DNA from: Paenibacillus sp. Soil766
GTDB taxonomy: Bacteria; Bacillota; Bacilli; Paenibacillales; NBRC-103111
Direction of reading: 5' to 3'
Assembly: GCF_001428105.1 (NCBI RefSeq)
Contig: NZ_LMSJ01000023.1
Location: forward strand, 250,147-314,146
DNA length: 64,000 nt
Below the pieces are notes generated by a model, which was not told where the DNA came from, made no database searches, and was given only the letters and a program-made list of their open reading frames with translations. The translations under genes and the position numbers were made by a program. Shown here piece after piece: positions 1 through 64,000 of this stretch (within the stretch, counting starts at the first letter, position 1; every line of letters begins with the position of its first letter).

Positions 1-1726
1 TCAACTGTTTCGCATCATATCGAATCAGTTGTTGTTTACCTTTCCGAGCCTGCATCTGCATATCATCCTCACGCAAACCAAGCTCCAATCGGATTTCACC
101 TTCCTGCACGATAACTGGCTTGTGCTGTGTAATGTAACGTTCCGTTACCGAAGCGCCAGACTCACGGAACTCAAAGGAATCCGAAATAGTCAACTTGCCT
201 CGCAGTTTATCAAACTCAAAACTTCGCTCAAGCTTCTCCAGGGTTGGCACAGCATAAGCTTGACTGAGCTCAAGCTGGAACCGGTCACTTGCATCGCTGC
301 ATGCCACTCCAAGTACCTGCGCACGATGCTGGATGCCTGCTTCCTGGTGTTTACCGTTGATGATTGGAACGCTATGACCCGCTGAGCTGTTACAAAGGAT
401 TGAATACCGCTCCTCACCGAAATATTGCTTCGTGTATAGACCTGCCCCCAAATCTTCAAACCATCTGATCCCATCTACGATCCATAGAAAGTGTCCGATG
501 TCATTGTGATTATGGGGCTCATCGTTATGGCCGCCTTTGGCTGCAAAGCTAACGAGCTTGCTGCCCACCTTCGCCCTGCTCACCATCCATTGTGCTTCTG
601 GCAAGACATCCGTCTGCAACGGCATTCCTTCTCGCTCACGAAGCAGATCTTCATTCAACCACACCACGTTCCGTATCGCGCTAGCGAAGCGGCCACAATG
701 ATCAATCGTTACTGGCTGATTGTCCAAAGTCGGAATCCTAATCTCAGCAAACTGCTCGCACAAACGGCTGAAGATGCCAATTTGGATGCCATTTTTCCGT
801 GAGCAGTCGGAGAAATTTGCAATATGATTGCCTTGCAGGAAGCAGCTTTGTGGGAATTGAGCCACTTTGCGAGCTTTGACATTCGACTGAAGAATATCCA
901 CTTTGCCGCCTGTACGCTGCTTCAGAAGTTCACTAAAGTACACATAGTAGCCGAAACCATAATACCAGTAGCCTAAGCCTTCCAAACAAGCGCCTTCTTC
1001 CGAAAAACCTTCAAGAAAGCAATCCATCGATGCGAGAACTCGCGCTATGACAGGCATCAGTGCTTTCGAATCCTGAATGAGGTAGATTGCCGTCATACCG
1101 ATATTCCCCGCACAAACAGCAGACCAATTGATATCGCACGTTTCCCACCAAAAGGCTCTCTTGAGTGTCATATAAGGCTCGAGTACCCGCGCCATAATTT
1201 CACGTTGTACCCTTCTCACCACGAGATCATTTAACTGAGCACGGAACATATGGCAAGTCTCACTTAGCGCATGAGCCGTTTCTGAAGCAAACAAATCAAT
1301 ATGTTTATATTCTTCTCCCTCTGCGGCAGCATCATGATTCATCAAATGAGCAGGCAGACACCATGTATATTCATCACAAATAGCCCACATTGTATTCTCC
1401 AAAGCGGCCAAATAAGGTTCCACGCCATCCTTCAGCGCCGCCACAACCAAAGCCGCTAACCGTCGACGACGATCGAAATAGAGCGCTTCGAATTCGATTC
1501 TCGTTCCTACTGAACGATACAAATCCCACTCTCTAAAGGGTAATGCTGCAATGGGTTTGCTCCCGAACTCACTGATCAGTGGTGAAATCTCGTTATAGAC
1601 AGCAGTAAGTAAAGGACTTTCCGTATGCCTTATAGGTGTTGTTACCACTTGTAAACCTTCTTGAAACAAACTGCCCTGATCGCTTTCAGCTTCTAGCAAA
1701 GCAGCTAATAGATATCGACTATTCAT
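1..1726 (-). CDS. Heparinase II/III-like protein (3' end beyond window)
   Basis: The frame is open from an ATG at 1726 to the window edge with no stop (575 codons seen), so the C-terminus is missing. Around residue 400 it has the segment GGHNDEPHNHNDIGHFLW, the His/Asn-rich core typical of heparinase II/III-type (alginate-lyase fold) polysaccharide lyases. It is preceded by a largely helical N-terminal part rich in Trp and Tyr, as in the alpha/alpha toroid of this family. No signal peptide is visible (start MNSRYLLAALLEAE), so a cytoplasmic role on imported oligosaccharides is inferred. An AGAGG ribosome binding site precedes the ATG. The exact substrate cannot be told from the sequence. Confidence 0.8.
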   Translation of the reverse strand, partial: MNSRYLLAALLEAESDQGSLFQEGLQVVTTPIRHTESPLLTAVYNEISPLISEFGSKPIAALPFREWDLYRSVGTRIEFEALYFDRRRRLAALVVAALKDGVEPYLAALENTMWAICDEYTWCLPAHLMNHDAAAEGEEYKHIDLFASETAHALSETCHMFRAQLNDLVVRRVQREIMARVLEPYMTLKRAFWWETCDINWSAVCAGNIGMTAIYLIQDSKALMPVIARVLASMDCFLEGFSEEGACLEGLGYWYYGFGYYVYFSELLKQRTGGKVDILQSNVKARKVAQFPQSCFLQGNHIANFSDCSRKNGIQIGIFSRLCEQFAEIRIPTLDNQPVTIDHCGRFASAIRNVVWLNEDLLREREGMPLQTDVLPEAQWMVSRAKVGSKLVSFAAKGGHNDEPHNHNDIGHFLWIVDGIRWFEDLGAGLYTKQYFGEERYSILCNSSAGHSVPIINGKHQEAGIQHRAQVLGVACSDASDRFQLELSQAYAVPTLEKLERSFEFDKLRGKLTISDSFEFRESGASVTERYITQHKPVIVQEGEIRLELGLREDDMQMQARKGKQQLIRYDAKQL

Positions 1727-1751
1727 TGATATACCTCTCCATTCACATCGG

Positions 1752-1780
1752 ATTATGTTTACCTTTAAATATAACCGCAA
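1752..1780 (-). promoter_or_regulatory. Putative sigma-A promoter of the heparinase-like gene
   Basis: On the minus strand TTGCGG (1780-1775) and CATAAT (1757-1752) are separated by 17 bases and lie about 25 bases before the ATG at 1726. Spacing is ideal, boxes are imperfect. Confidence 0.4.
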
Positions 1781-1848
1781 ACGATGACAGCGAACTAGCT
1801 ATTATCTTTACCTCTATCCGTCATAAATTGACCTCTTCGCTTCCAAAG

Positions 1849-1880
1849 AAAAAAGCCTCACGCTAACAAGCGGAAGCTTT
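1849..1880 (-). terminator. Terminator after the SGNH hydrolase gene
   Basis: An imperfect inverted repeat (AAGC..CGCT/AGCG..GCTT) is followed on the minus strand by a run of T. It sits 20 bases past the stop of the 1901-2533 gene. Confidence 0.6.
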
Positions 1881-1900
1881 TCTTCACCCCATCATATAAA

Positions 1901-2533
1901 TTACTCTGCTGCCCCGACTGCCTTCAGCCATGCATTGGCAATTAATGCATGGCCAGCAGGTGATGGATGTACACCATCCGGTGCCCAGAAAGCGCTGTCA
2001 GCTTGCGTTGACGCTTGTGCAAATAATCCATCTAAACATACTAAACGCGCGCCGAATTCTCTTGCTAATTCACGCACAGCGGTAATCTTCGGATCCAAAT
2101 CTTCTCTCCACAGCTTACGATCTTCCGGTACAGGCAGTACAAAAGGCTCGATGAGAAGCAGTTTCGCTCCTGTACTCGCCGTTTGATCCAAAAGTTGACG
2201 ATATCCCTCTTTGAACATTTCAGTCGAAGTACCATCATTACGATCAAATCTGCGCCAAGTATCATTGATACCAATATAAATCGAAACGAGATTAGGTTTT
2301 AAATCCAGACAGTCTTCTTGCCACCGACCTTGAAGATCAGGCACACGATTGCCAGATATCCCCCGGTTTAAGAATTTAACTTGTTTCTCTGGATATTTCG
2401 CTGAAAATTGAGCAGCTGTCATAAGTGCGTAGCCTCTGCCTAAATCATTGCCATTGTCACGAATACGTCCAGCATCTGTAATACTATCTCCTTGAAATAG
2501 TACGACATCTCCTTGCTCTAACCATACTGCCAT
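1901..2533 (-). CDS. SGNH/GDSL-family esterase
   Basis: This 210-aa protein has all four SGNH blocks: GDSIT with the nucleophile Ser17, a Gly in NRGISGNR, the Asn in GINDTW, and DGVHPSPAGH near the C-terminus with Asp186 and His189. It belongs to the small cytoplasmic SGNH hydrolases related to rhamnogalacturonan or xylan acetylesterases. No signal peptide is present, so it probably deacetylates imported oligosaccharides. That substrate is inferred from the neighbouring heparinase-like gene and the general polysaccharide context. An AGGAGG site lies 10 bases before the ATG, and a terminator follows. Confidence 0.88.
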   Translation of the reverse strand: MAVWLEQGDVVLFQGDSITDAGRIRDNGNDLGRGYALMTAAQFSAKYPEKQVKFLNRGISGNRVPDLQGRWQEDCLDLKPNLVSIYIGINDTWRRFDRNDGTSTEMFKEGYRQLLDQTASTGAKLLLIEPFVLPVPEDRKLWREDLDPKITAVRELAREFGARLVCLDGLFAQASTQADSAFWAPDGVHPSPAGHALIANAWLKAVGAAE

Positions 2534-2688
2534 TCGAACGAATCCTCCTTTGATTTACCACTTCTGCATCTAGTAACATACCTATAATTCCCTCACAAAT
2601 TATACCATGTCCTAGGGAGCGAGTGTACAACGAATATCAATGAAAGATGTGATGCATTTTACGCACATGCGTTTAAACACTGACAAAT

Positions 2689-3219
2689 TTGGACAAAAAA
2701 GAGTGGAACTACACGGCCAAGGATTTATCTACTCTTGTCTCTATCTCGAATATCACTGAAATTGTACATATGGATGAGTTGACTTCCCATTTATCTTGCG
2801 GTTGTGTTGGACTTTTTGTTCAAGGTGTTTCCACTTGCTTCGCATTAGGCTTGGCCAAATGGGGAAACGCGCAATTAACGAGCCAAGTACTGAAGCCGTC
2901 GTACGAGGACCTCGTGAGGGTTTTACGGAAACACTTCCGATCAATACCTCCATGCTGCGCAGAAAAATCAAGAGTCCAGCGATGAAAATGATCGCTTACA
3001 CGATTGGTACACACACGCAGCGCTATGTGTTTTTTCTTTACAACGCTCTTATTACCATCCCTCTATATCGCTATTCTAACTTTCCATCAAGAAATGGTTC
3101 CGACTTCGTTGTTGCTTAGCATCGCGAAGTCACGTGAAGATATTCCTTTTCCTGCGCTTGTAGAAGCCTTGCTCATGGGAACCTTCCAAGGATCACCTTT
3201 GGCGAATCTCTGCTCTTAA
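2689..3219 (+). pseudogene. Decayed spore germination gene, gerA/gerKA family
   Basis: Three plus-strand frames together give recognisable GerA-family A-subunit sequence. First come MDELTSHLSCGCVGLFVQG and the following residues to about 2865. After a shift come NEPSTEAVVRGPREGFTET and MLRRKIKSPAMKMIAYTIG to about 3020. After another shift and a deletion comes a membrane segment followed by HQEMVPTSLLLSIAKSRED and FPALVEALLM. The EPSTEAVVRGPREGFTE block is the family hallmark. The N-terminal and C-terminal parts and several membrane segments are gone, so the gene cannot make a functional nutrient-receptor subunit. It is the only substantial remnant on the plus strand in this part. Confidence 0.85.
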
Positions 3220-3264
3220 TAATAAGGCTATGTTAAATCCTGAAGTTGTTTTACGACAAGAAAA

Positions 3265-3284
3265 CCGCCTCTTTGAAGAGGCGG
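3265..3284 (-). terminator. Terminator after the VOC gene
   Basis: A perfect 9-bp inverted repeat (CCGCCTCTT/AAGAGGCGG) is followed on the minus strand by TTTTCTTG, about 50 bases after the VOC stop codon. Confidence 0.75.
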
Positions 3285-3332
3285 CTTATTGAGCTTCGTA
3301 CCCATTAGTCTTTCACACTGCTTAAACGTCAC

Positions 3333-3785
3333 TTATTTATTACCGAGTTGTTCCGCCAAACCGATTAGAAGTCCTTCATTTCCACGAATGTAGCAGAGGC
3401 GATATGAGTTCTCGTACTGAACCACTTCGCCAACGAGCTGAGCACCATGCTTAGTAAGTCTGGATACCAGTTCGTCAATGTCTTCAACGGTGAACATGAC
3501 GCGTAGATAACCGAGGGCATTTACAGGTGCGGTTCGGTGATCTGATATCGTAGGCGGTGTGATAAATCGCGAAAGTTCAATTCGACTGTGGCCATCTGGG
3601 GTAACCATCATAGCAATCTCTACACACTGTGAACCCAACCCAGTTACGCGACCAGCCCATTCACCTTCGACAGTAGCTCGCCCTTCAAGCTTCAAGCCAA
3701 TCTCCTGGAAGAAAGAGATTGCGTTATCAAGGGATTCTACAACAATGCTAACATTGTCCATTCTTAGTAGTTTGTTTTTTTCCAT
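3333..3785 (-). CDS. VOC family (glyoxalase/bleomycin-resistance fold) protein
   Basis: The 150-aa protein has the paired beta-alpha-beta-beta-beta modules of the vicinal oxygen chelate fold: an N-terminal module from RMDNVSIVVESLDNAISFF and a second starting near LGYLRVMFTVEDIDELVSRL. These are typical of lactoylglutathione lyase-like or fosfomycin/bleomycin resistance-like proteins. The substrate is not predictable. A ribosome binding site (AAGGAG) lies 8 bases before the ATG. The gene stands alone between its own promoter and terminator. Confidence 0.85.
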   Translation of the reverse strand: MEKNKLLRMDNVSIVVESLDNAISFFQEIGLKLEGRATVEGEWAGRVTGLGSQCVEIAMMVTPDGHSRIELSRFITPPTISDHRTAPVNALGYLRVMFTVEDIDELVSRLTKHGAQLVGEVVQYENSYRLCYIRGNEGLLIGLAEQLGNK

Positions 3786-3836
3786 AATTTTATCTCCTTA
3801 TGTGTACAAATTTATTCCCCGATCATCTTCCTATTC

Positions 3837-3866
3837 ATTCTATCAAAAATTACTAATTCCTTCCAA
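3837..3866 (-). promoter_or_regulatory. Putative sigma-A promoter of the VOC gene
   Basis: TTGGAA (3866-3861) and TAGAAT (3842-3837) are 18 bases apart on the minus strand, about 50 bases upstream of the VOC start. Confidence 0.45.
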
Positions 3867-3943
3867 GCGTTTAATAACTTGTCACAGTTCATGATAACAA
3901 AGATAAGTCACAACAAGGTTTAACGTAACCAAAAAATAAAAAA

Positions 3944-3976
3944 ACCGAGATGCACACCCGCAAGTGTAAACTCGGT
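3944..3976 (-). terminator. Terminator after the Spo0E-like gene
   Basis: The stem ACCGAG/CTCGGT with an inner ACAC/GTGT pairing is followed on the minus strand by a long T-rich tract (TTTTTTTATTTTTTGG), just after the stop at 3985. Confidence 0.75.
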
Positions 3977-3984
3977 CAACTTAA

Positions 3985-4155
3985 TTAAGCGATGGTTCGG
4001 AGAAATTGAAACTGATAATAGGCATTCAACAGTTCATCCAGCTCGATAGAAAGTTTCAATACCGTTTCAGACAATAGGCCGTATGTTTGACTAGCAAGAT
4101 TCAGTTCATTGCGTAATGCCTCAATCTTCTCTTCCAACTCATATCGATATCCCAT
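3985..4155 (-). CDS. Spo0E-like aspartyl-phosphate phosphatase
   Basis: A 56-aa protein starts at the ATG at 4155, which is preceded by GGAGGG at 6 bases. It is a helical hairpin: the first helix is YELEEKIEALRNELNLAS and the second contains LKLSIELDELLNAYY. The SxELD core matches the SQELD signature of Spo0E-family phosphatases, which dephosphorylate Spo0A~P and so delay sporulation. In this gene Gln of the signature is Ile. Its own strong RBS and terminator support it as a real small gene. Which phosphoprotein it acts on cannot be told. Confidence 0.8.
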   Translation of the reverse strand: MGYRYELEEKIEALRNELNLASQTYGLLSETVLKLSIELDELLNAYYQFQFLRTIA

Positions 4156-4283
4156 ATTGATCCCTCCGATTTTTGAAATTCCTATTGTGGATAACTCACA
4201 CGTTTTGTTACCTATATCATAATTGATTAATGTTAAGAAACTATTAGCAAATCTAACGAATTTACAAAATTTTCAGAAAATTT

Positions 4284-5081
4284 CTACATTTTAACCAATT
4301 GACCTGCAGGAATTTCCACGATTTCGCCTTCAGCACTTAGCCAAACCGCGATGGCCGAAGGATTATGAATGATACGACAATTAGCAGAGAACCGCAAGTT
4401 TTCAACCGCTTTCATATAGGCCACAATTTCAGCATTGGTTGCAAACCAAATGTCAGATCTGCCCTTTACTTTCTCACCAAATTGCTCAAGGATCTCCCAG
4501 TTGTTATCGTTCTCAAACTCATAGCTGTGTCCCCATACATATAATAACGCCATGCGTGAATGTCTTTGTTCTAACTGCACGAACGTATCTGCAAGCTCAA
4601 GCATGTTCTTATGATGACACGATGGGTGCCACTGTAAGAAATCATTCGGCATTTGAAAACTGCCGTGGCTTGCAACCGTCCGCGCATACTCAATGCCTAG
4701 TGTAGGAAGCGCCTGGATGACGCGATCTGAGTAGGTTCCGAACGGGTAGCTCATGCCACGCACAGGATAGCCAACTAACGATTCTAATGACTCGCGATCT
4801 TGCGAGAGTTCTCGAACGATTTGATCCATAGGCGATTGCTCCAAAAAAGGATGATCAATGGTATGAGCAGATACCTCATGACCTTCGAACAAGGATGCGA
4901 TTTCGGATGCCTCAATATAGCCTTCTTTCCCCAAGAAACTGCTGTTCAAATGAAACGTTCCCTTAAGCCCGTATTCATTCAATATACGCACAAGCCTGCG
5001 ATCATGTATCCTTCCATCATCGTAACTTAGCGTTAATGCTTTGGTAACACCTTGTGGAAACCGATCTAATCGAATGCGCAT
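4284..5081 (-). CDS. Polysaccharide deacetylase (NodB-fold)
   Basis: The 265-aa protein carries NodB motif 1 as TLSYDDG (Asp21/Asp22), motif 2 as HTIDH (His73, His77, the metal ligands) and motif 3 as SYPFGTYS. It lacks a signal peptide and a membrane segment, so unlike cell-wall peptidoglycan deacetylases it is probably cytoplasmic and removes acetyl groups from an imported saccharide. GGAGG lies shortly before the ATG. It precedes nothing in an obvious operon; the next gene upstream on the same strand ends at 5157. Confidence 0.88.
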   Translation of the reverse strand: MRIRLDRFPQGVTKALTLSYDDGRIHDRRLVRILNEYGLKGTFHLNSSFLGKEGYIEASEIASLFEGHEVSAHTIDHPFLEQSPMDQIVRELSQDRESLESLVGYPVRGMSYPFGTYSDRVIQALPTLGIEYARTVASHGSFQMPNDFLQWHPSCHHKNMLELADTFVQLEQRHSRMALLYVWGHSYEFENDNNWEILEQFGEKVKGRSDIWFATNAEIVAYMKAVENLRFSANCRIIHNPSAIAVWLSAEGEIVEIPAGQLVKM

Positions 5082-5156
5082 AGGAATCCCTCCAAAAAAT
5101 AAGTCTATTACATTCTTTCAATGTAACAGAAACTTCTCTGGTGGGCTATCATTTCC

Positions 5157-6230
5157 TTACTCGGCTAACCAATTCGAGAGATTCGCTTTCACGAATGCAT
5201 CATCATTCAAATGTGGATAGTCCATGTACATGCGATCAATTTCTTCTGATTGTCCTGGGGACAATTCTTCATGTGGATTCAAACACCACGTGCCTTTCAA
5301 CAACCCTTGTCGACGGAGCACTTCATGAATACCCGGAATACATCCAGCAAAGCCATTGGCAGGATCAAAGAACGCTGCATTCGCTTCCGTAACTTCGATA
5401 TTGCGAGTAAGCCACTCGGATGCAAGTGTAGGATTCATTCGCACCGCTTTTATTTCATCTAACAGTTCCACTGCTTTTTGCGTCCATACGGCCCAATGTC
5501 CAAGTAAACCGCCTACAATTCTTTTCTCTATGTTCTTACCCTCAACTTGGAATTTATAAACAGTTAGAAGATCATTAATAATGTTATCATCATTCCCCGT
5601 ATAGAGAGCAATCTCATCGCGACGCTCTGAATAACAGACGGCACGCACCACATCGATCGTTTGATAGCGATTGAAGGGGGCCATTTTAATAGCGATAATG
5701 CCTGGAATGTTCGCGAATTGCTTCCAAAAATCGAAGCTGTATACCTTACCTCCAACGGATGGCTGCAGATAGAAGCCAATGACAGGCATTTTCTCGGCAA
5801 TACGAGCAGTACGTTCCAAGATTTGTGCTTCTGTCCAACCAGTCAAGCCTCCCATAGATAGTAAAGCAGCATCATAACCAAGCGAAATCGCGATGTCAGT
5901 CTCATGCTCCGCTTGATCCGTAGGGCCGCAGATGCCTGCAACCTTAATAAAGGGACGAGTCAATCCTGCGCGGTCCACCTCTTCAGCAGCCATACGAAGT
6001 ACTTTTTCGTACAAATTATATTTCGGATCACGAATTTCAAATTGTGTGGAATGCACACCAACTGCAATACCTCCAGAACCCGAAGCCATATAGTAACGTG
6101 TCAATGCCCGTTGACTTTGTTCATCCAATTGGCGATCTGCAGTTAAGGCAAGCGGATGGGCCGGTATGACGAGCCCTTCATGCAATGCAATACGTTGCTC
6201 ATTCGTTAATTCCCTACGTACCGTCATCAT
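5157..6230 (-). CDS. DapA/NanA-like class I aldolase
   Basis: The 357-aa protein resembles the dihydrodipicolinate synthase/N-acetylneuraminate lyase superfamily. The Schiff-base lysine is K182 in GIIAIKMAPF and the conserved tyrosine is Y154 in IGFYLQP. It is about 60 residues longer than DapA, with a C-terminal extension, so it is more likely a sugar-acid aldolase or dehydratase than DapA itself. It overlaps the upstream epimerase gene by one base (TAATG), which implies translational coupling and one pathway. Substrate unknown. The operon is probably controlled by the regulator at 8266-9612. Confidence 0.82.
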   Translation of the reverse strand: MMTVRRELTNEQRIALHEGLVIPAHPLALTADRQLDEQSQRALTRYYMASGSGGIAVGVHSTQFEIRDPKYNLYEKVLRMAAEEVDRAGLTRPFIKVAGICGPTDQAEHETDIAISLGYDAALLSMGGLTGWTEAQILERTARIAEKMPVIGFYLQPSVGGKVYSFDFWKQFANIPGIIAIKMAPFNRYQTIDVVRAVCYSERRDEIALYTGNDDNIINDLLTVYKFQVEGKNIEKRIVGGLLGHWAVWTQKAVELLDEIKAVRMNPTLASEWLTRNIEVTEANAAFFDPANGFAGCIPGIHEVLRRQGLLKGTWCLNPHEELSPGQSEEIDRMYMDYPHLNDDAFVKANLSNWLAE

Positions 6231-7246
6231 TAAAATTTCCCCTCTCGCTCTTGAAAATGAGTAGGTTTATTAATCATACTGCCCCCATGCTCAATCCACT
6301 CTGCTACCCAGTCGAACATTTGGAGTAAAGAAACTTGTGGGTATCCAAATAGCTGCATACTCTTCGCTGCATTGCTAAGTAGCGCTGTTTCCGACTCTTG
6401 ACCTTTGAAAATAGGCTCAATCCCCAGTCGCTGCCCGAGCTGCTGTGCCGCATATTTCACGGATACGGTCTCTGGTCCCGTTACATTTAAGAAATTAGCT
6501 GGGCTTTGCGTAGCCAATAGAGAACGGATTGCTATTTCATTCGCATCCCCTTGCCAAATGCAATTGAAATGTCCCATGGATAGATCGATGGCGCGGCCTT
6601 CCTTCAAGGACTTCGCAATTTCCAACAGAACTCCATAGCGCAAATCAATGGCATAATTCAAACGATAGATCAAAACCGGTGTTCCGTTCTTGTGACTATA
6701 ATGCTCGAACATCCGCTCACGTCCAAGACAGGACTGACCGTATTCCCCGATCGGAGCTGGACTAATCGCTTCATGAGCTCCACCATACGTTACCGGTGTG
6801 AAAGGATATACATTGCCTGTAGAGAATACGACGATACGGGATTTACTAAATTTCTCAGCAACTCGACCTGGCAGGTAGGCATTCATCACCCAAGTGAAAT
6901 GCTCCTTACCCGTAGTCCCAAATTTCGTGCCAGCCATGTAAATCACATTAGGAACATCTGGTAACGCTTGAAGCGCTTCATCATTTAACAGGTCACAAGC
7001 AATCGTTTCTACCCCGGAAGATTGTAGTTCTTCCTGCAAACCACTTTCGGAGAATCTCGATACCCCATAAACCTTTTTATCAACACCTGCTGCCCGAATG
7101 GCATTCATCGCTAGCCTAGCAAGACTCGGCCCCATTTTCCCACCGACGCCAAGCAGCATAATATCTCCCTCTAGTTCCTGCATAAACTGTATTAGAGCAG
7201 GTGAAGGTGTTGACATGACCTTATCCAAATCTTCTAATGTTCTCAT
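6230..7246 (-). CDS. NAD-dependent epimerase/dehydratase family protein, lacks the usual catalytic lysine
   Basis: A 338-aa extended-SDR protein. The nucleotide-binding loop is GVGGKMG (residues 33-39), displaced by about 30 residues from the N-terminus. The Ser/Thr pair is in FSTGNVYP (142-143). The expected YxxxK motif reads YGQSC (Tyr169 to Cys173), so the usual catalytic Lys is replaced by Cys. It may therefore not be a classical epimerase or dehydrogenase. It is the first gene of a two-gene operon with the DapA-like aldolase and starts behind GAGGAG. A palindromic operator lies over its promoter. Confidence 0.8.
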   Translation of the reverse strand: MRTLEDLDKVMSTPSPALIQFMQELEGDIMLLGVGGKMGPSLARLAMNAIRAAGVDKKVYGVSRFSESGLQEELQSSGVETIACDLLNDEALQALPDVPNVIYMAGTKFGTTGKEHFTWVMNAYLPGRVAEKFSKSRIVVFSTGNVYPFTPVTYGGAHEAISPAPIGEYGQSCLGRERMFEHYSHKNGTPVLIYRLNYAIDLRYGVLLEIAKSLKEGRAIDLSMGHFNCIWQGDANEIAIRSLLATQSPANFLNVTGPETVSVKYAAQQLGQRLGIEPIFKGQESETALLSNAAKSMQLFGYPQVSLLQMFDWVAEWIEHGGSMINKPTHFQEREGKF

Positions 7247-7294
7247 TCTCGCATTCTCCTCACATCATGATCTATGTTTAAGCTTCCTGACTGT

Positions 7295-7341
7295 AGTATA
7301 CGGACTCTCAAATATAAAAGACAAATCTTTATGTTGTCTTT
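7295..7341 (-). promoter_or_regulatory. Promoter and palindromic operator of the epimerase-aldolase operon
   Basis: An inverted repeat AAAGACA-N11-TGTCTTT occupies 7317-7341. Its gene-proximal arm contains a -35 box TTGTCT (7324-7319), followed 18 bases later by a -10 box TATACT (7300-7295). The same arrangement, base for base in spacing, is found at 9647-9693 before the regulator gene. This implies a repressor or activator shared by both units. Confidence 0.75.
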
Positions 7342-7399
7342 AAATGAGCAGAACATCTAGCGTCTTTCTTCGGGGATTAGCGAGCGGAAATCGGAATGC

Positions 7400-7568
7400 G
7401 ATTCGGGTGATTGGCGAGCGCGGCTTGGGATGTGATTCGGGTGATAGACGAGCGCGGCTCGGGACTCGGGATGCGGATTCGCGTGATCGGCGAGCGCGGC
7501 TCGGGATGCGGATTCGCGTGATCGGCGAGCGCGGCTCGGGACGCGATTAGCGAGATTGGTGAGCGGGG
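7400..7568. repeat. GC-rich tandem repeat, unit 34-35 bp, about 4.5 copies
   Basis: Units begin GATTCG(G/C)GTGAT at 7400, 7434, 7476 and 7511, with a degenerate last unit from 7545. Units 3 and 4 are nearly identical. Unit 2 has an extra duplicated CTCGGGA. The array is far more GC-rich than the flanking sequence and contains no convincing gene, although one frame is open across it. Confidence 0.85.
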
Positions 7569-7621
7569 ACATAGTTGGTGGTGTTTGTGGTTTGAAGCAG
7601 CTACTGTTGCGGAAAGATACC

Positions 7622-7818
7622 ATTAACTGTAAAATATACATCTATTTACGCGAAATTCTCCCGAAAAATTAATTTAACTGTAAAATATGTAGTTAAAAGC
7701 GTCTCTTCTCTTTTGTTCCGATCGGTTAAAAATCACAAAATTAACTGTATGTTTTCCATCTAAACTGAGTTTGACCAGGAAATCACAAAATTTAACTGGA
7801 GAAAATCCATTTATTTGG
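7622..7818. repeat. Interspersed TTAACTG-type repeats, four copies
   Basis: Four degenerate copies of a motif beginning TTAACTG, usually followed by an A/T stretch and (C)CATCTATTT, lie at about 7622-7648, 7673-7697, 7740-7772 and 7790-7818. The last two are both preceded by AAATCACAAAAT. A further copy lies at 27251-27279. No gene is seen here. Confidence 0.6.
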
Positions 7819-7983
7819 TTGGAGCACGGGAGATTTACGAATCTACTCCTACTCCGACAACTACAACTCTCCCTCTCTTCTTGCAAATCACATATCTCAC
7901 ATCATCACGCATGATAAAGGAAGAGGCAATCTCATAAGTGGAACCACTACCGTCGTTGATCAAATGGTTACTAATTCTGCACA

Positions 7984-8167
7984 AGGGGAACCTAGATGCC
8001 TTATTTGGATGAAGTCGACTGAAATCGAATCCGAGGGGAACGTAGATGCGCTAAATGACTGATTTTCTTGATTTATCGGGATTTTCGGCAAAATAGGGCA
8101 CTGTAGTTCCCTTCGATGATGATTTCGCCTATTTATCCGTGATTAGGACATCCTAGTTCCCTTTCGA
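7984..8167. repeat. Mirror-arranged GGGAAC repeats, two forward then two inverted
   Basis: The motif GGGAAC-(C/G)TAGATGC lies forward at 7984-8005 and 8033-8056. It lies inverted, as TAGTTCCC, at 8091-8116 and 8143-8167. Spacing is roughly 50 bases and the set is symmetric about position 8075. The stretch 7247-8265 contains no supported gene. Confidence 0.65.
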
Positions 8168-8208
8168 GGGGGGACGGGAGGGACAGCGCCAGTTGTTTAA
8201 ACAAAATG

Positions 8209-8248
8209 AAACCGTTCCATGCGGCTGAAGGCAGCACTGGAACGGTTT
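8209..8248 (-). terminator. Terminator after the GGDEF-like regulator gene
   Basis: An 11-bp inverted repeat (AAACCGTTCCA/TGGAACGGTTT) is followed on the minus strand by TTCATTTTG. It ends 17 bases from the stop of the 8266-9612 gene. Confidence 0.7.
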
Positions 8249-8265
8249 ATCATTATCACTTCTGC

Positions 8266-9612
8266 TCAGCTGGGATCAGCCGCCAAATTCTCCAGAAAGT
8301 GAAGTCGGAACGTTTGTTTTGGCCTGCCTTTCGGCACTTTCACATAGCCAACACTCGAAATCAAGTTATGATCCATCCATTGCAGCAGAAGACGATGCGT
8401 ACTTCTGACAGTTACGCCAAGGATACCCGCTAACTCATGCACTTCGTATTCCAGCTTGCTCGTCCTTGCCACAGTCGTCATTAAACGACTCAAATACGTC
8501 GATGTCATCCCAGCATCTTCTGCACTCTTCAGCAGCTCAGGATCTGTCATCGACAAGTCTCTGCTCAGTGGGTCTGCCATCTCTAGAGGGCCAATTAATG
8601 TCTTGTCCTCCCGCACAATAAAGCAGGTATTGCCTCCGGCTTCTTTGCATCTGCGCAGCGCAAGGCGAGCATGCGTACCTGCTTCATTCGCACTGCGACC
8701 GAAGCCGATGCCCATACTAAGAGAGAGCCCTAGTGATTTCCAAACTTCCCGAGCGAGTGGAACTGATTTATAGCCAACCGTCTCGCGTTCGAAAATCCCC
8801 CGGGTCGTAAAAAACAAATACTCATCCGCGCCTAGATGTGTTAAATAACCATCTAACGACTCCACATAGTCGATCAGTTTTCGATGCACTTCCAGCTTGA
8901 AGCGCTGAATATCGTGCTCTGTACTTTGCTGCTGCAGCTTTTTGCCGAATTCGTCCACGTTGATCATACCTACTAGGATTTGTGCTTCTTTACTGCGCCG
9001 TGTTTCTGTTGAAAGAAGTGCACGTTCCAATGCCACTGTAATGTTCTGATCGGTCGGTGTAATCCACTCACACGGAATCCCCAGCCTATTCAGCACGTCA
9101 GCGACCTGAATGTCTGTCGTTAGCGCTGCTTTCGTTGCTCCCCTGCGGAAGGCATCCTCATGGAATTGCGTTACCATCTCCACTTGCGGGTAAGGTACGC
9201 CATCATAGATGAGAAAACTAGCAGGTGTTTCACCAATCTCTTTGACGTGCCTGCTTAGTGTAGATGATGTAAACGAATCAATGCTAAAAATCGCATCCAC
9301 CGCATTCAACTCCGGCTTACTGCGTAACCGATATAACGCACTAAATAACCCGGTGTCAGTCAACGGGATCATATGAACGGGTAAGTGTGTAAGTACATGC
9401 TCCTTTACTCGTCGATAGAGTGTCGGTCCTGTTACTAGTAGCACTTCAACCTCTAAGAGCAGCTTCTCGGCAATCTCTGATGCTGTTTCTGCTGAACATG
9501 CACGTGCGATAGGCTCGAAGGATGGGAAGGACGTCGCAATCACACTCAATACTTTATTCACCAGAGCCTCTGGCCCTAATATCCCAATGGCAATTCGATT
9601 CGGAATATCCAT
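8266..9612 (-). CDS. Transcriptional regulator with GGDEF-like middle domain and C-terminal winged HTH
   Basis: The chosen start is the ATG at 9612 (MDIPNRIAIGILGP), which has AAGGAG 9 bases upstream. The longer frame runs across the promoter. The 448-aa product has an N-terminal alpha/beta sensor-like half and a middle domain with GADEYLFFT and GIGFGRSANEAGTHARLALRR, resembling degenerate nucleotide-cyclase (GGDEF or GTP cyclohydrolase III-like) folds. The C-terminal segment is HTH-like (HELAGILGVTVRSTHRLLLQW). Its promoter carries the same operator as the epimerase-aldolase operon, so autoregulation and control of that operon are inferred. The exact family name is uncertain. Confidence 0.6.
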   Translation of the reverse strand: MDIPNRIAIGILGPEALVNKVLSVIATSFPSFEPIARACSAETASEIAEKLLLEVEVLLVTGPTLYRRVKEHVLTHLPVHMIPLTDTGLFSALYRLRSKPELNAVDAIFSIDSFTSSTLSRHVKEIGETPASFLIYDGVPYPQVEMVTQFHEDAFRRGATKAALTTDIQVADVLNRLGIPCEWITPTDQNITVALERALLSTETRRSKEAQILVGMINVDEFGKKLQQQSTEHDIQRFKLEVHRKLIDYVESLDGYLTHLGADEYLFFTTRGIFERETVGYKSVPLAREVWKSLGLSLSMGIGFGRSANEAGTHARLALRRCKEAGGNTCFIVREDKTLIGPLEMADPLSRDLSMTDPELLKSAEDAGMTSTYLSRLMTTVARTSKLEYEVHELAGILGVTVRSTHRLLLQWMDHNLISSVGYVKVPKGRPKQTFRLHFLENLAADPS

Positions 9613-9646
9613 GTGTGACGGCTCCTTTGCTTCATTAATATGATCA

Positions 9647-9693
9647 AGTATACCCCTGTTCAACAATAAAAGACAAATCATTATTCTGTCTTT
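9647..9693 (-). promoter_or_regulatory. Promoter and palindromic operator of the GGDEF-like regulator
   Basis: AAAGACA-N11-TGTCTTT spans 9669-9693. The -35 TTGTCT (9676-9671) is inside the proximal arm and the -10 TATACT (9652-9647) follows after 18 bases. The architecture is identical to that at 7295-7341. Confidence 0.75.
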
Positions 9694-9751
9694 AAATCGG
9701 AAAATTGGCATTTATATGATGCAATCGGCCGCAAATACCCCTCACACAAAG

Positions 9752-9796
9752 AAAATGGGGAAATAGTTCGCAAGAATCGAACTATTCCCCCATTTT
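9752..9796 (-). terminator. Strong terminator downstream of the ribokinase gene
   Basis: A near-perfect 19-bp stem (AAAATGGGG.AATAGTTCG and its complement) with a 7-base loop is followed on the minus strand by TTTTCTTTG. It lies about 170 bases after the rbsK stop. The intervening stretch 9800-9963 shows no gene. Confidence 0.7.
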
Positions 9797-9963
9797 GAAA
9801 AGGAATTCTCATTTAAATTCGGTACTATGGACTATCGCTGTTTTCCGGCGAAGGTGTAAGGATTTCTGCTCATTGGATGCAATCTGGGATGCATGTCAGT
9901 TCATCTATGTCTCCCCTAGCCCAAAGCCCAGCTGCGAGATTCACGCGCCCAACCTCTTACGTT

Positions 9964-10863
9964 CTAGCTTAATTCCGCAAGCAGCGGCATCCCCGCCTGT
10001 GCTCCAAAGCGCGTCACCGACAACGAGGCTGCTTTAACAGCAATCGTTGCTGCTTCCAGCACCTCTTTGCCTTGAGCAAGTGCGACAGTGAAAGCTGCAT
10101 TACACGCATCCCCCGCTCCCGTCGTATCCACAACTTGGACGCGTGGTGCTGGAATCGTGGTCAGGTTCCCCGCCACCATCATAGCTACGCCCTTCTCGCC
10201 TCGAGTGAGCAGCAACCGCGGTCCCCTCGTTTCCCATTGCTGCATCCCCGCCACCAGCTCAAGTTCACTAGCGTAAGCAGTTCCGCTGAGCAGCTCAAAT
10301 TCCGTTTCATTCGGTGTGATAAAGTCAACGAGCTGCAGCAACTCTGAAGGCAGTTCAACCGCTGGCGCCGGATTGAGCACGGTGCGAACGCCAGCTCCGC
10401 GCGCAATCTCAAGTGCCGCCTGCACAGCCGGCAGAGGAATCTCGAGCTGCACTAGCAAAGCATCTGCTTCTTGAATAAGCTGAGCATGCTGATGCACTTG
10501 CTCGGGCGTTACTTTGCCGTTAGCTCCTGACACAATGACGATGCAATTGTCATCCTTGGTATGTAAGATGGTTGCTGTGCCCGTGGAACAATCCTCTCTG
10601 CGAACAATGGCTTCTGTGTGAATGCCATGCGCGGTCATTTGGGCAAGCAGCACATCCCCGAAGCCATCTCGGCCTACCGCCCCGATCATGGCAACTTGTG
10701 CGCCAAGCTTCGCACAACCGACGGCTTGATTGGCCCCTTTACCACCAGGGATCGTATGCAATTCATCCCCCTGCAAAGTTTCACCAATCTTAGGCATTCG
10801 GCTCATAGACACGACTAAATCCATATTCAAGCTGCCTACAACAGCAATTCTTACACTCTTCAT
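9964..10863 (-). CDS. rbsK: Ribokinase
   Basis: The 299-aa PfkB-family kinase shows GSLNMDL near the N-terminus, signature 1 PGGKGANQAV (about 39-48) and signature 2 DTTGAGDACNAAF (from residue 246, catalytic Asp252). This pattern is closest to ribokinase, which phosphorylates D-ribose at O5. AAGGAG precedes the ATG. It lies 34 bases after the ADP-ribosylglycohydrolase-like gene and in one direction with the nucleoside hydrolase, so ribose released by those enzymes is the likely substrate. A related sugar or nucleoside specificity cannot be excluded. Confidence 0.85.
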   Translation of the reverse strand: MKSVRIAVVGSLNMDLVVSMSRMPKIGETLQGDELHTIPGGKGANQAVGCAKLGAQVAMIGAVGRDGFGDVLLAQMTAHGIHTEAIVRREDCSTGTATILHTKDDNCIVIVSGANGKVTPEQVHQHAQLIQEADALLVQLEIPLPAVQAALEIARGAGVRTVLNPAPAVELPSELLQLVDFITPNETEFELLSGTAYASELELVAGMQQWETRGPRLLLTRGEKGVAMMVAGNLTTIPAPRVQVVDTTGAGDACNAAFTVALAQGKEVLEAATIAVKAASLSVTRFGAQAGMPLLAELS

Positions 10864-10897
10864 ACAAGATAGACTCCTTCTCTAATCCAACAATGTA

Positions 10898-12280
10898 CTA
10901 ACGATTTAATTTCTTAAATACTTCAAAGCTTCTTTCACTACAGGTTTGTATCGAAATGGGATGGAATCCTGGAATTTGCGAATACAAGGTGTCATTTAAT
11001 GGTTCGATCCAGTGGGCAGGAATTCCTTCCTTGCCAAGCATTGCACCCATAATTGAGCCCACGGTGGCCCCGTTACAGTCCGTATCCCAGCCTCCTAGGA
11101 CAGCCGTGGTCATCGCCTTGGTGAAATCTCCTCCACCATGAATGAGCGCAGCAACAACTAAAGCTGCATTATTATTCGTGTGTACAGGGTGATAATGATT
11201 GAATGCATGCCAAATGCGTTCAACTAATACTAACTGATCCGTTGTAGACTTAGCTATCTCAATGGCAATCTTAATATCTTTTGCTAGTCGGGACGTGCTA
11301 GGAATCTCGCTCAAACCAATTTGAATAACACGTTCGATATCGTCTTCAACAAATGCCGCTGAGATCATTGCTGCCACGAACATTTCACCGTAAATCCCAT
11401 TTTTCACATGAGATAAAGAAGCGTCTCTCCAAGCTAGTTCTGCAGCCAACTCCGGGTTACCCGCTGCCCCGTAGGCAAAGCCATCCGCTCGAATTTGGGC
11501 ACCAATCCACTCACGGAACGGATTCAAGTGCATGCGAACCCACTCCAGCTTCTCTCGCCAATCTTCCGGCTTCTCATCATAATAATGATGGGTCACTTGG
11601 GCAAAATTCAAATATGCCTTTGTCTCCGCTGTACAAACAGATTGATACGGCAATATGCGATGCCATAGCTTTCCAATATCCCACGTATCAAAGTCAAAAC
11701 CGAACTGCTCTAATGCCATGAGACCTAGCACGGTGTACCTGATATCATCATCAGTTGGCATGAAGGTAATATGCTCTCTTGTAGCAGGCTTATGAAATGG
11801 AAAAATACGAATGTTATGTGTTTTCTCAGCTTCAGAATGAAAAGGGGCATAATTGTTCATTGGCCATGCATTCGCCCCTTTATACCACTTCTCTACATAC
11901 TGCCAGCCTGCATACGTCTCATCACCGGACATATATGTTGGATTCTCGAAAGGAAGTCCCAATGCGCAGCCTGAACATCGACCTAACCATGCCCCATAAA
12001 ATTTATCCTTCCACTGCTCTTCCGTCAACGAATAGGTCAATTTCCTTGGACCTTCTGGTCGTAGTCCTCTGATCTCCTCTAGACCATTCGGCTCTTGAAA
12101 AGGGAACTCTGAACTTGGCTTTAAAGCCATTAGCCTTTGATAGATTTCCATTAACTGACTGTCGGTTAACTTAGGCGATGCTTGAATCTCCGCTTGGATT
12201 TCTTCGACATTACAACCTTCTTCACGTCTTTGAGTCACTTCACCTTTGACCAAACCTCTTAATTGCGACCAACCCGCCAT
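10898..12280 (-). CDS. ADP-ribosylglycohydrolase-fold protein
   Basis: The 460-aa protein has the two acidic metal-binding motifs of the ADP-ribosylglycohydrolase (ARH/DraG) fold: PTDDDIRYT in the first third and GGWDTDCNGATVGSIMG near the C-terminus. WLGRCSGCALG is also typical. The ATG at 12280 is preferred because AAAGGA lies 8 bases before it, whereas the upstream in-frame ATG overlaps that site. The family cleaves N- or O-glycosidic bonds to ADP-ribose or ribosyl groups. With ribokinase and a nucleoside hydrolase beside it, a role in ribosyl-compound breakdown is inferred. Confidence 0.8.
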   Translation of the reverse strand: MAGWSQLRGLVKGEVTQRREEGCNVEEIQAEIQASPKLTDSQLMEIYQRLMALKPSSEFPFQEPNGLEEIRGLRPEGPRKLTYSLTEEQWKDKFYGAWLGRCSGCALGLPFENPTYMSGDETYAGWQYVEKWYKGANAWPMNNYAPFHSEAEKTHNIRIFPFHKPATREHITFMPTDDDIRYTVLGLMALEQFGFDFDTWDIGKLWHRILPYQSVCTAETKAYLNFAQVTHHYYDEKPEDWREKLEWVRMHLNPFREWIGAQIRADGFAYGAAGNPELAAELAWRDASLSHVKNGIYGEMFVAAMISAAFVEDDIERVIQIGLSEIPSTSRLAKDIKIAIEIAKSTTDQLVLVERIWHAFNHYHPVHTNNNAALVVAALIHGGGDFTKAMTTAVLGGWDTDCNGATVGSIMGAMLGKEGIPAHWIEPLNDTLYSQIPGFHPISIQTCSERSFEVFKKLNR

Positions 12281-12295
12281 AAGAATCATCCTTTA

Positions 12296-12313
12296 CACTT
12301 ATATTTATAAGTG
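12296..12313. promoter_or_regulatory. 18-bp palindrome before the ADP-ribosylglycohydrolase gene
   Basis: CACTTATA-TT-TATAAGTG is a perfect inverted repeat ending 15 bases before the ATG at 12280, between the AraC gene and the glycohydrolase gene. It could be an operator or an RNA hairpin near the ribosome binding site. Confidence 0.4.
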
Positions 12314-12357
12314 ATTATACGTCCTGGCTTCCGATTACGCTTATCAGTTCCTGCCTG

Positions 12358-13218
12358 CTAATTATCACAAATTGCGAATCCGGCAAATTGATTGCGATAT
12401 TCAATCGGTGAGAGATGAACATGCATAGCAAATGCCCGATAAAAGCTCGGAATACTTTGGAAACCTGCATCAAAGCATATTTCTGTCACGGCTTCATTTG
12501 TCGCAACCAGCTTAGCCTTAGCATGTTCGATTCGAAGATGCATCACATAATCTTTGAAGTTTTTACCTGTCACTTCTTTGAAATCATGTGAGATACGAGA
12601 TGAACTGATGTGATACTGTTCCGCCAAATCTTGGAGGGCAATCGGCTCCCGGTAGTGTTGCTCTAAATAAGCTAGCATCCCTTTGATCCGTGTAAAAGCC
12701 TGCGCTTGACCCCCACGGTCATTCTGATCACTGCCTTCAGATACATGACGAAGCAAGGACACACAAATCTGCAAAAGATATCCCTTAGCAGCGCTCTCAT
12801 ATCCTTCTTGCTGCTCATGCAGCTCTTGATGCAGTTGCTGCATGAGCAAAGAAAGCAGCTGTGCTGCCTTCTCGTGCGCCGGTATGTGATTACAGAAATG
12901 AACAGAGCTATATGTAAAAGGAAGCAACAATAACTCATTTTCCTTCAGAAGTATGCGCGGATCCCATTTTAGAAATAAATACGTACTCGGATCACGCTGA
13001 TCGGAAACAGCGATATGAAGTTCACGATGATTAACAACAAACACATCCCCTTGGGAAGCCTCATAGCACTTATTTGCATAATAAAATTGACCTTTTCCCC
13101 GCAAGCACACGCCAATTTCTAAACTGTCATGATAATGTGGTCTTTCCCTCCTCGTATGAGGCGTCCAAATGAAGGAAATCATCTTTAGTTCTTTCGGAAA
13201 AGTAACTGCTAATTTCAC
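12358..13218 (-). CDS. AraC-family transcriptional regulator
   Basis: The 286-aa protein has an N-terminal cupin-type sensor domain (ERPHYHDSLEIGVCLRGKGQFYY) and a C-terminal double HTH with LQDLAEQYHISSSRISHDFKEVTG and the signature AGFQSIPSFYRAFAMHV. It starts with GTG at 13218 behind GGGGAGG. It lies between the nucleoside hydrolase and glycohydrolase genes in the same direction, so it is likely the local activator of the ribosyl/nucleoside module. Confidence 0.88.
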   Translation of the reverse strand: MKLAVTFPKELKMISFIWTPHTRRERPHYHDSLEIGVCLRGKGQFYYANKCYEASQGDVFVVNHRELHIAVSDQRDPSTYLFLKWDPRILLKENELLLLPFTYSSVHFCNHIPAHEKAAQLLSLLMQQLHQELHEQQEGYESAAKGYLLQICVSLLRHVSEGSDQNDRGGQAQAFTRIKGMLAYLEQHYREPIALQDLAEQYHISSSRISHDFKEVTGKNFKDYVMHLRIEHAKAKLVATNEAVTEICFDAGFQSIPSFYRAFAMHVHLSPIEYRNQFAGFAICDN

Positions 13219-13247
13219 TTGGTTGCCTCCCCTTGAGCCATCATATC

Positions 13248-14165
13248 CTAGATGGAGCTGCGCAGCTTCTGGAACAAATCTCGAAATACTTGATCCCGAT
13301 CAATATAGTGAACATACCTAATGAGATGTCGTGACTGATCTTGGCTCCATCTTGCCTCGTCAGATACGATCGGGCTTGATAGAAGTACACTTGGTGTGCT
13401 TCGTTCATTCACAAGATAGGCAATCGTTGAAATATCCCATATCACACGAGAGTAGGCGTAATGATCAGGATGAACTTGTCGGAACGTCTCATAGAGATAC
13501 TCACCTATCGCACCTGATTCCTTCACATAATCTCTCATCTCGGATAATGTTGTACTCAAATGTGAGGCGACGCCCATACAGGGGATTAATACGAGCGGCA
13601 CACCGCTATTCATAATAATTCGTGCTGCAGGAATATCTTGCTCCAAATTAAATTCCCGCGTGCTTTGCCAGTGCAGCGCATGCCCTCCTAGCCAAACCAC
13701 AACGATGTTCTCGATAATGCGTGGTTCCATCAGAATAGCGGAAGCCACGTTCGTTATTGCACCGATGGCTACTACGTATAAGGGATCCTCTGGCGATGAA
13801 GCCATTGCGCGTTCCACCAAATTGCGGGCTGCATCGCTCACCTCCGGTGTTTCGGAACCTGGCAGATACGCCTCAGACCCTTTATAAATAGGAATGTCTG
13901 TGCGTTCCATCAGTTTTAGGATTCTATGCAACTCGTGATAACTCTTCTCCATGCCATCTTTCGGTCCTGTCGATAGATCGTTAAAGAATGGTGCTGCATA
14001 GAAAGCTTCTACTTGAAGTCTTTCTGGCGATTGCAAGGCATATACGACAGCAAACTGATCATCAATTTCATTAAAGGTATCCGTATCAAGCACCATTCTT
14101 ATCTTACCGGTTCTTGAATTCAAGCGTTCAACGCGTTGCGCTTCGGTAATTACTGGATATTGCAT
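13248..14165 (-). CDS. Nucleoside hydrolase (IUNH family)
   Basis: The 305-aa protein has the calcium-binding aspartate cluster near the N-terminus as DTDTFNEIDD (Asp27, Asp29, Asp35, Asp36). It is two residues longer than the DTDPGxDD form of classical inosine-uridine hydrolases. The conserved segment VVAIGAITNVASAI and a late RVIWDISTIAYLV fit the fold. The family hydrolyses the N-glycosidic bond of ribonucleosides. The substrate here may differ given the altered motif. GGAGGA precedes the ATG. It is divergent from the AraC gene at 14334 and first in line before AraC, glycohydrolase and ribokinase genes. Confidence 0.85.
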   Translation of the reverse strand: MQYPVITEAQRVERLNSRTGKIRMVLDTDTFNEIDDQFAVVYALQSPERLQVEAFYAAPFFNDLSTGPKDGMEKSYHELHRILKLMERTDIPIYKGSEAYLPGSETPEVSDAARNLVERAMASSPEDPLYVVAIGAITNVASAILMEPRIIENIVVVWLGGHALHWQSTREFNLEQDIPAARIIMNSGVPLVLIPCMGVASHLSTTLSEMRDYVKESGAIGEYLYETFRQVHPDHYAYSRVIWDISTIAYLVNERSTPSVLLSSPIVSDEARWSQDQSRHLIRYVHYIDRDQVFRDLFQKLRSSI

Positions 14166-14270
14166 GGGACAACTCCTCCATTTTATATCATGAATTGGCT
14201 CATCTACTTACTCAACAAATAAGAATATAGAGATATTCTACCTAAATTCATGCTATATTTTTATCATAGA

Positions 14271-14300
14271 TCGGCTTATTTTTTATACGATTCGGCTATC
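14271..14300 (+). promoter_or_regulatory. Direct repeats in the divergent promoter region
   Basis: GATCGGCTTAT and GATTCGGCTAT repeat the core TCGGCT at 14271 and 14292, exactly 21 bases apart (two helical turns). They lie between the divergent nucleoside hydrolase and AraC genes. Such spacing is typical of AraC-family half sites. Confidence 0.4.
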
Positions 14301-14333
14301 TATGTTAAGTTATAAGTGGTAGGAGGAGCTGTA

Positions 14334-15080
14334 GTGAACGGACATTTGGATTTTCTTTTTCGAACAACGAGGCCCCAAGATTGGATGATCCATCCGCATA
14401 GACACCAGTGCTATGAATTGGTTTATTATATGCAAGGAAGTGGCTCAACTCGAGTAGGAGAGTACACGCACCACTTTCACGATGACACCTTCACGTTAAT
14501 TAAGCCGCATACACTGCATGATGAGAAACATGCGACTGACAGCGAAGTTCTATTTGTTGGATTTCAAGCGGAGCTCGGCAAATATCCACTTCGAGAAGGT
14601 TTATATATCGACCAATCGGAAGGAGCGATTCTTGCTTTGCTGCAAAAAATGATCATTGAGATGCAGAATAAACGCTCATTCTATACGGTTAAGCTAAATC
14701 ATCTTGTTGGTGAATTGATTATTGAACTCCTCCGGTATGATGAATTCACTACCTCCGAGCCATCTGTCGATAAGGTCATTTATGCCAAAAACTACATCGA
14801 TGAGAATGTCAGTCAGAAAATCAGTGTTGAAACATTAGCAGATTTAGTTGGCTACAGCTATGATCGTTTCCGTCATCTTTTCAAAGAACAATATGGTCTT
14901 TCACCTATGCAATACTTGATGTCCAAGCGCTTCGAACTAGCCAAACGACTGTTGAAACAAACAGATCTCTCCATATCCGCCGTTTCAAATGAGAGTGGTT
15001 TCTCCAACGATACGCAGTTCTGCTCCCTTTTTAAGAAAGTGACAGGACTCTCTCCTCGCCGGTATCGCATTCAACAATGA
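14334..15080 (+). CDS. AraC-family transcriptional regulator
   Basis: A GTG at 14334 is the likely start because AGGAGG is 7 bases upstream; an earlier in-frame GTG at 14316 precedes the ribosome binding site. The 248-aa product has a cupin sensor half (MIHPHRHQCYELVYYMQGSG) and a C-terminal HTH pair with LADLVGYSYDRFRHLFKEQYG and ESGFSNDTQFCSLFKKVTG followed by LSPRRYR. It is transcribed away from the nucleoside hydrolase gene and probably regulates it. Its 3' end overlaps an AraC fragment on the other strand. Confidence 0.88.
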   Translation: MNGHLDFLFRTTRPQDWMIHPHRHQCYELVYYMQGSGSTRVGEYTHHFHDDTFTLIKPHTLHDEKHATDSEVLFVGFQAELGKYPLREGLYIDQSEGAILALLQKMIIEMQNKRSFYTVKLNHLVGELIIELLRYDEFTTSEPSVDKVIYAKNYIDENVSQKISVETLADLVGYSYDRFRHLFKEQYGLSPMQYLMSKRFELAKRLLKQTDLSISAVSNESGFSNDTQFCSLFKKVTGLSPRRYRIQQ

Positions 15081-15271
15081 AAGAAGCCCGTACCTTCCTG
15101 CTGGAAATACTCTTTGCCTTCTTCTACTACTTGCATTTGACCCTTAATGGCAAAAATAAATACATTAAAATCTGCATTTCGGTCCGGATGGATCCAGCCT
15201 TCTTGCGTTAATGTCTTCCCCATATCTCGAATGAATTGAAAATACCCCGTGTGCAACCGGATCTGATTCAT
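15071..15271 (-). pseudogene. Truncated AraC-type regulator, N-terminal fragment
   Basis: An ATG at 15271 with AAAGGA upstream opens a 66-aa frame with the cupin start of an AraC-type regulator: WIHPDRNADFNVFIFAIKG then MQVVEEGKEYFQQEG. Homology stops there and the frame ends after TGFFHC. The rest of the sensor domain and the whole HTH domain are absent. Its tail overlaps the 3' end of the intact plus-strand AraC gene by 10 bases, so a deletion or rearrangement cut it. Confidence 0.65.
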
Positions 15272-15300
15272 ACAGTCTTTCCTTTCGTTGGAAAGAAAAA

Positions 15301-15320
15301 AGACAACCCGCAGGTTGTCT
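15301..15320 (-). terminator. Terminator after the FAH-family gene
   Basis: A perfect 8-bp stem (AGACAACC/GGTTGTCT) with loop CGCA is followed on the minus strand by TTTTTTC. It lies about 55 bases past the stop at 15374. Confidence 0.8.
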
Positions 15321-15373
15321 CTTGCTCTCACTAAGCGGTATGCTTTTATTATGCAAGCGATCACCGAATTCAG

Positions 15374-16282
15374 CTATACTTGCTCATCCACCATGCGATT
15401 CGTCAACGAGCCTAATTTCTCAATCGCAATCGTAACCACGTCGCCATCCTTCAAATACACACGTTGATCTACAGGCTTTCCAAGCACAACACCTTCAGGC
15501 GTTCCTGTCAAAATAATATCACCAGGCGACAACGTCATATGCTGGGAAATATAACTGACGATTTCATCACAGTGGAAAATCATATCCGATGTATGCGAAT
15601 TCTGTCTCGTCTCACCATTAACCGTGCAACTGATTGTTAACTGATTTGGGTCCCCAACTTCATCCGCCGTTACCAAATATGGGCCAAGTGGGCTGAACTT
15701 ATCACAGGATTTCCCCAGCAGCCATTGTTGTGTACGCATTTGTAGATCACGCGCTGACAAATCATTCACATTGCAATAACCAAACACATGGCTTAATGCC
15801 TGCTCTTTGGACACATATTTCGCTTGTTTTCCGATGACGATGACCAGCTCTGCTTCATAATCAACCTGACTTGTGACACGATTCGGAAGAGGAATATCAT
15901 CACCGTGCGAAGCAATCGTATTACTAAACTTGTTGAACAAAATAGGATATTGCGGAATTGCCGCATTCGTTTCTTCAGCGTGCTTGCGATAGTTCAAGCC
16001 AACGCAGATGATTTTACCTGGATTGGTGACACAAGGGCCATAGCTTACTTGGGATTCATCCAAAAGGTATGGACTTTCCGCTGTTGCCCCTTCAAGAACT
16101 CTTGCAATATAACGCTCGAGCGCAGGAATCACTGTTTCTGAATGAGCGATGACGGACATAATGTCGGTTGGAATCCCTTCCTCAGGGAACGCTTTCAATG
16201 CCTCTGTTATATCGAATACGTTGTTCTCCAACTTCACACCAAGATGAATGCTACCTGGATGGTTAATCGTGACTAGTTTCAA
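15374..16282 (-). CDS. Fumarylacetoacetate hydrolase family protein
   Basis: A TTG at 16282 (protein MKLVTINHPGSIHLG) is preferred as start because AGAGGA lies 8 bases before it and the upstream ATG sits inside that site. The 302-aa protein has the FAH-family metal-binding signature DYEAELVIVIG plus GLNYRKHAEE and FGYCNVNDLSARDLQ. The family hydrolyses C-C bonds of diketo acids. It sits 46 bases behind an SDR gene and is under an IclR regulator. By analogy with non-phosphorylative L-rhamnose/L-fucose pathways, a diketo-deoxy sugar-acid hydrolase is a reasonable inference. Confidence 0.85.
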   Translation of the reverse strand: MKLVTINHPGSIHLGVKLENNVFDITEALKAFPEEGIPTDIMSVIAHSETVIPALERYIARVLEGATAESPYLLDESQVSYGPCVTNPGKIICVGLNYRKHAEETNAAIPQYPILFNKFSNTIASHGDDIPLPNRVTSQVDYEAELVIVIGKQAKYVSKEQALSHVFGYCNVNDLSARDLQMRTQQWLLGKSCDKFSPLGPYLVTADEVGDPNQLTISCTVNGETRQNSHTSDMIFHCDEIVSYISQHMTLSPGDIILTGTPEGVVLGKPVDQRVYLKDGDVVTIAIEKLGSLTNRMVDEQV

Positions 16283-16328
16283 AATGAACATCCTCTCTTA
16301 TCAATAAATAGGAAATGTGCTTCTTTAT

Positions 16329-17102
16329 TTACGCATTCTTACCGAACACAGCGCCACCATCAATATACAAAGGTGAGCCCATCATGAATTTGGATTCATC
16401 AGATGCTAGGAATAAGGCAGCTTGCGCTACATCCTCTGGTGTTCCAAGTTCATTGCTAAGTTGTCTACTTTTCAGAGCAGCAATAGCGGCCTCAGGATCA
16501 TCATAAGAGGTTTTCAAATAATTCTCAACAAAAGGTGTTAAAATCGTGCCCGGCAGCAGCGCATTCACCCGAATTTGGTATGGGGCATAATCGACCTGCA
16601 TTGATTTCGTCAATGCCAGCACAGCTCCTTTGGTAGCTGCATAGGAGGCACGTCTAGCTAACCCAATCTCCGCAATGCAGGAGGACATGTTGATAATGGA
16701 CCCGTTGCGCTTTGCCATCATATGCGGAATAACGTATTTGGACGGCAAGAAAACGCCGCGAATATTCACACGAATTACACGATCCCATTGCTCCGGTTCC
16801 AGCTCATGTAAGGCACCAACACCGCTAATCCCTGCATTATTAAAAAGTACATCAATTCGTCCACACGCTTCGATTGCTCGGTCGACCATCGTTTTCACGG
16901 AATCAGGATCCGTCACATCGGCTTGCAGGAAGAGCGCTTCTCCACCGTTAGCTCGAATTTCGGATGCTGTTTCCTCACCTTTGACCGCATCCAAATCATT
17001 GACGATCACATGTGCTCCTTCTTGGCCAAATAGTAACGCTGTGCTTCGCCCGATGCCTGATCCGGCACCTGTAATTAGGATTACTTTATGTTGTAATCTC
17101 AT
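16329..17102 (-). CDS. Short-chain dehydrogenase/reductase
   Basis: A classical 257-aa SDR: TGAGSGIG (11-18) cofactor loop, NNAGIS (88-93), Ser140/141 and the catalytic pair YAATK (Tyr154, Lys158). Asp36 at the end of beta-2 (VIVND) favours NAD. AGGTG lies before the ATG. Together with the downstream FAH hydrolase it probably oxidises a 2-keto-3-deoxy sugar acid, as in the L-KDR/L-KDF dehydrogenase step. That assignment is by context only. Confidence 0.88.
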   Translation of the reverse strand: MRLQHKVILITGAGSGIGRSTALLFGQEGAHVIVNDLDAVKGEETASEIRANGGEALFLQADVTDPDSVKTMVDRAIEACGRIDVLFNNAGISGVGALHELEPEQWDRVIRVNIRGVFLPSKYVIPHMMAKRNGSIINMSSCIAEIGLARRASYAATKGAVLALTKSMQVDYAPYQIRVNALLPGTILTPFVENYLKTSYDDPEAAIAALKSRQLSNELGTPEDVAQAALFLASDESKFMMGSPLYIDGGAVFGKNA

Positions 17103-17117
17103 TTGGTTTCACCTCAT

Positions 17118-17161
17118 AGTTTATTATAATAAACTTAGTTTATAAAATTTATATACTAAGT
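17118..17161. promoter_or_regulatory. Overlapping palindromes, probable IclR-type operator
   Basis: A perfect 18-bp palindrome (AGTTTATTA/TAATAAACT, 17118-17135) overlaps a second imperfect one with arms ACTTAGTTTATA/TATATACTAAGT (17133-17161). Both lie within 60 bases upstream of the SDR start and downstream of the IclR gene, so they are candidate operator sites. Confidence 0.6.
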
Positions 17162-17195
17162 CTAGCATCCCTTATCCTTGGCGTCAACGCAAAAA

Positions 17196-17234
17196 AAACC
17201 AGATACAACCCGATGCCCGGATGTTAACTGGTTT
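17196..17234 (-). terminator. Terminator after the IclR gene
   Basis: The outer stem AAACCAG/CTGGTTT is followed on the minus strand by a run of T. It starts 22 bases after the IclR stop at 17257. Confidence 0.7.
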
Positions 17235-17256
17235 ATCTATATTCTCATCTTAGAAG

Positions 17257-18012
17257 CTAGACCGGTAACGTTGACGATATCGCATGTGCGAGAATACGAA
17301 TCTCTTCCTTCACTAGTTCTTGTTTATACGTCCATTGATGTACAGGCATTGAGCAACTTACAGCCGCTATCCACTTGCCGTTACGATCAACAATCGGCAT
17401 GGCCAAGCAGCAGAAGCCGAGCACGATTTCTTCTTGATCCACTGCGTAGCCTTGTTTTCTTATCATGTGCAGCTGTTCCAGCAGTTCTTCCCCGCTTCGA
17501 ACGGTATTCGGCGTGAACGCTTGATAGCTGCCTTCTTCGTACAAGGCGAGGACCTGTGAATCCTCCAAAGCAGACAGCAGTACTTTACCCATCGCCGTTG
17601 CGTAAGCAAGCAAACGCATGCCAGGCTCTGAGATGAGACGAACTTGCGCTGGCGCCTCTTTTTTGGCCAAATACACGAGTTCACCTTTCTCCAATCTAGC
17701 CAACTGAAAGGTTTCACCGAGTCGCTCCACGGAACGAGCAACTTTCTCCTCAAATAACTTTACTAGCGACATGCCTGCGAAATAGGCGTTGCCAATGACA
17801 CCGAAAAAGGAGCCGAGCACATAGGTATCCCCTTTTTCCCTAATGACCCAATTCAACGTCTCCATCGTATGTAAAAGCGAAAACATCGTGCTCTTATTAA
17901 TCCCTGTTGCACCGCTCAAATCCATCAACCTAAGCTGCGAAGGCTGATCCGCTACTAACTGGAGAACATCTTGTGCTCTTTCCAGTGCTGGGACCCAATA
18001 TTTTCTTTCCAT
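17257..18012 (-). CDS. IclR-family transcriptional regulator
   Basis: The 251-aa protein has an N-terminal winged HTH (RLMDLSGATGINKSTMFSLL) and a C-terminal effector domain with LAYATAMGKVLLSAL and AVDQEEIVLGFCCLAMPIVD, the standard IclR layout. GAGG precedes the ATG. It is directly upstream of the SDR-FAH pair, separated by its own terminator and a palindromic region, so it is the probable regulator of that sugar-acid catabolic pair. Confidence 0.9.
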   Translation of the reverse strand: MERKYWVPALERAQDVLQLVADQPSQLRLMDLSGATGINKSTMFSLLHTMETLNWVIREKGDTYVLGSFFGVIGNAYFAGMSLVKLFEEKVARSVERLGETFQLARLEKGELVYLAKKEAPAQVRLISEPGMRLLAYATAMGKVLLSALEDSQVLALYEEGSYQAFTPNTVRSGEELLEQLHMIRKQGYAVDQEEIVLGFCCLAMPIVDRNGKWIAAVSCSMPVHQWTYKQELVKEEIRILAHAISSTLPV

Positions 18013-18065
18013 GTGTATACCTCACTTAAACTCGACTGTCCATAACCGTTCCAACCGCTGCTGAA

Positions 18066-18779
18066 TTACAGTAACTTGACCGTATCGCCAAGTCGAATTT
18101 GACCTGTTTTCACGACAGAAGCATAGACACCAAACCGCAGATCGAAGCCTTCGTTTACTTGTTTGAGTACCGAAGGATCCTTATCCAGCGTATCTGGATC
18201 TATCGTAATCATCATACATCGATCACAGAAGCTGTCTACTTGCAATTGTACTTCGCCTATAGCAATCTGTCGACCTATCCATTCTCCTTCGGAGCAGGCA
18301 TGGTCATCTAACGCAATTACGAAATTGCCACGGAACCGACGTTGATCCAAGTCCTTGCCATGCAGACTCTCAAGTTTTCTTAAGCTAGCATCTGTGATAA
18401 GAAGAATGCTGGCACCATCAACGGAAAACAGTTGTGGATGCTCTGGATGCGGCGCCTTTAATCGCGACATTGTAAGGGTAGTCTTTGTTTGACTTTGTAT
18501 CTCCTGCAAAAGTGCATCGTCCCAGCCGAATACTCGCCCATCCCCTGCTGTTATTTGGATATCTCCATCGTGATACCTTGCTTGATAGGTTAACATATTA
18601 GGGATATTGCGTGCAGTCACATACCGCCACCAGCCCGATTTGGATTCATCATAGAAGGACACAAACCGATCCCCTAACATCCCATAGTCTTCAATCTCGC
18701 ACGATGTCAATTGCTCTCCTGCGAATGACTTAACGGGATACCGATTGATTTCACTTATTTTACCAATGGTCACTTGCAC
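18066..18779 (-). CDS. MOSC domain protein
   Basis: The GTG at 18779 (protein MQVTIGKISEINRYPVKSF) has GGAGG 8 bases upstream; the longer frame starting at 18830 lacks a site. The 237-aa product has the MOSC N-terminal beta-barrel segment (RYPVKSFAGEQL) and the C-terminal MOSC domain with the conserved Cys in FCDRCMMITIDPDT. This family is thought to bind molybdopterin or sulfur carriers and includes detoxifying N-hydroxy reductases. No molybdenum genes are nearby, so the partner is unknown. Confidence 0.85.
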   Translation of the reverse strand: MQVTIGKISEINRYPVKSFAGEQLTSCEIEDYGMLGDRFVSFYDESKSGWWRYVTARNIPNMLTYQARYHDGDIQITAGDGRVFGWDDALLQEIQSQTKTTLTMSRLKAPHPEHPQLFSVDGASILLITDASLRKLESLHGKDLDQRRFRGNFVIALDDHACSEGEWIGRQIAIGEVQLQVDSFCDRCMMITIDPDTLDKDPSVLKQVNEGFDLRFGVYASVVKTGQIRLGDTVKLL

Positions 18780-18833
18780 AAGTAGATCCTCCATCAACCT
18801 TAAATTCCGCGCACGCAACCATTTTACCACTAC

Positions 18834-19040
18834 TTACACCGCAGAGCTAGGTGATGCCAGGCATTCACAAACCTTGAACAAGGATCGTGCATAATCCAAA
18901 CGTATCTCCAACATATAGCTTTGAAACGTAATGCCGGTTTCTTTGCGGAATTGCTCACTGAAATAATTCGGCGAAAGATTCACCCTCGCGGCAACCTCAT
19001 GGAGCGTAAGCTTCTCACGGAAGTGATGCTGGATAAATAG
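18834..19040 (-). pseudogene. AraC-type regulator remnant, C-terminal HTH only
   Basis: A 68-codon stretch without its own start codon, bounded upstream by an in-frame stop at 19041, reads as an AraC HTH domain: REKLTLHEVAARVNLSPNYF then SEQFRKETGITFQSYMLEIRL. The sensor domain is absent. The segment lies between the MOSC gene and the coiled-coil gene and is probably the end of a deleted regulator. Confidence 0.75.
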
Positions 19041-19056
19041 TTAATTTTAGTTGGCA

Positions 19057-19105
19057 TTTTCACGTAAAAAAAACGTGAAAAAACGCCACACTGTTCGTGT
19101 GACGT
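19057..19105 (-). terminator. Tandem hairpins after the coiled-coil gene
   Basis: The first hairpin (ACGCCACAC/GTGTGACGT, 19083-19105) is followed on the minus strand by TTTTTT. A second one (TTTTCACGT/ACGTGAAAA, 19057-19081) has a seven-base loop and its own T tract. Both lie within 70 bases of the stop at 19124. Confidence 0.75.
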
Positions 19106-19123
19106 TATGGGTGCCTTCATTAT

Positions 19124-20905
19124 TTAAATACCTAAAAATTTGGCAAGCTTATCAAGCAATCGTTGTTGGGAAGCTATCTGTATCGAAATATTGTCAAATC
19201 GATCGTTAAGTGATTCTTCGTTTGAAACAACTTGATTGGTAACTGCTTCATCTATAAGCTCATTTAATTTTTGAGCATTGATAGCATAATTATTACGCAT
19301 TTCCTGCTCTAATTCTGTAATACTTTCCTTATGCTGCTTTCGCAATTCATAGGTCACTGCATGCATTTCATTCCTTAGATTTTGCTCCAAAACGTCTGTA
19401 ATCTTGGGTTGAATGGTATCGAGTTCTTGCTCCATCTTCACGATACTATCTTGAAGTTGATTCTTTAACTCACTTGTAGTTGCCTGCATTTCACCCCTGA
19501 GATTGTGCTCCAGTGCTTCTGTCAAATTAGGCTGAATCGTATTGAGCTCCTGGAGCTCCTGTTCCAACTTGGAGACACTTTCTTGAAGTTCCTTCTGTAA
19601 CTCACTTGTCGCTGCTTGCATTTCACCCTTGAGATTGTGCTCCAGAGCTTCAGTCAACTCGGATTGAACAGTACGGTGCTCTTGGAGTGATTGTTCCAAC
19701 GCCGAGACACTTTCATGAAACTGCTTCTGTACGTTATTTGTCGCAGCAAGCATTTCACCTCTAAGATTATGCTCCAACAGTTCTCTTAGCTTTGGCTGAA
19801 CCATGTAGAACTCATGGAGTTCTTGCTCCAACGTCGAGACGCTTTCATAAAACTGCTTCTGTAACTCATTTGTCGCAGCCAACATTTCACCTTTGAGTTT
19901 TTGCTCTAGAGCTTCCACCATCTTGGGCTGACTCACATTGAGTTCCTGGAGCTCATCTTCTAACTTCGTGAAACTTTCAAGTTGCTGCTCCTGCAGCTTC
20001 TGTGTCCCTGCAAGTATTTCACCTTTGAGATCGTGCTCCAGTGTTTCGATCAGCTTAGGCTGAACGGTATAGAGCACATGCTGTAGTTCATTAACCTGCT
20101 CTGAAACACTTTTATATTGAATGTTGAGTACATCAACGTTAGCGGCAACTTCGTTGCTGTCGTCTTGTTCAATGACCTCAGCTACCTTGCAAGTAAAAAT
20201 CTTGAGGATACTACGCAGCTCGGCAACTTCCTCGGAAACGCCATTAAATTGAAGATTTAATGATTCAGCTATTTTTGTAATACGTTCATTAATACGTTCA
20301 TCCTGATTGGCATCCTTCGTAACTTCAATCATCTTTTCCATAAAAGTAAGAACAATATTGCGAAGTTCCGTGACTTCATTCGTAAGCTCATCGAACAGAA
20401 CGTTGACATAGCTTTTAGTTGGCGCTACTTGTCTACCACTGGAAATTGCAGATATACCAACCATTTGACCATCATCTACTTGTTCGTTGATACGCCTCGG
20501 CGTTTTATTTGCTTCTATTTTTTGCGATAATAATTGTACCAGGTTACGTAATTCTAAAATTTCATTACTTGCAGGCGAGTTAGCCTTGTTTTCTACAAGT
20601 GGTACGTTCAATTCCAGAAGAGTCGCAGGTGAAGGAGTGTCAAGCGTCTCTTCACCACTAGGCGTATGAATTCCTTTCTGGTACATTTCTTGCAAATGTT
20701 CATGAATAAACTTAAGTGATTTATTGGCATCTTTCAATTTTGAAATCATTCGAAAAACTTCGACAGCCTCTTCTGTATATCTTAAGCTTCCTGCAACAGT
20801 GGTGGTCGGAAGAAATACAGCAAATTGTTTGGACCATTCCACGATAGTTCCTTGCGTTTTTCTAAGGGAACGTGCGATCTCATTGACCTTATATGTTCTT
20901 TTCAT
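19124..20905 (-). CDS. MerR-type HTH protein with 44-residue tandem coiled-coil repeats
   Basis: The 593-aa protein begins with a MerR/RacA-like HTH (YKVNEIARSLRKTQGTIVEW, then RYTEEAVEVFRMISKL, residues 1-75). The rest is charged and coiled-coil prone. From about residue 280 to 515 it consists of tandem repeats with consensus QPKLxEALEHNLKGEM-AAT-ELQKQ-ESVS-LEQELQE. The DNA period is exactly 132 bp (44 codons) for five units, then a 123-bp unit. A shorter motif (VSEEVAELRSIL) recurs before that. No membrane segment or known enzyme domain is visible. DNA binding plus a long coiled coil suggests a structural or chromosome-organising role, which is inference. Confidence 0.75.
   Translation of the reverse strand: MKRTYKVNEIARSLRKTQGTIVEWSKQFAVFLPTTTVAGSLRYTEEAVEVFRMISKLKDANKSLKFIHEHLQEMYQKGIHTPSGEETLDTPSPATLLELNVPLVENKANSPASNEILELRNLVQLLSQKIEANKTPRRINEQVDDGQMVGISAISSGRQVAPTKSYVNVLFDELTNEVTELRNIVLTFMEKMIEVTKDANQDERINERITKIAESLNLQFNGVSEEVAELRSILKIFTCKVAEVIEQDDSNEVAANVDVLNIQYKSVSEQVNELQHVLYTVQPKLIETLEHDLKGEILAGTQKLQEQQLESFTKLEDELQELNVSQPKMVEALEQKLKGEMLAATNELQKQFYESVSTLEQELHEFYMVQPKLRELLEHNLRGEMLAATNNVQKQFHESVSALEQSLQEHRTVQSELTEALEHNLKGEMQAATSELQKELQESVSKLEQELQELNTIQPNLTEALEHNLRGEMQATTSELKNQLQDSIVKMEQELDTIQPKITDVLEQNLRNEMHAVTYELRKQHKESITELEQEMRNNYAINAQKLNELIDEAVTNQVVSNEESLNDRFDNISIQIASQQRLLDKLAKFLGI
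19364..20020 (-). repeat. In-gene tandem repeat, 132-bp period
   Basis: The landmark codons for GEM(L/Q)AAT recur at 19486, 19618, 19750, 19882 and 20014, exactly 132 bases apart, and again 123 bases further on at 19364. Copies differ at many positions, so the array is old enough to have diverged. Confidence 0.85.
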
Positions 20906-21019
20906 TTGTTAACGATCATATCCTTTCTTCTTATATCCCGTAGGCTTAGGCATCTGTAACATGGTATTCAAGACCCTATACAAATGACAATGAATGCGTG
21001 AAATTGTTAGCAACGCAAA

Positions 21020-21046
21020 GAGGCTGCCCCGAAGTAGGACAGCCTC
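21020..21046 (-). terminator. Hairpin after the PL6-type lyase gene
   Basis: The inverted repeat GAGGCTG/CAGCCTC with some inner pairing lies 15 bases past the stop at 21061. The following T tract is short. Confidence 0.5.
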
Positions 21047-21060
21047 AAATTATACCTTAC

Positions 21061-23349
21061 TTATGGCGCATTGGGTCCAACCTCTGTTACTGCCAGTGGA
21101 TGTTTCCCAAAAGAAGTGCTTGTAGACCGTTCGTCTGCACCTATATCGGTCATGGAACGTGCTTCCCCATCCATATCCTCTGTCACATAGGAATAGGTTC
21201 CCACCGCTGCGTTAATTGCAGGACTGGTCGATGACAACTTTTGCAATCCGTTTACCGTTGTGAATAATGGATTTGTTGCCCATATTTGAGCAGTAGTCCT
21301 CGAACCGTTGTTGCTTACTGTGCTGCCGTTTCCTATGTTCCCCTCAAATACCGTGTTGGTGGTGCCAACTTCATAATATAGAGTTCCCGTAGAATTTTTT
21401 ACGATATTATTAGCTACCCTGCTGTCCTGTGGAGCTAAGGGTTTACCAGAACCAACGATGATCCCCGTCGTGCTGTTCACAATTGTATTGTTGACGACTT
21501 GTGCTCGGTATATTTTCCATTGCTCTCTCAAGTCATCCGCTGATGGATTGGAAGGATAACCACCTGTACCACCATCATAATCAGCATTATCAAGAATGAT
21601 CGCGTTAGCGGTTAGATTTTCCATGTAATTGTTATAAATCTTATGATCATTTCCATAAATGCGAATACCCGCTTGTTCTGATTCTACACCATCACCAATG
21701 AAATAATTGCCGTAAAAAGAGTTGTTATGCCCATGTCTGGAGGTGAGCCCACCCTTGGAAGTTTTGAAGGTATTATAACGAACCGTGTTGTTGCTGCTTT
21801 TCACAGAAACGATTTCCGGTTCGCCATCACAGTTCTCGAATAGATTGTACTGGATGGTGTTATACCCATTGGACAAGGAGATTCCGGATAAGCCAAGACG
21901 AATCGTTTCTTTGCCATTCGCGACCCATGGACCCACATCATGAAAATAATTATATTCAATAACGTCATACTGAGAAATGTTACCGTTCCCGTCACCTTGA
22001 TAGGCAATAAGCGGATCCGTATCGCTCTTCGGACCAAAGTCATTATGGTCTATTCGATTGTGATGACTATTGACGCCACTAACCTGCAGCCAGATGAGAG
22101 TTCCTCCTGTTGCTTGTAGTGCGAATCGATTTCGAGTTACTCGAATGTTATTGGAACTATCTAAAAGTAAGGCTGTATTTCCTAAGTTTGTGAATTTCAA
22201 GCCCTCGATAACGACATTAGACGAATTTTGAATGTGAAGAGAGGCACCGCCAGAAATGATCGCTTGACCTGAATTAGCTGCTTTGATCGTGATTGGGTTG
22301 CTCGCTGTACCATTTTTGTTGCTTAAGACAAAAGGTCCTGTTTGCGAGTAAGTCCCATTGGCCAGCACGATTGACGTACCTGCACTTGCATTGCTTAAAG
22401 CAGTTGCTAGCTGTGCAGAAGTGGAAACAGAAACACCCGGTATCACGGGAGCATCACCATAAATTTCCACCTCGGTATAGCTGTTCCATAAGTTGGCGGA
22501 GTTGCCGTGGCCAACAATTCGCACATAGCGGGCTGACGCTACATCCGTGAAGTCGAACGTTTGTAAGCTTGTGTTTAAACTGCTCGTCACATTGGCCTGA
22601 ACCGTCGAGAAATTCACATTATCTGTGGACGTTTGAATATCGAACGTGGAGGTTCTTGTATCCCCGCTTATAAAGGCTATTTTGATATAGGCAACCCTAA
22701 CGTTTGAACCTAAATCGTACTTGATCCATTGACCGTTGCCGCTTGCTGACCAGCGGGTGGTTAAGTTGCCATCCACTGTGTTAGCAGGTACGTTCCCATC
22801 ATCCGCACTTGCAGATACAGAAGCTCCAGCGATGGAGAACTTCGATTCAACGGAAGCGCTTGCAGAAGAATCACCGTAAATTTCGACCTCGGTATAACTA
22901 TTCCATAAGTTCGCAGAGTTGCCATGACCGACAATCCGCACATAACGAGCTGGATCTACATCAGGAAAATCAAATGTCTGCAGGCTTGTATTTAAGCTGC
23001 TCGTCACATTGGCCTGAACCGTCGTAAAAGTAATATTGTCTGTAGATGTTTGAATATCGAACGTGGAGGTTCTCGTATCTCCACTAATAAAAGCGATTTT
23101 AATGAAAGATACCTTCTTCACCGCGCCAAGATCATATTTTATCCACTGCCCATCTCCGCTTGCAGACCAACGTGTCGTTAAGCTCCCATCCACCGTATTG
23201 GCTGGCACATTCCCATCATCGCTGCTTGCCGTCACCCCAGATGCCGTGATCGTGAATTTCGTGTCTGCCGCATAACCTGCCAACGGAATCATGGCAAGAA
23301 ACAAACTAATTAATAGCATAACAATACTTACTTTTTTACCTTTACCCAT
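21061..23349 (-). CDS. Secreted PL6-type polysaccharide lyase with two discoidin domains
   Basis: The 762-aa precursor has a signal peptide (hydrophobic core 7-25, likely cut after GYA at 27), two near-identical F5/8-type C (discoidin) carbohydrate-binding domains at about 31-160 and 169-299, and a right-handed beta-helix from about 306. The helix carries the chondroitinase B/alginate lyase (PL6) pattern: Glu510 and Glu512 in CDGEPEIVSVKS, Lys517 and Arg538 in LTSRHG. The 5- and 21-residue spacings equal those of the Ca ligands and catalytic Lys/Arg of chondroitinase B. Uronic-acid polymer cleavage is therefore likely; the polymer is unknown. GGGAGG precedes the ATG. Confidence 0.85.
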   Translation of the reverse strand: MGKGKKVSIVMLLISLFLAMIPLAGYAADTKFTITASGVTASSDDGNVPANTVDGSLTTRWSASGDGQWIKYDLGAVKKVSFIKIAFISGDTRTSTFDIQTSTDNITFTTVQANVTSSLNTSLQTFDFPDVDPARYVRIVGHGNSANLWNSYTEVEIYGDSSASASVESKFSIAGASVSASADDGNVPANTVDGNLTTRWSASGNGQWIKYDLGSNVRVAYIKIAFISGDTRTSTFDIQTSTDNVNFSTVQANVTSSLNTSLQTFDFTDVASARYVRIVGHGNSANLWNSYTEVEIYGDAPVIPGVSVSTSAQLATALSNASAGTSIVLANGTYSQTGPFVLSNKNGTASNPITIKAANSGQAIISGGASLHIQNSSNVVIEGLKFTNLGNTALLLDSSNNIRVTRNRFALQATGGTLIWLQVSGVNSHHNRIDHNDFGPKSDTDPLIAYQGDGNGNISQYDVIEYNYFHDVGPWVANGKETIRLGLSGISLSNGYNTIQYNLFENCDGEPEIVSVKSSNNTVRYNTFKTSKGGLTSRHGHNNSFYGNYFIGDGVESEQAGIRIYGNDHKIYNNYMENLTANAIILDNADYDGGTGGYPSNPSADDLREQWKIYRAQVVNNTIVNSTTGIIVGSGKPLAPQDSRVANNIVKNSTGTLYYEVGTTNTVFEGNIGNGSTVSNNGSRTTAQIWATNPLFTTVNGLQKLSSTSPAINAAVGTYSYVTEDMDGEARSMTDIGADERSTSTSFGKHPLAVTEVGPNAP

Positions 23350-23427
23350 AAATACATCCTCCCTTAATTTGGATTTTCAATCAAACAAAGTATCCGCTCT
23401 AAGCTTTGAACTCCTTTCATTCAAGTT

Positions 23428-23441
23428 GAGTGCGTGCACTC
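23428..23441. promoter_or_regulatory. 14-bp palindrome upstream of the PL6-type gene
   Basis: GAGTGC-GT-GCACTC lies about 80 bases before the PL6 start. It resembles a small operator palindrome. No regulator can be assigned. Confidence 0.35.
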
Positions 23442-23524
23442 TCCTCCAATTTAATACACATCGTGGAAAATAAGCATCATCACAATCGTGAATGCATCTT
23501 CAAAATCCAAACTCCTGTTGTTAT

Positions 23525-24535
23525 TCATTCGAGGGCTATCGGAATTACCATATTCCAAGTCTGTGAGGCATCCAGGAAACCCTTGGTACCATCCGATGTA
23601 GCTGCGAATAGATGTGTCGGCTTGCCCTCCTGAAACAATAGAAATGGTCGCTCCAAATTCCCCATAGTGCGAGTAACTCCGTTATCCCAACGCACATTTC
23701 TGGAATAGGCGAGTGCTGGATGGATACGCCAATTCAATCCATCGGTGGAAGACGCGTGTACACCGCCATACTTTTCACCACACCAATTCCCGTCCATGTC
23801 CTTGGCTATCAATTCATAACCTTCCTCTGTTCGCCAAACGAAAGGGTCTTCCAAATGAACGTCAGGTGGAAACAGTGGATTTTCACTTAGCACCTGATAA
23901 GGGCCTTCGTAATGTGGTGCACGTGCAACGCCAAACGTCATTTTCCCATGCACATGACCTTCATACTGTCTAGCTTTATAAATCAATAACACAGAACCGT
24001 CTTCCTCTACGCAAGGTGCGGGATTGGACGTTAAGAAGCTATCAAATTTCCCTGGCCTTGTTGATACAATAGGAACATCCCGTCTCTCCCACGGTCCAGC
24101 AACACTGTTCGATATGGCTAATCCAATGCGCTTGTTAGCTCGAGCTACAATACATCTTGGATCTTGGAGGTCATATCCATCTCCATCAATGGGATCAGGA
24201 AACGGATGCGTTGACCCCATATAAAACAATAAATATTTGCCTTTATGCTTAACAATATGTGGATTATGTGTACTACGACCGTCCCAATATTCGGCTCCTC
24301 GTGCAGGTAGAACGACCTCCTGAAACGAATAAGGCCCTTCAGGCCTCTCGGCAACCGCACGAACAATTTCCGACTGGACAAGCCAACCTGGATGCATCGG
24401 AAGTGACTTCGGCCACCGCGAGGCAAACAGGTGGAATTTGCCATCTTCACCTTGAACGGCGGATCCACACCAGACCCAGTAATCATCCATTTGGAAGCCT
24501 CCGTTTACAGGTGCAGGCATAAATTTGTGAAGCAT
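23525..24535 (-). CDS. Five-bladed beta-propeller glycoside hydrolase-like protein
   Basis: The 336-aa protein has repeated propeller blades with glycosidase-type acidic residues: MDDYWVWCGSAVQGEDGKFH in blade 1, GRSTHNPHIVKHKGKYLLFYMG in blade 2, SNPAPCVEEDGSVLLIYKAR in blade 3 and LEDPFVWRTEEGYELIAKDM in blade 4. This pattern fits the GH43/GH117/GH130-like superfamily. No signal peptide is seen, so it would act inside the cell on oligosaccharides made by the neighbouring lyases. GAAGGAG precedes the ATG. The GH family is not assigned. Confidence 0.75.
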   Translation of the reverse strand: MLHKFMPAPVNGGFQMDDYWVWCGSAVQGEDGKFHLFASRWPKSLPMHPGWLVQSEIVRAVAERPEGPYSFQEVVLPARGAEYWDGRSTHNPHIVKHKGKYLLFYMGSTHPFPDPIDGDGYDLQDPRCIVARANKRIGLAISNSVAGPWERRDVPIVSTRPGKFDSFLTSNPAPCVEEDGSVLLIYKARQYEGHVHGKMTFGVARAPHYEGPYQVLSENPLFPPDVHLEDPFVWRTEEGYELIAKDMDGNWCGEKYGGVHASSTDGLNWRIHPALAYSRNVRWDNGVTRTMGNLERPFLLFQEGKPTHLFAATSDGTKGFLDASQTWNMVIPIALE

Positions 24536-24661
24536 TGCTCACTCTCCTTCTTTTGTTCAACATACGTTTCGACTTGATGTTACTCGTCTTGTTCCCCTTT
24601 GTCATTGTCCATACTTACACCACTATGTCTTTTTTTATGATGGAGAGCTGCTTATTACAGG

Positions 24662-24697
24662 AAGAACCGTCTAGGTCATCTACCTAGACGGTTCTTT
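24662..24697. terminator. Strong terminator between the PL9-type and glycosidase genes
   Basis: A perfect 15-bp stem (AAGAACCGTCTAGGT and its complement) with a 5-base loop lies 22 bases past the PL9 stop. Confidence 0.8.
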
Positions 24698-24718
24698 GTC
24701 ACTATCTTCACTTTTATT

Positions 24719-26623
24719 TTAATTCCGACCAATATTAGTTCCGCTCGGTGTTCCTGCGCCAATCAAATCACTGCCTGCGGCAAGCTTCAAGAAGTTGCTT
24801 AAATTCGGAGACCCATCGGCATTCCGTGTGAGTGTTGGCGATAGACTTACGAAATCTGCATCACTAGCAAGTAGGCCTGCAGCATTGGTACTCTTCCCGC
24901 TTTTCCACCAAACATTCGAGCTAGCTACATCCGTTCCGCTCGTCTTGTCACTCGAATTTCCTTTGTAAGACAAATTGTTCGTGAATGTATGTGTGCCGGT
25001 GTCAAAAGTAAAATTGCCTTCACCGTTACTAAATGATGTATTATTCGTCAACGTAATAGAACCAGGATTACTGTTAAACGTAAATCCATGTTTTTTATTG
25101 AGATAGGCGACGGAATTGATCACAATATGGTTGAGTGCTATTTTTTCCCCGCCTAATTTGTAGCCGTTCCCGTCGCTGTTGCTTGTCGAGTTCCCGGATG
25201 ACGTTTGACCATTATGATGCGCTACGCTGTTCTTAATTGTGATCGGATCAATCGGTCCCGTATCTGATTTGGTATACAAATCCCAACCATCATCCGTGTT
25301 GAAAGATGAAATACAGCCATCAAACACATTGCCTGGTCCCGTGGTCAGCTTAGCAGCAAATCCATCCGCATCTTCCCCGTTATCGGGATCGAAATTGTCA
25401 TGTGAGTACACGTTTACAATATAATTGTTTGCAGGCCACTCACTGCGGGTTGCTGTGGAAGCATAACGACCAAGCTGAACCCCAGTATCCCGATTGTCGT
25501 GAACGTCCAAATTCTCCAATCGATTGTTATTGCCTGCTACATATACACCATTATCAGCGGCCCCCTTAATCTCAAGCCCCTTAATCGTCCAGTAACTGCC
25601 ATTCACTTGTACGCCTCTTGCATTCAGGGATACATCTACTACATTGTAACTCTGTGAAGAGAAATCCAAGACTGGCTTCTCAGATCCATAGGGCATGATT
25701 TGCTTGATCGCGCTTGCAGTACCATTATTCGTACGATCAATTGTAATTTGACTGTTGTAGCTATAAGTTCCACCGCGTAAATAAATGACGCCGCCGGGAG
25801 CTACCTTTGTGAGCGCTGAGCTCAATGTCGTCGGGCTTGTCAATGTCCCTGGGTTGCTTGCTGAGCCATTCGGATCCACATAGACCGCGCCCGCCGTTGG
25901 AGGAGGCGTAGGAGACGGTGATGGTGAAGACGATGGCGATGGTGATGGAGAGGTTGATGGTGAAGGCGTAGGCGACTGTGTCGGTGCTGGGGTCGACGTC
26001 GAGCCAGCGATATCCGAAACAAGAATATCATCAAAGCTTACCGCCGCTTTATAGCCAACTAAACCAATGCCACCCGCGCTTAAGCTCGAGTCTGTTGCTG
26101 TAAGTTGTAAGGTGCCATTCACATACATACGAATTGTCGATCCAGCTAGTTCTAGCTTGATGGTATACCAAGTTCCTACTGTAAGTGGATAATCCAACGT
26201 AGCCAACGTCGTTGTGGAACCGCTTACTTTTTTACGAATTTCAAGTTTCCCGCCATTGCTGTTGTACAAGGATGCCGCATAGAAATTATTTCCGTCTTGA
26301 TAACGACCCGCAACATACGCTCGATTGGATCCATTCCAATTATCAATTTTGACTTTGGATTGGGCAGCGTAATCCGTCCAAGTCGCAGTTCCGGCTGACG
26401 CGCGACCTTCACTCGAACTTGTTTGACGATACACATAAGAACCATTATCTTGAACCACCGTCCAGGTGCCGTTCTGCGTTGTCCAGCCGCTTGCATTCCC
26501 ATCATCAAAATTATCACTGAGTAGATTTGCTGCGAAGACAGAAGGAATGACCAACACGCCAGCAATTAGCGAGGATGTTACTAGTGCAGTAAGAGAATGT
26601 GCAGGTTTAAACTTTTTCATCAT
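24719..26623 (-). CDS. Secreted PL9-type pectate lyase with jelly-roll domain
   Basis: The 634-aa precursor has a signal peptide (cut after SVFA, about residue 31), a LamG/DUF1080-like jelly-roll domain (about 33-205, opening LLSDNFDDGNASGWTTQNGT), a Pro/Ser/Thr linker of PSP repeats (about 206-245) and a parallel beta-helix. The helix contains EDADGFAAKLTTGPGNVF and FNTDDGWDLYTK, matching the Ca-binding aspartates and catalytic Lys of PL9 pectate lyase. It would cleave polygalacturonate outside the cell. AGGAGG precedes the paired ATGs. Confidence 0.88.
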   Translation of the reverse strand: MMKKFKPAHSLTALVTSSLIAGVLVIPSVFAANLLSDNFDDGNASGWTTQNGTWTVVQDNGSYVYRQTSSSEGRASAGTATWTDYAAQSKVKIDNWNGSNRAYVAGRYQDGNNFYAASLYNSNGGKLEIRKKVSGSTTTLATLDYPLTVGTWYTIKLELAGSTIRMYVNGTLQLTATDSSLSAGGIGLVGYKAAVSFDDILVSDIAGSTSTPAPTQSPTPSPSTSPSPSPSSSPSPSPTPPPTAGAVYVDPNGSASNPGTLTSPTTLSSALTKVAPGGVIYLRGGTYSYNSQITIDRTNNGTASAIKQIMPYGSEKPVLDFSSQSYNVVDVSLNARGVQVNGSYWTIKGLEIKGAADNGVYVAGNNNRLENLDVHDNRDTGVQLGRYASTATRSEWPANNYIVNVYSHDNFDPDNGEDADGFAAKLTTGPGNVFDGCISSFNTDDGWDLYTKSDTGPIDPITIKNSVAHHNGQTSSGNSTSNSDGNGYKLGGEKIALNHIVINSVAYLNKKHGFTFNSNPGSITLTNNTSFSNGEGNFTFDTGTHTFTNNLSYKGNSSDKTSGTDVASSNVWWKSGKSTNAAGLLASDADFVSLSPTLTRNADGSPNLSNFLKLAAGSDLIGAGTPSGTNIGRN

Positions 26624-26840
26624 TAAATTTCCTCCTTTGAGAATTTTTTTGCTTAAGGAATACTATCCGACTATATCCAGTGATTACCAGGTGCGGCAAT
26701 AATCATTTTTACATAAATTAACTTTCTATTGTAAAAATAGGTCTCATTAACCAGCCATAATCACTTCCTCAGATGATAATCATTTGGTTAGTTTTGAGGT
26801 TGTAGCCCTGCTATGCAATGAAACGGCTTATGCTACACTC

Positions 26841-26915
26841 TGTCAATATCCATTGGCAAGGTGAACATACAGCCCGCTCCAAATTCGGTTATATTGAGCG
26901 TATGCTCTTGTTCAT
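26841..26915 (-). pseudogene. Possible histidine-kinase C-terminal remnant
   Basis: A short minus-strand frame ends in EQEHTLNITEFGAGCMFTLP MDIDRV and a stop. It resembles the final strand-loop-strand of a HATPase domain. Only about 25 codons remain, and the rest of a kinase gene is absent. The similarity is suggestive only. Confidence 0.35.
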
Positions 26916-27125
26916 ATGCAAAGGTACTATATGATGCATAACCGCGATCAACTGCAAGAAGCACGGTTACGGCTTCAATATGCCGATGCCGGTCACATGC
27001 TCCATGCCACATCGAAATCCACTACGGACATTGCCTTAACTTGTGGCTTCGGGTCAGCGAGTTATTTTAATAAAGTGTTCAAAGAGTTCCACCACTTGAC
27101 CCCGCGAGAGTACCGCAAGCGTTGA
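26916..27125 (+). pseudogene. AraC-type regulator remnant, C-terminal HTH
   Basis: The plus-strand frame gives YYMMHNRDQLQEARLRLQ and then SKSTTDIALTCGFGSASYF NKVFKEFHHLTPREYRKR, the second HTH and tail of an AraC-family regulator. The sensor domain and first HTH are missing and no ribosome binding site precedes the first ATG. It abuts a possible kinase remnant on the opposite strand, so this looks like a decayed two-gene unit. Confidence 0.75.
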
Positions 27126-27145
27126 ATTCTTGCAAAGAAAAACAA

Positions 27146-27166
27146 CCGCAGATCAGTGATCTGCGG
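27146..27166 (-). terminator. Terminator downstream of the acetyltransferase gene
   Basis: A perfect 10-bp stem (CCGCAGATCA/TGATCTGCGG) with a one-base centre is followed on the minus strand by TTGTTTTTC. It lies about 130 bases past the stop at 27294. Confidence 0.65.
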
Positions 27167-27250
27167 CAGCTATATAGCAATACCTTGAGGAACTCAACTA
27201 GATTAGATGGAAATGTACATCTATTCCCGCCGATTCTTCATTGTTTTATG

Positions 27251-27279
27251 AATCAACTGGATATTTTCCATTTATTTGT
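27251..27279. repeat. Distant copy of the TTAACTG-type intergenic repeat
   Basis: AACTGGATATTTTCCATTTA closely resembles AACTGGAGAAAATCCATTTA in the 7790-7818 copy, including the following TTTG. It lies in the gap between an AraC remnant and the acetyltransferase gene. Confidence 0.5.
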
Positions 27280-27293
27280 AAATAAGTACTGAC

Positions 27294-27842
27294 TCATCGC
27301 AAGTAGTCCTCTGCCAGCATAGCGAACATCATGTGATCCTCACGCACCCCATTAATCTCCAACAACTTACGAGCCAGCCCTTCTTGCCGGAAGCCAGCCT
27401 TTTCCAAAACACGCATCGATCCCACATTACGCGGCATGACACTTGCTTCTACACGCAGTAATCCTACTTCTTCAAACGCAAATTTCATGATAAGATGAAT
27501 CGCTTCTGTCATGTACCCTTTTCCGTTGTGCGCCTGGTCCATGCTGTAACCTAGAATACACTTCTGGTGCGGCCCTCGTTGTACCTCAAATAGCGAAATA
27601 TCACCAATGAGCTGCCCTGTTTCATTCAGAAAAATGCCAAAAGCGTATCGTTTATCTTCTTGCCTATGTTTGAGACAGCTTTCAATGCCCAGCTCTTGTA
27701 CTTCTTTTGTATAAAAAGATTCATTGCGCTTAGGGCATACTCCCTCAAATAATTGACGGTTGCGCAACATCAGATTCAGCAAATCTTCTGTGTCATTAAC
27801 ATCCAGAAATCGGATATAGACTCTTCCACCATTGTTATTCAT
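27294..27842 (-). CDS. GNAT family N-acetyltransferase (RimJ/RimL-like)
   Basis: The ATG at 27842 (MNNNGGRVYIRFLD) is preferred. The earlier ATGs overlap the AAAGGA site. The 182-aa protein has the GNAT fold with GYSMDQAHNGKGYMTEAIHL, the acetyl-CoA pyrophosphate loop, and the RimJ/RimL-type end LRVEASVMPRNVGSMRVLEKAGF. It would acetylate an amine, perhaps a protein N-terminus or a small molecule. The acceptor is unknown. It has its own promoter and terminator. Confidence 0.88.
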   Translation of the reverse strand: MNNNGGRVYIRFLDVNDTEDLLNLMLRNRQLFEGVCPKRNESFYTKEVQELGIESCLKHRQEDKRYAFGIFLNETGQLIGDISLFEVQRGPHQKCILGYSMDQAHNGKGYMTEAIHLIMKFAFEEVGLLRVEASVMPRNVGSMRVLEKAGFRQEGLARKLLEINGVREDHMMFAMLAEDYLR

Positions 27843-27875
27843 GAATTCCATCATCCTTTATCTAGAAGTCCTGTT

Positions 27876-27904
27876 ATTATACGTCGGAATAAAGAATGGT
27901 TCAA
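27876..27904 (-). promoter_or_regulatory. Sigma-A promoter of the acetyltransferase gene
   Basis: TTGAAC (27904-27899), a 17-base spacer and TATAAT (27881-27876) form a near-consensus vegetative promoter about 35 bases before the ATG. Confidence 0.7.
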
Positions 27905-27978
27905 ATTCAGCTATAACGATGAGAGCAACTAAGCCCAAAAGTGGTATCCCTTTCGGCATTCCAAATCACACAAAAAAA

Positions 27979-28001
27979 AGCGATTGCCACTTGGCATCGC
28001 T
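27979..28001 (-). terminator. Terminator of the chemosensory operon
   Basis: The stem AGCGA(T)TGCCA/TGGCATCGCT is followed on the minus strand by eight T. It starts about 30 bases after the stop at 28032, marking the end of the long operon. Confidence 0.85.
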
Positions 28002-28031
28002 CAGGGAATTCTACTATCTGCTTTCCAACGG

Positions 28032-30182
28032 TTATCTTCCAAACCTAGCAAAAATCTCAGGAACATCGCTTGCCTCAACCGGCTGGCCAAACAAATAGCC
28101 CTGTACCGTATCGCAATGAAAGTCTTGCAACACATGTAAATCTTCCTCATACTCTACCCCTTCTGCAATCACATTAATCTTCAGATTGCGCGCTAAGGCG
28201 ATGATCGTATTCACAATGGCTGCATGTGTCGGGTTTACTGATATATCTTTCACGAAAGATTGATCGATTTTCAGATGATGAATGGGAAATTCTTTCAAGT
28301 AACTCAATGAGCTGTACCCTGTCCCAAAGTCATCCATAGCAATCTTCAAACCCATATTCTTAAAGCTATTTAATGTCGCAAGTGCGACTTGAACATCCAT
28401 CGTCATACTTTCTGTAATCTCTAACTCCAAGTACTGAGGCTCGAGTCCTGTAGCTTGTAGGATATTTGCGATTTGCTCACATAGTGATCTATCGTAGAAC
28501 TGCTTTGATGATAAATTCACAGCCATGGACACCTTCGGTAAACCTTGCATCTGCCAGTGCTTATTCTGAGCACATGCCTTTTCAATCACCCATTTGCCAA
28601 TGGGATAAATAAGACCCGTTTCTTCCGCAATCGGAATAAATTCTAAGGGTGAAACCCGCCCTAGCTGTGGGCTATCCCAACGGATTAAGCTTTCAAAGCC
28701 GACAATTTTATTTTCAGTTACATTGACCTGCGGTTGGTACATCAGGATAAACTCGTTCTTCTCCAACGCTTTTCGCAAATGCTTTTCAAGCGTCATCCGT
28801 CTCTCGATTTTGGCATAGATATGAGGACTGAAATACTGAACTTGATTTCCGCCGAGCTCCTTTGCGTAATCCATTGCGATATCTGCGAAACGAATGAGTG
28901 TTTCAGGATCTTGATCATCTTCTGGAAACTGACTTATCCCAATGGAAGGCGAAATATAAATCTCATGCTCCTGGATCCGAATCGGCTGATTGATACATTG
29001 AACAAAGTTCTGCGTATAGACATCTAGCTCATCCTTCGACTTATGCTTCACGAGTCCGATAAATTCATCACTGCCAACGCGAAAGACATGCAGATTTTGA
29101 GTCAGAAAACTATTCTTCAACCTCCGCGCGATGACCTGAAGAATGCGATCACCAATATCATGCCCTAACGTTTCATTAGCTAATTTGAACTGGTCTAGAT
29201 TCACGAATACCACGGCGAAGCGCTCCTGCTGTACAATAGCATCTTCAATCCATTTCGTTAATACTTGTCGATTGGGAAGTCCTGTTAAGGGATCATGATG
29301 GACCAAATACCGAATTCGCTCCTCCATACTCCGCGACTCCGTTATATCGACGGTTAGTGAGATGATCTCGCGAATAACACCATCGTTTTTGATCGGTCGA
29401 AGCACGGTTAAGAAATAATAGCCATGCCATTCCGTTTCGAAATCGACAACCTCTGCCATGGACCAGGCCATTTCATAGTAGTGTACCATGTGATCTGCCA
29501 TGTATTGGGGGAAGATGGCATGGATATCCTTACCAACGGCTTGTGTCTCTTTAATCCCAAGTCGATCGAACAAGGAACCCTGCCATGTAGAATAAATAAA
29601 TTCATCCTGTTCTTTTCGGAATTTCTTTAACAATCCGTTTTGCTGCCTAATCTTCTGGTGAAGCTCATCTCGAAATTGAAGCAGATCCTCTTCCATTTTG
29701 AGAAGAAAGGTGAGCATTTCGATATGACTTTTGACGGATTGTTCCTTCCCGACCATGTTGGTCTCATTACGCAGGAATAACTTTTTTCTCATGGCCGTTT
29801 TGCACCTTAACAGAAATTCTTCTTCTGTCAGGGCATTGCGTGTTTTCTGAAAAAGAGTTTCCTTTTGAAAAAAATCCATCGCTCCGTACTCCAGCGCTTT
29901 CATCGCCGCGTTCGAGCCTTCTTCCGTATAGCTGCTCAGCATAATAACCGGTACCGGATGGAACGTCATAATTTGATCCAAAGCCGTTAAACCATCCATC
30001 ACCGGCATCTCGATGTCGAGTGTAACCAAATCCGGTTGCAGTTCTACGATTTTGTCCAAGGCATTAGCACCATTAACCGCGAATCCCACCACCGTAAATT
30101 GCGGATCTTGATCAAAGAGCTTGGCAATCATATTACGCATTACGATGGAGTCATCGACAATTAGGACACGGAATGTTCTCAT
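28032..30182 (-). CDS. CheB-like receiver fused to PAS, GGDEF and EAL domains
   Basis: The ATG at 30182 (MRTFRVLIVDDS) follows AGGTG. The 716-aa protein has a receiver domain (1-120, phospho-Asp56 in TLDIEMPVMDG) closest to the CheB receiver, with VIMLSSYTEEGSNAAMKALEYGAMDF. A PAS-like region (about 180-280), a GGDEF domain and a full EAL domain (about 460-710) follow. The GGDEF motif reads GSDEF and the EAL motif reads ESL in ESLIRW. DDFGTGYSSL is intact, as is the ITESMT segment. Net phosphodiesterase activity seems more likely than synthesis. As last gene of the operon it is the probable output of CheA phosphorylation. Confidence 0.88.
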   Translation of the reverse strand: MRTFRVLIVDDSIVMRNMIAKLFDQDPQFTVVGFAVNGANALDKIVELQPDLVTLDIEMPVMDGLTALDQIMTFHPVPVIMLSSYTEEGSNAAMKALEYGAMDFFQKETLFQKTRNALTEEEFLLRCKTAMRKKLFLRNETNMVGKEQSVKSHIEMLTFLLKMEEDLLQFRDELHQKIRQQNGLLKKFRKEQDEFIYSTWQGSLFDRLGIKETQAVGKDIHAIFPQYMADHMVHYYEMAWSMAEVVDFETEWHGYYFLTVLRPIKNDGVIREIISLTVDITESRSMEERIRYLVHHDPLTGLPNRQVLTKWIEDAIVQQERFAVVFVNLDQFKLANETLGHDIGDRILQVIARRLKNSFLTQNLHVFRVGSDEFIGLVKHKSKDELDVYTQNFVQCINQPIRIQEHEIYISPSIGISQFPEDDQDPETLIRFADIAMDYAKELGGNQVQYFSPHIYAKIERRMTLEKHLRKALEKNEFILMYQPQVNVTENKIVGFESLIRWDSPQLGRVSPLEFIPIAEETGLIYPIGKWVIEKACAQNKHWQMQGLPKVSMAVNLSSKQFYDRSLCEQIANILQATGLEPQYLELEITESMTMDVQVALATLNSFKNMGLKIAMDDFGTGYSSLSYLKEFPIHHLKIDQSFVKDISVNPTHAAIVNTIIALARNLKINVIAEGVEYEEDLHVLQDFHCDTVQGYLFGQPVEASDVPEIFARFGR

Positions 30183-30198
30183 ACTTGTCACCTAATTC

Positions 30199-32700
30199 TT
30201 AAGTATTCATCTTCAACTGCGAGAGGAGCTGCTCTCGATCGAAAACTTGGATAAGCCGATCATCTTTCTTATAAATACTTCGAATCGTAGAAAGCGAGGC
30301 TTTGCTTTGAACAATCTCTTCATTCGTATCGTGCTCAAATACCGTTACAATTTCAGTTACGGAATCCACAGCAATGCCGATGGATTGTTCGTCATCGCGT
30401 ACAAGTAAAACACGAGATTTCGCAGAACTGGATTGTGGTGACAACCCCATACTGCTTCGCAAATCATAAACCATCAGCAATTCTTCTCTAATATTCATGA
30501 TGCCCAGTACGTTAGAATTAGCCCCAGCAATCTTCGTCAAAGACGGCATCGCCAAAATTTCTTGCACATGTTCAAGATGGAAGCCGTACCACTCCGCACC
30601 GAGATAAACCGTGACCAGCTCTCGCTTCGTGTTATGTTTGTCTTTATTTACGCGATCCTTCATGCCGAACCGTACATGACCAGCAGATGATTTCTGCATA
30701 ATCGCGTTCACGTCTAGAATGAGGGCAACCAATCCATCACCAAGAATCGTAGTTCCAGCGATATACGGAATATGGCCAACTATCTCATCCAAAGATTTAA
30801 TGACAATTTCTTGGTTCGCAATTAATTGGTCCACGACGAGACAAATACGTTTCTCTGCCATACCGATCATAAGGATCGACTTCTTGTTCTTAGCTGACCC
30901 ATCGTTCATGCTGTTCCCAGGTGAAAGTAAGGTATTCAAACGCAGTAATGGCAGAATTTCACCCCGTACATGACAAATCTCTTGCCCATGAAGCAATTGA
31001 ATTTCCTGTTCATTGTATCTGAAAATTTCAATAATGTTCGATAGTGGTACTGCAATCGTCCGTTGACCTTGACGAACCAGCAGGGAGCGAATAATAGCCA
31101 ACGTTAAAGGCAATTTCAAGGTAATCGTGGTTCCTTTACCCATTTCGGTTTCGATGTCAATGAGTCCATTTAACTTCTCAATATGTGAACGGACAATATC
31201 CATCCCAACGCCTCTGCCCGACAACTCCGTTACTTGCTCTGCCGTTGACATACCCGAGTGGAAGATGAGTTTAATAAGCTCCTTCTCGGTCATAAGCTGC
31301 GATTCTTCTTCCGAAATAAACCCCTTATCCACTGCTTTCTTCCGGATTCGATCCGCATCTATCCCACGACCATCATCTGTGACCGTAATCACGATGGAGT
31401 TCTCTTCATGCGCTGCCTTCATTCGGATATGCCCTTTTCGTGGCTTCCCTACTGCTTCCCGCTGGTCAGGTGTTTCCAACCCGTGGTCTGCCGCATTGCG
31501 GAGGATATGTATCAGCGGATCGCTGATTTCCTCAATTAACGTGCGATCTAGCTCCGTTTCTTTCCCTTCGATCGTAAGAGTAATCTCTTTATTGGCAGTT
31601 TGTGATAAATCTCGGATTAAGCGGGGAAATCTGCTAAAAAGCTGCTCAATGGGTATCATCCGCGTCTTCATCATGCCATCACGCATATTGCTGACGATTT
31701 TGCCTAAATGGTGGGTAATATCTTCGAGTAAATGAATATCGGAATCTTGTTTATATTTGTCTTGCAACCGTTTCTTAACTTCAACAAGCCGTGTATTATC
31801 AATCAGCAATTCACCAACTAGATTAATTAAATGCTCTAACCGCTGAACATCCACACGTACGGTATGAGAAACTGCAGCGGCATCTTTCACCACAGCTGGT
31901 GCTGGTTTAGCTGATTTGTGCTCAACATTCGGTGTTGAAGTCGATGGCAGCGTAGATTCGCTTCCTTTTACCTCAGGCTGACTATGAAATGGTGCTACAA
32001 TCACTTCGGATAATTGCGAAATACGATTGATTCTTTCTTGAAGCTCGTTGCGAGCATAGTTCGTTGAAACAAGGAAATGGATTGGAGCCTCCAGATCTTC
32101 ATCTGTGCTCGACGCATTGAAGCTCGGCTGTGTCGATAACACATCGCCCATTTCTTGCAGCTCTCGAAGCACGAGCACTGCTCGGACTGCTTTCATCACA
32201 GAGCCTGGTTCAATTAAGATGCGAATAGATAGGAGTTCCGGCTCAGCCGTGGCTGATTCTAGAAGTACTGATTCTGATGCTGCTACATGTGCTGTATCCA
32301 GAAGAACTCGTTCTCCGTGAGAAAGCTGCTCAAGAACTGCAATGAGATGCTCCACCGCTTGCTCTTCATAATTCCCTTTCAGGAAGAGCTCTCTTTGGTG
32401 CTTCATATAATCAATACTTTGGAACAACACATTCATAAGTTCTGTATGAACTTGAATCCGGTTATTGCGAAGATGATCAAAAATATTTTCCAGTTTATGC
32501 ATCATCTCTTTCAGCTTGTCAAACCCCATGGCAGCGGCAGAACCTTTGAGCGTATGAGCGATACGAAAAATGGTTTGAATCGTTTCCGGCTTACTTCCGT
32601 TCTCCTCAAGCTCTAATAGACTCTTATCCAAGAGAAGAAGCTGTTCACTCAATTCATCCAGAAACACACCCATATAGACTTCCATTTGAAAATCACTCAT
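30199..32700 (-). CDS. CheA-type histidine kinase with an extra C-terminal CheW domain
   Basis: The start at 32700 has AGGAGG 8 bases upstream and overlaps the end of cheW by 8 bases; the longer frame covers cheW sequence. The 833-aa protein has an HPt domain with His49 in IAHTLKGSAAAMGF, a linker, a dimerisation helix pair, an HATPase domain (HILRNAADHGLETP, DDGRGID, GRGVGMDIV) and a CheW-like regulatory domain. After that comes a second CheW-like domain (from about 690, RELVTVYLGAEWYGFHLEHV). No P2 domain is apparent. The second CheW domain could strengthen array coupling. Confidence 0.9.
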   Translation of the reverse strand: MSDFQMEVYMGVFLDELSEQLLLLDKSLLELEENGSKPETIQTIFRIAHTLKGSAAAMGFDKLKEMMHKLENIFDHLRNNRIQVHTELMNVLFQSIDYMKHQRELFLKGNYEEQAVEHLIAVLEQLSHGERVLLDTAHVAASESVLLESATAEPELLSIRILIEPGSVMKAVRAVLVLRELQEMGDVLSTQPSFNASSTDEDLEAPIHFLVSTNYARNELQERINRISQLSEVIVAPFHSQPEVKGSESTLPSTSTPNVEHKSAKPAPAVVKDAAAVSHTVRVDVQRLEHLINLVGELLIDNTRLVEVKKRLQDKYKQDSDIHLLEDITHHLGKIVSNMRDGMMKTRMIPIEQLFSRFPRLIRDLSQTANKEITLTIEGKETELDRTLIEEISDPLIHILRNAADHGLETPDQREAVGKPRKGHIRMKAAHEENSIVITVTDDGRGIDADRIRKKAVDKGFISEEESQLMTEKELIKLIFHSGMSTAEQVTELSGRGVGMDIVRSHIEKLNGLIDIETEMGKGTTITLKLPLTLAIIRSLLVRQGQRTIAVPLSNIIEIFRYNEQEIQLLHGQEICHVRGEILPLLRLNTLLSPGNSMNDGSAKNKKSILMIGMAEKRICLVVDQLIANQEIVIKSLDEIVGHIPYIAGTTILGDGLVALILDVNAIMQKSSAGHVRFGMKDRVNKDKHNTKRELVTVYLGAEWYGFHLEHVQEILAMPSLTKIAGANSNVLGIMNIREELLMVYDLRSSMGLSPQSSSAKSRVLLVRDDEQSIGIAVDSVTEIVTVFEHDTNEEIVQSKASLSTIRSIYKKDDRLIQVFDREQLLSQLKMNT

Positions 32701-33136
32701 TGCCTCTGACCTCCTGGAGAAACAGCTCACCAATATCCAATATTCCAACAAAGCTGCCATCAATTTCACCAATAGCTTGTAAATAGATGCTGCCTTGTTG
32801 ACCAAATTCCTCTGAAACTGGCTTAACTTCCGTAAATCCGATCACCCTGCTCACACAGTCCACTACAAGCCCCAGTGTTTTACCTGCTAGATGAACAATC
32901 ATGATGCGTGTATGCTTCGTATCCATGACTGGTTTAATTTGCAACATAGAGCGCAAACAATAGATGGGGATAATAATGCCACGCAAATTGATGACCCCAC
33001 GCAAATTCTTCTTATTTCCCGGCAATACTGTAATTTCATGCATCTTAATGATTTCTTGAATATACACGATTGAGAAAGCATAGTGCTCTTGCCCAATCTG
33101 ACCTTCAACATATAAGGGAGTGACCGTCGTTGTCAT
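32693..33136 (-). CDS. CheW-type coupling protein
   Basis: The ATG at 33136 follows GGCGGGG. The 147-aa protein has the CheW fold: YVEGQIGQEHYAFSIVYIQE, LPGNKKNLRGVINLRGIIIP and LGLVVDCVSRVIGF. It links receptor and kinase. It sits between the MCP and the CheA gene and overlaps the latter by 8 bases (ATGAGTGA), so translation is coupled. Confidence 0.92.
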   Translation of the reverse strand: MTTTVTPLYVEGQIGQEHYAFSIVYIQEIIKMHEITVLPGNKKNLRGVINLRGIIIPIYCLRSMLQIKPVMDTKHTRIMIVHLAGKTLGLVVDCVSRVIGFTEVKPVSEEFGQQGSIYLQAIGEIDGSFVGILDIGELFLQEVRGNE

Positions 33137-33152
33137 GTGCAACCCCGCCTTC

Positions 33153-34724
33153 TCACACTTTGAAATTCGAAACGGATTGATTCAAATCATCTGCTAAGGT
33201 AGCCAATGATTGGGAAGAGCTTGCCGTTTCCTCTGCAGCAGCTGCAGACTGTTGACTCACAGATGCAATATTTTGAATGAAACTTAGGACTTCCTCCGAT
33301 TGTGCGGATTGCTCCTCACTAGCGGCAGCGATTTCTGTCACTTGCTGTGCCGTATTCGCAACCATGCGAACGATATTATCAAATTGAATCCCTGTGCGTT
33401 CCGACAAATCGGCTGCTTCTGAAACAGCTTTGACACTCAAATCCGTATTTGTTTGCATGCCTTTAATAATAATGGCAATTTGTTTCGTCGCTTCACCACT
33501 GCGTTCAGCTAATTTTCTAACCTCTTCCGCAACCACCGCAAAGCCTCTGCCTTGTTCTCCTGCTCTTGCCGCTTCAATCGCAGCGTTAAGTGCTAATAAA
33601 TTTGTCTGGTCTGCAATATCATCAATGACCTCAATAATTTGACCAATCTTCTCTGCATCTTGCTCGAGCAAAGCCATCTGCTTCGATACATTCCCCATCG
33701 AAGTAATAGAAGCTTGTACAGCGATTCCGCCCTCTTTGGCACCATTTCTAGTTTGTTCTGACAGCTCCGCAACGACCTCTGCATTTTGAGCAACAGAATC
33801 AATGGCAAGTGAAAGTTCTTTAAACAAGCTATTTACGGTTTGCGTAGATTCAGCTTGATGCATGCTTCCTTTGGCAATTTGCTCCGTTGTCGCAGAAATT
33901 TCTTCCGCAGCAGCTGCAACATTTTGTGAGGAAGATACCGTTTTACTGATGAGCACACGAAGATTTTCTAACATATCATTAAAAGCGTCAGCCAATGAGC
34001 CAAGCTCGTCTTTTGTTTTCGATGTTGCTTTCTCTCTCAAGTCGCCTTCAGATGCTTTCGTGACGACGGATAACAGAGATTGAACTGTTTTCGAGATACT
34101 GCCTGACATATACAATGCCACACTAATACCAATCAGGATCGCGAATGCACCAAGTAAAATAATCGTTAATGTGCCTGATTGATTGTCGGATACGGCTGCA
34201 TCTACTTCTGCCTTAGAGCCTACCTCATTATAATGGATCCACTTCTCAAATAAATCTGTTGTTTGTGAACGAGCTGGTCTTACTTGCGTGATCGCTTCAT
34301 AAGCCATCTTATCTTCATTCTTGCTTGCCAGCCCAATAATCGTATCAGCTTGGTTAAAATAAGTTGTCATAGAAGCCAAAATAGCATCATAGATGTTCTT
34401 CTCTTCCCCTGAGTTCACGAAGTCAGCATACACTTTCATTTCTTTCAATGCATTTTCTTTGTTTTGTTGAATGAGTGTCTGAGCACTTGCAATTTTATCT
34501 GGGTCTGATTCAAGAATGATTTGATGAAATGCCACTCTGACTTCAAAAAAATCAGTTTTGATTTGATCAATCTTGAGAATACTAGGCAGCCAATTCCCCT
34601 GAACGTTTACTGCTGATTTCTGAATAGAATTCATACTCATAATAGCCACTAGCCCTACTGTAAACGTGAGTAGGAGTACAAGGATAAATCCTGCTAATAA
34701 CTTCATTTTAATTGTTGCCTTCAC
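33153..34724 (-). CDS. Methyl-accepting chemotaxis protein
   Basis: GTG start at 34724 with AGGGGG 7 bases upstream. The 523-aa receptor has a membrane segment at about 8-30, a periplasm-like four-helix bundle sensor (about 31-185), a second membrane segment at about 188-208, a HAMP domain and the signalling coiled coil. The hairpin tip reads [21 protein letters not shown], then [19 protein letters not shown]. The ligand is unknown; 4HB sensors bind small molecules. It is the only receptor in the operon. Confidence 0.93.
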
Positions 34725-34745
34725 ATTAAATCCCCCTATTAATGG

Positions 34746-35150
34746 TTACATGTCTTTTAATTGAATCGCTGAGAACACAAGATCAATGATCTCCCCGCGT
34801 GCTTGATTTAAAAATCCTAATGATGTTTGTTGTAAATTTTCGATCGAGATACAAGAAGCTAAAAGAATTTTTTCCGAGTTATAATACATGGAAAGCTCGT
34901 AGGACGAAGATACATTCTTAACAACTTCACTTATATTCGTCTTTTTGTATTTCTCAGGAAGTTCAATCACATACATTAAGCACAATGGTTCATCTTGCAT
35001 TTGTGTGATTAGGAAAAATTCTTTATACATATTCTTTGTAATTGCATTCCATCGATACCCAAACTTATATAAGGGATCCTCCTCCCAATTAGGCTCGAAT
35101 TGTGATTTTAATTCGATAAATTGCTCGCGGTAGTAGTGAATTAGATTCAT
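34746..35150 (-). CDS. Unknown 134-aa protein of the chemosensory operon
   Basis: I do not recognise this family. The protein opens MNLIHYYREQFIELKSQFEP, has no signal peptide or membrane segment and alternates charged helices with beta-type segments (PLCLMYVIELPEK). It is 21 bases upstream of the MCP gene and in the same direction, so it is probably co-transcribed. The ribosome binding site is weak. It could be an adaptor or a sensor-associated protein of this system. Confidence 0.55.
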   Translation of the reverse strand: MNLIHYYREQFIELKSQFEPNWEEDPLYKFGYRWNAITKNMYKEFFLITQMQDEPLCLMYVIELPEKYKKTNISEVVKNVSSSYELSMYYNSEKILLASCISIENLQQTSLGFLNQARGEIIDLVFSAIQLKDM

Positions 35151-35307
35151 TGTTGTAGTGTCCCTCGCAATTCCATAACAAAGTTTGTTAACTTCTCAAT
35201 ATCCTTATCTTACCGATGAATTGTTGTAAAACTTCTATCGAGGATTTTAGATAAACATGTTTTTTGCTAATAATTAGCTAATGTTTACATGAAATTGGGT
35301 AAAAATA

Positions 35308-35342
35308 ACGATAAAAGTCCTATTTTGTAAGGATTTTATCGT
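35308..35342 (-). other. Hairpin in the cheY to 134-aa gene gap
   Basis: Stem ACGATAAAA/TTTTATCGT with an inner TCCT/AGGA pairing, followed on the minus strand by TTATTTTTACCC. It could be an internal terminator or attenuator. Apart from it and the terminator at 35434-35474, the 35151-35486 gap holds no gene; it is AT-rich and probably contains the promoter of the downstream part. Confidence 0.5.
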
Positions 35343-35433
35343 AAATCGAAGTCTTTAGACCTATATCTTCCCTTACAAATATAAGACTTTACACCCGAGT
35401 TCATGAAATGCCCACACATCAAACTTAAATAAA

Positions 35434-35474
35434 AACGCCCATCCATGTGCTTAATTCAGCAAAGGATGAGCGTT
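35434..35474 (-). terminator. Terminator after cheY
   Basis: Stem AACGCCCATCC/GGATGAGCGTT with one mismatch, followed on the minus strand by TTTTTATTT, 13 bases past the cheY stop. Confidence 0.75.
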
Positions 35475-35486
35475 CTTCTATATGTA

Positions 35487-35843
35487 TTATATAGCTCTGC
35501 GTATGGCGTCCAAAACACGGTCACCTTGGAATGGCTTGACGATGAAATCCTTGGCTCCAGCCTGAATCGCTTGTACGACCATGCCTTGCTGCCCCATTGC
35601 TGAGCACATCACAATTTTCGCATTCGCATCTTTTTTCCTAATTTCCCTAACGGCTTCTACGCCTTCCATCTCGGGCATCGTGATGTCCATCGTAACTATA
35701 TCCGGTTTAAGCTCCTGATACTTCTGGATAGCTACTAAGCCATTCTCCGCTTCACCAACCACATCATGCCCGCCTTTCGTCAAAATATCCTTCAGCATCA
35801 TACGCATGAAAGCTGCATCATCTACGATTAAAATTTTTGCCAT
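35487..35843 (-). CDS. cheY: CheY-type single-domain response regulator
   Basis: The 118-aa receiver starts MAKILIVDDAAFMRMMLKDI, with phospho-Asp53 in TMDITMPEMEG, a Ser/Ala signalling position in VMCSAMGQQG and Lys in FIVKPFQGDRV. It is a classic CheY. AGAGGAG precedes the ATG. It is 18 bases downstream of cheX, whose product would dephosphorylate it. Confidence 0.92.
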   Translation of the reverse strand: MAKILIVDDAAFMRMMLKDILTKGGHDVVGEAENGLVAIQKYQELKPDIVTMDITMPEMEGVEAVREIRKKDANAKIVMCSAMGQQGMVVQAIQAGAKDFIVKPFQGDRVLDAIRRAI

Positions 35844-35861
35844 GATCTATCACTCCTCTTA

Positions 35862-36308
35862 TCATTGCTCTTTCAATAAAACGACACGGATATCTCCAAC
35901 CGTCTGAATGGAAATGGGTAACATCAGCTTGTTAGCCTGATTGTCAAAATGGTAATTTTCCTCCAATAATGACGGCGGTGTAATATCCAGTTCAACACCT
36001 TGTTCACCTAGAATCGTGGTGGTTCTGCCTGCAATTATGTTGGCAATTTCACTCACACAGCTATCTAGCATTTCACCTTCCATGTACATCCCAAAAATGG
36101 CTTCGCTCATTCGGCTAAATACGACACGCTGCCCATCTAAAATCATACAATACTCACTGTTCGTGAAATTGATGGAGACACCGATTTCATCCTTACGGAT
36201 TGGTTCATTGCTTGTACTTACTTCGGTTTGATCTAGTGATTGCGGCAGCATGTTGCCTATTGACACACGAACACTATCTAGTAACAAATTTTGCAAATTC
36301 TGAGTCAT
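35862..36308 (-). CDS. cheX: CheX-type phosphatase
   Basis: The 148-aa protein fits CheX/CheC: it has the helix with the key Glu-Asn pair (SCVSEIANIIAGR), where E and N lie in the order needed to dephosphorylate CheY~P, and a preceding beta-sheet segment (GVSINFTNSEYCMILDGQRV). CheC proteins carry two such motifs, and only one is seen. It is the first gene of the cluster. GGGGAG precedes the ATG. Confidence 0.85.
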   Translation of the reverse strand: MTQNLQNLLLDSVRVSIGNMLPQSLDQTEVSTSNEPIRKDEIGVSINFTNSEYCMILDGQRVVFSRMSEAIFGMYMEGEMLDSCVSEIANIIAGRTTTILGEQGVELDITPPSLLEENYHFDNQANKLMLPISIQTVGDIRVVLLKEQ

Positions 36309-36328
36309 GCTTCTCTCCCCTATCCAAT

Positions 36329-36357
36329 ATTATGTAACCGGGTATGACTTCGTTCAA
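36329..36357 (-). promoter_or_regulatory. Putative sigma-A promoter of cheX-cheY
   Basis: TTGAAC (36357-36352) and CATAAT (36334-36329) are 17 bases apart, the -10 box 21 bases before the cheX ATG. No sigma-D motif was seen here. Confidence 0.5.
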
Positions 36358-36424
36358 TACACTCACTTTAGCCTATATTTGTTAGGTAACTACACTCCTA
36401 ATTGTTAAAGATGTGTGTGAATGA

Positions 36425-36463
36425 AATAAACGGAGCCCGCTTATTCGCGCTGCTCCGTTTATT
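36425..36463 (-). terminator. Terminator after the sugar isomerase-like gene
   Basis: A perfect 12-bp stem (AATAAACGGAGC/GCTCCGTTTATT) lies 12 bases past the stop at 36475. Confidence 0.8.
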
Positions 36464-36474
36464 AAGTAATCAAG

Positions 36475-37242
36475 TTAAGATAAATCATTTAATAATTGCG
36501 TTAATGCTGCGGCATCTGATCTAAATTGTTCAACTGTATTTCCCATTACAAACTCCATGAGTATATATCGATCTTCATGGCTATCGATCTGTGACAAGTA
36601 GTGCGACCACTCGTGAATCCCCTCTGCAAATGGTCTGCGAGTATCTCCTTCCCAATAATAAGCGTGCAGGTTTAAAAGCTTCTTACGCGCCGCTAATTCA
36701 TGCAGCCCTTCACAACGTTCATTTATGGAAAGTTCTGGTGTTGGCTGCCACAAGCAATAGAGATTGGCATGATCTGCCTCTTCCAGCAGATGCATAGACG
36801 ATTGATTCGTGTCCGTTAATGTTCCTCTATGCCACTCAAGCGCAACTTTTATTCCTTCTGCTGCAGCTATCTCAGCAATCTGTTTAGCTTCCTTAGCAAG
36901 GCGAGCAGCATATTCGGAATCTGCTGTCGATGAGGGTAAGGTTCCTGCCCATATCCGAATGAGCGGGGCACGCAAGGCTTTCGCGGCACGCAGGCTCTCT
37001 CGAAAAACTTGCTCAGGATGTTGGTTCGCAAGAAGACGGAAATAGGAACCATATGCTGCTATCTTCATGCCGCAATCAATTGTTCTTAAGTACAGATTGT
37101 TTGCGCCAACCTCATCCCCAGGATGAACATGCGCGTTTTCCGACCATTCAATTGCTTTCAGCCCACATTGGCTGCTTAATTCAAGTATTTCAAGTGCTGA
37201 TTGTTCACGAAATGTGACGGATACAATTCCCGGTGATATCAT
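36475..37242 (-). CDS. Xylose isomerase-like TIM-barrel protein
   Basis: The ATG at 37242 (MISPGIVSVTFREQSALEIL) has GAGGA 7 bases upstream, better than the extended frame from 37275. The 255-aa protein belongs to the sugar phosphate isomerase/epimerase (AP endonuclease family 2) fold, with CGLKAIEWSENAHVHPGDEV, VALEWHRGTLT and a late ILMEFVMGN supplying metal-binding Glu, Asp and His. The substrate is unknown. It is not linked to the chemosensory operon, since a terminator lies between them. Confidence 0.82.
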   Translation of the reverse strand: MISPGIVSVTFREQSALEILELSSQCGLKAIEWSENAHVHPGDEVGANNLYLRTIDCGMKIAAYGSYFRLLANQHPEQVFRESLRAAKALRAPLIRIWAGTLPSSTADSEYAARLAKEAKQIAEIAAAEGIKVALEWHRGTLTDTNQSSMHLLEEADHANLYCLWQPTPELSINERCEGLHELAARKKLLNLHAYYWEGDTRRPFAEGIHEWSHYLSQIDSHEDRYILMEFVMGNTVEQFRSDAAALTQLLNDLS

Positions 37243-37311
37243 AGTTGCTTCCTCTCGCTTTGACATAGTCTCCAATTACATAATTCCCTAAACCATTAAA
37301 TTTGTAAAGAA

Positions 37312-37358
37312 AAAAAGACTCCAGTCACCCGAGTAGGAAGAGTGATTGCAGTCTTTTT
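37312..37358 (-). terminator. Terminator after the SASP gene
   Basis: Stem AAAAAGACT.CAATCACT with its near complement (TGACTGGAGTCTTTTT side), followed on the minus strand by TTTTTTCTT. Confidence 0.8.
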
Positions 37359-37385
37359 AAAACTTTCACCTATAACCAAAATGAT

Positions 37386-37595
37386 CTAGCGTTTGAAACC
37401 TTGCAGCTGCTGTTCAGCGATTTGCACTAATCTCTTCGTGATCGTACCACCGATTGAACCTGCGTCACGTGTAAGGAGATTTCCATTATAACCATTTGGT
37501 TGCAAGGCAATCCCTAATTCTTGAGCAACTTCATACTTCAATTGATTTAAAGCGGCTTTGGCCTGTGGAACTAGCAAAGTGTTGTTGTTAGCCAT
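37386..37595 (-). CDS. Alpha/beta-type small acid-soluble spore protein
   Basis: The 69-aa protein has the two conserved SASP signatures: KYEVAQELGIALQPNGYNG, where the germination protease cleaves after Glu, and TRDAGSIGGTITKRLVQIAE. It coats spore DNA and protects it from UV and heat. An RBS (AAGGAG) precedes the ATG. A promoter of forespore type lies 32 bases upstream. Confidence 0.96.
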   Translation of the reverse strand: MANNNTLLVPQAKAALNQLKYEVAQELGIALQPNGYNGNLLTRDAGSIGGTITKRLVQIAEQQLQGFKR

Positions 37596-37626
37596 TCGTA
37601 AATCACTCCTTCTCGTGGTGTAAGCT

Positions 37627-37657
37627 TAGGATGTGGAGTGTAAGGAAATCTTATACA
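37627..37657 (-). promoter_or_regulatory. Sigma-G/F-type promoter of the SASP gene
   Basis: TGTATA (37657-37652), 18 bases, CATCCTA (37633-37627). This is close to the forespore consensus (TGAATA, 17-18, CATACTA) and lies just before a SASP gene, where such a promoter is expected. Confidence 0.65.
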
Positions 37658-37666
37658 TTCAAATTC

Positions 37667-39421
37667 TCATTTTTCATGTTTTAATGGAATGACAATGGAG
37701 AACGTAACTCCAGCCTCTTGCGAAGTGAAATCAATCTTTCCTTTATATCGCTCAATTAACTGCTTGATGATATGAAGCCCCAGACCTTTGTTGTTCTTGC
37801 CTTTTTTGGTCGAGAAGCCTGATTCAAATATTTTTGTGTGTATGTCAGGAGTAACAGGATAACAGGAATTCTGCACCTGAATCGTGAGTTGGTTGGCTTG
37901 AACGATACCTTCCACACTGATTAACCTTTCATTAACAGGCAGCTCGATCGTTGCGTCAAACGCATTATCGATCAAATTACTTAATATGCGGACTAAATCC
38001 GTGGTCTTAATCGTCGTAAGTCGTAAATTTTCCATATTTTTAAAATCAACCTGCATGTCAATGTTATGAACTTCGGATTGTGCCAACTTAGCTTGGATAA
38101 TTCCGCTTAATGCTGGAATATTAATTTCAACCGCTTTAATTTTGTTATCCATCATTTTCGCTTCTTGGATTAAAGGATCGATATAGTCTTGCAGACTTTC
38201 ATATTTCTTCAATTTAATCATCCAGGAGATGGTCGTAATATGGTTGATAATATCATGACGCTGCTCTTTGATCGACTGAACAATCGAATTAATGTTCTCT
38301 AGATATACATCTTGAACTGTTTTCACAGCTCCTTCATTCTTTTTCCGCGTCATCGAATACAGAATAATTATAACAACACAAACTAATAGCGTGACAATGC
38401 TCATGAATATGAAAACTTCACGAAACTGTTGGTGTAATGTTTTTTCGATCTGTGTGTAATCGGTTGCAACCATAACCACTTTGGGTAAGTCATCACGCTT
38501 GTACTTCAGATTTGTTGTGACGATCGGTGTAAAGCTTTTCAGAATGTTCGTCCCATCCAAATTCACATTGTAAAATACCGTACTATTCTTAGTCAATGCT
38601 TCCTTGATTTTACTCTCTTCAACACTGTCCCTATACTTATAGCTGCCGTTTAATAATAGTCGCTCAGAATACCAGCTGGATCTATTGTTAGGTGTCGGGG
38701 TTTTATCGAAGATCTTCTCCGGATTCAGGACGCCAATCTCGATTAAATTTCCTTTGTTATTAGCAAGGAGCTCTTGGATGCTTGCATCCACACCTACTTT
38801 TTCACGATAATGTTCAAGAGTGCCGGATACATTCAAATAGGGATTAATTATGTAATTCGTTGTACCATCGTAATATTCTCCCCATTTTCTGATGTTTGCT
38901 TGATCTGTCGAAGCCGTATCAATGGGCCCGCTCCAAAAATTGTCGAGGGTCAATCCCGTTCCTACATCGACACGTTTACGATCCGTTAACTGTAATTGAG
39001 CAGAATAGACAATTCCCCACGTTTTCGAGCTAGCATTGATTTCTTTGGGCTCCGAAGATCTTACCCCAATAAAGTCATCACCACGTCTCTCAAATAACGT
39101 AATCCCATCTATCTTCAATTCCTTCGACAATTCGACTAGCTGATCGTTAGTAACTTGGTTGAAGTCAGGATGTAAGGACTTCTGAATAACAATAGAAGCG
39201 GTCCTCAGTTCATGACCAAGCATTTCATCATAGGTTGCCTCAACTTCACTTTGCTTACTAAGTTCGGCAGAAATCGTAGAGATGACAAGATTTATTTTCT
39301 CTTTTTGATGATTATTCAGAAGAATCTTGGAATGTTGAAAATACGTTAAATTCATACTTAATATAGCGATTAAGAAAATTAATATCGTTTTTAATGGGAA
39401 CTTATCTAATGATGAAAACAT
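37667..39421 (-). CDS. Orphan sensor histidine kinase, Spo0B/CitA-type
   Basis: The ATG at 39421 has GAGGGAGAT 8 bases upstream. The 584-aa kinase has a membrane segment at about 11-29, a large extracytoplasmic sensor (30-335, PAS/Cache-like), a second membrane segment at about 336-357 and a cytoplasmic part. The phospho-His is His389 in EQRHDIINHITTISWMI, the Spo0B/CitA-style dimerisation helix, followed by the HATPase with NLIDNAFDATIEL and KGLGLHIIKQLIER. No response regulator is adjacent. The partner and signal are unknown. Confidence 0.88.
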   Translation of the reverse strand: MFSSLDKFPLKTILIFLIAILSMNLTYFQHSKILLNNHQKEKINLVISTISAELSKQSEVEATYDEMLGHELRTASIVIQKSLHPDFNQVTNDQLVELSKELKIDGITLFERRGDDFIGVRSSEPKEINASSKTWGIVYSAQLQLTDRKRVDVGTGLTLDNFWSGPIDTASTDQANIRKWGEYYDGTTNYIINPYLNVSGTLEHYREKVGVDASIQELLANNKGNLIEIGVLNPEKIFDKTPTPNNRSSWYSERLLLNGSYKYRDSVEESKIKEALTKNSTVFYNVNLDGTNILKSFTPIVTTNLKYKRDDLPKVVMVATDYTQIEKTLHQQFREVFIFMSIVTLLVCVVIIILYSMTRKKNEGAVKTVQDVYLENINSIVQSIKEQRHDIINHITTISWMIKLKKYESLQDYIDPLIQEAKMMDNKIKAVEINIPALSGIIQAKLAQSEVHNIDMQVDFKNMENLRLTTIKTTDLVRILSNLIDNAFDATIELPVNERLISVEGIVQANQLTIQVQNSCYPVTPDIHTKIFESGFSTKKGKNNKGLGLHIIKQLIERYKGKIDFTSQEAGVTFSIVIPLKHEK

Positions 39422-39491
39422 GCTTACGATCTCCCTCAACAGCATTTTGTATCCTTATTATAATGCAATTTTGTCGAATTTTGCAGGTTTT

Positions 39492-40469
39492 TTAAAATAA
39501 TTGTCCATTGGTGTAATTTAGATAATCGAAAACGATTTTCAGAATCTCACATGTTTCCTTATACTGCCGTATAAGTGCTGACTTTTCAAATTTATCTTGG
39601 GTGAGATCCTCTTCTATTAAAAGCAACAGCCACACAGAATACAAGGCGCTGTACTTGTGATAATCATTGATGAAGTTTCCACGTGTTGGAGATTGAAGGC
39701 TCTCCCTAACAGAGATATATCTAGCAAGAATAGCTAGACGTGATTCCTGACTAATGACGAAGCGGCTGTATTGCGGGCTCGTAATGTCCATCAACGTATA
39801 CAGATCCCAGAATACGCTATTCGTATGAACGTACTCCCAATCGAAAATGAAAATTTTATTATTCACTTCAGCGATATTTAATGGATATAAATCACCATGC
39901 GAAATAACGATTTCATTTTCGAATTGATCCTGGCGTAAGATTTCCTCATAAAAGTAGGTGATGTGGTCATCCGGAAATCCTAGACGATTAAATAATTGCC
40001 TCAGTTGCACATCCTTCGCCATAATAATACTTTGAATATCTTTCATTCTCGGAGTATGACCCTCAAAGTCTTCAGGGAGAAGTGATGTCGGCATGAGATG
40101 CCAATAGGGCATGAACTCTGACGTTTTTAGCATGATATCGCTGCTAAAGTTATGTTTCAGTTCGCCTAGATCTTCAAATACCATCCACTCATCCTCCGGC
40201 TCCAGCGCTCGAGAATAATAGAGGATCTTAGGGATATGTACTTCTGGAATTCGGAAGTTCAAGTTCTCTTGCAACCATACTTCTTTTCCCTTATTGGGAT
40301 AATTCGTGAGTGGTTTATAAATAAAGCTAGTCATGGTATGATCTTCACTCACCTGAATCCGCTCAACCTTCTGACCATTACGTCCCACGTAGATAACTTC
40401 TCTTGTATGCGGAATACCATCACGTATCTTGCCTGATTCTAAGAAGACTCTCTCATTCATAGCTGCCAT
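39492..40469 (-). CDS. Aminoglycoside phosphotransferase-fold kinase
   Basis: The 325-aa protein has the APH/choline kinase catalytic loop ISHGDLYPLNIAEV and the metal-binding IFDWEYV with the following NSVFWDLYTL. Substrates of this fold include aminoglycosides, choline, sugars and macrolides, and none can be chosen here. It is divergent from the glycosyltransferase-like gene at 40606. A weak GGTG precedes the ATG. Confidence 0.8.
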   Translation of the reverse strand: MAAMNERVFLESGKIRDGIPHTREVIYVGRNGQKVERIQVSEDHTMTSFIYKPLTNYPNKGKEVWLQENLNFRIPEVHIPKILYYSRALEPEDEWMVFEDLGELKHNFSSDIMLKTSEFMPYWHLMPTSLLPEDFEGHTPRMKDIQSIIMAKDVQLRQLFNRLGFPDDHITYFYEEILRQDQFENEIVISHGDLYPLNIAEVNNKIFIFDWEYVHTNSVFWDLYTLMDITSPQYSRFVISQESRLAILARYISVRESLQSPTRGNFINDYHKYSALYSVWLLLLIEEDLTQDKFEKSALIRQYKETCEILKIVFDYLNYTNGQLF

Positions 40470-40605
40470 GATTTATCACCGTCCTAGTCCTGCTCATTAT
40501 CTAAACTTACCATATCACAAAAGTTAATAGGCATGATATCCATAAGAAAATATGATATATTTTGCATATAAAGTCAATTCATCATCCCATGGAGGCTTAC
40601 ATATC

Positions 40606-41523
40606 ATGTTACATGTACTTGTAGACGACAATGATCAAACAGCGTGGTATCCCAATTATCTCAGCGGTTTACACAAAGGGCTTGAGTCCGCGGGAGTTCC
40701 CTATACCTTTTCCACTAAACTGCCGGAGGACCCCCAGATTCCTGTTTTGATTACACGCTTTACTCTATTTGATATGATCAAAGAAGCGAATCCTGTTCCC
40801 CAGCGTCTGTATATTCAAGAACATGATGTCTGGAACCCTTTTACCAACGTATTAGATTTAGAGTCATTATGGATTTTCCATCATCCTTCTTTGAAAGCTA
40901 TTTTCTATACGAACCCCAGCATGGTGCCTTGGGGCAAACGTTGCCTGCCTGCCGGTTCCCAAGTCGAAGTTATCGCAGCAGGTTTTCCTTATGATCATGA
41001 CTATGTGAATGATACTTTGAAGGGTATCCAATCTTCAGATGAACGGGAGAAATTAATTGTCTTCCCAGGCCGAATGAATGAATTTTATCAACCTTATCTC
41101 TCTGTCCGCTTGGCATTTGAATTTATGGAGTTAGGTTATCGGGTAGTTATAGCCTCGCCTGTAACCCCATTGTCCCACTATCCTGTGGCTATGTGGAGAG
41201 AATTAGGGATTGAAGTAGGAAGGCTGCCACATGCTGAGTATTATCAACTATTATCGAAGGCAACAGCAGCCGTTTCAGTTACTATAGGTGGTAGTCTAAC
41301 CTTGGCACTCTATGAAGCCCAGCTGCTAGGTGCTACGCCAATTGCACCTAAGGGACGAGCTGATCTGCCTCCGTTCACCGAAATGTATAGCCCTCGATAT
41401 GATCTGCTCCATCCAAGAGAAGCCATTGAAATGGTAGAGAATAAAGTCCCTGTTACCATAGATACGCGGTGGTTCAGTATTGATGCCTATGTCCGAACAT
41501 TACTGGATACGACTTCCAATTAA
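40606..41523 (+). CDS. GT-B-like glycosyltransferase family protein
   Basis: The ATG at 40606 (MLHVLVDDNDQTAWYPNYL) has GGAGG 10 bases upstream; the longer frame from 40552 crosses the promoter. The 305-aa protein lacks a clear donor-binding signature, but LIVFPGRMNEFYQPYLSVRL, then SVTIGGSLTLALYEAQLLGATPIA, resemble the second Rossmann domain of GT-B glycosyltransferases, where the donor sugar binds. It has no membrane segment. Acceptor and donor are unknown. It is one of the few plus-strand genes. Confidence 0.6.
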   Translation: MLHVLVDDNDQTAWYPNYLSGLHKGLESAGVPYTFSTKLPEDPQIPVLITRFTLFDMIKEANPVPQRLYIQEHDVWNPFTNVLDLESLWIFHHPSLKAIFYTNPSMVPWGKRCLPAGSQVEVIAAGFPYDHDYVNDTLKGIQSSDEREKLIVFPGRMNEFYQPYLSVRLAFEFMELGYRVVIASPVTPLSHYPVAMWRELGIEVGRLPHAEYYQLLSKATAAVSVTIGGSLTLALYEAQLLGATPIAPKGRADLPPFTEMYSPRYDLLHPREAIEMVENKVPVTIDTRWFSIDAYVRTLLDTTSN

Positions 41524-41535
41524 GTCAGATGAGAA

Positions 41536-41582
41536 AAATAACGACCATCTTTCCCAGAAGGAGAAAACGATGGTCGTTATTT
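41536..41582. terminator. Bidirectional terminator between convergent genes
   Basis: A perfect 14-bp stem (AAATAACGACCATC/GATGGTCGTTATTT) lies between the stops of the plus-strand glycosyltransferase-like gene and the minus-strand PrsA-like gene, with T-rich flanks both ways. Confidence 0.85.
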
Positions 41583-41599
41583 CTTTATGCTAAGTCATA

Positions 41600-42664
41600 C
41601 TATTCAGCTTGTTTAGTAGATGATTTGAGTTCAATTGTAGATGCCTTAACCCAGCGCTCCGTCATCCTTGGAAATTCTGCCTCCATAAGCACGATGTTTA
41701 TACCCGCGCTAGCTTTCTCCAGTGGCAAGAAACCTGTGTCCTCCAACGCTAAGCATTGGAATATATAATAGCTGCCGTTTTCCTCAATCGGGTTCGAAAC
41801 GTCAGCTTCTCGTAACGTTTGAACGCTACGCCACACTTGCGTTCCATTCATCGTATCTTGCTTGGCCGTTTGCTCGTTAAATGCTCGTTGTTGCAGAACA
41901 ACCTTCTTGCTGCTGTTCACTTGAAGCAGCTTTTCCGCCTCTTCACCGCGTTTCAAGCCATCTGCAATCGCTTGAGCAGTGCGAAATGCCGCATCCTTGG
42001 TTACATCGTTGCCGAACGCTACCACAAACATATTCGTTTGAAGGCGATTCGGTTTTTTGTACTGGGCTAGATGCTCATTGTAATAAGCAGCAATGTCCTC
42101 TTGTGCGAATGGTTTCTCTGCTAACATGTCATCTCGCAATTTTGCAAGGATATCCGATACGAAGAAATCATAATACTGTTCTTCCTCGACTTGAATAGGG
42201 CCATATACAACCCCGTTGCTCAATGCCGCATCCTTCCTTCTTGACTGCTCTGATTGCCATTTCGACACGAAATCCGCATAACGAACCGATTCCACGATAC
42301 CTCTTCGCTTCGCCTCTAGGAGCTGCGCTTTCAATTGTATACTAGCCTTCAAAGCCTGTTCACGATTGTCAGTCAGATTCGTTTTCATTGCCAGATTACC
42401 ATCTGTATGAGAACGCAGCTTCTTCATCTGCCACTGGAGCTCCTGCTCCACGATGGACTCTCCATCTACCGTGGCAATAACCTCTTCCTTGTCACTGGTT
42501 GAGACCGTTGCTTGCGCCCCAGTCAAGTTCCACCATAGGATCCCTACGATAGTAACTCCGATCAGGCAGGCCGCGAACAACCTTAGATGAGGACGGCCTA
42601 TAGATTTCCTTGCACCTTTTCCATTACCTGAAACGGTTCGAGGATAGATCGCTTTGTTCTTCAT
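41600..42664 (-). CDS. Membrane-anchored PrsA/SurA-like peptidyl-prolyl isomerase-type protein
   Basis: The ATG at 42664 (MKNKAIYPRTV) has GGAAGGGAG upstream. The 354-aa protein has a membrane segment at about 28-46 (LFAACLIGVTIVGILWW) and a SurA-N/PPIase-like exterior part: IATVDGESIVEQELQWQM, then FAQEDIAAYYNEHLAQYKKP and a degraded parvulin-like segment. It would help fold exported proteins, perhaps the secreted beta-helix protein encoded directly upstream. The isomerase signature is weak, so catalytic activity is uncertain. Confidence 0.7.
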   Translation of the reverse strand: MKNKAIYPRTVSGNGKGARKSIGRPHLRLFAACLIGVTIVGILWWNLTGAQATVSTSDKEEVIATVDGESIVEQELQWQMKKLRSHTDGNLAMKTNLTDNREQALKASIQLKAQLLEAKRRGIVESVRYADFVSKWQSEQSRRKDAALSNGVVYGPIQVEEEQYYDFFVSDILAKLRDDMLAEKPFAQEDIAAYYNEHLAQYKKPNRLQTNMFVVAFGNDVTKDAAFRTAQAIADGLKRGEEAEKLLQVNSSKKVVLQQRAFNEQTAKQDTMNGTQVWRSVQTLREADVSNPIEENGSYYIFQCLALEDTGFLPLEKASAGINIVLMEAEFPRMTERWVKASTIELKSSTKQAE

Positions 42665-42707
42665 ACAGCGGCTCCCTTCCATTCTGGTTCCTACTATCGT
42701 TTAGGAT

Positions 42708-44886
42708 TTATGGCAGTAACAGCGCATCACCAAATGCAGAGGTATTCGTCCAATTGTTTCCTGTTCCATTCCACATCGTCTGACTATCACGCACGCCGCC
42801 ATTACTGTCGTCGTTATTCGCAATATCAAACCCGATTTTCAGACCTGCATATGGTGTAATGCCTAAATTACTCCAAGGAATAGCGGCTTCTAGACTATAT
42901 CCACCTGTGATTGGTGAAGTTTTGAACAACACGCCTGTGAGATGACCGTTCTTCTCGGAGCCTGTCAAATCATTGTAACCAAACGCGAATTGACGGTCGA
43001 AAGCATCGTATGTGAAATTCCGATCATGATTCGCATCGATATAAATGTCAAAGGAATCGTCATCATAGATATTGGTGGAATCGTTAAAAAGTGCAGGATC
43101 CGTGATGTTCACACCAACATATAAATAGGTACTGTCCCACATCACACCGAATTGGGAACTCGTATAGGTGACCCCGCTCACCGTTTTGCTAAGTGGCGTC
43201 GTAATTTGCCAATCTGCTTCATTTAAATTGCCGTCAATCGTCACTGGGGTAGCAGAATGAACCGCGGATACGGCAGGTGGTGCCGATTTCGTTGTCACCG
43301 TCAATGCACTGCCTCCAGAGGAATAATTCCATGCTGCATCTACAGCCTTCACATAGAATACATACGTTGTGTTCGGCTGAAGTCCAACGATAGATGTGGA
43401 ATTAGCAGATGCAGGCGTAAGCGCAATGGCATTATAATCTTTATACACGTTATAGCCCATCACACCAAAGTTATCCACGGAGGAATTCCAGGTGAGTTTA
43501 ACCGAAACGTCGGTCACACTCGCGACTGTCACATTAACTGGAGCCGTTGGGTTTTGCGTATCGGTGTAGGTTGCATTGTATTCATTCGCACCGATATCTG
43601 GGCTACTACCGACAGGACCGCCCCAGAAATCTTGGCCGCCATTGTTCGCAATAAGTTTACCGGCATCAATTGCTGGTGAAGTGGCTTGTAACCGGTAACC
43701 GATTGTCGTTGCCCGACCATCAGCGCCTAAGCTGCTATTGACGAATTGTGGTGTTCCGATCACCCCATTCGCATCGGTTGGCGGAGTGAAACCATCATAC
43801 AAATTACTGTCATAAATGTGCGTCGATGGGAAATCGATTGGCCCGCCACCTGAAATGGAGAAAATATTATTTTCGAATTTCGTGTTGTAATAGCTGCCTT
43901 CCCAAGAAACAGATTTCAACCCTTGAATTTTAAAGCCATTGCCGCTGTTTTGAATGAAGGTATTGTTATAGACATGTGTAGCTTCTTGGTCAGCACTCGA
44001 AAACGTAGCGTCAGCCCAATGTAAATGATTATCATTTTTACTAATGTTATAGCGCACGATATTTTGCCCGCCAAATCTTCTCAAATCCCCCATACTCATG
44101 AAGAAACCACCCGAGTTGTCATGGGAATAATTGTATTGATACGTATGTGTGCCGTAGGTATGAATATCGCTGTCAAAGGCTGTTGAATCATTATCTGTAC
44201 CCGCTTGGAAATGTACTCGTGCCACTTCATTGTATTGAATCGTCGCATCCTTGGTTGCCCATGTCCATATGCCAGCTATCCAACGATGATTCGTGCCATT
44301 CACCCCGATATCATAGCAAGTTCAAGTACATATCGGTGTCGCGGTTTGAGCTTCCTTTGATATTGTGGATGTTCAGATTCCGAAGATGAATGCTATTTAA
44401 GATACCAGAGCCTTTACCTACTACTAGGATTCCACTACGTTTAGCAACCGTTGCTGCATCATTGGTGATTTCCAAATTTTGTACCGTTATATATTGAACA
44501 TTGTAAAGGTACACCGTTGAGGCTGCTCCCGCGCCGTTCAGAACAGGATTAGGCCCGCTTCCATATTTATCGAAAATAATAGGTGATCCGCTGCTGCCTG
44601 ATCCATTCGGCTGTAAGGTCCCCGTCCACGAGGATCCTGATTTGAATAGCACTTTGTCTCCTGCACCAAAGGTTATGCTGTTCACTTTGGCTAATGTTTT
44701 CCAGGGGGATGCTGAACTTATGCCCGTATTCGTATCATTTCCAGCATCGGAATCTACATAATAAGTTGTTGCAGCTGCTGATACAGACGCAGGTGCAACA
44801 AGCAGCAACTGTGCCCCCATTAGCGTCACAACAAGGAACAGGGAGATAAGTCGCGCTACGAATCGTTTGTTAATCACTAGATTCAT
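42708..44886 (-). pseudogene. Secreted beta-helix, FN3 and CBM9-like protein, frameshifted
   Basis: Two frames form one gene. From the ATG at 44886 (AGGAGG upstream) there is a signal peptide (cut near VSA, about residue 37) and a beta-helix start (YYVDSDAGNDTNTGISSASP). The frame stops at 44311. Helix sequence resumes in the next frame from about 44316 (YDIGVNGTNHRWIAGIWTW), continues to about 43590, and is followed by an FN3 domain and a CBM9-like domain ending at 42708. Either one base was lost or gained around 44310-44320 or the assembly is wrong there. Without the shift it would be about 725 aa, a secreted polysaccharide-acting protein. Confidence 0.75.
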
Positions 44887-44935
44887 TCATTCGCCTCCTA
44901 TTGGATGTAAATCATAAGACTGAATTGGACTAAAT

Positions 44936-44949
44936 TGAGAGCGTTTTCA
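44936..44949 (-). promoter_or_regulatory. cre site upstream of the secreted beta-helix gene
   Basis: TGAAAACGCTCTCA on the minus strand fits the catabolite-responsive element consensus TGWNANCGNTNWCA at every position. It is 50 bases before the start at 44886, suggesting CcpA-mediated carbon catabolite control. Confidence 0.7.
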
Positions 44950-45010
44950 TTCAGTGCTTTAGAAAACCTTTTTTATGCTATCACCCCTCTCCAGCTAATT
45001 TGAACTATGG

Positions 45011-45052
45011 TTACTTCCATCGGCACTTGTATGTTGAAACCGATGGAAGTAA
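45011..45052 (-). terminator. Hairpin after the PhyH gene
   Basis: A perfect 13-bp stem (TTACTTCCATCGG/CCGATGGAAGTAA) starts 19 bases past the stop at 45071. It lacks a long T tract. Confidence 0.55.
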
Positions 45053-45070
45053 TTCCTTCACAGCTACCGA

Positions 45071-45985
45071 TTAAGCCTTTCCTAAAGCAGTTCGAACACT
45101 TCTTTCCAATGGTGAATAGTTTGCTTCATCAGCTCTATCCAGATTCAACCGTTCAAACAAAGGTGTCGTTCGATTACACAGAAAGCGTACCTTATCGCTA
45201 TGATTCTGTGACGGTGCATGATATAGGAATGGATGACACAGAATCACATCGCCAGGTTCCCCAGTCACTTCTTGTACCCGCAGCTTGAAACCATCTGCAT
45301 CTGTCGTGAATTGATTCATAAACCGATCTATGCGTGATTGATGATCAGATACCGCTGGCGATAGTCCCGTCAATTCGGATAACCAAGGATGCTTAGCATT
45401 GAGCGTTTGAATCCCTTCACCAAGGTCAATACCTTCCGCGTAGTCCGCAAGAAACTTTGCCACCACCTTATGCGAACCTTCTGCAACTAAAGTGCCTCCT
45501 GCTTGTGAACCCACGTCAGAAAACAAGCACAAGCAAAGTAATCCTTGATCGGGACTATCCACAAAGTGGTGAAAATGTGAACCATCCCAATGCCAACCTT
45601 CCGTAGGAACATCCCACGGCTTATCTCTTCCATGATGGAAGTTAACAGGCCACCAGCCCCAAGTTGGGTAGTCGGCATCTCTCTCCTTGTAGACCACATG
45701 CTCTCGCCAACGACCTTCGCCCACCAAATCCTCAATCGCATCGGCCATTCGTTGGGTATTGCAGATATCAAACTCAGGACCTCTGTAGGATACTTGGTGA
45801 AAAATAAGAGAGCGAATCCAGCTAACCGGATCATCACGCTTTACGGCATAGGCTTCTTCAACCTTATTCCATAGGAAATCCTGACAAGCCAGCGCCTTCT
45901 CACGGCTAAATGCTTGTGCAACCTTGACCCATCCCAGTTCCTGAAATTGCTCAATTTCTTCTGTCGTCAGGACCTTCGTTATCAT
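45071..45985 (-). CDS. Phytanoyl-CoA dioxygenase (PhyH) family protein
   Basis: The 304-aa protein has the Fe(II)/2-oxoglutarate core: GWHWDGSHFHHF with His132 and Asp134, a second His in VILCHPFLYHAPSQN (His251 or His256) and Arg267 for 2-oxoglutarate. The family hydroxylates small molecules. It starts 10 bases downstream of the solute-binding protein gene, so it is likely co-transcribed and acts on the imported compound or a linked metabolite. Substrate unknown. Confidence 0.85.
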   Translation of the reverse strand: MITKVLTTEEIEQFQELGWVKVAQAFSREKALACQDFLWNKVEEAYAVKRDDPVSWIRSLIFHQVSYRGPEFDICNTQRMADAIEDLVGEGRWREHVVYKERDADYPTWGWWPVNFHHGRDKPWDVPTEGWHWDGSHFHHFVDSPDQGLLCLCLFSDVGSQAGGTLVAEGSHKVVAKFLADYAEGIDLGEGIQTLNAKHPWLSELTGLSPAVSDHQSRIDRFMNQFTTDADGFKLRVQEVTGEPGDVILCHPFLYHAPSQNHSDKVRFLCNRTTPLFERLNLDRADEANYSPLERSVRTALGKA

Positions 45986-45994
45986 TGTCTAGAT

Positions 45995-47530
45995 TCACTT
46001 CTTTCCTTTTGTTTTAACCCACTCATCAATTTGCTTCTGCTGCTCCGCATACACTTTTTCTTGACCGACCGATTTCGCTTTTTCGATGTATTTCGGAAGA
46101 ATCTCATTCGGGTCAAGCGTACCCGTCACTAGGCCTGGTTCAAATTCTTTTTTCACGTTAGTGATGGCAGCCATTTCATTTTTCACACTAGATTGATCGA
46201 AATAATAGCCAAGCAGCCTTGAGGTTTCCGCCTTTTCGTTGAACGATTTGAATTTCTCCCATTTCGCTGGATCTTCATTCGCCCAAAGATAATCATTAAA
46301 CTGATTGCCAAACATGTAGCCTTGGTTCAGGTTATAGCCTGAGGTTTGTGCTGTTACACCCTTAGGGAAATCGATGACATCGTTCTTACCCTCTACCTTG
46401 GCGTAATGTTTGCCTTCAATTCCGAATACAAGCATATTCAACAATTTCTTATCCGTGTATAACAAATTCAAAAACATCGCAGCTCGTTCCGGATCCTTAG
46501 ATGTGCGGGAAATAGAGATCATGGAACCTGTCGTGTCACTCGTCGCAATCAGAGGCTGCGTCAATGGCACTTGCACCCAATCAATACCTATAGAGTTGCT
46601 GACTTCCGCATCCTTCCCAGGCTTCAACCATTCGAAGAAGGAGAACGCTTTACCAGACTTCAGACCGCTCATCATGTCCGTCAGTGTGGCAGCATCTTTA
46701 TTGACGTAGCCACCGACATACCATTTCCGTGCCAAATCCAGTGATTTGCGATATTCCGCTGTTTCAAGCAAGTTAACAACCTTGAAGTCCGTTGCATTCC
46801 GTAACAGATTACCGTCGAAATTAGCTACATTCTGGGTATACACAACATTGCTGTCTTTATTAATATAAAGCGGAGTTACCTTTGGCTCTTTCTCTTTGAT
46901 CATTTGGAAAATGGGTTCCAGATCCAACATGGACTTAATTTGTGTAAGATCAATCTTATATTTCTCAACTAAATCCTTACGCAGCATGATGCCACGTTGA
47001 CTACCTAACTCCTTATTCACGGGAAGCGAGTAATTTTTGCCGTTAATTTTGGAGCCTTCCAGCAGTGCAGGATTAATAATCTTCTTCGCATCGGGCGCAA
47101 ATTGATCGATAAGTGCTGTCATATCAATGAGCGAGCCTTGTTGAATTTTGGTCGTGAAATTATCCCATGCCACGGTCCAAATCAGATCGAAAGCATCGCT
47201 AGAAGCAAATTTCAAATTCATTTTGTCCTGCCAATCGGCCCAAGCTAACACATTCAACTCGAAAGTCGCATTGATCTTCTCTTTTAAATAGTTGCTGATT
47301 TCCTCATTCACCAACTTCAAATCGGCAGGCGCTCCTGCTGCTGGAATGTACATACTTAGTTTGTATGGAGCAAGTGTTTTCGCAGTCGCTCCTGGTGACG
47401 CTTGCGCGGTTGTTGGCGCACTAGTTTCTTTGTTGCCTTCACTCGAATTCGATGAGGTACAGCCACTGAACAACAGTGACATCGATACAGCTGAAGCCAA
47501 TACTGCTGGAATCGCCTTTCTTTTTACCAT
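45995..47530 (-). CDS. Sugar ABC transporter solute-binding lipoprotein (LplA-like)
   Basis: The ATG at 47530 has AGGAGG 6 bases upstream. The 511-aa lipoprotein has a lipobox in SMSLLFSGC (Cys at about 23) and a Ser/Thr linker, then the periplasmic-binding fold of the family 1 extracellular solute-binding proteins of Lpl/Ytc-type: EEISNYLKEKINATFELNV and FDLIWTVAWDNFTTKIQQG. It binds an unidentified oligosaccharide. The two permease genes are directly upstream and no ATPase is nearby; a shared MsmX-type ATPase is usual for such systems. Confidence 0.88.
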   Translation of the reverse strand: MVKRKAIPAVLASAVSMSLLFSGCTSSNSSEGNKETSAPTTAQASPGATAKTLAPYKLSMYIPAAGAPADLKLVNEEISNYLKEKINATFELNVLAWADWQDKMNLKFASSDAFDLIWTVAWDNFTTKIQQGSLIDMTALIDQFAPDAKKIINPALLEGSKINGKNYSLPVNKELGSQRGIMLRKDLVEKYKIDLTQIKSMLDLEPIFQMIKEKEPKVTPLYINKDSNVVYTQNVANFDGNLLRNATDFKVVNLLETAEYRKSLDLARKWYVGGYVNKDAATLTDMMSGLKSGKAFSFFEWLKPGKDAEVSNSIGIDWVQVPLTQPLIATSDTTGSMISISRTSKDPERAAMFLNLLYTDKKLLNMLVFGIEGKHYAKVEGKNDVIDFPKGVTAQTSGYNLNQGYMFGNQFNDYLWANEDPAKWEKFKSFNEKAETSRLLGYYFDQSSVKNEMAAITNVKKEFEPGLVTGTLDPNEILPKYIEKAKSVGQEKVYAEQQKQIDEWVKTKGKK

Positions 47531-47582
47531 ATGAACCCTCCTATTAGTACACATCATATATGCTAACCGGTTACTGCCGGAT

Positions 47583-48548
47583 CTAGCCTTTAATTGCGCC
47601 TACCGTGAGGCCTTTAATGAAATACTTCTGGAACATCGGAAATGCGAGTACAATAGGTCCCATTCCTGTAATACACATGGCCATACGAACGGTCTCATTG
47701 GGCAGCTTAGCAATTTCAGATGAAATATTTACACTTCCACTTACTTGAGCATTCGCAGTCAAATACTGTAAGTTCCTCATAACCTTGTACATCATGTATT
47801 GCAAGTTCACCAGGTTATCATTGTTGATGAATACCAAGCTATTAAACCAATCATTCCAATAACCAATGGTGTAGAATAATCCCACCGTCGCAAGCACTGG
47901 CAGAGATAAGGGGAGAACGATACTCCGGAATATTTTCATCTCACTTGCCCCATCCATACTCGCAGACTCAATTAATGAAGGATGGATTGTCGTTTGAAAA
48001 AAAGTACGCACCATGATGACAAAGAATGCATTCATGAGATGATTCGGAATGATCAGCGCGAATAACGTATCCTTGATGGGAAACAGCTTCGTATAGACGA
48101 GGTACCAAGGTACCAGTCCGCCGCTAAAGATCATCGTAAAAAAGATGAAGAAGGAGAAAAATCCACGAAAGTTGAAATCCATACGCGAAAGGGGGTAGGC
48201 GAACATAGCGGTAACTGTTAACCCCAATAAACTACCTACCAATGTGACGAAAATGGAAATGCTATATCCCTTAGCAATGTGCGCAGCATCTTGCCATAAA
48301 TACTGATAAGCAGCAAGACTAAAGGATTCTGGAATAAGTCTGTAACCATGTAAAGCGATGGCATTTTCATCCGAGAAAGAGACGGATAAGACAAGCAGAA
48401 CCGGTACCAAGCTGATTACGCAATACAAGATAAAGGATAGATTCAGCACCATGCTTGCCGGTCTTGAGATGCTGTTCGGGTCTCGTGAACGCCGTGTGAT
48501 AGGGGAAGCTTTCGACTGTTTTTTCATTTCCATTGCGATTGAATCCAT
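47583..48548 (-). CDS. Carbohydrate ABC transporter permease (LplC/YtcP-like)
   Basis: The 321-aa protein has six predicted membrane segments and the EAA loop SLIESASMDGASEMKIFRSIVL, which contacts the ATPase. The N-terminus is charged. AGGAGG is 7 bases before the ATG. It is 11 bases downstream of the other permease gene and is the second inner-membrane component of the sugar transporter. Confidence 0.9.
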   Translation of the reverse strand: MDSIAMEMKKQSKASPITRRSRDPNSISRPASMVLNLSFILYCVISLVPVLLVLSVSFSDENAIALHGYRLIPESFSLAAYQYLWQDAAHIAKGYSISIFVTLVGSLLGLTVTAMFAYPLSRMDFNFRGFFSFFIFFTMIFSGGLVPWYLVYTKLFPIKDTLFALIIPNHLMNAFFVIMVRTFFQTTIHPSLIESASMDGASEMKIFRSIVLPLSLPVLATVGLFYTIGYWNDWFNSLVFINNDNLVNLQYMMYKVMRNLQYLTANAQVSGSVNISSEIAKLPNETVRMAMCITGMGPIVLAFPMFQKYFIKGLTVGAIKG

Positions 48549-48559
48549 GTTGAACCCTC

Positions 48560-49495
48560 CTAGAATAGCGCATGTTCGCGGTTTATTTTACGAACAATGC
48601 TGTTCGCAACGACTACAACAACAAATCCTACCATTGATTGATATAAACCAGCCGCAGAAGCCATTCCAATATCACCCAGATGAAGCAAGGCACGATATAC
48701 ATACGTATCAATGACATTCGTTGTGGAGTACAATGCCCCCGCGTCCAACGGCACTTGGTAGAATAAGCCGAAATCCGCATTTAAAATATGTCCAATCGCC
48801 AATATCGTGAGAATGATCATGATCGGCTTCAGCATCGGAATGGTTATCTTCGTGATTTGCTGCCATTTCGAAGCTCCGTCCATCAAGGCCGCATCATAAT
48901 ATTCGCCATCGATGCCAATAATAGCAGCTAGATAAATAATGCTTCCGTAGCCAATATTTTTCCAGAGTTGCACGAGGGGAAGAATATATGGCCACCATTT
49001 GGGCTCACTGTACCAGGCAATAGCATCGAAGCCTAACGGCTCAAGAATGCCCTTATTGATGAATCCATACTCTTGATTCAAAAGGGAAAAACCCAAGTAT
49101 CCTACAATGACCGCAGATAAAAAGTAAGGTAAAAACAAGATACTCTGATACATTTTTGCCATAAACCGACTTCGAAGCTCGTTAAGCGCAATTGCGACGC
49201 CTACACCGAAAATGAGATTTAATACAATAAAGGTAAAATTGTAAAGCAGCGTATTCCGCGTAATCAACCAAGCATCTGTCGTTTGGAATAGAAACTCGAA
49301 ATTTTTAAATCCCACCCAAGGGCTTCTCAGAATGCCATCCGCGTAATTGATGCTCTTAAAGGCAATTAATGTACCGAACATGGGCGCGTAATTATTGATC
49401 AGTAAGTACAGCGTCCCAGGAAGCAACATCAATAGCAAAAATCGATCCTTGATGATTTTACGAAATAATAATTTGACATGTATCGCTTTGTACAC
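48560..49495 (-). CDS. Carbohydrate ABC transporter permease (LplB/YteP-like)
   Basis: The 311-aa protein has six membrane segments and the EAA loop YYDAALMDGASKWQQITKITI. The first helix (LLMLLPGTLYLLINNYAPMFG) matches LplB-type permeases. GTG start at 49495 with AGAGG nearby. Together with the LplC-like protein it forms the membrane channel for the solute bound by the 45995-47530 lipoprotein. Confidence 0.9.
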   Translation of the reverse strand: MYKAIHVKLLFRKIIKDRFLLLMLLPGTLYLLINNYAPMFGTLIAFKSINYADGILRSPWVGFKNFEFLFQTTDAWLITRNTLLYNFTFIVLNLIFGVGVAIALNELRSRFMAKMYQSILFLPYFLSAVIVGYLGFSLLNQEYGFINKGILEPLGFDAIAWYSEPKWWPYILPLVQLWKNIGYGSIIYLAAIIGIDGEYYDAALMDGASKWQQITKITIPMLKPIMIILTILAIGHILNADFGLFYQVPLDAGALYSTTNVIDTYVYRALLHLGDIGMASAAGLYQSMVGFVVVVVANSIVRKINREHALF

Positions 49496-49618
49496 GTGTG
49501 CCGCCTCTCTCTCCAGTTGAACTTTATATAGCTAGTTTATCGCTGGAAGAGATTCTGAACTACGAAGTCAAATGACATTATTACTGCTTTTATGACTTGA
49601 TTGAATTTCCAGGTCAAA

Positions 49619-49653
49619 AAGACCGAAACAGGAATCCATTCCGCTTCGGCCTT
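49619..49653 (-). terminator. Terminator after yesN-like gene
   Basis: Stem AAAGACCGAA.C/GCTTCGGCCTTT with one mismatch, followed on the minus strand by TTTTTG. It separates the two-component genes from the transporter genes, so these have their own promoter. Confidence 0.7.
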
Positions 49654-49673
49654 TCATGTTGTTCAACTCCAAA

Positions 49674-51320
49674 TTAAAAATGACTGCTGCTCCCTGAATC
49701 CAGGTAAAGACTTTGATAGCTCTTGCGATATTCCTGAGGGGTCATGCCCGCAACACGTTTAAACATTTTGCTAAAATGAGAGAAATTCTCATATCCTAAT
49801 TGCTCGCAGATATCACTGATTCGAGTGCGTGATTCAATGAGCAGTACTTTGGCTTGCTTCATTTTCTCAGCTATGATGTAATCCATCATGGATTGTCCCG
49901 TCTCTTTTTTGAAAATTCGGGATAAATAGGCGGCATTGAGATGCACATAAGCGGCAATTCTTTCGCGTGTCACCCCGTTCAAATCTTCCTGGATATACGC
50001 TTTAATCGTCTCAATTAAGGCGAGATTCTCCACGCCACTCTCCGCCATTTGCTTCATGGCCGCCGAGAAAAGTCGTTCTGCCCACGTTTGTAATTGATTA
50101 AGAGAACGTGGCGGATTCTTCTCCTCACCTCGTCTTCCTCCGGGCAGCAGCATTTTGACAGGCCATCCTTTCTTATGGGCGGCATGATAAATGAAATTTA
50201 ACAAGGAATGATACACCGCACTAATGATCTCCGCATCCACATCCGATTCACGAAGTTCCACAAACAAGGCCTGAAGTCTCGTTGTTAATTCCGTTCGTTT
50301 GCCGCTCTCGAATAACTTGATCCATTCCTCCCATGCAACCGGAATAGTGAATTGCCGCACATTCGTTGGTTTCTGCACCTCGCTGTCAACAAGCCGAATG
50401 ATACTATGACCAGATACGTGCTCATGCTCTGTATCAATTAACTCATATACAGTTTGAGAAATATGGGTCAGTACCGTAGGTTTGCCGATAAAACACGATA
50501 CGGTGCAATACAGATAGCGCGCGCAGGCATGCGCATACTCCGTACAAGCTTTTTCCCAATCCTGCCATGGTAAAGCTTCCAGATTCTCATTCACATAGCA
50601 CAAAGCAAGGTTCAACCCGCTTCGATCTTGAATGACAGTTCCTGCATGGCCTCCCAGCAACATCTCACTAGCTACATTCCGCAAAGCATAATTCATAATT
50701 TCTTCATCACGAAGCGTAAATTCTTTATCCCAACGTTCAACACTGATTAAAATAGGAACGATTAACGTTGTCGTGGTCAGTGCCAGTTCAGAGGCGACTA
50801 ACGATTGCTCAAGTTCATACGCGTTCATACGGATTCTCTCGTCAAGGACATCCTGCCAGAAACGTTCAATGATAACAGGCTTCTGCTTTTCCCATATTGT
50901 CGTATACTTCTGAACATTTTCGTTGTAATGCTGCCATTCTTTTTCTTGTTTAACTTGGCTCACTGCTTTTTCTACGACTTTACGTAAATGATCTCTCTTC
51001 ACAGGCTTCAGCAGATAATCGAAGCCTCCCTGTTGAATCGCTCTTTGTGCATATGTGAAGTCAGCATGTCCGGTTAAGAACACCGTAACCATGGATGGTG
51101 CAAAGACGTTCACCCATTCTTGAAGCTCCAGTCCGTTCATGCCTGGCATTTCAATATCACATATCATGAGATCAACTTTATGCTGTTGAATAATCGACAT
51201 TGCTTCATCGGAGTCTGCGGCATCGTAAATTGTTGTTATCCCTTCAGCCCCCCAATCAATCGCCTTATACAGCGCTCTCACTGTATATTCCTCGTCATCT
51301 ACAATTAACAGATTAATCAT
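49674..51320 (-). CDS. YesN-type response regulator with AraC HTH
   Basis: The 548-aa protein has an N-terminal receiver (1-120; the phospho-Asp lies in LMICDIEMPGMNGLEL), a long middle region and a C-terminal AraC double HTH (YVHLNAAYLSRIFKKETGQ and LGYENFSHFSKMFKRVAGM TPQEYRK). Its start overlaps the end of the sensor kinase gene by 8 bases (ATGATTAA), so both are co-translated. It probably activates the transporter genes just downstream. Confidence 0.92.
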   Translation of the reverse strand: MINLLIVDDEEYTVRALYKAIDWGAEGITTIYDAADSDEAMSIIQQHKVDLMICDIEMPGMNGLELQEWVNVFAPSMVTVFLTGHADFTYAQRAIQQGGFDYLLKPVKRDHLRKVVEKAVSQVKQEKEWQHYNENVQKYTTIWEKQKPVIIERFWQDVLDERIRMNAYELEQSLVASELALTTTTLIVPILISVERWDKEFTLRDEEIMNYALRNVASEMLLGGHAGTVIQDRSGLNLALCYVNENLEALPWQDWEKACTEYAHACARYLYCTVSCFIGKPTVLTHISQTVYELIDTEHEHVSGHSIIRLVDSEVQKPTNVRQFTIPVAWEEWIKLFESGKRTELTTRLQALFVELRESDVDAEIISAVYHSLLNFIYHAAHKKGWPVKMLLPGGRRGEEKNPPRSLNQLQTWAERLFSAAMKQMAESGVENLALIETIKAYIQEDLNGVTRERIAAYVHLNAAYLSRIFKKETGQSMMDYIIAEKMKQAKVLLIESRTRISDICEQLGYENFSHFSKMFKRVAGMTPQEYRKSYQSLYLDSGSSSHF

Positions 51321-53067
51321 GAGTATCCTCGTCTCCTCTTCGCTGCTCGATTGGTACAGTTAGAGTCACTTCTGCCCCGCCAGTAGTCAGATTCTCAAAT
51401 GCGAAGCTTGCCGCTTGCCCATATTTCAGCCTAAGCCTCTCTTGCACATTCCATATCCCTAGATGCTTCACAGCACTGTTACCCGCGTAGCTGCCTTCTT
51501 GCAGAGCTCGTAAAAGATCAGGTGGAAATCCAGGTCCATTATCCGCTACCCGAATGTCCATACACGCCAAGTTCGAGTCAGACTGTTTAATTTGGATATC
51601 TAATCGAAACACATGCCCAGGCTTTTTCATCCCATGAACAACCGCATTTTCAACGAATGGTTGAATACTTAGTGGTGGAAGCGGGATCTCCAGAAGCTTG
51701 TCGGAAATTTCACAGGTATAGAACATTTTGCTCGGGAAACGGAGCTTTTGAATCTCTAAGTAATCACGGATATGCGCTGTTTCTTCTTCGATTGTCACAT
51801 ATTCTCGACTGCCTCGCATAATAAAGCGGAAATAAGCAGCCAGATGCTCCGTCATTTTTTGAACTAATGCGTTCTCCTCCAGTTCCGAAAGGCTGTATAT
51901 GAGATTGAGTGAGTTCAAATAGAAATGCGGATTAATTTGCGCTTGCAGATGCTTATATTCAGCTTCTTTCTTTTTCAGCTGCTCTTCATAGACATCCATT
52001 TTGAGATATCGAATCTGTGTGACCATTTTATTAAAAGTATCTGTTAGAAACACAAATTCCCGTACATTTCCCGCAGCGATTCGAAACTCCAGATTACCGC
52101 GCATAATGCTGCGCATCCCGTTCATTAAGTCTTGGAGCGGTTTCTGCAGTACCTTTTTCAAAAATAGAAAATACAAGATGAGAACCAACGTACCTGCAAT
52201 CGGAATCATATAGATCATCCGCTGGAAGAACGTCAATCTTCGCAACAAATCCTGTTCTGGCAGAATAGCTGCTAATTCAAGCCCCGTTTCCTTCAATGGA
52301 TACCCGATTAACAAATACGGTACTCCCTCATAGCTCATTCGGTAGGTTCCATCCCCTAACGGTTCAGAGCCTTTGGCTCCTCTAGCGACTGCCATCTGCT
52401 CAGCAGGTATCGCACTATCGTTAATTGGTTCCCTGTTGGCATCAAGCAGCATGGCCATTCCTTTATCTCCGAATCGAACATCACCTAACGGCGACAGGAA
52501 AGTACCTACATTAACAACGGCACCGACAATGATTTCCGGGCTTATTTTTTCAGTGCGATATAAATATCTGTGATCCCCCTGCTTCGTAGATCTCCAGCTT
52601 TTGTTCGGATCGTCTGCCGTTTGGAGCATTTCGGTACGAATCATTTGATCCGATTCTGTTAGTAAGTGTTGATCTCGCGTGGCAAAGATTACATCATCCG
52701 TCGTTTTGGAATAAACGAAAAAGATATCTACCTCTCGAAATACATCTAAATTATTTGTGAACGATCTCATCGTTCGCTGTTTCGCAAAAAAGTAGTTACT
52801 CGAATCCATCGGAAATAGCGAAAGCGTTATCAAATCTGGATACGAGGTATCACTTGTAATTAATCTGAGCAGGTAATACGTCGCTTCCTGCAGTCCACTA
52901 TCCATCTGTAAGCCGTGTGATTGCAATAAGGTATAATTGGTTTTGGACACTTCTTCACGCAGGATCTTCATCCCATAGGCGTTATTGTAGTAGAGAAATA
53001 GAATGAGCGCCGCAGTAATAACGACAAATCCAAGCAATACTTTAAAAATTAAACTGACTCCCTGCAA
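51313..53067 (-). CDS. YesM-type sensor histidine kinase
   Basis: A TTG at 53067 is preferred because GGGGAG lies 9 bases upstream; the ATG at 53103 has no ribosome binding site. The maximal open frame to 53250 runs through a terminator at 53201-53231, so it is not the real start. The approximately 584-aa kinase has a first membrane segment near 8-28, an extracytoplasmic sensor, a second membrane segment near 280-300, a HAMP domain and the His_kinase domain with His in INPHFYLNSLNLIYSL, followed by the HATPase (NAVVHGMKKPG, ADNGPGFP). It pairs with the YesN-like regulator. Confidence 0.85.
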   Translation of the reverse strand: MQGVSLIFKVLLGFVVITAALILFLYYNNAYGMKILREEVSKTNYTLLQSHGLQMDSGLQEATYYLLRLITSDTSYPDLITLSLFPMDSSNYFFAKQRTMRSFTNNLDVFREVDIFFVYSKTTDDVIFATRDQHLLTESDQMIRTEMLQTADDPNKSWRSTKQGDHRYLYRTEKISPEIIVGAVVNVGTFLSPLGDVRFGDKGMAMLLDANREPINDSAIPAEQMAVARGAKGSEPLGDGTYRMSYEGVPYLLIGYPLKETGLELAAILPEQDLLRRLTFFQRMIYMIPIAGTLVLILYFLFLKKVLQKPLQDLMNGMRSIMRGNLEFRIAAGNVREFVFLTDTFNKMVTQIRYLKMDVYEEQLKKKEAEYKHLQAQINPHFYLNSLNLIYSLSELEENALVQKMTEHLAAYFRFIMRGSREYVTIEEETAHIRDYLEIQKLRFPSKMFYTCEISDKLLEIPLPPLSIQPFVENAVVHGMKKPGHVFRLDIQIKQSDSNLACMDIRVADNGPGFPPDLLRALQEGSYAGNSAVKHLGIWNVQERLRLKYGQAASFAFENLTTGGAEVTLTVPIEQRRGDEDTHD

Positions 53068-53200
53068 TCCTATCGTCTCCCCGCTCTGTACCAAATCTAC
53101 CATTTGATTACATTTTAATAGAGTCTTCGTATCTAGTTTATAGCAAATGATTCCAAAAGCAACTAGGAGAATAGGAGAATCTTTTCGGTTCAGATGACAA

Positions 53201-53231
53201 AAAAACGCCCACCCCATCGGAGTGAACGCTT
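53201..53231 (-). terminator. Terminator after the aldo/keto reductase gene
   Basis: GCGTTCAC and GTGGGCGT form an 8-bp stem with G-U pairs, followed on the minus strand by seven T. It lies about 20 bases past the stop at 53250. Confidence 0.75.
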
Positions 53232-53249
53232 CTATGCAAACTCTAACCA

Positions 53250-54170
53250 CTAGGGAAGAACATTCCCTGCCGCACGATAAATCTCATACCATTCTTGACG
53301 AGTCAATTGAATATCGCCAGCTTTGGCACAATCGATTAATCGATTGATGTTCATTGTACCTGTAACCGGCTGCATCCGTGCTGGATGGCGAAGAATCCAT
53401 GCAATCGCAATCGTCGTATTGGATACTTCATATTTCGCCGCGATTTCATCAATTTTCCCATTCAACTCTGGGAACTTCTCGTTATCAAGGAATACACCTT
53501 CAAAGAATCCATATTGGAAAGGTGACCAAGGCTGAATCGTGATATCGTTCAATCGGCAGAAATCAAGAATGCCCCCATCACGATCCACTGCGAAATCATT
53601 GAGCATATTCACATTGATACCGTTCGAAATCATCGTTGCGTTGGTGATGCTTAACTGCAATTGATTGGCAACAAGCGGCTGCTTCACTGATTTCTTTAAT
53701 AATTGAATTTGCAGAGGTGTCTGATTGGAAACACCGAAATGTCTGACTTTCCCCGAGCTTTCCAGTAAGTCAAACGCTTCAGCAACTTCATCAGGCTCAA
53801 CTAAAGCATCTGGACGATGTAGAAGTAGAATATCTAAGTAATCCGTTTTGAGTCTCTTCAGTATGTTGTCAACGGACTCCAAAATATGTTCTTTGGAGAA
53901 GTCGAACATCCCTTTTCGAATCCCGCATTTGGATTGTAAAATGATTTGTTCACGAACACTAGCGTTCATATGGATGGCATCTGCAAAGATTTCCTCACAC
54001 TTACCTCCACCGTATATATCTGCATGGTCGAAGAAATTAGCTCCGATATCCATCGCTCCTTGTACGAAGCGTTCCGCCTCCAGCTTGTCCAACGAGTTAA
54101 TTCTCATACAGCCTACTGCAATAACCGGAACTTCTAGATTACTGGTTCCAAGCTTCATTGTTTTTATCAT
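53250..54170 (-). CDS. Aldo/keto reductase
   Basis: The 306-aa AKR has the catalytic tetrad: Asp48 and Tyr53 in FFDHADIYGGG, Lys81 in LQSKCGIR and His118 in LLLHRPD. It is an NADPH-dependent carbonyl reductase, and the substrate (sugar or ketone) is not predictable. AAGGAGG precedes the ATG. It has its own terminator and is not part of the YesMN pair. Confidence 0.9.
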   Translation of the reverse strand: MIKTMKLGTSNLEVPVIAVGCMRINSLDKLEAERFVQGAMDIGANFFDHADIYGGGKCEEIFADAIHMNASVREQIILQSKCGIRKGMFDFSKEHILESVDNILKRLKTDYLDILLLHRPDALVEPDEVAEAFDLLESSGKVRHFGVSNQTPLQIQLLKKSVKQPLVANQLQLSITNATMISNGINVNMLNDFAVDRDGGILDFCRLNDITIQPWSPFQYGFFEGVFLDNEKFPELNGKIDEIAAKYEVSNTTIAIAWILRHPARMQPVTGTMNINRLIDCAKAGDIQLTRQEWYEIYRAAGNVLP

Positions 54171-54276
54171 CTAATTATTCCTCCTTCAACACTGCAACGC
54201 TTATTAGGTGCTCCCACGTTACTGAGTTACCTCTCCCATTGTCACACATTGCCAACTCATATTCAAGAATCGCGGT

Positions 54277-54420
54277 TCATGCTTGTCGCTTCCGATATTT
54301 CACTGGACTCATCCCAAATCTCCCTTTAAACAACTGATGAAAGTAACTAAGGTAATAAAAATGGAGATCCATGGTGAATGTGGAGAAGTATTGGGTCAAG
54401 TAGTCCATCAAGATAGACCT
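54277..54420 (-). pseudogene. AraC-type regulator remnant
   Basis: The minus-strand frame ending at 54277 reads YYLSYFHQLFKGRFGMSPVK YRKRQA, the second HTH and tail of an AraC regulator. Upstream, ILMDYLTQYFSTFTMDL suggests a further HTH piece after an internal deletion, and a stop lies just before it. No start codon or ribosome binding site is seen. It sits downstream of nothing recognisable, between the AKR and the hydroxyacid dehydrogenase genes. Confidence 0.6.
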
Positions 54421-54566
54421 CAATCCCGTCTTGATCCCCTCTTAGTGCAGAAGCTGAGTCTCACGATAGTGGAAGAAATAGCGCGTTTCGGGCGGGAAGA
54501 AGAGCTGCTCTATCGCGTCCCGTTTGAACAGTTTCAACATATGACCAGGTAGTCCATATAATGACT

Positions 54567-54607
54567 AAGAAGCTGTACCTACGCATTTTCCGTAGATACA
54601 GCTTCTT
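54567..54607. terminator. Strong hairpin between 54552 and the hydroxyacid dehydrogenase stop
   Basis: A 17-bp stem with one mismatch (AAGAAGCTGTACCTACG and its complement) with an 8-base loop. It lies about 90 bases after the stop at 54699 on the minus strand and could serve genes on either side. Confidence 0.6.
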
Positions 54608-54698
54608 CTGGGATCTAATTTCAATTAATACCTAGTGAATCGAGTTTCAAGTTACCTTAAAGATAGGCAATCGTTAACATGTGAAGTTAGTTACTCTA

Positions 54699-55715
54699 TT
54701 ATTGCAGATTAATCGTCGTCATACGCCCATACCCTTCCAATGAGATTACACCAGGGAGTTCTTTTCCCCCCTGCGTAAAGCATTGTAAGTTGTCCACAAC
54801 AAACTCACCCATGGATCTTTTGAACGTTCTAGCAAACCCACCGATATGTGGCACACATAGGACATTATCCAAACTGTGAAGGGGGTGACTAGCAGGTACA
54901 GGCTCCTCGTGAAACACATCTAAAGCTGCGAAGAAACGACCAGACTGCAACTCGTCCATCATTGCGTTTTCATCTACAATTTTGGCACGTGCGGTATTAA
55001 CGAACAAGGCACCGTCCTGAAGTAGAGCGAGTTCTCGTTTTCCAATGAAACCTACTGTGGATGGTGTTAGTGTGCTGTGCAGCGAGACAATTTGGCTCGT
55101 TTGCAACAGTTCGTCTAACGAACACAACTCTACACCAAGTGCTCTAGCTTGTTCTTCCGTACAATAGCGTGAGGCCAACTTAATGCGAACAGGAAATCCG
55201 CTTAGCATACCGATGACATTTTTGGATATTTCACCCAATCCAATCAAGCCAATCACTTGGTTCGATACACCCATAACGGTGTCTCTGCTGTTATTTCCCC
55301 ACTGACCGCGCTTCAGTCTCGTACTATATCCATATAAGTCCCAAGCCCCCGCCATCATCAAGGCAAAAGCAGCTTCAGCGGTTGATTTAGCCAAAACGGT
55401 ATTCGCTGTAGCAACGGTAATGCCATGGTGGAATGCACGTTCATCGACTACAGACGTAGGTGAGCCGGCCACATGACCGATAAATCTCAGTTTACTTGCA
55501 TTCGCAAGTACTTCCCCCGTGAAAAATGGCGTCCCCCATGAAGTCAGACACGCATCATACTCGCCGATCAGGCGAGCTAATCCATCCGTGCTCCACTCTT
55601 CTCCCGTAGATTCATACCAAGTAACATCGGAGAATGCCAGTAATTTTTCGATAACCGCGTCATGGAAAAAAAGTTCTTTTAAATAGGGATCCTTAATTGC
55701 AAGTAGTGTTTTCAT
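54699..55715 (-). CDS. D-isomer-specific 2-hydroxyacid dehydrogenase
   Basis: The 338-aa protein has the Rossmann loop GLIGLGEISKNVIGM, the catalytic Arg in VNTARAKIVDE, Glu in LDVFHEEPVP and His in CVPHIGG. The family oxidises D-2-hydroxy acids or reduces 2-keto acids with NAD(P). GGAG precedes the ATG. It lies 24 bases downstream of a TIM-barrel isomerase gene in the same direction. Confidence 0.9.
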   Translation of the reverse strand: MKTLLAIKDPYLKELFFHDAVIEKLLAFSDVTWYESTGEEWSTDGLARLIGEYDACLTSWGTPFFTGEVLANASKLRFIGHVAGSPTSVVDERAFHHGITVATANTVLAKSTAEAAFALMMAGAWDLYGYSTRLKRGQWGNNSRDTVMGVSNQVIGLIGLGEISKNVIGMLSGFPVRIKLASRYCTEEQARALGVELCSLDELLQTSQIVSLHSTLTPSTVGFIGKRELALLQDGALFVNTARAKIVDENAMMDELQSGRFFAALDVFHEEPVPASHPLHSLDNVLCVPHIGGFARTFKRSMGEFVVDNLQCFTQGGKELPGVISLEGYGRMTTINLQ

Positions 55716-55739
55716 CCTGTAACTCTCCTCTTCATGCGT

Positions 55740-56579
55740 TTATTTGTAGACAGCAAGTTGCTTCATATACGTTACATAATCAGCTAGAACCGATGGTACT
55801 TCCAACTGGAGCTCTTTTAATTCTGGACGCCATTTCGGTTCCCATTCGAATGAGAAGTAACCGTCATATCCACTCCCTAGTAAAAGTGAAACGATCGAGC
55901 GTAGCGGCAACTGTCCTTCCCCTATTGGCGTGTACTTCCATTCATGGATCTTCGCATCCTCAAATGGTACACCATCCTTCATGTGCACATGTGCACAGCG
56001 ATCTCCAAGAAGTCGAATCGTATCTTCAGGTTTTTCTCCAAATTCATATGGATGAATGATGTCATAGATCACTTTGCAATTTGTTCGATCCACGCGTTGA
56101 AGGAATTGATTCAGAACTGCCCCCGTTGAATATTCATTGTGAGTTTCGAGCCATATCTCCACACCATTCGCCAAGGCATAATCACAAGCTTCCTGTACGT
56201 ACGCAATAATTTGCACCTCATCCTTGGGCTGTACGCGTTGCTCCACAAAGCGGAGGTACGAACCTAAGAAAATACGTACGCCTTTTGCCCCAAGTACAGA
56301 AGCCATCCCAATGATTTGTTTAAGTTCTGTGAGTGCTTTCTCTTCATCCGATCGAATACCATTAAGAATAATTTTGCTTCCTATATTCGTAATTGTAATG
56401 CCAGCTTGGCGAAACTTCGCAGCAATCTGGACTAATTCAGCCTCTGGTGTTGCTAAACTAACTGCATTTAAATGGTCTTCCTTGAGCTCTATCCCCGTAT
56501 ATCCAAGAGTTTGACAGCTTGCAATGAGTAAATCGACACTCCACCCTTCACAAGGCAGCGTGCTAAAGGATAATTTCAT
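55740..56579 (-). CDS. Xylose isomerase-like TIM-barrel protein
   Basis: The 279-aa protein belongs to the sugar phosphate isomerase/epimerase (AP endonuclease 2) fold: LGYTGIELKEDHLNAVSLAT, EIWLETHNEYS, VIYDIIHPYEFGE and FSFEWEPKWRPELKE give metal-binding Glu, Asp, His and Glu. GGAGG is close to the ATG. It is coupled to the hydroxyacid dehydrogenase, so the pair probably processes one sugar or sugar acid under the AraC regulator upstream. Confidence 0.85.
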   Translation of the reverse strand: MKLSFSTLPCEGWSVDLLIASCQTLGYTGIELKEDHLNAVSLATPEAELVQIAAKFRQAGITITNIGSKIILNGIRSDEEKALTELKQIIGMASVLGAKGVRIFLGSYLRFVEQRVQPKDEVQIIAYVQEACDYALANGVEIWLETHNEYSTGAVLNQFLQRVDRTNCKVIYDIIHPYEFGEKPEDTIRLLGDRCAHVHMKDGVPFEDAKIHEWKYTPIGEGQLPLRSIVSLLLGSGYDGYFSFEWEPKWRPELKELQLEVPSVLADYVTYMKQLAVYK

Positions 56580-56672
56580 ATGAAAAAACCTCCACGTGTA
56601 GTTGACATACGTCTACTATACCTCGAGGTTATGGGTATTACATGCAGTATCTTACGAAAAAACACACCTTTT

Positions 56673-57527
56673 TTAGGATTGTTCTTCCGATTGCTGACGG
56701 TATTTCAGCGGTGTCATCCCCGTCACTTTTTTAAACATTCGGTTAAAATGACTCGCATTATTAAAGCCCGTTTCAAAGCAAATTTGCAATACACTCATTT
56801 CGGTCATTCGCAGTAAATCAATCGCTTTGCGAATGCGCACGTCATTCACGTATTGAACGAACGGTTGACCCTTGAGCACTTTGAACATATAGCTAAAATA
56901 GGTCGGAGACATAGCCGCTCGCTGCGCTATATCTTCTAACTGGAGATTTGCTGCGTAATGCTCTTCAATATAACTAACAGCTTCATGAAACAACCGTCTT
57001 CCTGTCGTATCCTTCGCTTTAGCGGAAGGACCTTCCTTCGTACCTTCTCTAAAAATGGTCACAAGCAATCGAATTAAATCCGCTTTGATTAAGTAATGGT
57101 AGCCGGATTGCTTCTGCTCATTCTCCCGTCTCATGCTGGAGATAAGCCCCTCAACAACATCTTGCGTGTGGGAAGATATTTGGATTTTCGGAAAAAATTG
57201 ATTCGAGAGTGAGGATTCTGAACCTGTTTCCGTTTCGTCAATAACCAGCGGCATGAAATCAATCTGTACAAGCTCGACCTTCTCATCTTTGTAGGGTTCA
57301 AAATAATGAGGTACGTACGGCGGAATCGCCAGCATGTCCCCTTTGGTCATCATAAAGGTCTGATTAGCCGTATAATGGAAACATGTTCCACGCATAACAT
57401 AGCAAATTTGGACATGTTCATGGGCATGTGCTTGCTGATTTAAATTAGTCTCGAGACGGAAATCCAGTTTAAATGGGAAGTCCTTCTCCATGAAATCACG
57501 ATAATAATAGATTTGGTGAGTGCTCAT
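56673..57527 (-). CDS. AraC-family transcriptional regulator
   Basis: The 284-aa regulator has a cupin sensor half with TNLNQQAHAHEHVQICYVMR and a C-terminal HTH pair with LEDIAQRAAMSPTYFSYMFKVLKG and ETGFNNASHFNRMFKKVTGM TPLKYR. It lies immediately upstream of the isomerase-dehydrogenase pair in the same direction and is its probable regulator. The start ATG has a GGGAACGAG-type site. Confidence 0.9.
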   Translation of the reverse strand: MSTHQIYYYRDFMEKDFPFKLDFRLETNLNQQAHAHEHVQICYVMRGTCFHYTANQTFMMTKGDMLAIPPYVPHYFEPYKDEKVELVQIDFMPLVIDETETGSESSLSNQFFPKIQISSHTQDVVEGLISSMRRENEQKQSGYHYLIKADLIRLLVTIFREGTKEGPSAKAKDTTGRRLFHEAVSYIEEHYAANLQLEDIAQRAAMSPTYFSYMFKVLKGQPFVQYVNDVRIRKAIDLLRMTEMSVLQICFETGFNNASHFNRMFKKVTGMTPLKYRQQSEEQS

Positions 57528-57601
57528 TCTCGTTCCCGTCTCTCCCTCTCTAAGTTCAGCGTATCGTAAAGAAATTATAACATTTCACCTCATTTGAAAA
57601 A

Positions 57602-57632
57602 AGCCCGACATCCACAATTCGGATGCCGAGCC
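57602..57632 (-). terminator. Terminator after the tannase remnant
   Basis: Stem AGCCCGACATCC/GGATGCCGAGCC with mismatches, followed on the minus strand by six T. It is about 95 bases past the stop at 57728. Confidence 0.75.
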
Positions 57633-57727
57633 AATAGGTAAATCTGATGGATATCACTCAATCGGCTGAAAATCCGGCCACAACGGATATACACGAATAA
57701 CCTCAATGCCCGCATCCGACAATCTGC

Positions 57728-58782
57728 TCAAATAAGTGTATCCGGCGCTTTTCCATGCTCAACCCAGTCAACCATTGCGGCTAAAATGTCATGATCGCTA
57801 TCCACTGGAAAACTGGAATCGCCTCTGAAACCTATCTCATTCAACCCCGGTCCACCTCCGCAATGACCCATTCCTGGCACAAGGAATAACCGGAAGAAAT
57901 CCTGGGTTTGATCAAGGCTGCCTTGATGTTCAATCACTCGCTCATAGTAATGGAGTGCATCTTGAAACGGAACAAGCGGATCCGCAGTCCCGGTGTACAA
58001 CAAAATTTTCCCACCTAAAGCTTTCAGCTCGCTGACATCGGGATTATTCGCATTAAGAATCGGTGCTAATTGCTCATTCAACGTATCCAAATCCCGATCA
58101 AAATCAAATGTCGAATAATCGAAATCCGGCCCGAACACCCAATGAAATGGATATAACAGCGATGACGGCAACTGTTCTGGATCTTGTTGAAGATCCAACC
58201 CTCCCCAACAATCCTCACTCCCATATGGCAGTGGCGTATAGATACGTTCGCCTGTTCTCGGATTGGTTGGCCCCGCATAAATCAGCTTCAGTGCTGATAT
58301 CTGTTCGTCAGTAAGGCTAACCCTGTCATTGTCAATCTGTGAAGCAGCCAGCGTCTCTGGGGCAAATTCTAGAAGCCTCGGGTCAGTAAAGAAGTTATCA
58401 TCTCGTGAGTTGCACGATAACCGAAATCCACCCATCGTTCAGGATGTCCAATCGCCTCATAGGCATTGGGCGAGGTGCCCATATCCGTATTCGCTGTCGC
58501 GAATCCTCGCCGCACCCCCATTGCTAGCGGAGTGTAACTAATAGAACCAGCGCTACCTCCATTGCCCGTGCCGAGGAATCTGCCATTCCAATCTTGTGGC
58601 AGCCAAAGCTCCACTCGAATGTTAGACTGCGAAGTTGGCTTCAGTTCGAGGGAAACTCGGCAAAATGCTGGTAAATCCGTAAAGATTCTTCCGTCTTCTA
58701 GCGTGAGACTACCTTCTGGCACCATTTGAACATCCGTAATCGTACAGCCTGAGATGTTAGCATTGTCAAAAACCCCTGCCAA
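57728..58782 (-). pseudogene. Tannase/feruloyl esterase family pseudogene
   Basis: The N-terminal frame (TTG at 58782, GGAGG upstream) gives VELWLPQDWNGRFLGTGNGG and TNTDMGTSPN and stops at 58369. A second frame continues to 57728 with LLYTGTADPLVPFQDALHYY and LVPGMGHCGGGPG, which carry the Asp and His of the triad. The catalytic-serine region (the GCSxGG part) is missing, so a deletion of perhaps 100-200 codons with a frameshift fused the halves near 58385. It cannot be an active esterase. Confidence 0.85.
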
Positions 58783-58821
58783 AACGCCATCCTCCTCATA
58801 GCGATGTCCACCATACCTACT

Positions 58822-60654
58822 TCAATGACATCTGATTTCAAATACGCGAGCATGATCCAATCCATTCGTGTTTAAGACTTCCAAGCGAAGCTTGCATACT
58901 TGTTCTAACTCTACATGGCGTGTTACTTGCCGTTGGTAATTATCCTGAATCATCATCACTTGATGAGCATCCTCGTCTGGATTCGCAGTATAAGCAATGA
59001 CTTGGAAATCCTTCAACGTTTCAGGTTGTGGTCCCCATTCATTTTTCTTATGCAACTGATCCTCTTGTGTCAGTGTCAGTCTTCGGTGCATGCCTGTATC
59101 AAGCACGATCGTAATCTCGCTGATAGAAACCGGTGTTTCCCATGCTAACTCAATCCAAGGTGCTTGATCTTCAGGCTGTGACATCCATCTATGGGAGCCT
59201 GGAGCAACGAGGTCAAGCCTTACACCGTTTGTGCCATGCATCGCACGGGTATAGCCGTCTATTACATAAGATGCTTGGCCTTGAGGTTGTTCGGAAGAGG
59301 CTCGAACTTTCGCTTGGCTAGACAAGTTACCGCTCGCCGGAATACCAGGAAGAAACGCATCCTGCCGAAGCAGTCGTTGTTGTGTTTTCCGAATCAAAGA
59401 TTGATTCGTATACGCCATCTCAAGTGAAATACCTTCTTCAATGGCCAAAGCGGCGAATGTTCCCGCACCTTGTCCCATAACACCACAGGTAGCCATGACC
59501 CTCGTGCTTGAAAATGCAATGTGAGTAGCGGATATATTGCGTCCAACAAACATCAAATTGTCCACATTAGCACTGACCAATGACCTTAAGGGGATGCCAT
59601 ATACATGGTTTGTGTGCGGTTGATGGCAGGGATCGATCTCTTTGGCCTCAATCCCCTGTGGTGGATGTGTATCCATAGGCCACCCCCCATACGCGATGAC
59701 ATCTTCGAAATGAACCGACTCTTCCAGATCCCTTTGTGTCAACACATGTCGCCCGATGAATCGACGAGATTCCCGCTTGCCAGGTACAAAGCCGAACCAA
59801 TCCAGCGCCCAGTTCTCAGACTCTGGATGATGACCACTATTTTTGATATGATCCCACACGCCCATCATAATGGCCAGAAGTTCATCACGAATGAATTCAT
59901 TATCAGAGATCGTATCCAATAGTCCGCCGAACTCTACCCACCAATACCCGTATTCCCATGACGCATGACTGCGGTATTTCAAATCCTCCTCGGAATAGCG
60001 CTTCGCCCAAACAGGGGGGATGAATGCCATCGGTTTCCCCATATTTCGAGCGGTAAATAACAACGAAGAACCGAGACGATATGTATCAGCCACAGCGCCA
60101 GCGAAAGACTCTCCATATTGCTCGGAAGACTCACGTCCAGTCGTGAATTGCGCTCCTGCTTCTTTGCCGAGACGGCCGTCTCCCGTACAGTCCATGAAAA
60201 TGTCCGCACAAATTTCAAAACTATGTTCCGTGCTTTCCCTCGTTGCCCAAGCTGACACAATGCGATTGCCGTTCATGCGCACCCCAATTATTGCCGTATT
60301 CAGCATCAGCGTTAGGTTCAGTTCCGCTCTGCACTTTTCATATAAGAGGAGATCCAGCATCGAAGCACTTCGCTGTGGATTGCGAACAGCACACTCCAGA
60401 AGAATTTCTTCGAGGATGCCCCCCTCTCTTGCTTCAGTTTCTAATGCCGTCCCCCGTTTGGAATGCGCCGCCCCGACAATATGCATACGGATCTCGGAAG
60501 AGGCATTGCCTCCTAGCACCGAGCGATCCTGACAAAGCGCAACCTTAGCACCGTTCCTTGCAGCCGCAATGGCAGCTATTACACCCGAAATGCCGCCTCC
60601 GGCAACCAGAATATCTGTATGAACTTGCTGTTTCTTGCTATCTCCACTCATCAT
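58822..60654 (-). CDS. FAD-dependent oxidoreductase with discoidin-like C-terminal domain
   Basis: The ATG at 60654 ([21 protein letters not shown]) has GGGAGAGAA upstream; the longer frame extends over the intergenic region. The 610-aa protein has the FAD-binding [32 protein letters not shown], the conserved [16 protein letters not shown] and [18 protein letters not shown] of the FAD_oxidored family. The C-terminal part (about 455-610) looks like a galactose-binding/discoidin-like domain. No signal peptide is apparent. It precedes the broken tannase gene. Its role in polysaccharide or aromatic breakdown is unknown. Confidence 0.85.
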
Positions 60655-60875
60655 TGCTGTTCTCTCCCACGACCAGTTTTTTTGAATGACAGAAAGAGAT
60701 AAAGCCCACCATGGAATTACTCTACTGCTTTCGGAAGCGCATACAATCCTGCAAGACTGCCTTTCTTCCGATTGCGAGAATTGGTGCATATACATTCTTT
60801 TTCATCTTAACCCTTCTTCCTCTAGTATAGTATAATTTTTTTTCAAAAATATTGTGGCATTGCGGAATCAACAAC

Positions 60876-60915
60876 AAACGCCGCCAGCTCCAACAATTTG
60901 GAACTAGCGGCGTTT
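60876..60915 (-). terminator. Terminator after hutG
   Basis: A long stem (AAACGCCGC.AG.TCCAA/TTGGA..T.GCGGCGTTT) with two mismatches begins at the hutG stop codon. Confidence 0.7.
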
Positions 60916-61883
60916 TATTTGGAGCGCGCAGCGACCCCTGCCAAGAAGCTGAGCATGAACTGTACCGCTAGACGCGAGGTCACATTACGTACATCGATGG
61001 TCGGATCGATGCAGACGAAGTCCAAACCTTGCACCTGCGGTAGTGATCCTAGACGATAGAGGGCATCCAGCGCATCCCACGGATCCATTCCGCCGGTACC
61101 AATCGCTGGGCAGCCCGGTGCAAATGCCTGATCAATCACATCTACATCGAAACTCACATACAGCACATCCGTGCCATTCCCTGCAAATTGAAGGGCCTGA
61201 TCGAGTACCGCATCTATGCCAATCCGACGTATATCACGTGACGTAAATACAAGTACGCCTTTACTCTTTACGTAGTCATGATACGGTTTGGCATTCATGA
61301 AGCCTCGAATACCGATTTGTACGATATGATGTCCCTCTACCAAACCCGATTCGAGGATGCCCCGGAACGGAGTACCATTGGTCACGCCACCATCCTCAAA
61401 ATTACGAACATCATGATGGGCATCAAAATGAAGGATACCTACCTTTTGGCCAGGGTGACGGTCCACGAAGGCTTTGATCGACGGGCAGCTCGTCGAATGA
61501 TCGCCGCCGAAGATGATCGGAATCAAGTCCGGCTGAGCGTGATACAGCGCGCGCAAGCTTTCCTCGATGCGGCGGTGACATTCCACGATGTCGGTCACAT
61601 GCATTTGGATATCGCCGAGATCGCGAACGGCTAAATCTTGCAGATCCACACCATACTCCATTGAGTATGTCGTAAACGACTTGAACGCCGCTCGAATCGC
61701 GGCCGGCGTCGTCGAAGCGCCTGAATGCGAAATCGACGGCTTCGACAACGGGATTCCGATGATTCCTGCAAGCAGTGGCTCTTGACCGTCCCACTGGTGA
61801 ATCCAGTTGGCGACCTTGGTTTCCATATGATCTCTGAAAGCAGCTTGATCTGGCGGTTTGAGAAAGGGGATTTCGCGGCTCAT
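60915..61883 (-). CDS. hutG: Formimidoylglutamase
   Basis: The 322-aa ureohydrolase-fold enzyme has the binuclear Mn ligands in FGGDHS, HFDAHHD and SFDVDVID. In the histidine pathway it converts N-formimidoyl-L-glutamate to glutamate and formamide. Agmatinase has the same fold, but the operon decides: it overlaps hutI by 4 bases (ATGA) and follows hutU. GGAGG precedes the ATG. Confidence 0.92.
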   Translation of the reverse strand: MSREIPFLKPPDQAAFRDHMETKVANWIHQWDGQEPLLAGIIGIPLSKPSISHSGASTTPAAIRAAFKSFTTYSMEYGVDLQDLAVRDLGDIQMHVTDIVECHRRIEESLRALYHAQPDLIPIIFGGDHSTSCPSIKAFVDRHPGQKVGILHFDAHHDVRNFEDGGVTNGTPFRGILESGLVEGHHIVQIGIRGFMNAKPYHDYVKSKGVLVFTSRDIRRIGIDAVLDQALQFAGNGTDVLYVSFDVDVIDQAFAPGCPAIGTGGMDPWDALDALYRLGSLPQVQGLDFVCIDPTIDVRNVTSRLAVQFMLSFLAGVAARSK

Positions 61884-63187
61884 CGTGCACCCTCCTCCCT
61901 ACCTGATTCTTTTGCCACAATGGTACGGTCCCATACGATCACATTTCCGTCTTTGATGACCCCAAACGTATGGTTAATCCCAAAATGATATGGAAGATAA
62001 GCGAGATTCGGCGCATCAAGTATGGTTAAATCCGCACACTTTCCCACCGCGATCGAACCGATACGATCCCCGCGTCCCAGCGCATTCGCCGCGTTGATTG
62101 TGCATGCCGTTATAATCTCCTCCGGGGTCATCTTCAGATTCAGAGACGCCAGCATCATGACGAGCTGGATGGACTCAGTCGGACAAGAGCCCGGATTATA
62201 GTCCGTTGCGAGTGCCACCGGCAGTTCATACGTGTCGATCATATCGCGTGCACGCGCATGTTTGACCAGGCCTAGATTGAAAGAAGTGCCCGGCAAGAGC
62301 ACCGGAATCACGCCGTGTTTCGCCATCGCAGCCAAGCCTATATCGGTTGCAGCCAGCAAATGTTCAGCGGAAATCGCACCAATTTCGCCCGCCAGCTCTG
62401 CTCCACCCAGTGATTCTATTTCATCTGCATGTATTTTGGGAAGTAAACCGTACGCCTTGCCTTTTAGCAAAATTCGGCGTGACTGCTCAACGGAAAATAC
62501 CCCTTGCTCACAAAACACGTCGCAAAACTCCGCAAGCTTCTCTTCCGCTACCTTGGGAAGCATCTCATCGACGATGAGATCTATATATTCATCAGCACGC
62601 CCTTTATACGCCAGCGGCACCGCATGAGCCCCCATAAACGTAGAGACAATATCTAGCGGATGAGTATCATTCAACTGTTTTGCCACACGCAATTGCTTTA
62701 ATTCGTCCTCTAGGGAAAGTCCGTAGCCGCTTTTCGCTTCAACTGTCGTCACACCATGCAACAGCATCTCATTCAAACTTCGATGCGCCTTATCATAGAG
62801 ATCCTGCTCACTTGCCATGTGTGTACTTTGCACCGTGCTTAGAATGCCGCCCCCCTGTGCCAAAATGTCCAAATAGGAAATGCCGGACCGCTTCATCCCC
62901 AGCTCATGTTCACGGGAGCCGCCATGAACGAGATGCGTATGCGGATCAACCAATCCCGGTGTGACCATTCGTCCGCCAACATCTATCGTTTCTGCGATCT
63001 CCGCGTCTATCAGGAGGTCCAACACATCCTTGGCTGTACCAAACGCAACGATTCTACCCTCGCGAATTGCTACCACTGCGTCCATAATCACATGAACTTC
63101 TTTCATTTGTTGCCCGCAGCGCGGGTCATCTCCGGGAGGAGTAACCAAACGACCAATCCCCGTAACGAGCAAATCAATCCGTTCCAT
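61880..63187 (-). CDS. hutI: Imidazolonepropionase
   Basis: The ATG at 63187 (MERIDLLVTGIGRLV) has AGGAGG 9 bases upstream; a GTG at 63193 is also in frame but is too close to it. The 435-aa amidohydrolase has the metal-binding LVDPHTHLVHGGSREHE near residue 75, a conserved His in IVSTFMGAHAVP, and ALATDYNPGSCPTESIQ near 320. It hydrolyses 4-imidazolone-5-propionate to N-formimino-L-glutamate. Confidence 0.95.
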   Translation of the reverse strand: MERIDLLVTGIGRLVTPPGDDPRCGQQMKEVHVIMDAVVAIREGRIVAFGTAKDVLDLLIDAEIAETIDVGGRMVTPGLVDPHTHLVHGGSREHELGMKRSGISYLDILAQGGGILSTVQSTHMASEQDLYDKAHRSLNEMLLHGVTTVEAKSGYGLSLEDELKQLRVAKQLNDTHPLDIVSTFMGAHAVPLAYKGRADEYIDLIVDEMLPKVAEEKLAEFCDVFCEQGVFSVEQSRRILLKGKAYGLLPKIHADEIESLGGAELAGEIGAISAEHLLAATDIGLAAMAKHGVIPVLLPGTSFNLGLVKHARARDMIDTYELPVALATDYNPGSCPTESIQLVMMLASLNLKMTPEEIITACTINAANALGRGDRIGSIAVGKCADLTILDAPNLAYLPYHFGINHTFGVIKDGNVIVWDRTIVAKESGREEGAR

Positions 63188-63202
63188 CTCCACATTCCTC
63201 CT

Positions 63203-64000
63203 TCACTGTTCCTGCTCACGCATGGGGATGCGAATGCCGTGTTTTTCCGCAGTGTCAATCGCTTCGTCGTAGCCTGCATCCACATGACGGATTACTCCCA
63301 TGCCGGGGTCAGATGTCAGAACACTACGGAGACGCTCATCTGCCGCATCCGTCCCGTCCGCAACAATAACCATCCCTGCGTGTAGCGAATAACCCATGCC
63401 TACACCACCGCCATGATGAATAGAAACCCAAGATGCGCCTGCTGACGTGTTGATCAAGGCATTCAGGATCGCCCAGTCACCAACGGCATCGGAGCCGTCT
63501 TTCATCGCTTCCGTTTCACGGTTTGGCGATGCTACGGAGCCACAATCTAAATGATCGCGACCAATCACAATCGGTGCTTTCAATTCGCCATTTCTCACCA
63601 TTTCGTTCAATGCCAGACCGAATTTTTCACGCTCACCATAGCCTAACCAGCAAATACGCGCCGGGAGACCTTGGAACGAGACACGCTCACTTGCCATTGT
63701 AATCCATCGCTGCAAGTGATCATTTTCTGGGAAAAGCTTCATCACAAGTTCGTCTGTTTTACGAATATCTTCGGGATCGCCAGATAACGCTACCCAGCGG
63801 AAAGGTCCTTTGCCTTCACAAAAAAGCGGCCGAATATAGGCTGGAACGAAGCCTGGGAAATCGAACGCGTTTGTTACACCTTGATCGAAAGCGACTTGAC
63901 GAATATTGTTGCCATAATCGAATACGACAGAGCCCATTTGCTGCAGGTCGAGCATCGCTTGCACATGGATCGCCATGCTGCTTTTTGAAAGCTTCACATA
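63203..64000 (-). CDS. hutU: Urocanate hydratase, C-terminal part (5' end beyond window)
   Basis: The frame is open to the window edge and ends at 63203, so only about the last half of the 550-residue family length is seen. [35 protein letters not shown] and [20 protein letters not shown] are typical urocanase segments. The enzyme converts urocanate to imidazolone propionate with a bound NAD. It ends 15 bases before the hutI start. Any hutP or hutH gene would lie outside the window. Confidence 0.95.

Follow-up and report, generated by a model that had tools for sequence, protein, structure and literature searches.

Control of cyclic di-GMP by chemoreceptors is already known, and a review assigns the chemosensory systems concerned to the ACF or TFP classes (PMC8846402). 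ACF pathways with receiver-GGDEF/EAL regulators appear in a survey of CheR-TPR clusters, which includes two regulators with the receiver fused to both GGDEF and EAL (PMC3447774). In the Wsp system of Pseudomonas, a chemosensory kinase with a 4HB_MCP_1 receptor acts on the response regulator WspR, a REC-GGDEF cyclase (PMC8846402). Pch of Pseudomonas aeruginosa is a phosphodiesterase with PAS, degenerate GGDEF and EAL regions that works with CheA, whose activity lowers cyclic di-GMP; it has no receiver, and its partner is the chemotaxis-machinery CheA located at the flagellated pole (PMC3861689).

Here, we analyse a chemosensory gene cluster within a window of 64,000 nucleotides, the whole stretch of DNA under study, from Paenibacillus sp. 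Soil766 (genome G000, 8.26 Mb). Its likeness to the ACF pathways of the survey (PMC3447774) is the linkage of CheA, CheW and an MCP to a receiver fused to cyclic di-GMP domains; it differs from them in the lack of a linked CheR or CheB, a CheB-type receiver, predicted hydrolysis only, an accessory gene with a predicted YbjN fold, a hybrid kinase that probably shares the regulator, and its occurrence in Paenibacillales. A literature search restricted to titles and the starts of abstracts among the matches listed, with most subscription papers outside it, found no description of the cluster or of its gene unk134. The features are as follows.

35862..36308, minus strand: cheX, 148 aa; Pfam CheX at 29.7 bits; CheY-P phosphatase-like, with the motif EIANIIAG and ExxN at residue 87
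35487..35843, minus strand: cheY, 118 aa; one-domain response regulator (Pfam Response_reg)
35151..35486, no strand: gap of 336 bp between cheY and unk134
34746..35150, minus strand: unk134, 134 aa; without a sequence family; recurrent marker of the module
33153..34724, minus strand: MCP gene, 523 aa; 4HB_MCP_1-HAMP-MCPsignal; short length class; methylation-consensus sites kept
32693..33142, minus strand: cheW, 149 aa; Pfam CheW at 100.8 bits
30199..32700, minus strand: cheA, 833 aa counted from ATG; Hpt-P2-H-kinase_dim-HATPase-CheW-CheW (Pfam)
28032..30191, minus strand: rrGE, 719 aa; CheB-type receiver, PAS, degenerate GGDEF (GSDEF), EAL

All seven genes (7/7) lie on the minus strand, in one direction as the initial annotation had described, and the domains that it named were recovered by Pfam or, for the PAS, by predicted fold; Pfam returned Response_reg-GGDEF-EAL for rrGE and CheX/CheC for the cheX product. 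The tight spacing that it reported holds at five of the six junctions (cheX-cheY 18 bp, unk134-mcp 21 bp, mcp-cheW 10 bp, cheW-cheA -8 bp and cheA-rrGE 7 bp) and fails between cheY and unk134. In a consensus scan, the 336-bp gap contained neither a terminator-like site nor a minus-strand promoter-like site; since the scan gave fewer promoter and terminator sites than shuffled sequence (15 versus 21.3 and 4 versus 6.4), it speaks for neither a single operon nor a pair. Translation of cheA more likely begins at the ATG at 32700, where homologs begin, than at the TTG at 32805.

In agreement with the initial annotation, rrGE has a receiver of the CheB type. Over residues 5-145, the CheB model NF001965 scores 149 bits, whereas CheY_Halo reaches only 62 bits. 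In a receiver tree of 42 rows, rrGE grouped with CheB and REC-EAL receivers (30 rows), apart from CheY and OmpR receivers; the support for this set (91/92, not starred and with long branches flagged) is not strong. A structure search with a weak model of the receiver gave Thermotoga maritima CheB (3t8y, 37% identity) as the best receiver match. CheB-type receivers are a class phosphorylated by CheA, and the phosphorylation residues are kept in 16/16 aligned orthologs. The receiver and linker of CheB find their match in rrGE, but a PAS-GGDEF-EAL region replaces the methylesterase domain, which is missing.

The PAS of the window protein received no Pfam call; one ortholog had a PAS_4 match slightly below the cut-off (E=1.2e-4). 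An AlphaFold2 model of the receiver and PAS shows a PAS-like β-β-α-β-β-β region (blocks 181-280 at pLDDT 71-88), which matched PAS/LOV structures in a structure search; the model, built from nine rows, is poor outside the PAS (mean pLDDT 54.8), and the receiver assignment is sequence-based.

For the output domains we took the decisive residues to be those of the PleD and EAL structures. A bifunctional GGDEF-EAL enzyme needs the metal-site Asp and a GG(D/E)EF signature in its cyclase domain. Neither is present in rrGE: Asn replaces the first metal-site Asp (VNLDQFK), the signature reads GSDEF, and among 18 orthologs (the 16 aligned and two more) only that of G034 has this Asp. A diguanylate cyclase output was rejected on account of this degeneration. 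EAL phosphodiesterases rely on the EAL Glu, an Asn, the ITE Glu, DDFGTG, a Lys, the EGVE Glu and a Gln. The window protein has these residues, its EAL motif reading ESL with the catalytic Glu kept, and the catalytic motifs are kept in 17 of the 18 orthologs, the exception being the truncated one of G004; the split G013 gene lies outside the motif alignment of 16. With a GGDEF half that looks catalytically dead and the EAL motifs kept, the predicted output is breakdown of cyclic di-GMP, rather than the "turnover" originally claimed, and the simplest prediction is that rrGE acts as a phosphodiesterase whose cyclase domain binds nucleotide but is inactive. Strong purifying selection acts on rrGE, with a dN/dS of 0.05-0.10 in ten pairs with computable dS (12 pairs were compared, and two with saturated dS gave no whole-gene ratio).

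The CheR homologue of Wsp is WspC and its CheB homologue is WspF. Membership of Wsp was ruled out by the degenerate GGDEF with EAL and by the lack of a linked CheR or CheB. Both systems have a chemosensory kinase, a cyclic di-GMP response regulator and a 4HB_MCP_1 receptor, but WspR is a cyclase (PMC8846402), and rrGE is a predicted phosphodiesterase. With Pch, rrGE has the PAS, degenerate GGDEF and EAL regions in common; the difference from Pch (PMC3861689) is that rrGE has a built-in CheB-type receiver and that the CheA here is a separate paralog.

This CheA keeps the kinase motifs AHTLKG, HILRNAADHG, DDGRGI and GRGVGMD. It is one of three CheA matches listed for the genome, the others being on contigs C59 and C1; the C59 copy adjoins the sole CheB of the genome. 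The C1 locus (L054:9256-13352) has the order cheW-cheA-mcp, with an MCP of the same short class as that of the window, and no gene with a receiver domain was detected by BLAST within 20 kb of it; the target of the C1 CheA could be rrGE. In many genomes a flagellar-type cheA and the next frame align, across a stop codon, with the window CheA over both of its CheW domains. The second CheW domain may have arisen by a cheA-cheW fusion, as the sequence comparison suggests.

In the window MCP, 141 residues separate the HAMP marker from the tip, and 144 separate the tip from the C terminus. The genome encodes 25 MCPs, 24 of them with the tip motif (L128 lacks it), and the 141/144 spacing occurs only in the window and C1 receptors. 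The other HAMP-containing MCPs (n=12) have a spacing of 162, the long class; ten of the 24 are without the HAMP marker and could be compared by tip-to-end length only, which is 157-165 except for one at 292. The window MCP is shorter than the long class by 21 residues, or three heptads, per arm, which makes it 38H if the long receptors are 44H. Receptors of differing length class have been reported to form separate arrays (PMC6759762), so that its short class makes it likely that the window MCP forms an array of its own. The 141/144 spacing is found in most of the linked MCPs of relatives, but in G642 and G736 the MCPs next to the cluster have a long tip-to-end distance (166), and a strict tie between the cluster and the short class therefore fails.

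No CheR and no CheB methylesterase occur in the window, as had been stated, and both are present elsewhere in the genome: two CheR (C23:42366 and C17:88946) and one CheB (C59). Consensus methylation sites in both arms are kept in the MCPs of 9/9 genus clusters and in that of G042. The further claim, that the cluster works on its output "rather than receptor adaptation", was dropped, since kept methylation sites together with CheR and CheB elsewhere in the genome leave a loss of adaptation unsupported.

Linkage of these che genes to rrGE was found at 13 loci in at least four genera and two families. Nine loci belong to the genus (G000, G003, G005, where a remnant of CheA is left, G008, G010, G011, G014, G017 and G024) and four lie outside it (G042, G060, G642 and G736). 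In 9/9 genus genomes with a close CheA ortholog (among the matches listed, eight whole ones of at least 75% identity and one remnant), rrGE lies directly 3' of cheA. The order in G642 and G736 is unk-cheW-cheA-rrGE-mcp; as these two belong to another family, confinement of this regulator type to the family of the window was dropped. Among the matches listed, rrGE occurs in 14/30 genus genomes and 17/98 genomes of the family set, and among 398 evenly sampled Bacilli genomes, a set without G642 and G736, a match at E<=1e-40 was obtained in the window genome only. The view that such wiring is uncommon in Firmicutes agrees with this rarity of the regulator type (1/398).

Owing to its linkage in 13 loci and at least four genera, the chemosensory wiring to rrGE is probably real. 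The initial annotation proposed this wiring, for which the linkage and the kept receiver and CheA residues speak, but it missed a hybrid kinase as second input. Gene order in relatives, which it set as a test, recurs in the 13 loci; against this, and going some way towards the split operon that it had named as a refutation, nine family-set genomes, among the matches listed and with ten CheA candidates scored per genome, have a tandem-CheW CheA (about 41-47% identical) and an MCP without rrGE (G009, of the same genus at 47%, and, from other genera, G035, G036, G039, G045, G061, G073, G074 and G097). At three such loci (L206, L208 and L212), a GAF/LuxR-type regulator of 574-718 aa adjoins the MCP gene; when three of these regulators were run through Pfam, a PocR domain was above the cut-off in one. 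The loci L213, L216 and L219 represent a different type of chemosensory cluster, also of this family, that includes a CheB-like gene; L213 and L216 encode MCP-like proteins of 916 and 1,139 aa.

The neighbouring cheX and cheY raise another explanation, namely an accessory flagellar chemotaxis pathway in which CheA would signal through CheY to the motor with CheX as phosphatase, and rrGE would merely tune motility by lowering cyclic di-GMP. The window CheY shares 68% identity with the CheY (L133) encoded in the genome's flagellar gene region and keeps the receiver residues, and cheX-cheY lie directly upstream in 5/9 genus genomes with the cluster, window included; both points speak for such a pathway. 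However, the pair is set off by the 336-bp gap in the window and is not beside the cluster in G003, G008, G010 and G024, which are without a close CheX. A close cheX copy (71-100%) is found in 7/30 genus genomes, one of which (G025) has neither the window-type CheA nor rrGE among the matches listed, and in G016 cheX-cheY outlive the che genes. We therefore regard the flagellar explanation as quite improbable; cheX-cheY is separable from the rest of the cluster. At the G016 locus (Paenibacillus qinlingensis, L031:3236-6405), cheX-cheY and unk134 are left, mcp-cheW-cheA-rrGE is lost, and a 642-aa gene unrelated to the module separates cheX-cheY from unk134.

A search with unk134 brought up a hybrid histidine kinase of ~1,090 aa with the domains 5TM-5TMR_LYT, PAS, HisKA, HATPase, two receivers and Hpt, the Hpt of the window genome's kinase being just below the Pfam cut-off. 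In G004, G006, G013, G020 and G026, unk134 is followed by rrGE, an OmpR-type regulator and the hybrid kinase, in this order and with no che genes; each of these genomes has one CheA match at E<=1e-60 among the matches listed, of the flagellar type by similarity. In G003, G008, G010 and G024 the same rrGE is flanked by cheA and the hybrid kinase, and in the window genome the kinase is on C27, away from rrGE. The rrGE is intact in 3/5 of the che-less genomes and broken in G004 and G013. Its dN/dS in che-less pairs (0.061-0.088) is no higher than that of che-plus pairs (0.054-0.104), and this equal constraint on intact genes shows that this CheA is not indispensable. For the receiver only, che-less pairs gave 0.08-0.16 versus 0.016-0.06 in 7/8 che-plus pairs (the eighth gave 0.37), a weak hint that the receiver may be under relaxed selection there. 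In a tree of 17 rrGE proteins, in which the order of the three genus lineages was not settled, the truncated G004 protein ended at residue 572 and G013 was represented by the first piece of its split gene, the five che-less rows together form a clade (100/97) that is nested among che-plus rows and has che-plus outgroups; this nesting fits one loss of the che genes. Taken as a comparison of sequences and gene order, the data indicate that rrGE is probably a single regulator for which CheA and the hybrid kinase are interchangeable inputs. A paralogous module in G000 (C20, L202:6482-7753) and G003 (C31, L205:6074-7378) consists of an OmpR-type regulator, a REC-EAL protein and a second hybrid kinase; neither stretch contains che genes, and the REC-EAL receiver, without the acidic pair, may be a pseudo-receiver.

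The same data allow an alternative, in which the hybrid kinase would be the sole physiological kinase of rrGE, with the che genes as passengers signalling to CheY and their adjacency historical. A kinase ortholog is present somewhere in 13/14 genus genomes with rrGE among the matches listed, the window genome included, and in the five che-less genomes rrGE and the kinase occur together in the absence of this CheA; the position of cheX-cheY directly upstream in the window and four more cluster genomes agrees as well. Nevertheless, G017 has CheA-rrGE and no ortholog of the hybrid kinase, nothing matching the N-terminal part of the kinase above 30-37%, and G642 and G736, of the other family, are without such a kinase within their 19-kb stretches. 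The receiver is moreover CheB-type, and rrGE directly follows cheA wherever this CheA was found in the genus (9/9). A sole kinase of this kind appears unlikely to us.

The unk134 gene is a recurrent marker of the module; in L240 it was masked by an antisense reading frame and was recovered by tblastn. None of 22 members of unk134 matched a Pfam family at E<=0.1 (the best, at 0.12, was to an unrelated family), and no PDB sequence was found at E<=10. Its predicted model has a YbjN/secretion-chaperone fold, but membership of the YbjN family is not borne out by the sequence profile. YbjN/AmyR/DR1245 proteins are the subject of two reports (PMC5398634, PMC3575483), in the first of which YbjN proteins are proposed to work through protein binding; compared with these, unk134 has no detectable sequence similarity, lies beside chemosensory and kinase genes and occurs in Paenibacillales. 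It is conceivable, if doubtful, that unk134 represents a new family of adapters of this fold that let a CheA array and the hybrid kinase share one phosphodiesterase, with the sensor swappable.

From the computed gene content, linkage, residues kept or lost, receptor length class, receiver kinship and predicted folds, we infer the phosphotransfer, the direction of the enzyme's response and the role of unk134 in the following scheme. The short-class MCP and CheW would control CheA, and the CheB-type receiver of rrGE would take the phosphoryl group from CheA-P; receiver phosphorylation would switch the EAL phosphodiesterase and so change the level of cyclic di-GMP. The PAS and degenerate GGDEF may serve as extra inputs (perhaps for GTP), the 5TM hybrid histidine kinase would be an alternative phosphodonor, unk134 may be a non-enzymatic, protein-binding accessory of the module, and cheX-cheY would form a neighbouring separable branch, as phosphate sink or toward the motor. 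We consider such an ACF-like pathway, from MCP/CheW-CheA through rrGE to EAL with the hybrid kinase as alternative donor, rather probable. Against it count the retention of rrGE without this CheA in five genus genomes, the loss of CheA before residue 521 beside an intact rrGE in G005, the nine genomes with a tandem-CheW CheA and no rrGE, and the long MCPs of G642 and G736. In G005 (Paenibacillus sp. Soil750, L032:10127-11341), CheW residues 1-56 are fused in frame to CheA residues 521-868, so that the Hpt, P2 and dimerisation regions have been lost together with much of the ATPase.

Such losses could also mean that the cluster is a decaying relic without present function: G005 lost most of CheW-CheA in frame, G016 lost mcp-cheW-cheA-rrGE, and rrGE is broken in G004 and G013. 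The genes of the window are, however, all open, the motifs of CheA, CheX, CheY and rrGE are kept, and the purifying selection on rrGE is strong, which makes a relic very improbable.

The cluster is thus a variation on a known form of control, with a swap of the kinase in relatives. If the ACF-like pathway is true, chemoreceptor control of cyclic di-GMP would reach Paenibacillales, with the breakdown enzyme as a built-in response regulator, and a protein with a YbjN fold, a class with poorly known partners, would be set beside few candidate partners. The genomes with the array only, the hybrid kinase only or both would offer a natural series for studying how the sensor of one output changes; and if the adapter reading were true, evolution could exchange the sensor while the adapter and the output are retained.
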